NCBI GenBank assembly: GCA_028873515.1
Contig: JAGWIG010000029.1
Coordinates: 1 to 32,823, forward strand
Direction of reading: 5' to 3'
Length of the DNA: 32,823 bases
From: Pseudomonadota bacterium
GTDB taxonomy: Bacteria > Pseudomonadota > Gammaproteobacteria > Burkholderiales > REEB80
The translations under genes and the position numbers were made by a program. The notes below the pieces were generated by a model that did not search any database, had not been told where the DNA came from, and was given only the letters and a program-made list of their open reading frames with translations. Shown piece after piece: positions 1-32,823 of this stretch (position 1 is its first letter; every line of letters starts with the position of its first letter).

Positions 1-2579
1 TTATTTAACTCAGGTCCAGTGAATAAAACGTCTGTATAAACCAATGAACTATTATCAACGTTGTCGTAGGGAACGATAGGCCCAGCGTTATAAGGAGATG
101 AACCATTTTGACTAAGGTAGATCTGCAACTCAATCTGAGCCCCTCCGCTATTTGTAAATAGATACTGTTGAGCACCAATTCGTGTCTTTCTTGCCATACT
201 CCAGGCAGTCGGGAACTGTTTTGTTTGGATTAGCGGGATATAGAAACGTGTTATCAAACCTCCTCCAACATATGTGCCAGATGGAAGAACATTAGTTCCG
301 GTAAGGCCTAGAACGAACACATTGATAGAGGTGACTGTTATCACTTCATATACATATCCATTTATTGAAGTATCTATGGTACCTATGCAACCTGTGATTA
401 AGACGAAATCTCCTAATTCCAAACAATGATTATAAGCGGTAATTGTGATCGTAGTAGTGACGACAATATTGGTGATTGCAAGGGAAGTATCCTCTGCCGT
501 GTCATCATCGTTTCTTCTTAAGACAAAACCTTGTTGATTACCTGCAATAACGGTTGGCTGAAAGGCATCATTTTGATTCCAAGTCTCATGCCAGCCTTCC
601 CACGTTATGTCTTTATACTCAGTCCACGCTTTAGACCCTTGTTGGACGAATTGTCCATATGTCGTATAAGTCTCATTAAACATGCCCCATGAAGCTTCTC
701 TATAATTGTATAGAAGCGTTTGTGTAGGATAGAGATATATAGTCGAATCGGATGTCTGGGGTCGATACGTGATATATATCCATTCATTTTCGAAATCTCG
801 TTGAGTACAAATTCTCTGTGACCCATTTTGTACAAGGCTGAACTGAAAGATATTATCTGGGATAGCAAGATCAATCCTCTCGCAGGTAGTTTGTCCGGTA
901 AGCGTAATACCATTTTGCCCAACAGCGATAACACCTTGATCAAGATTAACCGTTGAGAAAGTAGAACTAGTCCCGAGCTCAGAGTTGATAATGAAGAAGT
1001 TGAATGGGATGATATCATTGCCCGTGTAGATCATGCGAACTTGACTATTTTGACATCCTAATATAAGCACATCTTCATTGGAGGAAACAGATATGATTGG
1101 TTGATCTATTCCTATGACTTGAAAACCTCCAAAACCGGCTACATCTTCAAACCATGAAGGCGAAGTTGCGGTTTGATTCACGGGAACTAGAACAGGCGTG
1201 AATTGAGTCGTTGAAGAAAGAATATCTCCCGTATAGGTAGATGTATAATATACAGTTCCGTTTTGGCTATATATAACGGTATCCTTCAGATAAATCTGGC
1301 TGCTATCAGCTGTGGTATTAGCTGCCTTGGCTGTCTGGATAACGGGTCCAAAGAAAACAAGTCTATCCTTAAATGGATACATCACCTGTGCTCCCACCAG
1401 ATAATATTGCGTTGCTGGGGCATCATCTATAGATAGATTACTAAATGATATTGGGGGACAAAAATTTACCCATCCCAATCCAGTATTCAAAACAGGGGGA
1501 TTTGCTCCATTAGAAGGATTTCCATCATACCATCTGATGCAATCTTTAGTATTGTCATATCGATTTGTAAGATATTGAATAATTCCCGGGGAAGCATAAG
1601 TAGAAGCAGTAAAAGTACAAGGGGAAGGGAATACAACCGTTACAGTAAATGGACCAGTTGCAGTTGCAGTGACATATCCTGTCTGAAAATTTATCTCAGG
1701 CCCCAATGTGGCATCGGTGACTTGATTGATGAAAACATAATCACCAATAACTAATTTAGGGTTAGTCGCCACTGTAAAAACGGCTGTTGCGACTCCACCT
1801 GGCATAGAAGTAGTGACGGTAGAGAATGCAATATATTGCATTCCGATATTGGATGTATTAAATGGTCTTGTAAATCCATTTATCGCCCAAAGCGCGCCTT
1901 GATAATTGATGGTATAGAATTGTTGGTAGTTTGCTCCATTCCATGTAACAGGAGTGACACTTGTCTTGGCTGTATTTGGAGATGCCGGATTTTTATAGAA
2001 ACTTACATCCGAACTTGGGAAAGGAGCTGTTGTAGAAATATTATAGGAGTAGACCGTATCAAATCCGATATTCCCTGGGAAATACGTATCGAAAGCTGTG
2101 AGAGACTCAAGCCCCATAACAGGTAATCCAGGATAATAATAAAACACAGCTGAAATCGCATGTGTCGCACCTCCAGTGATCGTTATCTGTCCTGTGGCAT
2201 AATTAATCGTTCCTGTCCCACCGGTAGCTGTTAAATTTCCTACACCGTCATCGGTATAAGTCTTATTACCATCGGTTGTATCTACTATGGTCACAGTAGT
2301 TGGTAGAATGCTTCCTGTAGATGCGAGAGAGAATCCAGTGAATAAATTAACGGTCCCTCCAGCCAACGCTACTGTAGCTACAGACGAATAAGATAAAGAA
2401 CTAGAATTGAAATATCTCTCTAGACGGGTAATCAGTTCAGTACCGCGTTTTCTCTTAATCCTGCCTCTCCAGTGGTATGCATTTAGCAACGTAGGGAAAG
2501 AATCATTGTCGATAACGAATGCAGTACGATCACTTCTAAGACCTTGATTTAGTGGACCGACGATGATTTGATGCGCCAT
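1..2579 (-). CDS. Large tail protein, C-terminus beyond window edge
   Basis: The frame opens at an ATG at 2579 and stays open to base 1, giving at least 859 residues with no stop, so the C-terminal end lies outside the window. The N-terminus (MAHQIIVGPLNQGLRSD, then a segment ending YHWRGRIKRKRG) resembles a tail-associated protein seen in many uncultured podovirus-like phages. The rest is rich in Thr, Ser, Gly and aromatic residues, as in beta-structured virion proteins; a GLPVMGLESL segment lies about 150 residues in. It ends a minus-strand run of virion genes and starts 6 nt after the upstream gene stops. Placement in the tail is inferred from composition and context; the exact role is not known. 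Confidence 0.72.
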   Translation of the reverse strand, partial: MAHQIIVGPLNQGLRSDRTAFVIDNDSFPTLLNAYHWRGRIKRKRGTELITRLERYFNSSSLSYSSVATVALAGGTVNLFTGFSLASTGSILPTTVTIVDTTDGNKTYTDDGVGNLTATGGTGTINYATGQITITGGATHAISAVFYYYPGLPVMGLESLTAFDTYFPGNIGFDTVYSYNISTTAPFPSSDVSFYKNPASPNTAKTSVTPVTWNGANYQQFYTINYQGALWAINGFTRPFNTSNIGMQYIAFSTVTTSMPGGVATAVFTVATNPKLVIGDYVFINQVTDATLGPEINFQTGYVTATATGPFTVTVVFPSPCTFTASTYASPGIIQYLTNRYDNTKDCIRWYDGNPSNGANPPVLNTGLGWVNFCPPISFSNLSIDDAPATQYYLVGAQVMYPFKDRLVFFGPVIQTAKAANTTADSSQIYLKDTVIYSQNGTVYYTSTYTGDILSSTTQFTPVLVPVNQTATSPSWFEDVAGFGGFQVIGIDQPIISVSSNEDVLILGCQNSQVRMIYTGNDIIPFNFFIINSELGTSSTFSTVNLDQGVIAVGQNGITLTGQTTCERIDLAIPDNIFQFSLVQNGSQRICTQRDFENEWIYITYRPQTSDSTIYLYPTQTLLYNYREASWGMFNETYTTYGQFVQQGSKAWTEYKDITWEGWHETWNQNDAFQPTVIAGNQQGFVLRRNDDDTAEDTSLAITNIVVTTTITITAYNHCLELGDFVLITGCIGTIDTSINGYVYEVITVTSINVFVLGLTGTNVLPSGTYVGGGLITRFYIPLIQTKQFPTAWSMARKTRIGAQQYLFTNSGGAQIELQIYLSQNGSSPYNAGPIVPYDNVDNSSLVYTDVLFTGPELN

Positions 2580-2585
2580 GAAACC

Positions 2586-3191
2586 TCAGTTTTGTAAAAC
2601 AGCAAAGCTGATTTGATAATTTCCCAGATTTCCTGTAGCTGTGAATGTGACTGTCTGTGCACCTCCTGAGACTGCAGATACAACTACTCTAGTAGCAGAT
2701 GTGCAATTAGCGCTGAAAATAACCGTAGTATCTGATGCTGTGCTAGTAGATGCAATCGTATTTGGATTTAATGTAACGGTGAACACAAGTCCTGAACCAT
2801 CTGTGGTACCACTTGCTACATTGAATTTCGTCCCGAAAGTAAGTGAGCCAGGACCGCCTAATGTAGTGAATGTCCCAAAGGCTTTGACACATGAAAGCAT
2901 CAAGGTAGATGTAGCATTTTGAAATAGTGCTTGAGTTGTGGCGTTCACAGGAGCCGGTATTGATTGTAATGATGGGTATAATACAGAAGCGCTTCCCGTA
3001 GGTGTTACAACTGTCGCAAGATCAGGGAATGTGACTTGCTGATGTGTTCCACCATTACTTGCTGACGGAAGTCCCACATGGTCTACATTTGTCCAGCTAG
3101 CAATACTGTTGCAATTAGTTTGCATGGCATCAACATCTACACTTGGTGAATTAGTAGGAAATGGTTTGTCACGTGTGTAAGAAAATGTCAT
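2586..3191 (-). CDS. Virion (tail/appendage) protein, 201 aa
   Basis: The N-terminus MTFSYTRDKPFPTNSPSVDV followed by a DHVG stretch matches a pattern I recall from phage fibre-like proteins that begin by binding the virion and end in a beta-rich domain. The C-terminal half (about residues 100-200) is Thr/Ser/Val rich with alternating hydrophobics and looks like a beta-sandwich. Its ATG overlaps the TAA of the upstream gene by one base (TAATG), which suggests coupled translation. No enzymatic motif is visible. The function is inferred from family resemblance and neighbours only. Confidence 0.65.
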   Translation of the reverse strand: MTFSYTRDKPFPTNSPSVDVDAMQTNCNSIASWTNVDHVGLPSASNGGTHQQVTFPDLATVVTPTGSASVLYPSLQSIPAPVNATTQALFQNATSTLMLSCVKAFGTFTTLGGPGSLTFGTKFNVASGTTDGSGLVFTVTLNPNTIASTSTASDTTVIFSANCTSATRVVVSAVSGGAQTVTFTATGNLGNYQISFAVLQN

Positions 3192-4357
3192 TAGCTTGTT
3201 CCTATGTTCATGTTGTTACCGCCTCCGTAGTTACCACCTGTGCTAAATATTGTCTGCGTCCGTGTGCTCGTAAACTGCCTTTGGCTGCGCTTCCACACCA
3301 GCATTTCTTGCTCTTTGAAGAATGGTTCATACATCTGTAATTGCTCCACATCTCCGGTATCAGAAAGAATCTTTCTGGCTGCTCCACGAGCGATATATTC
3401 GCACATGTAAGCGAACTGGATAGCGTTTGTTGTCTGCAAGAAAGCTGCAGGCGATAGATATGCAGTCAATTCCACCAGGTATTGAGTGTTTGGGGGAGGT
3501 CGTATAGTAATAGTATTATCGTAGTAAAGAATGACACGGGGAATACCTTGCTCATAGAAATAACACTGAGCTTGGATATTAGCCCCTGCAGGAGGCGGAC
3601 TGGGGAATGTGACATTGACCACTCCTGTGTTATAGTTTACTGTGTTGGTGGTTAAATCATAACCTCCTGACAACGCAGCATTTCCCATTGGGGATGAACC
3701 CGGGCTCATTAGAAGTCCATATAAGTTCTGCCCCGGATTGGCGATATTTAAGAACTGTCCGCTATCCGTAACACTCACGGTATTGCCTACGGAATCGGTA
3801 TATGTCAGGAACACACCTGGTTTTACACTTGTGGTAGGTATATTATCAATGAAACTAGAAGTGAATATCGGATCAGTAGTCGACCCAGATAAAACAATAC
3901 CTGTAAGGTCAACGTGGCCTGGGATGGCTGGATTGAAAGGCAAATTAAACGTAAACTGTGTCGTACTTCCATCGCCCACACCGACCGTTGTTAGTGCTTG
4001 TAGATATTTGGGATAGGCATTCCAAAAGGTTCCTCTTTCAGTTCCAAAGCCAATGGGTATTCCATTGACGAAACATGGATCTAGAAATCCTTGATAAACA
4101 GGATACGGAGTAATCTCTTGTGTTGGATTAGTTGTTTCAGTCTGTATCTGATACAATGGCATGTTGTATTGATCCACTCCAGGGATGGTCTCGAATTGAT
4201 ACACCGTCTTCAGATCAAATAGCTGGATTCTTGCATCCACGTCCATGATCCAAAAACGGTTAACATAATCAATGAGCAAGCTGTCCGGGATAGACGAATT
4301 CGAAGGAGCTTTGATGATCCTGCGAATGTAAGTCAGTATATCGGCCAGCATGTCCAT
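3191..4357 (-). CDS. Head-tail adaptor/connector-like protein, 388 aa
   Basis: The helical N-terminus (residues 1-50, MDMLADILTYIRRIIKAPSN, then DSLLIDYVNRFWIMD) and the phrase ARIQLFDLKTVYQFETIPGVDQY resemble a family found beside portal and tail genes in podovirus-like phages. The middle is beta-rich. The C-terminus ends in a Gly/Asn-rich tail (GGNYGGGNN). A helical segment near residues 320-365 (FAYMCEYIARGAARKIL) resembles those of connector proteins. It sits 2 nt after the gene at 4360-4956 and overlaps the next gene by one base. The adaptor role is inferred; a tail base protein is an alternative. Confidence 0.6.
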   Translation of the reverse strand: MDMLADILTYIRRIIKAPSNSSIPDSLLIDYVNRFWIMDVDARIQLFDLKTVYQFETIPGVDQYNMPLYQIQTETTNPTQEITPYPVYQGFLDPCFVNGIPIGFGTERGTFWNAYPKYLQALTTVGVGDGSTTQFTFNLPFNPAIPGHVDLTGIVLSGSTTDPIFTSSFIDNIPTTSVKPGVFLTYTDSVGNTVSVTDSGQFLNIANPGQNLYGLLMSPGSSPMGNAALSGGYDLTTNTVNYNTGVVNVTFPSPPPAGANIQAQCYFYEQGIPRVILYYDNTITIRPPPNTQYLVELTAYLSPAAFLQTTNAIQFAYMCEYIARGAARKILSDTGDVEQLQMYEPFFKEQEMLVWKRSQRQFTSTRTQTIFSTGGNYGGGNNMNIGTS

Positions 4358-4359
4358 CG

Positions 4360-4956
4360 TTAAAACCTACTTGATGCGCTAAACATCGATTTTCTCTCAG
4401 ACACAGGGAAGGCATCTAAGCGTTGAATGGTGCTATCTACCGCTATATTTCCATAGATCTGATGTCCATATTCAATATTAGTTGTAGTATTATCCATCTT
4501 GAATCTGTGATAGCTCTTGCGTTGAATCTGATCGGCAAGATATCTAGGCCCCCAGACAGCTTTGTTAGTCGGGACTATCCAAAACTCAGCACCGACGCCA
4601 CCAAAAGGATGACTCCATATCTCAATTGCTTCGCCGATGAGTTCTTTATTCTCTGCAATGAAATGGACATATTCTTTCTGGTAATTCCATTCATCTCGGA
4701 ACTTCTCATTAAACTTTTGTCCATCAGGGATGACCTTATTTGGCTTTAGGTAGATATCTTTGGATTTAGCAAGCTCCCTAGACGATAGTTGTGTCTGACG
4801 CTCACCAGACTCTTTAGGAGCGCTAAAACCATGGCTTGCCATTGCTTCTAAATTTTCTTGGAATTCATCAAATTGCTTTTCTACACGGTCTAGTTCTTTC
4901 TGGGCTTTGCCGCTTGCCATCTTTGGCTTTGATAGGGGAGATTTTTCTTCTTCCAT
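4360..4956 (-). CDS. Hypothetical virion-region protein, 198 aa
   Basis: I do not recognise a family with certainty. The first 70 residues are charged and predicted helical (KAQKELDRVEKQFDEFQENL), probably a coiled coil. The remainder is mixed, with many aromatic residues (WNYQKEYVHFIAENKELIGE, HPFGGVGAEFWIVPTNKAVW). It lies between surface-type and connector-type genes and is translated in the same direction with short gaps, so a head-completion or minor virion role is likely. Confidence 0.6.
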   Translation of the reverse strand: MEEEKSPLSKPKMASGKAQKELDRVEKQFDEFQENLEAMASHGFSAPKESGERQTQLSSRELAKSKDIYLKPNKVIPDGQKFNEKFRDEWNYQKEYVHFIAENKELIGEAIEIWSHPFGGVGAEFWIVPTNKAVWGPRYLADQIQRKSYHRFKMDNTTTNIEYGHQIYGNIAVDSTIQRLDAFPVSERKSMFSASSRF

Positions 4957-4970
4957 GGGTTTTCCTTGGG

Positions 4971-5624
4971 TTAAGATACGTTAATAAAACTCCCTGGTAC
5001 AAAGGTGGCCGTCTGAAGGCCGTTTCCATTGATTTGTCCGCTGTTTACATCTCCAATCGCAATGATCTGAGGCACATTGTTCTTCTCAGGAGTAATTAAA
5101 GTTGCCGTTCCTCCTGATACATAAGTCCCAAAAGACGTACTATCTACATCGATCGTTAGTGAAGTGGCGTTGTTGGATAAGATTTCATATGTATTGCCAT
5201 TGAGCTGACTCGTACCTCTTACATTGGCAATAAGAACATCTAATCCAGGATAAAAGTAGTTAGATGCAGTGATTACACATGGATTGCTATTTGAAATGCC
5301 GGTGATATTGGCTGTAGGCCCAGAGAATCCGAAAGGAGTAAATCCCGTGGAGATGATATTCAAAACAACTTCATCATCCGAAGGAATGGCTATTACATTT
5401 CCTTGCATCCCATTTAACTCATTTGCCCCGTAATATTGGGGGATTAACATTCTAATCGTCTGCCCTCTCAAGTAATTGTGAGGCGTAGATGTCCTAACTA
5501 TGGTCGTCGGCCCGTAAGTGATGGAGCTGATTACGAACCGACTTGGAATGTAAAACTGAGGTTCGATCGGAGGATTATTCTCCGGAGCGATTGGCCCTGG
5601 TGTTACATTGCTTTGGCTACTCAT
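4971..5624 (-). CDS. Beta-rich surface protein, short paralogue, 217 aa
   Basis: Thr/Ser/Gly/Asn-rich, with no motifs of soluble enzymes. The C-terminus contains NVPQIIAIGDVNSG followed by GSFINVS, which is shared with the next two genes (VPGLSFPQIIATGDLNTG and VPGLTPPQMIAVGDVNSG, then GSFINNT / GSFVNNT). The middle repeats the theme of short beta blocks around 'TGISNSNPCVITASNYFYPG'. It reads as a shortened member of a three-gene paralogous family, probably a capsid decoration or tail surface protein. It follows the gene at 5627-6694 with a 2-nt gap. Confidence 0.65.
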   Translation of the reverse strand: MSSQSNVTPGPIAPENNPPIEPQFYIPSRFVISSITYGPTTIVRTSTPHNYLRGQTIRMLIPQYYGANELNGMQGNVIAIPSDDEVVLNIISTGFTPFGFSGPTANITGISNSNPCVITASNYFYPGLDVLIANVRGTSQLNGNTYEILSNNATSLTIDVDSTSFGTYVSGGTATLITPEKNNVPQIIAIGDVNSGQINGNGLQTATFVPGSFINVS

Positions 5625-5626
5625 AA

Positions 5627-6694
5627 TTACGTTGTCTGAATGCTTACATAGTCATAAGCAGTCGCTTCCCATAAGATTAATTCCGCAGCTGCGTTTACTA
5701 CGCCTAAACCAACTACGAATCCTCTTGATGTATTGTTAATAAATGAGCCGTTTATAGCGGGGCCGTTAACGCTGGGGATACTATTGACTGTCACAGCTCC
5801 TCCACCTGTATTCAAATCGCCAGTAGCGATAATTTGAGGGAAAGAAAGCCCAGGCACAGCTGAAACAGGCACATTTAAATTAAGATTGCTGTAAAATCCA
5901 GAAAGAAGAGAGCAAGTGAAGCTATTCGCACTCTGAATCGATGTGACTGTTGCATAAATAGGGCTTCCTCCAGGAATCAGAGGATTAGAATTGAGTTGAG
6001 TCGCTCCCCACTGAAATGGAACTCTAAAATTAAATTGTGAACCGACAGATAGATTATGAGCACCGGCTGTAGTAATGGAGGCAGTATTGTTTGCATTATC
6101 GGTAATATTCTCCATGACCGTAGCGCCTGGAACATAGTTAAAAGGTGCTATGACTTTTCTTACAAAAGCGCCAGAAGGACTTCCACTAAGAGCGGTATAA
6201 TTACTGCCTGTGGTATCCCATGTGACTGTAAAATGATCGGCATCGGCTACTGTTTCAACTAAGAATTGGATACCACAAATCTGAGGCATACCAGTTGTTG
6301 CAGACTGATATAGGCCTTCGAAAATAACAGTATCTCCGACTGCGTATCCATGATTAGAGACGTTCACGATTGGAGGATTTGCTTTGGTAATACCGATGAC
6401 TTGTTGCTGAGGACCAAATTGATTTCCAAGCCCATTAACAAAAACTGTAATTCCACCAGAAGCGATATTACCCGTGGTGAGAGCGACACTAGAATCGTAT
6501 AACGTGACTGAGGCGCTTCCGTTAGGTAAAGATGATGTCCAATAAGCCTGTAGAACAGATCCCGCTGCTGGGGCTCCTGCTACAGTGTAATTGTATAGCT
6601 TCACTAGACCTGGAGTGAAAGGCAATTGCACTGTGTACGGGGTATTAAGTAGCGATAGGTAACTTCCTCTAGCCAATTTTGAATATTCAGCCAT
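5627..6694 (-). CDS. Beta-rich surface protein paralogue, 355 aa
   Basis: Start chosen at ATG 6694 (MAEYSKLARGSYLS) rather than the upstream ATG at 6715, because a GGAG lies 8 nt before it and the paralogue at 7884 begins with the equivalent MGEYARSARGKLVS. The two align along their length: both have a segment of the form GYAVGDTVIFEGLYQS.TTGMPQI.GI.F.V followed by SDYTALSG or SNYTALSG and a C-terminal PQ(I/M)IA.GD(L/V)N(T/S)G block. Likely a repeated virion surface (decoration or appendage) protein. It has its own AT-rich leader downstream of a terminator, so it may be transcribed separately. Confidence 0.7.
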   Translation of the reverse strand: MAEYSKLARGSYLSLLNTPYTVQLPFTPGLVKLYNYTVAGAPAAGSVLQAYWTSSLPNGSASVTLYDSSVALTTGNIASGGITVFVNGLGNQFGPQQQVIGITKANPPIVNVSNHGYAVGDTVIFEGLYQSATTGMPQICGIQFLVETVADADHFTVTWDTTGSNYTALSGSPSGAFVRKVIAPFNYVPGATVMENITDNANNTASITTAGAHNLSVGSQFNFRVPFQWGATQLNSNPLIPGGSPIYATVTSIQSANSFTCSLLSGFYSNLNLNVPVSAVPGLSFPQIIATGDLNTGGGAVTVNSIPSVNGPAINGSFINNTSRGFVVGLGVVNAAAELILWEATAYDYVSIQTT

Positions 6695-6748
6695 AATGCA
6701 TGCTCCATGGGTCAAATTTTAATTTTAATTTGATAGTAAGCTTTTTTT

Positions 6749-6776
6749 GAAATAAAGGCTAGGATTTCTCCTAGCC
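6749..6776 (-). terminator. Rho-independent terminator after the 6787-7884 gene
   Basis: On the minus strand an 8-bp perfect stem (GGCTAGGA / TCCTAGCC) closes a GAAA tetraloop and is followed by TTTATTT. It begins 10 nt after the stop of the 6787-7884 gene. The short gap to the next minus gene then holds an AT-rich leader. Confidence 0.8.
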
Positions 6777-6786
6777 CCCAATATGG

Positions 6787-7884
6787 CTAAGAAATACTGT
6801 AGTCGTAGAGGTACGCTCTCCAGTAAATATCATCGCCTATCGAACCTGCAACTCCAGCTCCGATAACAAAACCGCTAGCAGTATTGTTAACGAATGAACC
6901 GAGAATCGCGGGACCATTGATTGTAGATACGCCATTCACCACAGGAGATGGATACAAAGCGCCGCCGCTATAAGGTGTTCCACCGCTGTTAACATCGCCT
7001 ACAGCAATCATCTGTGGGGGAGTTAACCCTGGGACGTTTGCTATCGGGATGTTTGTGTTGAAAGGAGTAAAGTTAGTTGAATTTAGTTTCACTACAACAG
7101 TTGTTGCATCTGTCACCGCCATAACATAACCGTACACAGGAGATCCAGGAATTCTGAAGTTCTGTGGCGAGTTAAGCTGAACCGTTCCCCAAAGTGGAGA
7201 AATACGGAATCCAACTTCGCTACCTACGCTTAAATTATGTGGTGCAGTTGTCACAACGGTTGTGGTTGTACCTAAAGTCAAACTAGTGATGTTAGACACT
7301 CCAGGAGCGTATAAGAACGGATAGATAATCTGTCTTACGAAAGCTCCAGGAACAGGAGTTCCACTCAAAGCGGTGTAATCGCTCTGGTTAGTATTCCAAG
7401 GAATGCTAAACGTGTTTGCATCACTTACAGTCACTACAAAAGGAATCCCAGAAATCTGAGGCATCCCTGTTGTTGGCGACTGATATAGACCCTCAAGCAA
7501 CACGACGTCTCCTGTGACATATCCATGCCCGTTAGCTGTAACAACAGCAGCAGATGCTTTTGTTATTGCTTGAATCGGGATTTGAGCCCCGAATTGCAAG
7601 GACAATCCAGCTGAGAACGTAGAGATACCACCTGCTGTGAGAACAGCGTTAGTCAAATATGAATTCGTAGGAGAAGTTCCTGACGTCTCCACAATTTGAT
7701 TAACCGCTTGTCCTTGACCCATTTCAAAATGCCATGTTGTGTATGGGATTAATCCACCGGTATTCGTAGCAGCAGCAGTGTAGTTAATCAACTCCACTAC
7801 TTGAGGCTCAAAAGGCAGTGCCACAGCCATTAAGGCGCCCGTCGAAACGAGCTTGCCTCTAGCTGATCTTGCGTATTCGCCCAT
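6787..7884 (-). CDS. Beta-rich surface protein paralogue, 365 aa
   Basis: Begins MGEYARSARGKLVSTGALMA, parallel to the 355-residue neighbour, and shares its internal GYVTGDVVLLEGLYQS segment and C-terminal PQMIAVGDVNSG and FVIGAGVAG blocks. Thr, Ala and Val dominate; there are no Cys clusters, membrane segments or catalytic motifs. It lies directly downstream of the major capsid gene and ends in a strong terminator. Position and copy number suggest an abundant virion protein, possibly capsid decoration. The role is inferred. Confidence 0.7.
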   Translation of the reverse strand: MGEYARSARGKLVSTGALMAVALPFEPQVVELINYTAAATNTGGLIPYTTWHFEMGQGQAVNQIVETSGTSPTNSYLTNAVLTAGGISTFSAGLSLQFGAQIPIQAITKASAAVVTANGHGYVTGDVVLLEGLYQSPTTGMPQISGIPFVVTVSDANTFSIPWNTNQSDYTALSGTPVPGAFVRQIIYPFLYAPGVSNITSLTLGTTTTVVTTAPHNLSVGSEVGFRISPLWGTVQLNSPQNFRIPGSPVYGYVMAVTDATTVVVKLNSTNFTPFNTNIPIANVPGLTPPQMIAVGDVNSGGTPYSGGALYPSPVVNGVSTINGPAILGSFVNNTASGFVIGAGVAGSIGDDIYWRAYLYDYSIS

Positions 7885-8088
7885 ATTATACCCCCTGGTT
7901 TCCGGTTCTTGTACAAAGCAAGTTCCGAATAGCAGTATCTTGGGTAATAGCTTGCATTCTGTTACTTCGGCTTTCGCTTACTGACCCTTTCAGGCGGGAC
8001 GACCTCTTCGGATCATCCTCACGACCTTAATGTTATCCGTCGTGTTCAGACTGTTGCTTGCACTTGCGTGCCCCTCTCACTCAGTCGT
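7885..8088 (-). other. Spacer after the capsid gene, structured
   Basis: These 204 bases hold no credible gene. On the minus strand there is a GCAC-GCAA-GTGC hairpin (8060-8071) and a GC-GAAA-GC mini-hairpin further on, both with GNRA-type loops. An ACGACC word is repeated about 24 nt apart (7999 and 8022). No U-tract terminator is visible between the capsid stop and the 7884 start, so the two genes may share a transcript. Confidence 0.35.
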
Positions 8089-8634
8089 TCAGGCTGCTTG
8101 CGCTTGCCCCTCGTCACCCCATCGGGCTTCCGAGTCAATCAGAGAAGGTTTATACAGACCTAAGTGTTTAGCCTGTGCGAATTTAACCGCCAAGGTAGCA
8201 TTCTGAGCTAACATGCCAGAGTAGTACGGATCACGATAGATCAGGTTCATGGAATATCCATCCTGATTGATATGCGTGAGCGCTTGCTTTCCAAGAACGG
8301 TATTGTAATACACGTCTTGTGAGTTAGCACTGGCTTGTCTCGCAATCGGTGCTTCCGAGCTTGTTACAATCCTGATGTTATAGACAGAACCGTACTCGCT
8401 TGGGAGTGCCGATGTGTTGTTAGGGTAGTTCCAGCTGCTTAAGAAGCCAGAACCTGTAAGGGCATCGAAATTCGTTTGTAGCTCTGTTGAGGACAGCATG
8501 AAGTATGCTGAACGGACAGGGCCTGTTCCGAATTTCAAGTCGCCTTCGATACCTGACATGAACTTGTAGGCATTGTTCGTGTCAAGAGTCGTTGCCACAA
8601 GGCTAAAATCGCTAACACCAAGGTTAGTTGGGTT
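8089..8634 (-). CDS. Major capsid protein, exon 4 (C-terminal)
   Basis: Codes for residues 147-327 and the stop. It begins NPTNLGVSDFSLVATTLDTN and holds the best-known family stretch, NAYKFMSGIEGDLKFGTGPV, and ends GDEGQAQAA. The open frame continues upstream into the intron as an artefact; that extension is the antisense of the endonuclease gene. Confidence 0.88.
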   Translation of the reverse strand, partial: NPTNLGVSDFSLVATTLDTNNAYKFMSGIEGDLKFGTGPVRSAYFMLSSTELQTNFDALTGSGFLSSWNYPNNTSALPSEYGSVYNIRIVTSSEAPIARQASANSQDVYYNTVLGKQALTHINQDGYSMNLIYRDPYYSGMLAQNATLAVKFAQAKHLGLYKPSLIDSEARWGDEGQAQAA

Positions 8635-11042
8635 CATTTCTATTACTTGTTGACTTAAATAATCCAACCATCTATCATTTCGATCATGATTAAGGATACC
8701 GATCTTGCTTACGCTGCTGGTTATTTCGATGGCGATGGATGTTTTTTTATAGGCAGAATTCACACTGAAGGACGCATTCGTCCCAGATGCAATGTGATTA
8801 TTAATTCTACTCATATTGAAAACTTGCATTGGTTCCAAAAGACATTTGGAGGAACTGTGATTACAAAAAATCACAAAAATCCCAAGGCAAAACCTGTTCA
8901 TCGATACGTGCTTAAGGGAGAACAATTGGATTATTTTACAAATATCGCGCCATTTCTCATTGAAAAAATTGATGAATTCATGATTTTTGAAAATTTTAGA
9001 TCCCAAGATTTTTTTGACGAAAGAGATGATCTGATTGAGAGGATGAAAATCCTTAAAAATTCTGAAAATCTTATCCATTATTCCATAAAAGATAGCGTTG
9101 AAAGCGTTAGAAACACAATTCAACCATCTATATGTGATTGGGCATATTTGGCTGGTTTTATTGACGCTGAATGCTGTTTGAACATACAACGAAATTTTAC
9201 AAAAACCAGACCTAATCCTATTTATAAAATCCAACTCCAATGCAACAACACTAAATCCCCATGTTTTTTCTGGCTTTCTAGACGCTTCGGCGGTCAATTG
9301 CATTTCATTGACAGAAGCGACACCATTCCTAAACAAAGAAATCAAATGTGTTGGAGAGTTTCTTCTAAAGCACTTTTCCCTATTTTGGAAAATGTTCTTC
9401 CATTCCTTAAGCACAAACAACCAATTTGCGAAGAATTGATAAAATTTTACAAAACAACTTTCAATGGGAAGGGGAATCCTAGTCCCAATAGTCCTGGTTT
9501 TGCAGAATTCTACAGACCAGTTCTTGAAGAAAGAGATGTTATTTTTCATAAAATTAAGCAACTCAACAAAAAAGGTTTATAATTTAAGCGGGCAGTCATT
9601 TCTGCTGCCTCCACAGTTTCATATATATCTGTGGTTTGGACTATCGCATCCCGTTTCCGGGTCTCTGGACTTAGTCTCTCACGGTGGCTTTCGCCTTCCG
9701 CCTTGTTAACCTCCGCTTACGCAGCCAGGCACTCCAAGTCAATCACCAAAGATTTTACAACGACAACACGTTTATCGTTATTACTACCGCCGCCAGCGTT
9801 GATTTCAGACGCTGCTGAGACGATGTAGTCTCTCAAAATGAGATCTTCCAGCCTGTTACCCCTCTTTCGAGTGATTAGGTCATTTCTGCCTAATTCTCGG
9901 ATTTTATTTATAGTCCGAGTTCAGAGCACCGCATCTCTATTTCTAGAGTCCAACCGCTTGCTCGTTCAGCCTAGACATTTAAATAGGAGTATGCAACAAT
10001 ATGCATTCATCTACACACAAACAAAAGGAGAGTGTAAATGCCTGAAATTCCTTATGAAAAAGTAATTTATGATCCTATTAAATTGGCTTATCTTGCTGGT
10101 ATCGTTGATGGTGAGGGTTCCCTCTGTATTTACAGAGTAAATCCTGCCAAATATAATAGATATCAGACACCCAATTTCAGATCTGTCCTCAATATTTCCA
10201 ACACAAAAAAGGAACTTTTTGATTGGATTGAGGAACATTTCTCTAATCTGAATCATAAATCCAAAAAACATAAGCGATCCATTTTTAAGAAAAACTCGAC
10301 GCACGAGAGATGGATTTATGAATGGGTTATTCAAGGTCACCGTCTTGTTGACATTTGTAACCAAATACTTCCTTATCTCGTTCTTAAGAAACGACAAGCT
10401 GAACTTATCCTTGAGTTTAGAGCTACCTACACTCAAAAAGGATTCGGAGCACATACGCCTCTCAATCCAGAAACTATGGCAAAGAGAGAAGACATCCGAG
10501 TTGAGATGTGTCGTCTTAACGCTAAAGGCTTTCTTAAAGCTGAATTCGAACATACTATTCCTACTTAAACCCTTGGCCCTTGTTGCCCTCTTGAAAGAGA
10601 GGGTTTCCAAGTCAATCAGGTTAGATTTATACAGGCCTATTATCTCAAGCCTGTCTCATGGCCACGGCAAGTCGCTCTGATACCCAAGCGAGTACTCCCT
10701 CTTGGTCTTGCAAAATTACTTGCTCGTTGATTCAATAAGCCATTAAGCTGCTGCGCAATCACTAACGCAGCCTGTTCCGAAAAAAGCCATTTGCGCATCG
10801 ATGATATCTCTTTGCGGCACTTGAGCTGGGGGATCTATACCAGCATTACCAAGTTGCACAGTGGGTGGCACTAAAGCTCTTGGTCGCATAAAGCGGCAAG
10901 TAGTACCACCATTGGCAGGCATCGACACCTTGTCGGCCACCATAATGTAGTTCATGCTGGGTGTTGGGACATATAGCATCGCCGGAGCTAAGCTCTGGAG
11001 AATCATCGGCCCTAAATTACCAGTAGTTGTAATCTGACTCAT
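8089..11042 (-). CDS. Major capsid protein (N4-gp56 family), split by inserts
   Basis: Joining 11042-10765, 10732-10648, 9848-9774 and 8634-8089 gives one continuous 327-residue protein of typical length for N4-gp56-type capsid proteins. Family signatures read across the junctions: LGPMILQSLAPAMLYVPTPS, FFGTGCV|INEQVILQDQEGVL, WVSERLAVAMRQA|EDLILRD, INAGGGSNND|NPTNLGVSDF, then TTLDTNNAYKFMSGIEGDLK and KFGTGPVRSAYF. Without removal of the inserts the frame stops six codons after Val93. Inserts A and B look like group I introns; insert C (32 nt) looks like a core-less intron. The start has AGAGGT 5 nt upstream of ATG. The protein forms the icosahedral shell; the upstream coiled-coil gene is the likely scaffold. 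Confidence 0.88.
8635..9773 (-). ncRNA. Intron B: group I intron, 1139 nt
   Basis: Exon ATAACGAT pairs with intron GTCGTTGT (P1, 8 bp including the junction U.G, 9-nt loop). The intron ends ...GAAATG before AACCCA, and three P10 pairs (AAC/GTT) are possible. The core lies in the first ~220 nt: the TGATTGACTTGGA word shared with intron A, a GGCGAAAGCC hairpin, a GACTA...TAGTC pair (P7-like), and a CCCG-GAAA-CGGG hairpin followed by ATGCG (P8-like). The endonuclease gene sits after the core near the 3' end, unlike intron A. Removal rejoins SNND to NPTNLG. Confidence 0.82.
8686..9582 (+). CDS. LAGLIDADG homing endonuclease in intron B, 298 aa
   Basis: Two LAGLIDADG motifs are visible: residues 7-23 (LAYAAGYFDGDGCFFIG) and 152-166 (WAYLAGFIDAECCLN), the spacing of a pseudo-symmetric monomeric enzyme. 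The catalytic acids are Asp in motif 1 (FDGDG) and Asp/Glu in motif 2 (IDAE). It is encoded on the plus strand, opposite to the intron that carries it, and fills most of the intron. No clear ribosome-binding site precedes the ATG at 8686, so expression may be low or start elsewhere. Expected to cut the intron-free junction SNND/NPTN in capsid genes and promote homing. Confidence 0.88.
   Translation: MIKDTDLAYAAGYFDGDGCFFIGRIHTEGRIRPRCNVIINSTHIENLHWFQKTFGGTVITKNHKNPKAKPVHRYVLKGEQLDYFTNIAPFLIEKIDEFMIFENFRSQDFFDERDDLIERMKILKNSENLIHYSIKDSVESVRNTIQPSICDWAYLAGFIDAECCLNIQRNFTKTRPNPIYKIQLQCNNTKSPCFFWLSRRFGGQLHFIDRSDTIPKQRNQMCWRVSSKALFPILENVLPFLKHKQPICEELIKFYKTTFNGKGNPSPNSPGFAEFYRPVLEERDVIFHKIKQLNKKGL
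9774..9848 (-). CDS. Major capsid protein, exon 3
   Basis: Exactly 25 codons, EDLILRDYIV to INAGGGSNND, residues 122-146. Both edges are fixed by family conservation, by the terminal G of intron A and by the P1 of intron B (exon ATAACGAT). Confidence 0.82.
9849..10647 (-). ncRNA. Intron A: group I intron, 799 nt
   Basis: Exon ACAGGCT pairs with intron GGCCTGT (P1, 7 bp, U.G at the junction, loop TGAGATAATA). The intron ends in G before GAAGATCTC. The 5' part has TGATTGACTTGGA, shared word for word with intron B. After the embedded gene come a GAGCA...TGCTC pair (P7-like) enclosing a CTCTA-GAAA-TAGAG hairpin followed by ATGCG (P8-like), then hairpins CTCGGA/TCCGAG and TTAGG/CCTAA (P9 region). 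The endonuclease gene therefore splits the core between the P3/P4 side and P7. Removal rejoins MRQA to EDLILRD. Class not assigned. Confidence 0.8.
10038..10568 (+). CDS. LAGLIDADG homing endonuclease in intron A, 176 aa
   Basis: One LAGLIDADG motif is visible at residues 16-32 (LAYLAGIVDGEGSLCIY), with the acidic Asp/Glu pair (DGEG) that binds metal. The length fits a single-motif enzyme acting as a homodimer. The C-terminal half (WVIQGHRLVDICNQILPYLV, then KKRQAELILEF) matches the DNA-binding fold of this family. An AAAGGAG 8 nt upstream of ATG gives strong translation. It lies on the plus strand, opposite to the intron and the capsid gene, so it is not read from the capsid transcript and needs its own promoter. 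Its expected role is to cut intron-less capsid genes and spread the intron. Confidence 0.88.
   Translation: MPEIPYEKVIYDPIKLAYLAGIVDGEGSLCIYRVNPAKYNRYQTPNFRSVLNISNTKKELFDWIEEHFSNLNHKSKKHKRSIFKKNSTHERWIYEWVIQGHRLVDICNQILPYLVLKKRQAELILEFRATYTQKGFGAHTPLNPETMAKREDIRVEMCRLNAKGFLKAEFEHTIPT
10648..10732 (-). CDS. Major capsid protein, exon 2
   Basis: 85 nt coding for the end of Val93 and residues INEQVILQDQEGVL to AVAMRQA (through residue 121), a highly conserved part of the family. The exon ends ...AGACAGGCT and intron A follows. Confidence 0.82.
10733..10764 (-). other. Insert C: 32-nt core-less group I intron remnant
   Basis: This stretch interrupts the capsid codon for Val93 (GT|A) and shifts the frame. 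Read on the minus strand it begins TAGTGATTGCGCAGC and ends TTATTG. GCGCAGC (10756-10750) pairs with exon GCTGCGT through seven base pairs, the last a U.G at the splice junction (P1, loop of 8 nt). The five bases just 5' of that guide, TGATT, pair with the first five bases of the next exon, AATCA (P10). The last base is G, as in group I introns. There is no room for P3-P9, so it cannot self-splice alone. Nearly tandem GCTTAATG/GCTTATTG words at its 3' end may mark the deletion. Confidence 0.65.
10765..11042 (-). CDS. Major capsid protein, exon 1
   Basis: Codes for residues 1-92 and the first two bases of the Val93 codon, from MSQITTTGNLGPM to FFGTGC. The exon ends ...GGCTGCGT; its last seven bases pair with the guide sequence inside the 32-nt insert, and the final T makes the U.G pair expected at a group I 5' splice site. 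Confidence 0.8.
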
Positions 11043-11062
11043 AATACCTCTGAATTGGTATT

Positions 11063-11180
11063 GATGTTGATAAGTGCTCGGTGGACGAAAGCCTGTTACA
11101 TCCGTTCGCTGGCTTATCTGATCGTAGGTGCGAGGCTACGTAACGCGAAAGTTAGAGTTGGTGCACATGACGCTTGTGCG
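11063..11180 (-). promoter_or_regulatory. Structured leader of the capsid transcript
   Basis: Between the proposed promoter and the capsid ATG lie three inverted repeats: GATAAG/CTTATC (11069-11074 with 11113-11118), CGTAG/CTACG (11123-11140) and GCAC/GTGC (11163-11179). If transcription starts near 11186 the leader is about 145 nt and well folded. Whether it regulates is not known. Confidence 0.35.
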
Positions 11181-11192
11181 TGCGTGAGTCTT

Positions 11193-11222
11193 GTTATATC
11201 AATTAAAATATTTATTTGTCTA
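11193..11222 (-). promoter_or_regulatory. Candidate sigma70-type promoter for the capsid gene
   Basis: On the minus strand TAGACA (5 of 6 matches to the -35 consensus), an 18-nt AT-rich spacer and TATAAC (5 of 6 to -10). It is the best promoter-like match in the structural region and would give the capsid gene its own transcript. Confidence 0.5.
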
Positions 11223-11227
11223 GAAAA

Positions 11228-11241
11228 TGACAATTCTGTCA
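11228..11241. repeat. Palindrome TGACAATTCTGTCA
   Basis: A TGACA/TGTCA dyad with a 4-base centre, upstream of the capsid promoter -35. It is one of a cluster of TGTCA/TGACA words that also occur at 11248, 11269, 11288 and 11497-11541, on both sides of the 63-residue gene. Confidence 0.45.
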
Positions 11242-11259
11242 CTTATCTGTCAGGCAAAT

Positions 11260-11283
11260 GGCCGTATCTGTCACAATACGGCC
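11260..11283. other. Perfect 8-bp hairpin GGCCGTAT/ATACGGCC
   Basis: Eight perfect pairs around an 8-nt loop containing TGTCA, 7 nt after the stop of the 63-residue gene. No U-tract follows on either strand, so it is not a classical terminator. It may cap or process the mRNA, or be part of the TGTCA repeat cluster. Confidence 0.4.
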
Positions 11284-11289
11284 AAATTG

Positions 11290-11481
11290 TCACACTAAAT
11301 GTACCAAGATGGTCACTAGCATCTCGCAAACAGATTTGGGGACACCATGTTTTTCAGCCCATTCTTCAAGAAGATTCTCAAAGTCTTGCTGAATTTCCGG
11401 AGTTAAATGGAATTCCTTCTCCACCTGCTCAACTTCTTCTACAATGTGCTTTACATGAGACATATCTTTTGCAAAATCCAT
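11290..11481 (-). CDS. Small acidic helical protein, 63 aa
   Basis: Unrecognised. The sequence is acidic and strongly helical (HIVEEVEQVEKEFHLTPEIQ, then DFENLLEEWAEKHGVPKSVC), with a hydrophobic C-terminus (EMLVTILVHLV). GAGG lies 7 nt upstream of the ATG. It sits between scaffold and capsid and is flanked on both sides by TGTCA dyads; its stop codon lies inside one of them. It could be a head-assembly helper, or an independently regulated accessory gene. Confidence 0.6.
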   Translation of the reverse strand: MDFAKDMSHVKHIVEEVEQVEKEFHLTPEIQQDFENLLEEWAEKHGVPKSVCEMLVTILVHLV

Positions 11482-11496
11482 GATTGACCTCGTTGT

Positions 11497-11541
11497 TGAC
11501 AGTTATTTGTGTCACAAATATTGTGACAGTTATTTGTGTCA
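11497..11541. repeat. Two 18-bp direct repeats forming a TGTCA dyad array
   Basis: TGACAGTTATTTGTGTCA occurs at 11497-11514 and again at 11524-11541, 27 nt apart. Between them the edges form a 19-bp palindrome, TGTCACAAATATTGTGACA (11510-11528). The second copy contains the stop codon of the scaffold gene. The layout is that of a multi-site operator; an RNA hairpin role is the alternative. Confidence 0.6.
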
Positions 11542-12204
11542 GCCTCTCAGCTGTGCTTTCAGTTGTTGCATCTTATCATAAGCTGACTTCTGGCCTTGAG
11601 GGCTGAAATCGCCTTGGGATGCATAAGGAGCGCTACCAACGCCTGTAGGTTGATAGTATGGACTACGACGATTGGCATCAATCTTTTCTTGGACAGAGGG
11701 TTGTTTGATCTCTGGCTGATCTAACCTGAGCGCCTTGATGTTCGCGTAAGCGAGCTTCTGTCTCTCAAACTCGTCAGGTATCGACAAAATAGACTGAGCC
11801 AAATCAGGAGCAGTTTGTTCGAACTTGTTTAAGACATCCTCTCGCATGACTTTTTGGAAGTCAGGGTTGTTTTTGAACCAAGCTTGTTTTCGCTCTTCGT
11901 AAATAGCTTTCTGCACTTCGTTTCTAACGATGTCCGCAGTAACCTGCTTAGTTTGTTCTCCGAATTGACTAAGCTTCTTATTGAGCTTTCTTGTGTCAAC
12001 GTATGGTTCTGTATCCTCATCCTCGTCATCAACAGGTTTGGAATGCTTTTGTTGCATGGCCTGCTCAAGAACAGCCATTCTCTGTTCGAGTTGTTCTTTT
12101 GCTGCTCGTTCCCTTTCCAACTGTTCCCTGAGTTTGCCGAAGTTATACTCTTTATCATTTCTTACGTTTTCCACTGGTTCTTGTTGTTGAATATCTTGTG
12201 TCAT
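11539..12204 (-). CDS. Scaffold protein (putative), 221 aa
   Basis: Gln/Glu/Lys-rich and mostly helical. Residues about 20-60 form a coiled coil (FGKLREQLERERAAKEQLEQ...), followed by an acidic DDEDEDTEPY patch, a second helical part, and a flexible Pro/Gln/Gly-rich end (YYQPTGVGSAPYASQGDFSP) closing with basic KLKAQLRG-type residues (QQLKAQLRG). This is the usual profile of a podovirus internal scaffold: acidic N-terminal coil and basic C-terminal helix that binds capsid. It lies upstream of the major capsid gene and downstream of the portal, the canonical position. GATGAGGT precedes the ATG. Confidence 0.72.
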   Translation of the reverse strand: MTQDIQQQEPVENVRNDKEYNFGKLREQLERERAAKEQLEQRMAVLEQAMQQKHSKPVDDEDEDTEPYVDTRKLNKKLSQFGEQTKQVTADIVRNEVQKAIYEERKQAWFKNNPDFQKVMREDVLNKFEQTAPDLAQSILSIPDEFERQKLAYANIKALRLDQPEIKQPSVQEKIDANRRSPYYQPTGVGSAPYASQGDFSPQGQKSAYDKMQQLKAQLRG

Positions 12205-12249
12205 TATACCTCATCTTGACGCCGACTAGCGAATTTGTTTTCGAACGCC

Positions 12250-12279
12250 TTGTACATTAAAATTTTTAATGCATATAGT
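12250..12279 (+). promoter_or_regulatory. Candidate promoter of the 12302-13073 operon
   Basis: TTGTAC, an 18-nt AT-rich spacer and TATAGT (5 of 6 to -10), with transcription expected near 12286. The start of the first gene follows a GAGG at 12294-12297. The region is divergent to the scaffold gene. Confidence 0.45.
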
Positions 12280-12301
12280 AAAGATTTTAATACGAGGTTA
12301 T

Positions 12302-12829
12302 ATGCTCAAGGTAGACCGTTTAGAGACACATGACAGATATTTAGAGTTCATGAAACCAACAAAAGAAATAGGCCAACATGTCCAAATGATCATCGAATCA
12401 GAGCCATTTGGGAATCGCCCTTTTTACATGTTTGGCCATCCTAGGACTCTTGATTTAACAGATAGGTGGAAATTGTTTTGCAACGGAAAATATTCTAATT
12501 TTGCGGATGTACCAACACACAAAATCATGTGGCAAGCTAGGCTTTTAAAACCTAAAGCAGAGACAAATTCTTGGCTATTCAGATGTTATCCAAGAAGTGA
12601 TAGATTAGATTTAGTTTGGAATATTCCTAAACCAGAGACCTGGGATCAGTTTGATCTTGGGAAAATGACAGAAGATGATACGACGCTTGTAAGTATATAC
12701 AACTACATCCATTGTAAGGAATTATTGGATGAACCTCATCCTGATGATCCTTCCGATGCCGAAGCCAGAGAAATATATAGACAAATTGCTATGAATTTAC
12801 CAAAGAGACAACCTAGAAAGATTATATGA
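12302..12829 (+). CDS. Conserved phage protein of unknown function, 175 aa
   Basis: Start chosen at ATG 12302 (MLKVDRLETHDRYLEF) because GAGG precedes it; an in-frame ATG at 12269 adds 11 unlikely residues. The opening MLKVDRLETHDR and the later segments YMFGHPRTLD, MWQARLLKPKAETNSWLFRC and WNIPKPETWDQF recall a family common in metagenomic phages. Many aromatic residues suggest a compact soluble domain; no catalytic motif is recognised. Its stop overlaps the next start (ATGA), so it leads a tightly coupled three-gene operon inserted, in the opposite direction, in the structural region. Confidence 0.75.
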   Translation: MLKVDRLETHDRYLEFMKPTKEIGQHVQMIIESEPFGNRPFYMFGHPRTLDLTDRWKLFCNGKYSNFADVPTHKIMWQARLLKPKAETNSWLFRCYPRSDRLDLVWNIPKPETWDQFDLGKMTEDDTTLVSIYNYIHCKELLDEPHPDDPSDAEAREIYRQIAMNLPKRQPRKII

Positions 12830-12978
12830 ATGAAAAGAAGATAGACCCCACCTGGGAACATGTTTTTTCAAATAAAGATTTACCAAAATTTTCTAAACTA
12901 AAAGGTGAAGATGAAGAAATAGTCCCAACATTTGATCTCATGGAATCTTTCAAAATACAAAAAATAGGATCTGTATGA
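12826..12978 (+). CDS. Small hypothetical protein, 50 aa
   Basis: MNEKKIDPTWEHVFSNKDLP to SFKIQKIGSV. It starts inside the stop of the upstream gene (ATGA) and its own stop overlaps the next start in the same way, which supports it as a real coupled gene. Charged and soluble; function unknown. Confidence 0.6.
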   Translation: MNEKKIDPTWEHVFSNKDLPKFSKLKGEDEEIVPTFDLMESFKIQKIGSV

Positions 12979-13073
12979 ATCTAAAAGAACGTTTATTGAT
13001 CACTGCTCTTATGGGATTTATGGCTCTTCTGATGACCGGATTGGCCTTAAACAAGCTATTTGGATGGTGGTGA
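12975..13073 (+). CDS. Single-pass membrane micro-protein, 32 aa
   Basis: MNLKERLLITALMGFMALLM then TGLALNKLFGWW: a short charged start, one hydrophobic helix of about 20 residues and an aromatic end. ATGA overlap with the upstream gene. It could be a small holin-like or host-membrane protein, but nothing specific shows this. Confidence 0.55.
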   Translation: MNLKERLLITALMGFMALLMTGLALNKLFGWW

Positions 13074-13075
13074 TA

Positions 13076-13249
13076 TTAGGCTAATGTCTTGGGCGGTTTT
13101 CGAAGCTTTCTAGGAGGGACTGGATTCTGCCCCACAGTTCCTTTAGACACTTTACCAATCGGATTCTTATGTCCTGTACCATAGAAATCTCCCATGCCCT
13201 TGGGGCTTTTGTTGGTATGCCACGCAGGAGTTTTCTTACTCACTGTCAT
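13076..13249 (-). CDS. Small basic protein, 57 aa
   Basis: MTVSKKTPAWHTNKSPKGMG, then DFYGTGHKNPIGKVSKGTVG and a Pro/Lys-rich end. Basic, Gly/Pro-rich and unlikely to fold alone; the KTPAW start recalls small virion-associated proteins of other phages. It overlaps the upstream 13236-13472 gene by 14 nt and converges on the plus operon, whose stop is 2 nt away. Confidence 0.6.
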   Translation of the reverse strand: MTVSKKTPAWHTNKSPKGMGDFYGTGHKNPIGKVSKGTVGQNPVPPRKLRKPPKTLA

Positions 13250-13472
13250 CCTTGAGTGTTTTTACCTTGCCGAAAGGAATTGGACCTGACATTATCCCGC
13301 TTGGGACTCCTTCGGTGCCAACAGGATTGTTGAAGCCAACTCCATAGTTTGTTCCAGCGTTTATGCGCATGCGATTGTCATATTGAGGACATTCGAAGTT
13401 CCAAGTAGATCTTGGTTCTTTATCGCCTTTACGTGGAGCAATAGGGTCTTTAAAACCTGTTTCCATATACAT
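13236..13472 (-). CDS. Small hypothetical protein, 78 aa (or 76)
   Basis: Two starts are possible: ATG 13472 and ATG 13466 (METGFKDPIAPRKGDKEP); GAAGG upstream is better spaced for the second. The protein is Gly/Pro/Asn-rich (INAGTNYGVGFNNPVGTEGV) without obvious domains, as for minor virion proteins. It belongs to a run of three small minus genes between the portal and scaffold. Function unknown. Confidence 0.6.
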   Translation of the reverse strand: MYMETGFKDPIAPRKGDKEPRSTWNFECPQYDNRMRINAGTNYGVGFNNPVGTEGVPSGIMSGPIPFGKVKTLKDDSE

Positions 13473-13513
13473 CCTTCAAGGAGAGGAGGGCCGAAACCCT
13501 CCCTATTGTGAAC

Positions 13514-13735
13514 TTAATGTCTGTATCCGTCTTTCTGTTTATGCTTTCTCATTTTGGAAGCACCTTCCATTTGAGCGCTTTTGATTGCTTCGGTTGTATC
13601 TTCGTATTTGTCGACACTTCCATCGCCTTCAGCTGAAGACTCATCTTTCATTTTTGCTTCCAAGGGGAATACGGAACCTTTTCCGCCCTTTCCAGCCCAG
13701 AATGAGTGATCATGAATTTTTTGTCCACCTGACAT
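13514..13735 (-). CDS. Small conserved phage protein, 73 aa
   Basis: Start chosen at ATG 13735 (MSGGQKIHDHSFWAGKGGKG) rather than the frame's first ATG at 13774, because the MSGGQKI..HSFWAG opening is a pattern I recall from many uncultured phages. The middle is acidic (SSAEGDGSVDKYEDTTEAIK), the C-terminus basic (KMRKHKQKDGYRH). Probably a small virion-associated protein; function unknown. Confidence 0.65.
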   Translation of the reverse strand: MSGGQKIHDHSFWAGKGGKGSVFPLEAKMKDESSAEGDGSVDKYEDTTEAIKSAQMEGASKMRKHKQKDGYRH

Positions 13736-13826
13736 GGTATCACCTAAATTTTTTACTTGATACCATTGTAGCACTCAAGAAAATATTTGCAAGGATTTGT
13801 TGAGCTCGATAGAATCTCCGCCAATT

Positions 13827-13907
13827 CAGAGCATCGGGGAGGGTTAATCACCTTCTCGGTATTTGGATTAGGCCCTTAGCCGGCAGCCTGATTAACTGTT
13901 GGCTCTG
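13827..13907. ncRNA. Nested inverted repeat, candidate structured RNA
   Basis: In a 212-nt gap, two helices nest exactly: CAGAGC/GCTCTG (13827-13832 with 13902-13907) and GTTAATCA/TGATTAAC (13843-13850 with 13889-13896), both perfect, with a GC-rich 38-nt loop. The strand is not decided. It could be a leader of the 13735 gene or a small RNA. It is not a tRNA. Confidence 0.45.
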
Positions 13908-13947
13908 GACCAGCTTATTTCCTGTTCTACATCTCAATGTATACAAG

Positions 13948-14145
13948 TCATTTTGTGTTTATTGTGATGTATCCAAATTTCACGAATGTCTCATGATCGA
14001 CTTGATTGCATCGTTGCATCGCGGTTGCCAGATCATCTATATCTAAAAGTCCGGTAAGCGAATTTTGATAGACGCGATTCCAGTTGGCATCAGCGCTTTT
14101 CTTAAACTCTAGTTGGTGTTGTAACGGATCAACCTTGCGGGACAT
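13948..14145 (-). CDS. Small hypothetical protein downstream of portal, 65 aa
   Basis: MSRKVDPLQHQLEFKKSADA, then NWNRVYQNSLTGLLDIDDLA: soluble, helical, unrecognised. Its start lies inside the last codons of the portal gene (overlap 17 nt), typical of coupled small genes. Function unknown. Confidence 0.6.
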   Translation of the reverse strand: MSRKVDPLQHQLEFKKSADANWNRVYQNSLTGLLDIDDLATAMQRCNQVDHETFVKFGYITINTK

Positions 14146-16276
14146 TCATACCTGGTTCCATGCCCTGTTGTGGCTGTTGCTGACCACCGCCCATCTGACC
14201 GACCTGACTCATCATCTGAGACAAGAATTCATTCCCAGCGGAGTTTTGCTGAGCTTCTGCCTTGTCTTTCTGAACGTCTATATCTTGCTTATAGTCGAAT
14301 GATTCTATCCCAGATGCAGCCAATGAAGTTTCGACCTCTCCGTATTTGGAGATAGCCTCAATTAAAGCCGTGATGGCCTCCATCTTAGCCTTAGTGCTCA
14401 TTGCTTCATTCTTCTGAACCTCGGACAATCTCTCTTCAAATAACCCAACGTTAGAATCCGACCTGCTATGTCTTTCTCTCGCAGTTGCTAAATTAGAAAC
14501 CGCCTTGGACATCATTTCCTTGAGCTTAGCTTCTTCGAACGCATGCTGAATATTAGTTGCTTCAGCCTCAACAGCAGATTGTTGTTGTTCCATTTGTTGC
14601 AATATCTCGATGAGCTCTTTCTTGCCTTGGATTGGCGCCTTCTCGGCTAGCTTGCTAGGAGGTATGATTCCGCCGAGTTGTTGATTAAGTTCAAGCCATT
14701 GTTGGTACTCTTGGTATTTTTGGGATGGAGTTAAAACACCTTCCTCAACAATGACTTGAGTTTTTGCGAATACCCTCGAGAAGAAGAACGGAGTTGGCTC
14801 TTCACCGATCAGCATGCCGACTTTCGCGGGATTCCAGTTCTGTTGGATGATCGCAAGCATGAGTTCGCCGAGTTGCTTGAGAGATAGATCCCACTGATCG
14901 AAGTACTTTTGCAAGACCATCAAGTTGGCAGCCTGCTTCAGCATCACCGTGAGACTAGACGCTTGCGATTGGTCTTGCGCCGACCATGTCTCTAGGTTTA
15001 CCCCTGACGTGCTAAAGATAAGCGATTGTAGCTGATCTGCTAGCGCCATATCGGATTCTGGAACTGCTGAAGGCATAATCTTTTGGCAATCAGTTAGCTC
15101 ATAGCCTTCGTTGATGATGATATCCCAGCCTTGGCCAGACTTCTTGAGGTTATCTTCATTGGCAATTGCGCCGCTTTTGCGTATCCATCCAGCGTTGATT
15201 GTTGCTTCTGAGATGTCATGGTTTAAAATTATGCGTCTATTTAAGAGGTAATTCGAGTCGCGCATCGTCCTAACGAGACCGCGAACACGTAAGTCATAGT
15301 AATTATTGTGCGGTTCGTAGTTCCAAATCACCGGAACGAAAGGGCATCCATCAAATCCCAAAGGATTCTCGCCTTGGAACATCAATTGGTCATTCAATAC
15401 AACAGCCAACTTCCAACATGGAACATCGACCTCAACCACTTCTAGATCAGGTATGTTGTATAAAAGGGCATCCAGATGATCATCTCCGCCAGCATAGTCA
15501 AAGAATTGGTTTCTCGTCGCACTGTATAACCTCTTTTTCTTTTTACGCCACTTGTACCAGACATAAGAAAGCACCATTAGGTCGTTTCTTGCCATATTAT
15601 AGTTTTCAGGCAAGAAGTAAAAGCTTCCATATCGTTGAGGTGTACCTGACATGGGTGTTACAGTTGAAATCTTGTCAGGGAATCGCACTTCGGCTTCTTG
15701 TTTGCTAATATATTCTTGGCACCATACGAATTGAGCATCTGATCCGTCTAGAGAACGCATGTATGGATCAATAAGAAAGCTGTTGTACTCCCATAATTTG
15801 ACCTTCAATTCACCCTGAGCCGGATCGTCTTTCGTGTAATCGAGATAAGGTTGAAGCAAAACCATGCCAGTGATGCAAGCCTGCTCACAAGCGCGAGAGA
15901 ACTGCTCATGAATCCCATTTGCGTTGCATAGATGAGTCATCAGTTTTGTGTATTGGTCAGTAGTCTGTGTGTCTGCGCCTTCTGCCGGGATGTAGTTGAT
16001 TTGTTTTCGGTGTTGGCGCTGATAGCCTGTGACCATGTTCACGGGCTGTTGCAAAAGATTGAAGTAGAATTGCTGCTGAGACGACTGTTGAGTTATCCCA
16101 AAGTATCGATTAACAAAGGTTTGGGCACCTGCATAGAAAAGCGTATCGATGTTACTTTGGTTCCAGCGAGCCTGTTCGATAGGTTGGAATTTGCTATAGA
16201 GAGAATCTAACCACTGGCGGACGTTCCCTTGAGACGGTTCAAGGTTATTTGCCCATGGAGGCATATAAAAAGACAT
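14129..16276 (-). CDS. Portal protein, P22-like, 715 aa
   Basis: The N-terminal part (IDTLFYAGAQTFVNRYFGI, then PVNMVTGYQRQHRKQINYIP) and the central PFVPVIWNYEPHNNYYDLRV, VRTMRDSNYLLNRRI blocks fit the portal family of P22/N4-type phages, and the length fits. Residues about 560-690 form a long Gln/Glu/Ala-rich helical domain like the portal barrel, ending in a Gln/Gly-rich tail (MGGGQQQPQQGMEPGMN). The dodecamer sits at one capsid vertex, binds the terminase and conducts DNA. Position between terminase and scaffold agrees. AAAGGAG precedes the ATG. Confidence 0.92.
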   Translation of the reverse strand: MSFYMPPWANNLEPSQGNVRQWLDSLYSKFQPIEQARWNQSNIDTLFYAGAQTFVNRYFGITQQSSQQQFYFNLLQQPVNMVTGYQRQHRKQINYIPAEGADTQTTDQYTKLMTHLCNANGIHEQFSRACEQACITGMVLLQPYLDYTKDDPAQGELKVKLWEYNSFLIDPYMRSLDGSDAQFVWCQEYISKQEAEVRFPDKISTVTPMSGTPQRYGSFYFLPENYNMARNDLMVLSYVWYKWRKKKKRLYSATRNQFFDYAGGDDHLDALLYNIPDLEVVEVDVPCWKLAVVLNDQLMFQGENPLGFDGCPFVPVIWNYEPHNNYYDLRVRGLVRTMRDSNYLLNRRIILNHDISEATINAGWIRKSGAIANEDNLKKSGQGWDIIINEGYELTDCQKIMPSAVPESDMALADQLQSLIFSTSGVNLETWSAQDQSQASSLTVMLKQAANLMVLQKYFDQWDLSLKQLGELMLAIIQQNWNPAKVGMLIGEEPTPFFFSRVFAKTQVIVEEGVLTPSQKYQEYQQWLELNQQLGGIIPPSKLAEKAPIQGKKELIEILQQMEQQQSAVEAEATNIQHAFEEAKLKEMMSKAVSNLATARERHSRSDSNVGLFEERLSEVQKNEAMSTKAKMEAITALIEAISKYGEVETSLAASGIESFDYKQDIDVQKDKAEAQQNSAGNEFLSQMMSQVGQMGGGQQQPQQGMEPGMNVPQG

Positions 16277-16285
16277 CGGGACTCC

Positions 16286-16323
16286 TTTGCAATGAACATA
16301 TCATTAAATATTTTAATTGCAAA
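16286..16323 (-). promoter_or_regulatory. Portal leader: inverted repeat and promoter-like boxes
   Basis: TTTGCAAT and ATTGCAAA (16286-16293 and 16316-16323) form a perfect 8-bp inverted repeat around AT-rich DNA; one arm overlaps the AAAGGAG of the portal. On the minus strand TTGCAA (16322-16317), a 16-nt spacer and TATGTT (16300-16295) resemble a promoter. The repeat could be an operator or, if transcribed, a hairpin that hides the ribosome-binding site. Confidence 0.4.
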
Positions 16324-16341
16324 TGAGTTAGAACGCGATGT

Positions 16342-16530
16342 TTACTTTTTACGCATACTTTTGAGGGTCTCGGCAAGCACCGCACGCTTCTTCAACGTAG
16401 GATTCTTTGAGTGCTCAGCCTTCACAAGTTTCTTCTCCGGAATCTTCTTTCCTTCCTTAACATGCAACTCTTTGTGAAGTGCTCCAGGATGCTTTATGGT
16501 GCCTTGAATCCATTTCTTTTTCTCTTCCAT
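16342..16530 (-). CDS. Small basic conserved phage protein, 62 aa
   Basis: MEEKKKWIQGTIKHPGALHK then EGKKIPEKKLVKAEHSKNPT and a basic end (AETLKSMRKK). The KWIQ..IKHPGALH....EGKKIP..KL pattern recurs in phages of many hosts near the portal. Lys-rich, probably nucleic-acid or virion associated. Function unknown; the family is recognised from memory. Confidence 0.72.
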   Translation of the reverse strand: MEEKKKWIQGTIKHPGALHKELHVKEGKKIPEKKLVKAEHSKNPTLKKRAVLAETLKSMRKK

Positions 16531-16589
16531 TTTAACATTCCCTCCAGAGGAATTTGGGATGTGATTTTAACAAACGTGTGAGGTTGAAC

Positions 16590-16748
16590 TTAACATTTCT
16601 TATCGTTAATTGCATCTACCAAAAGCAATATAGAATGACATAGAGCAGCCGTGTTAACGTCTACTTCGTATTCACTTCCATTAATTTCCACTCTGTGTTC
16701 TTTCTCATTCCAATGTGTAATATGCCAGGAATTATCGTCTTTTTGCAT
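16590..16748 (-). CDS. Small hypothetical protein, 52 aa
   Basis: MQKDDNSWHITHWNEKEHRV, then EINGSEYEVDVNTAALCHSI, ending NDKKC. Its ATG follows the stop of the upstream gene with no gap (TAAATG), suggesting coupled translation. It looks like a small beta-rich domain; unrecognised. Confidence 0.6.
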   Translation of the reverse strand: MQKDDNSWHITHWNEKEHRVEINGSEYEVDVNTAALCHSILLLVDAINDKKC

Positions 16749-16943
16749 TTAGCACCCCTTCTTTTTCATCTTTTTAAGCTCTTTCATCGCCGGGTCTCTC
16801 ACCTCGCGGTCAATCTTCACAAGCTTCTCGTTCTTCTTCTCAGCGCCTTTGAGGACTTTCATAGCGGCTTTTTCTTTCCCATGCTTGATGTCCTTCTCAG
16901 CGGATTCCATAGCTTTAGTAACTTTGTGCATCTTCTTGTCCAT
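16749..16943 (-). CDS. Lys-rich helical small protein, 64 aa
   Basis: MDKKMHKVTKAMESAEKDIK, then HGKEKAAMKVLKGAEKKNEK: very basic, helical, no hydrophobic core, ending KKMKKKGC. Such proteins often occur in the portal-terminase region and may bind DNA or be packed in the virion. Role unknown. Confidence 0.6.
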   Translation of the reverse strand: MDKKMHKVTKAMESAEKDIKHGKEKAAMKVLKGAEKKNEKLVKIDREVRDPAMKELKKMKKKGC

Positions 16944-16945
16944 GA

Positions 16946-17098
16946 TCAGTCCTTTTTCTTTTTACGTTTCTTCTCGCCCGCCTCGCTATATGCGATAGCT
17001 ACTGCTTGCTTCTGAGGCTTTCCCGCTTCCATTTCTCTCTTTACATTCTCTGAGAAGCCTTTCTTTGACTTCGCAGCTTTCCCTTTAACTAATGGCAT
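16946..17098 (-). CDS. Small basic protein (MPL-KGKA family), 50 aa
   Basis: Start chosen at ATG 17098 (MPLVKGKAAKSKKGFSENVK) because the MPLVKGK..K.GFSENVK.EM..GKPQKQAVAIAYS pattern is widespread in phages; the longer frame to 17167 would add 23 residues overlapping the upstream gene. The protein ends with a run of Lys/Arg. It overlaps the end of the upstream gene by 10 nt. Function unknown. Confidence 0.75.
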   Translation of the reverse strand: MPLVKGKAAKSKKGFSENVKREMEAGKPQKQAVAIAYSEAGEKKRKKKKD

Positions 17099-17307
17099 AA
17101 TTCCTCCTGTAGTCTTAATTGTTCGCCTTTCAAGTAGTTCCTCATATTTGAATCTGGACGCATCCAATGAGTCATGTGTTGCTCATCTGCCCACCATCCA
17201 AATCGATCGAATGGACCATACCAATATGAAGTCGGGTATTCTTTACGGGCCATAAGAACGAGCTCTCCATTATCTGGGATGCTGTCTTTGCAATCAATCC
17301 AGTTCAT
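17089..17307 (-). CDS. DUF551-like small protein, 72 aa
   Basis: MNWIDCKDSIPDNGELVLMA and the later GWWADEQHMTHWMRP follow the DUF551 pattern: an opening W(I)..D..P..G..VL and a closing THWMP-like block. Members are common in phages and have no established function. It overlaps the genes on both sides, in a run of overlapping small genes between the terminase and portal. Confidence 0.6.
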   Translation of the reverse strand: MNWIDCKDSIPDNGELVLMARKEYPTSYWYGPFDRFGWWADEQHMTHWMRPDSNMRNYLKGEQLRLQEELCH

Positions 17308-17530
17308 TTATTCCCTCTGGTATTAGGTATCGTATCTCTTCGCAGAACTTATCAAGTGCGAGATTCTCGTCTTCTGCCCACTTCAAGCGGCCTCGGCATT
17401 TTTCATCTATACGACGCAATGCCAAGAACATATCATCAGTGATGTCAAACAACTTCTTTTCATTGCGATCGCGGGGCAACACGAATGTATAGGTGACCGT
17501 AGGGCCGTAGTTCTCGTAATCGTCCATCAT
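17294..17530 (-). CDS. Small hypothetical protein, 78 aa
   Basis: MMDDYENYGPTVTYTFVLPR, then a helical acidic part (DITDDMFLALRRIDEKCRGR). The YTF.LP opening recalls small phage proteins that have no assigned role. Its start overlaps the preceding stop (ATGA), and its stop lies inside the next gene, so all these genes are translated as a coupled series. Confidence 0.6.
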   Translation of the reverse strand: MMDDYENYGPTVTYTFVLPRDRNEKKLFDITDDMFLALRRIDEKCRGRLKWAEDENLALDKFCEEIRYLIPEGINELD

Positions 17531-17703
17531 CTCACCTTTGGCAGCTTAGCCCAGAATATATGCTTTCCTTCAATTTCGCCGATATTATCAGAATCAATCA
17601 AATTACAATCCCAGTAATCCCAATCACCTTGCTTAATGCGCCAAAGAACTAATATTTCTTCTCCGGGATCTGGTTTTTCATCTTTGAGGTTGATAAGTTT
17701 CAT
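17527..17703 (-). CDS. Small hypothetical protein, 58 aa
   Basis: MKLINLKDEKPDPGEEILVL, WRIKQGDWDYWDCNLI and the closing HIFWAKLPKVR. The P..GEEILVLW opening and FWAKLP close resemble DUF551, the same fold suggested for the gene two places downstream, so they may be diverged paralogues. Both ends overlap neighbours by 4 nt (ATGA). Confidence 0.55.
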   Translation of the reverse strand: MKLINLKDEKPDPGEEILVLWRIKQGDWDYWDCNLIDSDNIGEIEGKHIFWAKLPKVR

Positions 17704-18074
17704 GGGAGTCTTTTCCGTGGTTTGAACACATATGGTATGTTGCTGGTTAATGTTTTGGATATCTTGAACGACTTCTTTAGATGCTCTAGATATTCCATGA
17801 TGTACACTACCAACCCGAACAGATATCGGTCAACGATCATCATATCGTTCTCGATAGCTTCAAGAGTTGGAAAACAAATGAGAGCTTTGCGATCATCGAG
17901 TTGGATTCTATCCTGCATGTCTTTCTTAAGCATTTCCCAGATGGTTGGAACATTCTTGATATCCAAGACGAAATTAACAGCAAATTGAGACATCGGGTGG
18001 ATTTCTCCTTGGTTTAATGTTCCTGTTGGTCCGTTTTCTAATACGATTTCTGGTTGTTTCAGTTCTTCAGTCAT
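17700..18074 (-). CDS. Hypothetical protein downstream of terminase, 124 aa
   Basis: Mostly helical in the second half (EAIENDMMIVDRYLFGLVVY, then IMEYLEHLKKSFKIS), with an acidic start and a basic end (FKPRKRLP). No family recognised. It follows the large terminase with a 13-nt gap and its stop overlaps the next start. Function unknown. Confidence 0.6.
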   Translation of the reverse strand: MTEELKQPEIVLENGPTGTLNQGEIHPMSQFAVNFVLDIKNVPTIWEMLKKDMQDRIQLDDRKALICFPTLEAIENDMMIVDRYLFGLVVYIMEYLEHLKKSFKISKTLTSNIPYVFKPRKRLP

Positions 18075-18087
18075 TTTATTCCTATGT

Positions 18088-19563
18088 TTAAAATCTATAA
18101 TGCCGTTGACCTTTTCCTAAGTTGGTAGCATCTGTCTCTTTCTGTCCAAAGAACACAAGGCCTGAGGCGAGGGTCCTGAATGCGTCAGCTCCATGTGACG
18201 CCCAATTATGCAGCGGTTGGCTCTTCCAACAGCCATGCTTGTCATCCCATTCTTTCTTGTAGTTCTCAAGGCATTTGATGCCAGAAGAGCATTTCTTCTC
18301 ATCAAACCAGCAGCGATTGAATATGCCTCGAGCTTTATCTATCCCTACAACGATAGCAGCTTTTGGCACAGCGATAAAGTTTATGCCCATCTGACGTGCT
18401 GATGACTGACGATTCATACCGCTTGTGTATTCATGGGCCATGATGTCGTGAGGTGCAAGATGCTTGTCATACACATAGGGTTTAGACTTCACAACGCCCA
18501 GCCAATGCGCTAGGGACTCGCCAGAGCCTTCAACGTAGTCGATGACATGTATCTCCTTGCCTACCAGCTGGAACCACCAAATTGATGTAGAATCGTTGTA
18601 TCCTAAATCCCAGGCAGTGTTGACGGGAACCGCTTCATCATATGGGACGTGGCCGATACGCCCTTCTAAGCGTGCAGTAGTGACGTTCTTGGCATAATAT
18701 GCACCCTCATTAGATTGTTCCCATGCTTCTTCTGGAGTGGAGGGAAACTCGCGCATCATGTTATCGCGCTGGTTAGCCTCGACAGCTGCATACCAGTTCT
18801 TCTGCTCTGGATCAAGTGTAATGCCTCTGCCTTCAAGCGACTTGAAGTAATCCAACGCATCTTCTGTGCATGATACCGGCGAGCCAAGTCGATATGCTGG
18901 TTCTCTCCACCAAGGGAAGAAGTGAAAGCGATAATCCAGCTCAGTTAGCTTATGCTTAGAATGCTTCTGAGCTTGAGCCTTCTGGCACATATCGTAGAAG
19001 TATCCCTCTTTGCCTTCAGCAGTCGATTCAATGAATACGAATTGCCCAGTAGCGACGGTATTCAAAGCTCCTGTCATGACCTCTGTGGCTTTATCTGGTG
19101 ATTCAGCGCATAGTTTACCGAACTCGGAAATATGCAGATATTGCAATGTGCTACCACGCATCGAGTTACCGACACGCATTGTTGAGCCATTAGAGAATGA
19201 TAGCTCACGAGCGCTGTCTGATGTGGCTTTGATCTTCGACTTGATGTATGGATCGAGTGAATCATATGCGAACTTGATACGCTGGAACATGATCTCCGAG
19301 TCTTCACGCTTGTGACAGATGATACCTGCGGTGATGCCTTCGTTGAATAGACACTTATCCAAGAACAACATGCAAACGTATGTAGATATTCCGAGCTGGC
19401 GTGCCTTCAAGATGATATTGCAATACCACAGATTGTCATGCAGCTCTTGTTGGGCCCAGTTCATGCTGAACTTGATTTTGCGTCCGCGTTTATCAAGAAT
19501 GCAGTAGAGATTGTTGAGCCGCCAATTGTCGTCTGTGAGATATCTCTCTACGTTTTCATTCAT
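18088..19563 (-). CDS. terL: Terminase large subunit, 491 aa
   Basis: The DNA-packaging motor and nuclease. ATPase: Walker A-like KARQLGIST (residues 53-61), Walker B LQYLHISEFG (140-149) and the coupling motif ESTAEG (179-184). C-terminal RNase H-like nuclease: Asp at NTAWDLGYNDS (319), IDYVEG (342), PHDIMAHEY (373) and HGADAFRTLA (460). The start was taken at MNENVERYL (19563), preceded by a GGTGGGGAT-rich site; an in-frame ATG at 19584 is the alternative. The start overlaps the upstream 74-residue gene. It cuts concatemers and pumps DNA through the portal encoded downstream. Confidence 0.95.
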   Translation of the reverse strand: MNENVERYLTDDNWRLNNLYCILDKRGRKIKFSMNWAQQELHDNLWYCNIILKARQLGISTYVCMLFLDKCLFNEGITAGIICHKREDSEIMFQRIKFAYDSLDPYIKSKIKATSDSARELSFSNGSTMRVGNSMRGSTLQYLHISEFGKLCAESPDKATEVMTGALNTVATGQFVFIESTAEGKEGYFYDMCQKAQAQKHSKHKLTELDYRFHFFPWWREPAYRLGSPVSCTEDALDYFKSLEGRGITLDPEQKNWYAAVEANQRDNMMREFPSTPEEAWEQSNEGAYYAKNVTTARLEGRIGHVPYDEAVPVNTAWDLGYNDSTSIWWFQLVGKEIHVIDYVEGSGESLAHWLGVVKSKPYVYDKHLAPHDIMAHEYTSGMNRQSSARQMGINFIAVPKAAIVVGIDKARGIFNRCWFDEKKCSSGIKCLENYKKEWDDKHGCWKSQPLHNWASHGADAFRTLASGLVFFGQKETDATNLGKGQRHYRF

Positions 19564-19780
19564 CCCATCCCCACCCTTCATCACAGGAATTCCACGAAGT
19601 GATCATTTCTAGAGATGGATAGCTGACAATATGAGCCCAATCACATCCCTCTCCACTCATTACCCCTCTCACATAAGATTTACCCCAAGACAATGAATGG
19701 AATAAGCCAACAAAATCCAACATTCCTCCCTGGGGATAATGTTTTTTACCAGCAAAAACCATGTACACTTCTTCATCCAT
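19556..19780 (-). CDS. Small hypothetical protein between terminase subunits, 74 aa
   Basis: MDEEVYMVFAGKKHYPQGGM, then LDFVGLFHSLSWGKSYV and a Trp-rich end (GWGWDE). The YYP.GG..DF.G pattern with a later W-HIV recalls small phage proteins seen in many genomes, with no assigned function. It overlaps the small terminase by 8 nt and the large terminase by 8 nt, so the three are probably translated together. Confidence 0.6.
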   Translation of the reverse strand: MDEEVYMVFAGKKHYPQGGMLDFVGLFHSLSWGKSYVRGVMSGEGCDWAHIVSYPSLEMITSWNSCDEGWGWDE

Positions 19781-20195
19781 CTTGTTTTACGTCGAGTCCT
19801 CGTTTCTTATTCATTACGCGTTCTACGAATTCATCTTCGTTCATTACCACTATAGATGCTTGGGCCATTTTTGTTGGGTGAGTAAATGTATGATTGGTAC
19901 AAAGCATCCATGTTGCGATACCTGCATCCATCTTCTTAAACAGGCTTCCTGTGACCAATTTTTCCTCTTGAATTTCTTTGGCTATAGATAATGCTTCCGA
20001 AAAGTAGTCAGATTGTTTTTCCCATTCGCTTAAGTATCTGGACTTTATGTTTTTTGATGAGCAAAAGTATTTAAAAAACACATTCTCCGGTTTTGCCCTC
20101 ATCCACTCTAATAATTCATCTGCCATATCTTCAATCTCTTCTTGAGTGAAAATTCTAGGGCGTCCCATTTCTGGTTTTAACTTTCTTTCTTTCAT
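19773..20195 (-). CDS. terS: Terminase small subunit, 140 aa
   Basis: Begins MKERKLKPEMGRPRIFTQEE; the GRPR..T.EEIE...DELLEWM opening is a common start of small terminase subunits. The following part (KYFCSSKNIKSRYLSEWEKQ) looks like a DNA-binding helix-turn-helix and the rest is helical, as in the oligomerisation region. It recognises the packaging site and hands DNA to the large subunit, encoded two genes downstream. It is the first gene of the minus packaging/structural block; an AT-rich leader lies upstream. Confidence 0.82.
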   Translation of the reverse strand: MKERKLKPEMGRPRIFTQEEIEDMADELLEWMRAKPENVFFKYFCSSKNIKSRYLSEWEKQSDYFSEALSIAKEIQEEKLVTGSLFKKMDAGIATWMLCTNHTFTHPTKMAQASIVVMNEDEFVERVMNKKRGLDVKQDG

Positions 20196-20286
20196 ATAAT
20201 CACCATGGATTAAAATTAAAATTGCATATCAAGTATATTTTTTAATCTTATTCACACGGCTTATGAAATGCCACAAAAATCAAATC

Positions 20287-20331
20287 GCCCACCCATTTTT
20301 TCGATGTATCACGCGTGGGCTGCTGTGATGC
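20287..20331. promoter_or_regulatory. Interlocked helices, pseudoknot-like
   Basis: GCCCAC/GTGGGC (20287-20292 with 20315-20320) and GTATCAC/GTGATGC (20306-20312 with 20325-20331, one G.T) are interlocked. They could form an H-type pseudoknot or be alternative hairpins. They lie in the divergent control region 20196-20425, which holds no gene. Confidence 0.35.
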
Positions 20332-20356
20332 ATTCTCTTTACATTCATCTATTTGC

Positions 20357-20373
20357 GTTGCTAAATATTGGTC
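20357..20373. promoter_or_regulatory. GTTGCTA half-site upstream of the plus operon
   Basis: GTTGCTAAATATTGGTC keeps the left half of the perfect palindrome GTTGCTA-AAA-TAGCAAC found at 21214. Related sites lie at 25468 and 26575, each before a plus-strand gene. Candidate operator. Confidence 0.35.
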
Positions 20374-20425
20374 GATTCTATCAATATGATACCTAAAAAT
20401 AACGTTAACCTCAAGGGAAATATAC

Positions 20426-20632
20426 ATGAAAATTGGAATATTTGATCCTGAATTGATGGAATGTAAATATATCGAAAAAATAATAATTCACGATGATGTG
20501 ATGAATTCTATATTCACCATGAAAGTAGAATTTTCAGCTGGCCCCAGTATTTTAGAAACATATACATCCCGAAAAGAAAGAACCAAAGCCTTAAATAAGT
20601 TTCCATATAATCTCGCTGAAACACCATCCTGA
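20426..20632 (+). CDS. Small hypothetical protein, 68 aa
   Basis: MKIGIFDPELMECKYIEKII, then SIFTMKVEFSAGPSILETYT. Short beta-strand-like sequence with a basic end. AAGGGA lies 9 nt upstream of the ATG. It opens a plus-strand operon of nine small genes divergent from the packaging genes, which suggests early expression. Unrecognised. Confidence 0.6.
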   Translation: MKIGIFDPELMECKYIEKIIIHDDVMNSIFTMKVEFSAGPSILETYTSRKERTKALNKFPYNLAETPS

Positions 20633-20645
20633 GGGCATTTTTGAT

Positions 20646-20807
20646 ATGAAAAAATTATGCGTTTTAGAAGAAGATGAATATGATAAAGTTTGCAATCTCC
20701 TTGCTCATGTTTGGCATAATCTCAATTGTCTTCCTTATTCCAATGAATTGATTAAAGAAGCGATGTGGTCCGTGGAAGATGCTCAAACCCTACTTGGTAA
20801 TCGATGA
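20646..20807 (+). CDS. Small hypothetical protein, 53 aa
   Basis: MKKLCVLEEDEYDKVCNLLA, then HVWHNLNCLPYSNELIKEAM. Helical, acidic. Its stop overlaps the next start (ATGA), and 13 nt separate it from the upstream gene. Unrecognised. Confidence 0.6.
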   Translation: MKKLCVLEEDEYDKVCNLLAHVWHNLNCLPYSNELIKEAMWSVEDAQTLLGNR

Positions 20808-21214
20808 GAAACAGAGCTAAATGCCGTCTATGCGGTGACGTCATCGAATCCTTTCATCAACACGACTACGTAAGATGCTCGTGTGATCAGATCGCTGTTG
20901 ATGGAGGGAATCACTACCACAAGTGCGAAGCTGTGGATTGGGTGAACTTCATTCGGATTGATGATGAAGGGAACGAGATTCTCCCCAAGATTGTGGATCA
21001 GATTGCGGACGCACGCAAGCCGATCGATACCGTGATCTCAGAGCCTCCTCCATTATCGCGAGATGAAAAGATGATGATGCTGAAGCAAATGGCTGATTCT
21101 TACGATAGACTGCCTCAGAGCGCTATGATGGTATCTCCCACCAACTACGACATGCATGCATTGATTATTTTATTGCATTCGATCTTGAAAGAGATTGACC
21201 TAAATGGGAAATAG
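20804..21214 (+). CDS. Zinc-ribbon-like phage protein (DUF7695-type N-terminus), 136 aa
   Basis: The first 45 residues hold spaced Cys and His: CRLCGDVIESFHQHDYVRCS, then CDQIAVDGGNHYHKC. This CxxC...CxC..IAVDGG pattern matches a small phage domain I recall as DUF7695, probably a zinc ribbon. The remainder (residues 60-136) is acidic and helical. It is the third gene of the plus operon; the ATG overlaps the previous stop and the TAG sits at the edge of the operator-like palindrome at 21214. Function unknown. Confidence 0.7.
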   Translation: MRNRAKCRLCGDVIESFHQHDYVRCSCDQIAVDGGNHYHKCEAVDWVNFIRIDDEGNEILPKIVDQIADARKPIDTVISEPPPLSRDEKMMMLKQMADSYDRLPQSAMMVSPTNYDMHALIILLHSILKEIDLNGK

Positions 21215-21230
21215 TTGCTAAAATAGCAAC
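21214..21230. promoter_or_regulatory. Perfect palindrome GTTGCTA-AAA-TAGCAAC
   Basis: A 17-bp inverted repeat between two genes of the plus operon. The same half-site occurs at 20357-20373, 25468-25484 (degenerate) and 26575-26591, all upstream of plus-strand genes. It is probably the best copy of an operator; the HTH protein at 26389-26565 is a candidate reader. Confidence 0.5.
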
Positions 21231-21232
21231 AT

Positions 21233-21481
21233 ATGATTAAGAAAGAAACGATGCGAGCAACTGAGATCGGACTTGTTAAGCTAATGAATGAATCCGATAT
21301 GCCCGGCCCTGAGGGAGCCGAAGTCTTATTGAATGTGTTTTTCTCTCTATGTGTTACATCCAATATCACTCCATCCATGTTTGAGAAAGAGATAACTACG
21401 AACATGAATATTGATTACTGTGAATTTTATGAGCGCACTAAAACCCAATGGCAAAATATACAAAAAGATGACCAACCTTGA
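21233..21481 (+). CDS. Small hypothetical protein, 82 aa
   Basis: MIKKETMRATEIGLVKLMNE, then GPEGAEVLLNVFFSLCVTSN. Helical and soluble. A second in-frame ATG at 21251 has an AAGAAAG before it and may be the true start, giving 76 residues. Unrecognised. Confidence 0.55.
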   Translation: MIKKETMRATEIGLVKLMNESDMPGPEGAEVLLNVFFSLCVTSNITPSMFEKEITTNMNIDYCEFYERTKTQWQNIQKDDQP

Positions 21482-21641
21482 AGAGTTCATGATGAGACAA
21501 TACTTGGAAGTAGCAGACTGGATAGAACAAGCATTGATTACTAGAGAAAATGACTTCAACGACCCTATAGAAGAACGCATAAGCCTAAAAGACGAAGATT
21601 TCGATGATCAGTATGACATGTATGAGCGTGAGGGATCATGA
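21468..21641 (+). CDS. Small acidic protein, 57 aa
   Basis: Start taken at ATG 21468 (MTNLEEFMMRQYLEVADWIE), which overlaps the end of the upstream gene by 14 nt; the frame's first ATG at 21411 would overlap far more. Rich in Asp and Glu (DPIEERISLKDEDFDDQYDM). Stop overlaps the next start. Unrecognised; an acidic DNA-mimic-like protein is conceivable but not shown. Confidence 0.5.
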   Translation: MTNLEEFMMRQYLEVADWIEQALITRENDFNDPIEERISLKDEDFDDQYDMYEREGS

Positions 21642-21730
21642 GGTTATCTTATCGTCGAGCTGGGAAAATCGCGTTGGGTATCATCATCTTCTGGATTGGA
21701 GTAATTGTATCTAAGGTTTTCTATGACTAG
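21638..21730 (+). CDS. Single-pass membrane micro-protein, 30 aa
   Basis: MRLSYRRAGKIALGIIIFWI then GVIVSKVFYD. A positively charged start is followed by one hydrophobic helix, so it should insert in the inner membrane. ATGA overlap with the upstream gene and 8-nt overlap with the next. Function unknown. Confidence 0.55.
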   Translation: MRLSYRRAGKIALGIIIFWIGVIVSKVFYD

Positions 21731-21932
21731 AGATGAAGAAATCGACAGAGCTCGTGAGATTCTCACCGATGGTCTTATTATAATACACTCTGAAGGCATC
21801 TCGTATTCTTCGACGATCGTTGCTTTAGCTATCCATCTTGGAATTGGGATGGCGTCTGGTGGTTTTAAACGCGGCGATTGCAATGAGTTATTTGGGACAA
21901 TCTTAGAAATTTGGCAACAGAACAAGGACTAA
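21723..21932 (+). CDS. Small hypothetical protein, 69 aa
   Basis: Start taken at ATG 21723 (MTRDEEIDRAREILTDGLII); a frame start at 21705 lies deep in the upstream micro-gene. Two helices flank a Gly-rich turn (HLGIGMASGGFKRGDCNEL). Unrecognised. Its stop is directly followed by the ATG of the next gene. Confidence 0.55.
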   Translation: MTRDEEIDRAREILTDGLIIIHSEGISYSSTIVALAIHLGIGMASGGFKRGDCNELFGTILEIWQQNKD

Positions 21933-22148
21933 ATGGATTACAACGAAGTTACTTCAAAGATGTTATGTATCCACGAGAGCTTGATTGGATACCGTGAAGA
22001 ATGGGGTACAGATAAGTTCTTATCCATCTTAGGTGGATATTTGATGGAAGAGTGCATGCTAAATGGGATGGAACGGGAAGGTTTTAGTAACTATTTGGCA
22101 ATTATGGAGAGAAACTTCAACCAATGCATGAAAGTTTTAGGTAAGTGA
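21933..22148 (+). CDS. Small helical protein, 71 aa
   Basis: MDYNEVTSKMLCIHESLIGY, then SILGGYLMEECMLNGMEREG. Acidic, helical, with several Met and Cys. It ends the plus operon with no gap to the upstream gene (TAAATG) and is followed by a long hairpin. Unrecognised. Confidence 0.6.
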   Translation: MDYNEVTSKMLCIHESLIGYREEWGTDKFLSILGGYLMEECMLNGMEREGFSNYLAIMERNFNQCMKVLGK

Positions 22149-22156
22149 ATGTTAGA

Positions 22157-22197
22157 CGTGTGAAGAGGGGAGGTGCTAAATCTCCCCGTTTCACATG
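22157..22197. terminator. Long hairpin at the convergent junction
   Basis: CGTGTGAA-GA-GGGGAG...CTCCCC-GT-TTCACATG forms a strong stem of about 14 pairs with one internal mismatch region and a 9-nt loop. It lies between the plus operon and the convergent RusA gene, so it may stop transcripts from both sides. There is no U-tract on either strand. Confidence 0.5.
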
Positions 22198-22230
22198 AAC
22201 AAACAACCTAGGACATACGTTTTAAATGTA

Positions 22231-22662
22231 TCATGCATGTGAAATTACCACAATCTCTGTTCTTGGGATGAATGCATAACGCTTTTCTGCTGTCACTTTG
22301 AATATCTGCTTATCATCTTCCCAGACAATTCCATTTAAAATGTCAAAATAGAATTTAATATTATTGTCTACATCGGGACGTGTGCAATGGTATGACGAGG
22401 AACTACCATAATCTTCAACAAGGGCCTTCTTCTTTCGTTGACTGTAAGATTTTGGGATAGACATATAAAATGCCAGGTCTACCTGAAGAGGCGATTGTAG
22501 AGCTTCTAAAGCAGTCCAAGCGGGATTTGTCTCGTAGAACGTTTTTATCGTGTCCCACTTGATTTTAGTTTGTGTGCTATAACATCTTCCATCACGAGTT
22601 AATCTTGGTCTTGCGAGGGGTACCGGTTCTCCTGGAATGGTGATGCGATAGATTTGGTGCAT
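22231..22662 (-). CDS. rusA: RusA-family Holliday junction resolvase, 143 aa
   Basis: Cuts four-way DNA junctions made during replication and recombination. The opening PGEPVPLARPRL (residues 10-21) and the central TRPDVDNNIKFYFDILNGIV (95-113) followed by WEDDKQI carry the conserved Asp residues of the RusA active site (97, 99, 108, 116/117). Length is normal for the family. It is the last gene of the replication operon and its ATG overlaps the upstream stop (TAATG). In phages RusA can also clean branched DNA before packaging. Confidence 0.93.
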   Translation of the reverse strand: MHQIYRITIPGEPVPLARPRLTRDGRCYSTQTKIKWDTIKTFYETNPAWTALEALQSPLQVDLAFYMSIPKSYSQRKKKALVEDYGSSSSYHCTRPDVDNNIKFYFDILNGIVWEDDKQIFKVTAEKRYAFIPRTEIVVISHA

Positions 22663-23048
22663 TAATCTCCTCGGACGAAGTTTTCGATGTTATATATCGC
22701 ATCAAGGACATGAAGAATAGATTTTTTTAAATCTCGCTCCAAACCGGGTTCTATTCCATTAGAAAAAGTAACCTCATCTTTGAAATATCTCAATTTAGTC
22801 AGATAAGGACCTAAACCCTCAATCTCATCCAAAATCAAGTCTTCTGTTGAATGCTCTTCTTGGAGTTTATCTGTCTCTTCTTTCATGTGAGCAATGGAGT
22901 TCCCTAACATGCTGGCACATTCTTGGATTCTTTCTAGAGCCATCTCAAGAAGTCGCATTTGCATGACTTCTTCTTCGCTGGGGCGATATCCATGCAACAT
23001 CTGGATACATCTCAACAAGTTGATGGTTTCATTCAAGCTGACTAGCAT
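22662..23048 (-). CDS. Helical hypothetical protein, 128 aa
   Basis: MLVSLNETINLLRCIQMLHG, then a long acidic coiled coil (ERIQECASMLGNSIAHMKEE, TDKLQEEHSTEDLILDEIEG). No catalytic motif. CAGGAGAT precedes the ATG. It overlaps the 53-residue gene upstream by 20 nt; its first helix resembles the start of that gene (NLF/LLRC....LQH/MLH), so the two may be related pieces. Function unknown, replication-operon member. Confidence 0.6.
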   Translation of the reverse strand: MLVSLNETINLLRCIQMLHGYRPSEEEVMQMRLLEMALERIQECASMLGNSIAHMKEETDKLQEEHSTEDLILDEIEGLGPYLTKLRYFKDEVTFSNGIEPGLERDLKKSILHVLDAIYNIENFVRGD

Positions 23049-23190
23049 TTCGTATCTCCTGGATTTCTTTTAGTAATCGATCAACTGTTGTGATTAATGC
23101 AAGTGTGGATTCCTCGTGGCAGATATCTTGGGCATGTTGCAGTATTTTTCTGCATCTGAACAGATTGACACCAATTTTCGCATCATCCAT
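23029..23190 (-). CDS. Small helical protein, 53 aa
   Basis: MDDAKIGVNLFRCRKILQHA, then QDICHEESTLALITTVDRLL. Its ATG overlaps the upstream stop by one base (TAATG). NLFRCRKILQHA is similar in pattern to NLLRCIQMLHG in the next gene. Unrecognised. Confidence 0.55.
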   Translation of the reverse strand: MDDAKIGVNLFRCRKILQHAQDICHEESTLALITTVDRLLKEIQEIRNASQLE

Positions 23191-23519
23191 TACCAACTCT
23201 CCATGGGGCTGGCATACGGCGATTCGTAGTGGTTGCTTTTTGGTGGGGCATCGAAAATCCGTTTTAGATCTTCTGCCAGCTGTTGAGATAACTCTTTGTA
23301 GATATCTTTGTCAACGAGCTCGAAAGCGGGAACCCATTCGCCACGGACGTTTGTGTTCACTCCACGGATGTACAAGTGAGCGGTTTTTTGTGCTTTGAGA
23401 ACCGAGACCCAGATTTTGATCTTCTCGTTGATCAAGAGATGCATGTGACCAATGACCGGAGAGGGCTTGGTTGATGCAGATTGGTGATTTAACTCATGCT
23501 TTAAGATTTCGACTTTCAT
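23190..23519 (-). CDS. Hypothetical protein of the replication operon, 109 aa
   Basis: MKVEILKHELNHQSAST, then VIGHMHLLINEKIKIWVSVL and FELVDKDIYKELSQQLAEDL: a beta sheet followed by a C-terminal helix, which recalls the layout of SpoVG-like nucleic-acid binding proteins, but the similarity is weak. It overlaps the upstream gene by 4 nt and the next by 1. Function not established. Confidence 0.6.
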   Translation of the reverse strand: MKVEILKHELNHQSASTKPSPVIGHMHLLINEKIKIWVSVLKAQKTAHLYIRGVNTNVRGEWVPAFELVDKDIYKELSQQLAEDLKRIFDAPPKSNHYESPYASPMESW

Positions 23520-23821
23520 GAAATTTCCGTGTTTTTTGTGTATTTCTGTATATATTTATTATACGTGTTTTGCACCATTTTTTGGAACAAAAGTGTTGAT
23601 TGTAAACAACTTATTGGCGTTGCGTAACGTGAGCTTCCTGGCTTTGTTTGATCTTGGTACGAGATCATGACATAGGCATTTTTAACTGTTCCTTCCATAC
23701 CATTTGCTTCGCACATTCTGATATTTATTCCTTCGGGAGGTTCGATATCCCAAATCCATTTCTCAAACCAATTTACGTTTTCTTGATGAGCCCACGAACC
23801 TTGATCGACTTTATCACTCAC
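23516..23821 (-). CDS. Hypothetical protein of the replication operon, 101 aa
   Basis: Starts with GTG (MSDKVDQGSWAHQENVNWFE), which overlaps the last codons of the initiator gene by 8 nt; AGGAG lies 8 nt upstream. Trp-rich N-terminal part (FEKWIWDIEPPEGINI), then mixed beta and a Lys/Tyr/Asn end. Its coupling to the initiator suggests a replication role such as helicase loading or regulation, but no motif proves it. Confidence 0.6.
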   Translation of the reverse strand: MSDKVDQGSWAHQENVNWFEKWIWDIEPPEGINIRMCEANGMEGTVKNAYVMISYQDQTKPGSSRYATPISCLQSTLLFQKMVQNTYNKYIQKYTKNTEIS

Positions 23822-24896
23822 GATAGAACTCCTCTAGAGTTGTCCCAAACCATTTTGGTAATTTCTCTTTAAATTTTGGGTCATCCCAACGAATCATTTC
23901 TCTACCGTTCCAATTCTTATCGATCACTCCATCTTCCAGTCTACCAAGGACAACATCGGTTTTTATTTTCATATGTGCTGGATGAGGTTTTTCTATGTCT
24001 GGTTTAAACTTCCAATAAAAATCCTTGTTCTCATTCTTCAATGCTTCCCTATCTTCGACTTTAACTGGAGTAGTTAACTTCATCTGAGCTTTCATTTTTG
24101 CGAACCCTTTAGCGAAACTCTCAGGTCCTTCAATCGTAATACTCCAGAAGTGATGAGTTGGCACCCAATTCAAAATATTTCTAATATCCTCTGGGTTGAT
24201 CTTGCGGTTTTTAATCACGCTATCGATCTTCTTGGCCCATCTCGGTATATCTTTCTCAGAACCCTTGGTATCTGGAAGCCCTTTTTTGATCTGTTGCAGC
24301 ATGAGTTTTGCCAGTTCAAGTCCCAAAGGGGAGGGGGACGCCGCGGAACTAGGGGGGTTAGGTTTCTTTTTGCCTTGAATCAAATCATTCTCTATCTCTT
24401 GATCTTCGAAAGAAGAATTTATCATCGAGTCTTTAGACGAGATACCCCCTTTAGGGGGCATGGGGGATATATTCTTTTCTTCTTTAATATTCTCTTTAAT
24501 ATTATGTGGCCCGTTTTCGGGCTGGGGGTGGCCCGTTTTCGGGCCAGGGGGGGTGGCCCGTTTTCGGGCCTGCGTAAAACTTTTTTGAATATCTGTTGCA
24601 ATCCAGATTTTTCTTTCATCATGAAACTTACTTCCTTCATGAGTAATCAGAATGAATCCTTCATCAACCAGAGATTTGATCCATCTTTTGATGGTAGTAA
24701 TTCCTTTCCCGTAGAGTTCTGCAAAGTACCCATTGGTCGCCCAACAATAACCTTGGACATGAGTAAGTGACGTGATCTCTCCGTAAAGCAACTTAGCGCC
24801 CATTTCAATATTTTTTGAGTAGCGCACGTTTGCTGGGATGATCGCGTAATAGTTCGGCGTTGCCCCGACAGGGCCTTGAGAGCGAGAATCTGACAT
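23814..24896 (-). CDS. Replication initiator with N-terminal winged helix, 360 aa
   Basis: Residues 15-100 (NYYAIIPANVRYSKNIEMGA, then YGEITSLTHVQGYCWATNGY, KGITTIKRWIKSLVDEGFI) match the helix-turn-helix replisome-organiser domain of phage initiators. A linker follows (residues about 110-200), rich in Pro/Lys/Gly, where the DNA codes three GC palindromes. The C-terminal half is charged and helical and could load the helicase, as in lambda O or phage replisome organisers. GGAGGT 4 nt before the ATG lies in a hairpin. It leads the operon that ends with RusA. The initiator role is inferred from the domain and from the iteron array in the gene. Confidence 0.8.
   Translation of the reverse strand: MSDSRSQGPVGATPNYYAIIPANVRYSKNIEMGAKLLYGEITSLTHVQGYCWATNGYFAELYGKGITTIKRWIKSLVDEGFILITHEGSKFHDERKIWIATDIQKSFTQARKRATPPGPKTGHPQPENGPHNIKENIKEEKNISPMPPKGGISSKDSMINSSFEDQEIENDLIQGKKKPNPPSSAASPSPLGLELAKLMLQQIKKGLPDTKGSEKDIPRWAKKIDSVIKNRKINPEDIRNILNWVPTHHFWSITIEGPESFAKGFAKMKAQMKLTTPVKVEDREALKNENKDFYWKFKPDIEKPHPAHMKIKTDVVLGRLEDGVIDKNWNGREMIRWDDPKFKEKLPKWFGTTLEEFYRE
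24470..24505. other. AT-rich element beside the iterons, candidate unwinding site
   Basis: A TCTTTAATATT word appears twice in tandem within 36 very AT-rich bases, directly next to the iterons and bounded on the other side by CCCCC-TTTA-GGGGG at 24447-24460. It lies on the downstream side (relative to the gene), as the AT-rich part of the lambda origin does. Confidence 0.5.
24508..24570. repeat. Three GC-rich palindromic iterons, candidate replication origin
   Basis: GGCCCGAAAACGGGCC (minus strand) occurs at 24555-24570 and 24530-24545 in full and at 24508-24522 minus one end base, with starts 25 and 22 nt apart. Each is a palindrome with a 4-base centre (A4/T4). They lie in the linker-coding part of the initiator gene. 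Lambda has iterons at the same relative position in O. Confidence 0.65.
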
Positions 24897-24899
24897 ATA

Positions 24900-24917
24900 C
24901 CTCCGATTTGGTGGAGG
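24900..24917 (-). promoter_or_regulatory. Hairpin enclosing the initiator ribosome-binding site
   Basis: On the minus strand CCTCC (24917-24913) pairs perfectly with GGAGG (24904-24900), the ribosome-binding site of the initiator gene, with an 8-base loop. The mRNA could hide its own start and control initiator dose. Confidence 0.5.
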
Positions 24918-24930
24918 GCGACAAGGTAAC

Positions 24931-25032
24931 CTATTTAACGTTAAGTATTTCTTTCACATTGATATTCAATGAGGCTAGATGATACATTGTGATCATTCTG
25001 GCGTCGGTACTAGCGTTCAGATGCGTTAACAT
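24931..25032 (-). CDS. Micro-ORF upstream of the initiator, 33 aa
   Basis: MLTHLNASTDARMITMYHLA then SLNINVKEILNVK. AAAGGA lies 4 nt before the ATG, a good ribosome-binding site, and the gene sits 35 nt upstream of the initiator. Amphipathic and helical. It may be a small regulator or a leader peptide coupled to the RBS hairpin. Below usual size limits, so moderate support only. Confidence 0.45.
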   Translation of the reverse strand: MLTHLNASTDARMITMYHLASLNINVKEILNVK

Positions 25033-25120
25033 GTCGTCCTTTGTTCAATTGGTTGTTGATGCTCTTCCTGAGGGCGGTTACCCTTGAGAAGACCCGATAG
25101 TACAAGTTACCTTCTTTAGG

Positions 25121-25152
25121 GGCTACATAATTTTTGTAGCCTCGTCTTTTTT
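25121..25152 (+). terminator. Hairpin plus T-tract, plus-strand terminator
   Basis: GGCTACA/TGTAGCC (7 bp, 7-nt AT-rich loop), then TCGTC and six T. It points along the plus strand although the adjoining genes are on the minus strand, so it implies a plus-strand RNA starting somewhere in 24920-25100, antisense to the initiator leader. On the minus strand it lacks a U-tract. Confidence 0.5.
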
Positions 25153-25393
25153 AAAGCACCTTGTAGATGGATTCTGGGACCCCTAAGACCCAATTTGGTA
25201 CCCGATCTATCATGAGATGGGCGATCAACATTCCGAGATCACGTTGGATATATTTTTTTCTGATATTTGTTTTCTCACACAAAGTTGAGTTCTTAATCTT
25301 GCACACACCTTCAGGCGATTTCTCGCACTCCAAGCGTATGAAGTTGTATAATCTAAGCTGAGGCTGTGTCAGCGGTAATTCTGATTCTCTCAT
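25151..25393 (-). CDS. Small winged-helix-like DNA-binding protein, 80 aa
   Basis: MRESELPLTQPQLRLYNFIR opens like the DNA-binding domain of LexA-type regulators (LT..Q..L..FI), followed by CKIKNSTLCEKTNIRKKYIQ, a plausible turn and recognition helix, and a beta wing (RVPNWVLGVPESIYKVL). It has no catalytic or dimer domain. Located at the head of the replication operon, so a regulator of the early region is likely. The stop lies in the T-tract of the opposite-strand terminator. Confidence 0.6.
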   Translation of the reverse strand: MRESELPLTQPQLRLYNFIRLECEKSPEGVCKIKNSTLCEKTNIRKKYIQRDLGMLIAHLMIDRVPNWVLGVPESIYKVL

Positions 25394-25467
25394 GTGGGTT
25401 AGAGTAAAGATTTTCTTTGATATTGCAAGCGAAATGTATCGTCAATGGTAGTTCAATAAAATTATAT

Positions 25468-25484
25468 GTTGTTAAAATAGGTAG
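25468..25484. promoter_or_regulatory. Degenerate GTTGCTA-type site before the HNH gene
   Basis: GTTGTTA-AAA-TAGGTAG keeps the centre and layout of the palindrome at 21214, 22 nt before the HNH start. Candidate operator, weaker than the others. Confidence 0.3.
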
Positions 25485-25505
25485 AGCGCTGTTAATATAT
25501 CGGAT

Positions 25506-25919
25506 ATGTCATACAAAGTAATCAAAAATGGTCCTTATCTTTTGATGAAAGCGCCTGAAAATTATCCCGGGCTTAAATATAGAGGGAAATATATCTATGA
25601 ACATCAATATGTCTGGTGGGTAAATACTAAATTTATATGCCCTACAGGCTATGTGATCCATCATAAAAACAAAGATAGACATGATAATCGATTCGAGAAT
25701 TTAGAGATTATATCCCAAAAGAGTCATACAAAACTTCACTCTCTGGAAAAATCAGTTAAACAGACATTTCTGATATGCGAGTGGTGTAAAAAAATATTCT
25801 CTCGAGAGACAAGAAATTATCGACAGCAAATAAAAAATGGACAAAAGTATTTTCATTGCTGTAGATCTTGTCAGGTAAGAACTCAGCAGAAGCATAGAAG
25901 AGAATCTGTTGCCCTGTAG
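25506..25919 (+). CDS. HNH homing endonuclease, 137 aa
   Basis: The HNH block is at residues 51-67 (IHHKNKDRHDNRFENLE), preceded by YEHQYVWW and followed by SQKSHTKLH, the HNH_3 layout of free-standing phage homing nucleases. A C-terminal CEWC ... HCCRSC pair looks like a zinc finger for DNA binding. Only a weak ribosome-binding site is seen. The stop codon (25917-25919) lies inside the tRNA gene that begins at 25910, so the nuclease gene abuts and overlaps the tRNA. Likely a mobile element. Confidence 0.88.
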   Translation: MSYKVIKNGPYLLMKAPENYPGLKYRGKYIYEHQYVWWVNTKFICPTGYVIHHKNKDRHDNRFENLEIISQKSHTKLHSLEKSVKQTFLICEWCKKIFSRETRNYRQQIKNGQKYFHCCRSCQVRTQQKHRRESVAL

Positions 25920-25984
25920 CACAATTGGTAGTTTGCACCGGTCTGTTAAACCGGAGGTTTCCTGTTCGACTCAGGACGGGGCAG
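25910..25984 (+). tRNA. tRNA-Asn (anticodon GTT)
   Basis: Acceptor TGCCCTG/CGGGGCA (7 bp with one T.G), D arm GCA/TGC with a GGTAG-type loop (AATTGGTAGTT), anticodon stem CCGGT/ACCGG with loop CTGTTAA, variable loop AGGTT, T stem TCCTG/CAGGA with TTCGACT, discriminator G. No encoded CCA. The D stem has only three pairs, which is acceptable. The first 10 bases overlap the end of the HNH gene. Confidence 0.92.
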
Positions 25985-26081
25985 AAATTTCTTGTGGATA
26001 AATTGCTAAATTCGCTAAGATTGCAATCGCAATACCATCCCTGGTAAAGCAGATTGTTCATGAAGTCCAAAAGAATTCTGA

Positions 26082-26120
26082 CCCACTTGGTCTTGACTCT
26101 CCAAGTTTTATCCGAGTGGG
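26082..26120 (+). ncRNA. Bulged hairpin between tRNA and terminator
   Basis: CTTGG/CCAAG (26086-26090 with 26101-26105) is enclosed by CCCAC/GTGGG (26082-26086 with 26116-26120) with a 9-10 nt bulge on the 3' side. The tRNA, this fold and the strong terminator at 26149 could be one transcript. Not a recognised RNA family. Confidence 0.3.
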
Positions 26121-26148
26121 GAAGTTTTGGTGTGTTTGATGTATTTTT

Positions 26149-26193
26149 CCACTCTCTTTAGACTCGCAACAGACTAGAGAGAGTGGTTTTTTT
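26149..26193 (+). terminator. Strong Rho-independent terminator
   Basis: CCACTCTCT/AGAGAGTGG (9 bp, extended by CTA pairing) with a loop of about 20 nt, followed by seven T. It ends the plus transcript carrying the HNH gene and tRNA, opposite the end of the minus gene at 26192. Confidence 0.85.
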
Positions 26194-26389
26194 ATTCTTC
26201 AGTCTTTTCCTGAGATTCAGCATCTTCTTCTAACTTAAACGGCAAGCTGCGAATCAATCGCTTCACTCTCCACAACTCGTTATCCAACGCGATTAGACGC
26301 CCTCTGAGCTCGTTATTTAAAAAAGTGATCCAGATAGCCACCCCGAATATTTCGATCGCTATTAAGCCAATAAAACACATCTCGTACAT
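26192..26389 (-). CDS. Membrane-anchored coiled-coil protein, 65 aa
   Basis: Start taken at ATG 26389 (MYEMCFIGLIAIEIFGVAIW), because GGAGAGG precedes it and it overlaps the HTH gene's stop (TAATG). One membrane helix (about residues 5-24) is followed by a charged coiled coil (RLIALDNELWRVKRLIRSLP) and an acidic end. This layout is like Rz-type or phage regulatory membrane proteins, but no specific family is recognised. Paired with the HTH gene in one operon. Confidence 0.6.
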   Translation of the reverse strand: MYEMCFIGLIAIEIFGVAIWITFLNNELRGRLIALDNELWRVKRLIRSLPFKLEEDAESQEKTEE

Positions 26390-26565
26390 TATTTCCTCTC
26401 CATTTGCATATACCACATTAATCGTTGTTCCATCTTCTTGCTTTTGTAGACCCGGGTGACGAAGTGAGATAGTGTATACTGGCTGACCCCTATGTCCACC
26501 GCGACTTGTTTTTGAGTTAACTTGTGCTTTTTGCGAAAGTCCCTCAATTTTTCTATGACATCCAT
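26389..26565 (-). CDS. Cro/XRE-like HTH protein, 58 aa
   Basis: MDVIEKLRDFRKKHKLTQKQ then VAVDIGVSQYTLSHFVTRVY: the L(R/D)..R..LTQ..VA...GVSQ.T...F pattern of the XRE helix-turn-helix, with GVSQYTLSHF as the recognition helix. The protein is hardly longer than the domain, as in Cro-like repressors. It faces the ERF/exonuclease genes divergently and reads a control region holding GTTGCTA half-sites. Probably a switch or early repressor. It is followed, by one-base overlap, by a small membrane protein. Confidence 0.75.
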   Translation of the reverse strand: MDVIEKLRDFRKKHKLTQKQVAVDIGVSQYTLSHFVTRVYKSKKMEQRLMWYMQMERK

Positions 26566-26572
26566 ATTTTCC

Positions 26573-26601
26573 TTGTTGCTAAATTCTATAAATTGTACAC
26601 T
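26573..26601 (+). promoter_or_regulatory. Candidate promoter of the ERF-exonuclease operon
   Basis: TTGTTG, a 17-nt spacer and TACACT (4 of 6 to -10). The spacer overlaps the GTTGCTA half-site at 26575-26591, so a bound repressor would block it. TACACTATC here is also found inverted (GATAGTGTA, 26469-26477) inside the HTH gene. Confidence 0.45.
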
Positions 26602-26639
26602 ATCGCTGTATATGAAACAAACTAAAACTTGGAGAGAAA

Positions 26640-27221
26640 ATGCATAGCGAAGATATTTCAGAATTACTCAAGGCCTTGATGGCTGCCGAGGACGAATTTG
26701 AGTCAATCCAGATGACTAAGACTGGACAAGCTGGCTCGTTCAAGTTCCATTATGCCGACCTGAAGGAATGCTTTAGAGCTACGAAACCTGCCTTGAAGAA
26801 GCATGGGCTTAAGTGCAATGGGTGCTTTGCCAACCAAGAGGGACGTCTTACATTGTCGTTGATTCTATCCCACGCTGCTTCTGGTCAATGGATGAAATCC
26901 ACGATGCCAATTACTCCGGCTTCTAATTCACCTACAGATTTGGGTAAATTTATCACTTACATGAGACGATATATGTATGTCACTCTATTGGGAGTCGTCA
27001 GTGATGAAGATGTAGAGGGCGATGCCTTGGATGCGGTTGACGCCAAGAAGTCCGATAACAGATTGATTAGCAAAGATCAATGCGATGAGTTAACAAATTT
27101 GATACTTGATTCTGGACGCACAGTTCAAGAAGTCCTAGACAAGCATAAGATCAAATCATTGGACTCCATCAGCGAAAAAACCTATAAATCATGGGTTCAA
27201 TATCTATCAAAAGGGAACTAA
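26640..27221 (+). CDS. erf: ERF-family single-strand annealing protein, 193 aa
   Basis: Residues 15-125 match the ERF superfamily: FKFHYADLKECFRATKPALK, then MPITPASNSPTDLGKFITYM and TYMRRYMYVTLLGVVSDEDV (106 on), the family's characteristic (A/M)RRY...LLGV..(E/D)D block. The C-terminal tail (residues 135-193) is helical. It anneals complementary strands in phage recombination and acts with the exonuclease encoded 5 nt downstream. GGAG precedes the ATG. Confidence 0.9.
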   Translation: MHSEDISELLKALMAAEDEFESIQMTKTGQAGSFKFHYADLKECFRATKPALKKHGLKCNGCFANQEGRLTLSLILSHAASGQWMKSTMPITPASNSPTDLGKFITYMRRYMYVTLLGVVSDEDVEGDALDAVDAKKSDNRLISKDQCDELTNLILDSGRTVQEVLDKHKIKSLDSISEKTYKSWVQYLSKGN

Positions 27222-27225
27222 GATC

Positions 27226-28092
27226 ATGCAAGTTAACGTAGTTCAACAAACGCCAGAATGGCACATTTGGAGGCAAAGCGGCATTGGAGCTTCCGATGTC
27301 GCAGCCATCATGGGTATCAGCCCATGGCGTACAGCGATCGATGTATTCAATGACAAACTTGGCCTCAAGGAAGCATATTCCAATTCCCATATGTCTCGTG
27401 GGAATCAATTCGAAGAAGAAGCTATCCAATCTTATGAAGCAGATGTTGGTGTTGAGTTTGAGAGGGGCCCGTGTTTCCAAAACGATGATCTCCCATGGGC
27501 GCTTGCGTCTCCTGACGGGATAGATCTCGAATCAGGAGTTATATTAGAAATAAAGGTTCCTTCACAGAAAACTTATGATGCTCATGTATCCATCGAGGAT
27601 TATTATTTTTGCCAAGTTCAGTGGCAGATGTTCGTAACTGAGATGCTTGTTGTTCATTTCGTTGTATATTCTCCTGAGAAGAAAGAACATAAGGTAACGA
27701 TAGTCTGGAGAGATGACGAATATATCGCCGATATGTTGTCACAAGTATCCAAGTTCTGGTACGAATTACAAGAAGCTAAGCCACCGGAGTCCGATAAGCC
27801 AGATTATATCACTATAGAAGACCCACAGCTGCATGATTTGGCTTATGACTATAAAGAGATGTCTAAAGAATCGAAACGATTGGAGAGCGAATTAAGGGCC
27901 TTGCGTGAGAAAATCATAGAATTCGGTGACGACAGTAATTTCCGTGCTTATGGTATCAAGGCCACATGGAACAATCCACGTTCATCTTATGACATGCAAG
28001 CCATGAAAGATGATGGAATCGATATCGAGAAATATAAAAAACCTTCCTCGAAAGGGGGATTCTATACTTTAACTTTGGAGAAAGATGCTTGA
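27226..28092 (+). CDS. YqaJ-like recombination exonuclease, 288 aa
   Basis: Lambda-exonuclease-type PD-(D/E)XK nuclease that resects double-strand ends and hands single strands to the annealing protein. Visible: the opening TPEWHIWRQSGIGASDVAAI (9-28), acidic QFEEEAI (61-67), SPDG (95-98) and the core ILEIKVP (E108-K110), then Q130/QW for the catalytic fold. The final part (residues 195-240) is helical. It forms an operon with ERF, the phage recombination pair (as redB/redA or recT/recE). Confidence 0.92.
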   Translation: MQVNVVQQTPEWHIWRQSGIGASDVAAIMGISPWRTAIDVFNDKLGLKEAYSNSHMSRGNQFEEEAIQSYEADVGVEFERGPCFQNDDLPWALASPDGIDLESGVILEIKVPSQKTYDAHVSIEDYYFCQVQWQMFVTEMLVVHFVVYSPEKKEHKVTIVWRDDEYIADMLSQVSKFWYELQEAKPPESDKPDYITIEDPQLHDLAYDYKEMSKESKRLESELRALREKIIEFGDDSNFRAYGIKATWNNPRSSYDMQAMKDDGIDIEKYKKPSSKGGFYTLTLEKDA

Positions 28093-28243
28093 GATATTGT
28101 TTGCTCTAGGTTTGTTCTTTAGCCCAGTTATCGATTATACGTTGCTGCTTGAGTCGCACTATGAGATTCAAGTGAAAGAAGAAATAGAACGAGATGAAGA
28201 AGAGGACGATTACATCGATTGGACATTCTGCGCGATCGCTTAA
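28085..28243 (+). CDS. Small acidic membrane-anchored protein, 52 aa
   Basis: MLEILFALGLFFSPVIDYTL, a hydrophobic start that could be a membrane helix, then a very acidic tail (EEIERDEEEDDYIDWTFC). It overlaps the exonuclease by 8 nt and ends on a TTAA shared with the convergent tail-fibre gene. Unrecognised. Confidence 0.55.
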   Translation: MLEILFALGLFFSPVIDYTLLLESHYEIQVKEEIERDEEEDDYIDWTFCAIA

Positions 28244-29589
28244 GCCGAGTCGATAATCCACCAGTTGATGGCAGACGTATCACCGGCGACTAGAGTACCT
28301 GTAGAATCTAATGAATCGATAACAAAGCTGGTGCCAGCTGTCACGGTTCCCAATTGTGGGACACCCACGGCGGTTCCAGCTTTCACAGCTCTGCTCAAGA
28401 AGACGAAGCTATCTACCTGAACGGCGGTTGTTGCAACTGTGGCGGTGCCAGCAACAAGAGTAGCCTGACCCATCTTGGCATTTGCGCCCGTGGTCATCTT
28501 GATGGTTGTGCCAACGGTATTAAGGGCTAATCTTCCAGCTAGATTTAAATTAAGATCGACATCGAAGATAGCAGCTTGTTTAAGAGATGCCGCAGAGAAA
28601 ACATTTATCGCTAGTGTAGCCCCATTACTATCCACAGGAACACATGCTAACTCAGAATATAATAAAGTATTTCCGCTGGAATCTGGATTACTTGAGCCAA
28701 AAAGCAATGAAGTTTTACTACTTGCCACAGGTGACCCAATATTATTTCTAATCAGTATGGCAACCGGAGAACCAGTGGATTGAGCATTCACCGTCAGCAT
28801 ACAAAGATGGGTTGAATCTGGATTGAATGAAGTCCCTGGTGGATTTACAACGAGAGGCTCGAATATTTGGCATCCTCCATTGGAGTCCGGAGATGCTGAT
28901 GAATCATTGTAATTGATTCTCATCATCGTGGTGGGCGTTGTAGAGCCCGTATCGGATACTTGGAATAACATGGCACCTGGCATAGAGCCTGCACCGGGAG
29001 CGCTTGGGACTATCGTTTGGATGACTCCAGCTAATTGATAAGCAACGCCGTCATATCCTGAGACATGAATATTACCAAGAACGTCTCCTGAATCGACGAT
29101 TACTGGTGTTCCTGTAGTGCCTCGAGAACGAATTAGATTTAAAGAAGCGCCGTTGACTGGCGTGGCATTTGATGCGCTTGAGGTGATATTCCCATCAAAG
29201 GTGAAATCGCCTGTGAATGGAGAAGCCATATCGATTGTCAACGTATTATCTGTACCAACAGTGGCAGTTCCATTTCCGTTAGGAAAGTTAACATTTGAAC
29301 TACTATCGGGAACAACAACTATTCCACTCCCAGGTGTAATCTGGCTGATGGGAACCGATGTGGAACCGCCGCCTTCTTTTACCCATTGTGCCAGTAGAGA
29401 ACCTTGGTTATTTACAAAGCTAGTGAGTGTAAAAGTTGTGTTATCGGCATTATTTACCCACTTCTTGCCAATCGGATAGATATTATCCCCAACACCCGGA
29501 TCGCGTTTTAAGATCATGGGAATTTCCACGTTCTCAGGCTTCGTCCCGATTGCTACACCATAGAGATTACCACCGGTTGGGAAATTCAT
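28240..29589 (-). CDS. Tail fibre protein, 449 aa
   Basis: Ser/Thr/Asn/Gly-rich. The N-terminus (MNFPTGGNLYGVAIGTKPEN) is followed by an adaptor-like part (KKWVNNADNTTFTLTSFVNN). The C-terminus (GQATLVAGTATVATTAVQVD, then VFLSRAVKAGTAVGVPQLGT and TAGTSFVIDSLDSTGTLVAG) is the widespread fibre-tip fold seen in many phage tail and receptor-binding proteins. It is the downstream end of a fibre cluster. Starts one base after the stop of the upstream gene region (29591). Confidence 0.78.
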   Translation of the reverse strand: MNFPTGGNLYGVAIGTKPENVEIPMILKRDPGVGDNIYPIGKKWVNNADNTTFTLTSFVNNQGSLLAQWVKEGGGSTSVPISQITPGSGIVVVPDSSSNVNFPNGNGTATVGTDNTLTIDMASPFTGDFTFDGNITSSASNATPVNGASLNLIRSRGTTGTPVIVDSGDVLGNIHVSGYDGVAYQLAGVIQTIVPSAPGAGSMPGAMLFQVSDTGSTTPTTMMRINYNDSSASPDSNGGCQIFEPLVVNPPGTSFNPDSTHLCMLTVNAQSTGSPVAILIRNNIGSPVASSKTSLLFGSSNPDSSGNTLLYSELACVPVDSNGATLAINVFSAASLKQAAIFDVDLNLNLAGRLALNTVGTTIKMTTGANAKMGQATLVAGTATVATTAVQVDSFVFLSRAVKAGTAVGVPQLGTVTAGTSFVIDSLDSTGTLVAGDTSAINWWIIDSA

Positions 29590-29590
29590 A

Positions 29591-30448
29591 TTAAGTTACC
29601 GCCCATGTTCCTATATAGCTGAGAGCGATCCATGTCGTATCTGATGAACGATAAACAAATGTAACTGAATTACCTTGAGCTGTTGATACAGCAACTCCTG
29701 CTGATACTGATAATTGAGAACCAATTCGTAAAAATTGTCCAGTGTTTCCAGTGATCGTTAAAGTAGAGCTAGTATCTTGAATAAAAGAAATTGTATCGCC
29801 TTGGCTTGGAGAAGCGGGTAAAACTGGAGTGGACGCACCACTTACAAAATATCCACTTTGTACAGCTGGAGAAAATGTTGATGATTCATCTGTCCATCCA
29901 GCAATTGCATTTAAAGTATTTCCATTAATTTCTAGTTTTGTGGTTGCATTGATATATCCCGTTACAGTAATACCATTAGTACCATAAGCGGCAGTTGATG
30001 GCATAAACCAATGATAATCCCATTGACCTGCTGCTAATGAATTCGATAAAAGAACTATATAAAGATAACTTCCTGGAATCATAGTGGTTAAATTCCCGCC
30101 ACCATTAGCATTTATAGTCAGATTTCCGGAAGCATTATTATTAAATTCAAATGCATGTCCATTGTTTAAAGTGGTGGCATCTGGTAGAACAATTGTTGCT
30201 GTTCCTGAACCGCTAGAAAAAACTTGTATCCTAGAAGAAGCATTAGTAAGAGTTATGGTACCTGTGGCTGAATTTGAAGTATTCTTACTTTCAAAATTAT
30301 TGGCATGGCAATTTCCATGAGAATCTCTAGAGACAATATTAGACGTTCCTCCAGAAGAAGAATAAGCAAGATTTACAAGAGATGATCCATTTCCTGCTAT
30401 GACCGTTCCAGATGTTGTTGCAGTATTTGTAGAGTTATTTGTCGCCAT
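29591..30448 (-). CDS. Tail fibre protein, 285 aa
   Basis: AAAGGAT precedes the ATG. Begins MATNNSTNTATTSGTVIAGN and has an N-terminal virion-binding pattern shared with the next fibre gene. The middle (IVLPDATTLNNGHAFEFNNN, then GNLTINANGGGNLTTMIPGS) is beta-rich. The C-terminal block (PVLPASPSQGDTISFIQDTS, TGQFLRIGSQLSVSAG, SVTFVYRSSDTTWIAL) is a common fibre-tip module. Part of the four-gene fibre cluster. Confidence 0.75.
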   Translation of the reverse strand: MATNNSTNTATTSGTVIAGNGSSLVNLAYSSSGGTSNIVSRDSHGNCHANNFESKNTSNSATGTITLTNASSRIQVFSSGSGTATIVLPDATTLNNGHAFEFNNNASGNLTINANGGGNLTTMIPGSYLYIVLLSNSLAAGQWDYHWFMPSTAAYGTNGITVTGYINATTKLEINGNTLNAIAGWTDESSTFSPAVQSGYFVSGASTPVLPASPSQGDTISFIQDTSSTLTITGNTGQFLRIGSQLSVSAGVAVSTAQGNSVTFVYRSSDTTWIALSYIGTWAVT

Positions 30449-30511
30449 TTTATCCTTTAAAGTAGGGGATTTTTAGGCCCCCATTTAGCCCAATATAATA
30501 GAAATATTCTA

Positions 30512-31228
30512 TTAAACGTAGGACAAATTGCCAATTGAGTTTTGTACAACCCATAGAGTATTTGCCGTAGCGCAAACAATTTCTACAGCATCGCCATCAC
30601 TATTGGTTGATGCAAGAGATCCTCCAGTACCGGCAGTTGTTGCAACTGAACCGTACTGAATTTGCTGGCTTGCGTTTTGAGCAATGCTCCATCCTGACGC
30701 GCCTGACATTCCAGAAACACGAATCACTGTTCCTACAGCGGCTGTCACTGGCAATGTAAATGCAACACCACCAGTAGCGGCATTAGCAAAATAACCATTG
30801 TTAACAGAAATAGATTGTGTAGCAGCCGTGACCACGGTCCATGGAAAATTATTAGCTGGAAGAGCAGCAAACGAAGGTAATGAACCAGCGCCATTGGACA
30901 TCAAGAATTGACCTGATGAACCAATACCAATTTGTTGCATAGCTCCTGTACTTGTTGTTCCTGCAGCAATTAGCTCATAAGCTGTTAGCGAAGCGAGTCC
31001 AGTTCCTCCCCCTGCTACGACGACTGTTCCGAAGGCAGGATCTGCAGATGAACCTTGAGAAATCAAAGCCACGCCAGACGTTGCTGAAGGCGTTGCGCTT
31101 GAAATTAAATTAGTAGCTCCTCCTAAGAGTACGCTATATTGTGCGAAGGTGGAAGCCTGGAAGGTTCCTGCACCGTCGTATGTGACGACCCCTGCGGATC
31201 GTAGATTAATGGCATTATTTGTTGCGAT
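30512..31228 (-). CDS. Tail fibre protein with non-standard ATC start, 238 aa
   Basis: The frame from 31228 reads (ATC)-ATNNAINLRSAGVVTYDGAG, which matches the usual fibre opening MATNNAINL.SSG.VTYDGAGT, so the natural start is at this codon. Here it is ATC, not ATG. An in-frame TAA sits three codons upstream. AAAGGAT lies 8 nt before. The alternative, GTG at 31072, lacks a ribosome-binding site and would lose this domain. The C-terminus (TQSISVNNGYFANAATGGVA, then GSVATTAGTGGSLASTNSDG) is the common fibre module shared with the next gene. Confidence 0.72.
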   Translation of the reverse strand: MATNNAINLRSAGVVTYDGAGTFQASTFAQYSVLLGGATNLISSATPSATSGVALISQGSSADPAFGTVVVAGGGTGLASLTAYELIAAGTTSTGAMQQIGIGSSGQFLMSNGAGSLPSFAALPANNFPWTVVTAATQSISVNNGYFANAATGGVAFTLPVTAAVGTVIRVSGMSGASGWSIAQNASQQIQYGSVATTAGTGGSLASTNSDGDAVEIVCATANTLWVVQNSIGNLSYV

Positions 31229-31271
31229 AAGTACTTATCCTTTAGTAGGTTACCCCTACTGTTTATTGTTC

Positions 31272-32390
31272 TCAAACTATAGTTAAATTACCAATTGTAG
31301 AAGCTGCTACCCAGTAAGCATTCGCATCTCTACAAACCAATCGTATTGAATCGCCTTGTTGGGTAGAAGATAGACTTCCTCCACTCCCCAAAGTAGTTTG
31401 TACTTCTCCGTATTGTATTTGCTGAGATATGCCCTGGACGATATTAAACCCTGATGCACCACTCAAAATGACTTCTATCTCATCACCTGGATTAGATGTT
31501 GTGGGCAGAGTAACATTGAGGACGCCTCCACTCGTGCACATATAACCATTATTGGTGCTCATTAAAGTGTCGACGGAGATGAAATTCCAATATGCTGAAT
31601 ATTCTGTAGAAGCAATTGTGATGGAATTTGTGCCAGCCGTGATAGAAATACCAGGGCCTGCAGTGAGTACAGCGGTTCCGAGTTGATTTGCAGATTCGAC
31701 AACAACATTTGTTGTATTCAGATTCACGCCGTCTATACCAGAAATATAAGCTGCTTGTAATTGTTCAGCGCCTGTGCCTGTGCCTGAACCAATATGGAGA
31801 GTATTATTTTCTCCATTGAACCCAGGAGAGTTAATCAAAATATTGGAAGATTCCGCATTAGTATATGCTGTCCCAACGCCTCCTCCAATACCTACGTTAT
31901 AAGCTCCTGATTGAATCCCATCTAAGGAAAAACTTCCAACGGCAGTGTTATAATTTCCAACTGTAAGATTAGTTAGAGATTGATATCCAGATCCTAGGTT
32001 ATAACTTCCAACAATAGACAGATTGCCTGAATCAAGTCCGATGATGGTATTTTGATGATTGTCAGAAACATTCAATGTAGAAACAGTACCAGAATTAACA
32101 AATGAAACAGTCGATCCACAATTTAATGCAGCTTGATCAGCGTAAATGGTTACATCCGGTCCGGCTATACTACCTATATCTCCGATAATTGTAGAACCTA
32201 CACTTGAACCATTAATAGTTAAAGTATACGTGCCGGCATTCCCAGATGTTGCAATTCCACCAGCTCCTAAGATATAAATATCACCTGTCGATGGATCAGC
32301 AGGCACAACGACTGCATTATCTCCTACAACCGCTAATACTGGCTGAGTTGAAGGATTTACATTTTCCTCATATACGCCGGACTGTGACAT
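31272..32390 (-). CDS. Tail fibre protein, 372 aa
   Basis: MSQSGVYEENVNPSTQPVLA opens a short N-terminal attachment part. The middle (GNLSIVGSYNLGSGYQSLTN, TVGNYNTAVGSFSLDGIQ, NVGIGGGVGTAYTNAESSN) has repeats of the YNTAVGS/GYQSL type known from trimeric fibre stalks. The C-terminal 100 residues (STNNGYMCTSGGVLNVTLPT, IQYGEVQTTLGSGGSLSSTQ, STIGNLTIV) repeat the module at the end of the 30512-31228 gene. Confidence 0.8.
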   Translation of the reverse strand: MSQSGVYEENVNPSTQPVLAVVGDNAVVVPADPSTGDIYILGAGGIATSGNAGTYTLTINGSSVGSTIIGDIGSIAGPDVTIYADQAALNCGSTVSFVNSGTVSTLNVSDNHQNTIIGLDSGNLSIVGSYNLGSGYQSLTNLTVGNYNTAVGSFSLDGIQSGAYNVGIGGGVGTAYTNAESSNILINSPGFNGENNTLHIGSGTGTGAEQLQAAYISGIDGVNLNTTNVVVESANQLGTAVLTAGPGISITAGTNSITIASTEYSAYWNFISVDTLMSTNNGYMCTSGGVLNVTLPTTSNPGDEIEVILSGASGFNIVQGISQQIQYGEVQTTLGSGGSLSSTQQGDSIRLVCRDANAYWVAASTIGNLTIV

Positions 32391-32399
32391 CTATACTCC

Positions 32400-32732
32400 T
32401 TAACCTGAATACCAGTAAGAAAGAACCACGATCCCTTTTGTTGGGGCTGTGAGATATGGGTTAACCCATAGACCATATCCAGCTGGTATTTCAGCAGTAT
32501 TTGGAGTTCCTTTATTAGTTCCACAATCCAAAAGAACAAATCCTCCAGGAGGAAGTATGAAGTTTTCATAATTTCCATCTTGCGAACAAAATAAAAAAAC
32601 ATCCGTAAAATTCTGTGCTAGATAAATCCTTGCTGGATAATTTAAGGTCCCAACTAGCGTAAGTCCGGTTAAGGGGACATCTATTCCATCTAACACGGAT
32701 ATTACATCTGGGACGAGCCTCACGCTTTCCAT
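32400..32732 (-). CDS. Virion-associated hypothetical protein, 110 aa
   Basis: MESVRLVPDVISVLDGIDVP, then LYLAQNFTDVFLFCSQDGNY-like beta blocks and ENFILPPGGFVLLDCGTNKG. Small beta-rich domain, no motifs. It leads the fibre gene cluster with a 9-nt gap to the next gene. AAAAGGA lies before the ATG. Probably a minor tail or fibre-attachment protein. Confidence 0.55.
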   Translation of the reverse strand: MESVRLVPDVISVLDGIDVPLTGLTLVGTLNYPARIYLAQNFTDVFLFCSQDGNYENFILPPGGFVLLDCGTNKGTPNTAEIPAGYGLWVNPYLTAPTKGIVVLSYWYSG

Positions 32733-32823
32733 AAAATCCTTTTAGCTAATCTGACTCGACTATATCCAATCAAAAAATTTCTAGCTATCAAATTAAAATT
32801 TCAATTTACGATCATGTAAGCGA
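32733..32823 (-). promoter_or_regulatory. AT-rich leader of the fibre cluster
   Basis: Read on the minus strand it holds AAATTTTAATTTGATAG and TATAGT, similar to the ATTTTAATTGATATAAC block before the capsid gene. No full promoter can be fixed. The window ends here. Confidence 0.3.

What the first reader, a model, noticed from the sequence alone, without database searches (positions are those of the whole stretch)
10733..10764. 32-nt insert in the capsid gene that keeps group I splice guides but has no ribozyme core
The conserved capsid protein reads ...FFGTGCV|INEQV... only if 32 nt are removed. At its edges the insert shows what a group I intron needs: a 7-bp P1 with the junction U.G (GCTGCGT with GCGCAGC), an adjacent 5-bp P10 (TGATT with AATCA) and a terminal G. 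The core is missing. Either a core-deleted intron is fixed in an essential gene and removed some other way (in trans by intron A or B, or by a host factor), or this is a broken variant in the assembled population. A trans-spliced mini-intron would be new.
Basis: partly seen in the sequence, partly recalled or inferred. Interest (0 to 1): 0.92.

Follow-up and report, generated by a model that had tools for sequence, protein, structure and literature searches.

The report
Coreless introns borrowing a neighbour's ribozyme
A 32-base insert that should wreck a phage capsid gene belongs to a recurrent family of tiny introns that keep the splice-site guide of a self-splicing intron but have no ribozyme, and each one sits just upstream of a complete self-splicing intron that most likely cuts both out.

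Summary
The same site carries 32-44 nt inserts in 13 other contigs or MAGs. Across about 156 capsid genes I found 52 such "coreless" elements at four capsid sites (codons 88, 92, 104, 114). All keep a 5' exon ending in U, an internal guide sequence (P1 with a U.G at the splice site, plus P10) and a terminal G. P1 and P10 covary with the exons. None contains the group I core: a core model hits 0/52 against 91/102 of the other introns. Every coreless element with enough sequence is followed, 21-103 nt downstream, by a complete group I intron (unbiased sample: 25/25, against 6/105 genes without a coreless element).

Best explanation: a non-autonomous intron removed by group I chemistry, using the ribozyme of the next intron in the same transcript (here intron A). 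RNA splicing itself is not shown.

Second finding: most introns of this gene read in frame from the 5' exon to a stop preceded by -AA (ALAA, RLAA, YALLAAA), like an ssrA/ClpXP tag: 49/52 coreless and 76/85 independent core introns, against 2/366 in other frames. Core introns next to a coreless one mostly lack it (6/47).

The parts
10733..10764 (-). Coreless mini-intron (32 nt), U|TAGTGATTGCGCAGCAGCTTAATGGCTTATTG|A
   Evidence: same site and same length in L150, L223, L232
10765..10771 (-). 5' exon strand of P1 (GCTGCGT), ends in the splice-site U
   Evidence: U.G at the junction in 52/52 coreless elements
10750..10756 (-). Internal guide sequence, P1 strand (GCGCAGC)
   Evidence: compensatory GTGCAGC where the exon reads GCTGCAT
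10757..10761 (-). Internal guide sequence, P10 strand (TGATT)
   Evidence: TAATT in L210 and L224 where the 3' exon reads AATTA
10728..10732 (-). 3' exon strand of P10 (AATCA)
10733..10733 (-). Terminal G of the coreless intron
   Evidence: present in all 52 in the U.G register
10743..10763 (-). In-frame extension SDCAAA plus stop TAA (ssrA-like tag)
10765..11042 (-). Capsid exon 1
   Evidence: phrog_1357 major head protein, E 3e-20
10648..10732 (-). Capsid exon 2, 85 nt, between the coreless intron and its partner
9849..10647 (-). Intron A: complete group I intron, proposed partner that supplies the core; immediate in-frame stop without a tag
   Evidence: core model hits 10499-10629 and 9918-9992, split by an endonuclease gene
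10038..10568 (+). HNH endonuclease gene inside intron A, antisense to the capsid gene
   Evidence: phrog_5046, E 8e-23
8635..9773 (-). Intron B: complete group I intron; tag ...DLECLAA*
   Evidence: core model hit 9633-9756, 97.9 bits
8686..9582 (+). LAGLIDADG endonuclease gene inside intron B, antisense
   Evidence: PF00961, E 6.5e-9
7959..8169 (-). [quoted passage not shown] in-frame ...GQAQAA*. Ends set by eye (CAGGCT|...AACAG|AATGC)
   Evidence: sequence; core model hit 8043-8152, 116 bits

Best explanation
The 32-nt insert is a non-autonomous, coreless intron. It carries only the substrate half of a group I intron: the 5' splice site in P1, P10, and a terminal G at the 3' splice site. It is removed from the pre-mRNA by the usual two-step group I reaction. 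The ribozyme core comes from the complete group I intron that lies just downstream in the same transcript (here intron A, 85 nt away), which docks the coreless P1/P10 as it would its own. Coreless plus core intron behave as one unit. The form at codon 104 often carries a LAGLIDADG endonuclease gene in its P1 loop, so the elements are probably mobile or descended from mobile ones. The coreless element also encodes an in-frame -AA* tail resembling the ssrA tag, so capsid fragments translated from unspliced RNA would be degraded. Shown by sequence: the inserts, the covarying guides, the missing core, the obligatory downstream core and the in-frame tag. Inferred: that the RNA is spliced, that the neighbour's core does it in cis, and that the tag is recognised by ClpXP.
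For: 52 coreless elements at four sites all have P1 of 6-8 bp with U.G at the splice site, P10 of 3-8 bp and a terminal G. Where exons differ between elements of one site, the own exon pairs Watson-Crick in 76/78, 40/44, 93/110 and 14/14 cases, against 0/78, 4/44, 14/110 and 0/14 with another element's exon. The core model (22 pairs, built from an alignment whose 28 pairs including the P3/P7 pseudoknot are 96.9% paired with 22 showing two-sided changes) hits 91/102 other introns and 0/52 coreless ones. A complete group I intron follows in 25/25 genes with a coreless element against 6/105 without (Fisher 2e-21, not corrected for relatedness). Ten different site pairings exist, always coreless first and core next, 21-103 nt apart, including coreless-core-coreless-core genes. 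Four truncated loci still show the start of the downstream intron. The frame downstream is conserved. Core introns after a coreless one mostly lack the tag (6/47 against 76/85). Engineered group I ribozymes can excise short internal segments in trans using P1, P9.0 and P10 (PMC6155759; PMC2813288).
Against: No RNA data: neither splicing nor its catalyst was observed. The obligatory pairing could partly reflect co-inheritance by homing. No pairing between the coreless tail and the partner intron was found beyond chance. In normal introns the core is covalently linked to P1 and the 3' splice site, so docking must occur without that tether. The rows are related, so p-values overstate independence.
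Confidence: 0.78

Rival explanations
1. The coreless intron is spliced by any group I core present in the cell, acting truly in trans; adjacency to a core intron is incidental.
For: The window has three cores, and excised introns remain active ribozymes in general.
Against: A core always lies within 103 nt and always downstream, although many capsid genes have cores elsewhere; adjacency and polarity would not be needed for free trans action. The missing tag in the partner also ties the two together.
Confidence: 0.12
2. The ribosome bypasses the insert (as in T4 gene 60 or the mitochondrial byp elements), and P1/P10 bring take-off and landing sites together.
For: Short insert with a hairpin and in-frame stop; P1 is the main predicted fold.
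Against: Take-off and landing triplets match in 0 of 52 elements. The stop lies at a variable distance, and some elements are about 950 nt and carry an endonuclease gene. U.G and terminal G are splice-site features without a role in bypassing.
Confidence: 0.03
3. The insert is a dead remnant or an assembly error and the gene is broken.
For: One contig in a 275-contig MAG; the phage contig may be mis-binned.
Against: Same site and length in independent assemblies, covariation and purifying selection downstream.
Confidence: 0.02
4. Co-occurrence with a core intron reflects joint transfer by homing endonucleases (co-conversion), and the coreless element is removed by an unknown host factor.
For: Many of these introns carry endonuclease genes.
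Against: Ten site pairings with partners of different size and ORF content, including small partners (196-212 nt) without room for one. P1, P10 and terminal G point to a group I active site.
Confidence: 0.05

Closest known systems
Group I self-splicing introns of phages
   Same: P1 with U.G, P10, terminal G, in-frame stop early in the intron, endonuclease genes; the partner introns have a full P3-P8 core
   Different: The coreless elements (30-93 nt, or 325-987 nt with an ORF) have no P3-P9 core
Trans-spliced group I introns of mitochondrial cox1 (Isoetes, Trichoplax, Helicosporidium; PMC2813288)
   Same: A group I reaction whose parts are not in the usual single cis intron
   Different: There one intron is split (in L8 in Trichoplax and Helicosporidium) and its pieces reassemble one core for one splice event; here a separate intron without a core uses the core of a second, complete intron
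Trans excision-splicing by engineered group I ribozymes (reviewed in PMC6155759)
   Same: A ribozyme excises a short internal segment defined by P1, P9.0 and P10
   Different: Engineered, with the guide in the ribozyme; here natural, with the guide in the excised segment and the ribozyme downstream on the same RNA
Group III introns and twintrons of Euglena plastids (from my own knowledge)
   Same: Shrunken introns that depend on outside help
   Different: Derived from group II introns, about 100 nt, with different splice signals
T4 gene 60 bypass and mitochondrial byp elements (from my own knowledge)
   Same: Short out-of-frame inserts in essential genes
   Different: Skipped by the ribosome with matching take-off and landing codons; not matched here
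ssrA/tmRNA degradation tag
   Same: C-terminal -LAA/-ALAA/-YALLAAA at the in-frame stop; the tmRNA of the window's MAG encodes ANDSNYALAA

Membership tests
Group I intron | P1 with U.G at the 5' splice site | tested here: met
   52/52 coreless elements
Group I intron | P10 pairing next to P1, and terminal G | tested here: met
   P10 of 3-8 bp and terminal G in 52/52 in the same register; covariation
Group I intron | Catalytic core P3-P8 with G-binding P7 | tested here: not met
   0/52 coreless elements hit the core model; 91/102 other introns do. So these are not filed as group I introns
Group I intron | Self-splicing with a guanosine cofactor | not testable with these tools
   Needs RNA experiments
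Group I intron (partner, intron A of the window) | Core P3-P8 | tested here: met
   Split core hits 10499-10629 and 9918-9992, 27 and 23 bits, E 0.005 and 0.05; ORF-less relatives at the same site (L224 and L293, codon 120) score 111 and 105 bits. Rfam models did not reach threshold
Translational bypass element | Matching take-off and landing codons | tested here: not met
   0/52
Trans-spliced (split) group I intron | Two fragments that together make one core | tested here: not met
   The coreless element has no core part, and the partner core is complete and has its own splice sites
ssrA-like degron | C-terminal small/hydrophobic-Ala-Ala at the in-frame stop | tested here: met
   49/52 coreless and 76/85 independent core introns end in AA*; other frames 2/184 and 0/182; 24 different codon-and-stop combinations
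ssrA-like degron | Recognition and degradation by ClpXP | not testable with these tools
   Needs protein experiments

The most novel reading that the evidence does not exclude
A natural two-intron, one-ribozyme system. Coreless introns that carry only the group I guide and splice signals, some with their own homing endonuclease, parasitise the ribozyme of the next intron in the same pre-mRNA. The pair carries an intron-encoded ssrA-like tag that destroys capsid fragments made from unspliced RNA; the tag sits on the coreless element, the first stop the ribosome meets.
Probability: 0.65. Interest if true: 0.96.

Novelty: categorically new. Interest (0 to 1): 0.94.

Why it matters
If true, one group I ribozyme removes two introns. 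That would be a natural case of an intron dependent on another intron's catalyst, an intermediate between self-splicing introns and introns that rely on shared splicing machinery. It shows how introns can shrink to about 30 nt and still be spliced, with possible uses for compact RNA excision tools. The in-frame degradation tags would be a quality-control layer in which a phage marks for destruction the capsid fragments made before splicing. Full-text searches of the held library found neither idea, though that library is incomplete.

Tried and rejected
Rfam scans of the window and of nine loci gave no group I hit, so I built a core model from 20 small introns. The capsid has no relative among cultured phages. 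A search for the first 15 nt of the insert in viral contigs gave only unrelated chance matches. Pairing between the coreless tail and the partner intron was at chance level. The host could not be settled: the MAG lacks the chlamydial PMP family, and the capsid is rare in its class, so the contig may be mis-binned. One-error frameshift explanations fail because of stops in both frames. Folding the region alone gives P1 but no unusual stability.

Full report
What is there. The window is a phage contig (G000:C68) inside a metagenome-assembled bacterial genome. The capsid gene lies on the minus strand (PHROG 1357 major head protein, E 3e-20; P22-like portal nearby). It is split by three complete group I introns, A, B and C, plus the 32-nt insert at 10733-10764. 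Removing exactly those 32 nt restores the protein found, uninterrupted at this site, in nearly all of about 200 relatives from metagenomes. The insert contains a stop in the upstream frame, a stop closes the downstream frame just before it ends, and its length is not a multiple of three, so it cannot be read through or bridged by one frameshift. The exon downstream is conserved: 31 synonymous versus 1 nonsynonymous codon differences against L002. Something must therefore remove or skip it.

It recurs. A spliced protein-to-DNA alignment of 137, later about 156, distinct capsid loci found inserts of the same kind at the same site in 13 other contigs or MAGs, 32 to 44 nt long; three besides the window are 32 nt. 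Similar elements occur at codons 88, 104 and 114. In all there are 52, most of them 30-93 nt. At codon 104 some are 325-987 nt because an ORF, usually a two-motif LAGLIDADG endonuclease, sits in the P1 loop.

What defines them. In every element, in one and the same register, the 5' exon ends in U, the insert ends in G, and the insert contains a 10-15 nt guide that is the reverse complement of the ligated exon junction with a U.G at the splice site. This is the group I internal guide sequence (P1 plus P10). It covaries with the exons. At codon 88, exons reading ACTGG, ACCGG, ACAGG or ACGGG face guides reading CCAGT, CCGGT, CCTGT or CCCGT. Where exons differ within a site, the own exon pairs in 223 of 246 comparisons and a foreign exon in 18 of 246 (sums).

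No core. From 20 small introns of the same gene I derived the core. P3, P4, P5, P6, P7 (with P3/P7 pseudoknotted) and P8 are 96.9% paired, and 22 of 28 pairs have two-sided changes; sliding the partner strand by one column destroys this. A covariance model of it hits 91 of 102 other introns and none of the 52 coreless elements. In this sample sites 88, 92, 104 and 114 never hold a core, and the introns at 97, 99, 117, 120 and 123 are group I introns with a core.

Always a partner. In the sample gathered without reference to introns, 25 of 25 genes with a coreless element have a complete intron shortly downstream, against 6 of 105 without one. In the enlarged sample the next intron after each coreless element is always a core intron, 21-103 nt away, in ten different site pairings. 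Some genes alternate coreless, core, coreless, core (L252, L255, L258, L263, L273). Where the contig ends early, the start of the partner is still visible (L162, L177, L210, L251); L291 ends too early to tell. Core introns without a coreless element do exist (L136, L154, L185, L257), so the dependence runs mostly one way.

Mechanism. The simplest reading is that the partner's ribozyme docks the coreless P1, cleaves at the U, brings the terminal G and P10 into place and joins the exons, then (or before) removes itself. Engineered group I ribozymes perform just such excisions in trans (PMC6155759, PMC2813288). Proximity and the fixed order favour action within one transcript. I found no extra pairing between the coreless tail and the partner. 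The tails are mostly 15-21 nt with a shared motif of unknown role.

Degradation tags. Read in frame from the upstream exon, 49 of 52 coreless elements and 76 of 85 independent core introns reach a stop preceded by Ala-Ala, usually after L, I, V or M: ALAA, RLAA, YALLAAA, EQYALAA. In the other two frames this occurs in 2 of 184 and 0 of 182. The codons and stops vary (24 combinations, three stop codons), so the protein end is what is conserved. In L252 and L253 at codon 88 the tag ends in the next exon read out of frame. Introns within the first 40 codons lack it (0/17), as do most core introns directly after a coreless element (6/47). An in-frame stop early in group I introns is known and is thought to help splicing (PMC3984707). 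A tag resembling ssrA (the MAG's own tmRNA tag is ANDSNYALAA) was not found in the literature searched. It would remove capsid fragments made from unspliced RNA. That the partner lacks the tag suggests the state with the coreless element gone and the core intron still present is rare, so the two leave together or the core intron first; this step is inference.

Limits. All evidence is comparative. Sequences are related, so the p-values are indicative only. Neither splicing nor degradation has been observed.

Noticed in passing
All capsid introns; in the window 10743-10763, about 9710-9773 (intron B) and intron C: Introns encode an in-frame ssrA-like C-terminal tag (-AA*) fused to the truncated capsid fragment
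   Followed up: yes
L191 2705-2823, L252 2589-2701: Group I cores in other phage genes without an -AA* tag in the upstream frame, so the tag may be specific to the capsid gene
   Followed up: partly
window 10038-10568 and 8686-9582: Endonuclease genes in introns A and B run antisense to the capsid gene, while those in the codon-104 coreless elements run in sense in the P1 loop
   Followed up: partly
L181, codon-104 element, ORF 2342-2566: A coreless element carries a 74-aa ORF with a hydrophobic N terminus instead of an endonuclease gene; no Pfam match
   Followed up: partly
L083 13338-13592 and L135 (codon 93): Complete group I introns inserted 3 nt downstream of the window's insert site, with a different P1
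   Followed up: no
Tails of the coreless elements, between guide and terminal G: Shared tail, mostly 15-21 nt, with a motif near UUG-RYG-NAA-NG at all four sites; role unknown
   Followed up: partly
window 25909-25985: tRNA-Asn gene (GTT anticodon) on the phage contig
   Followed up: no
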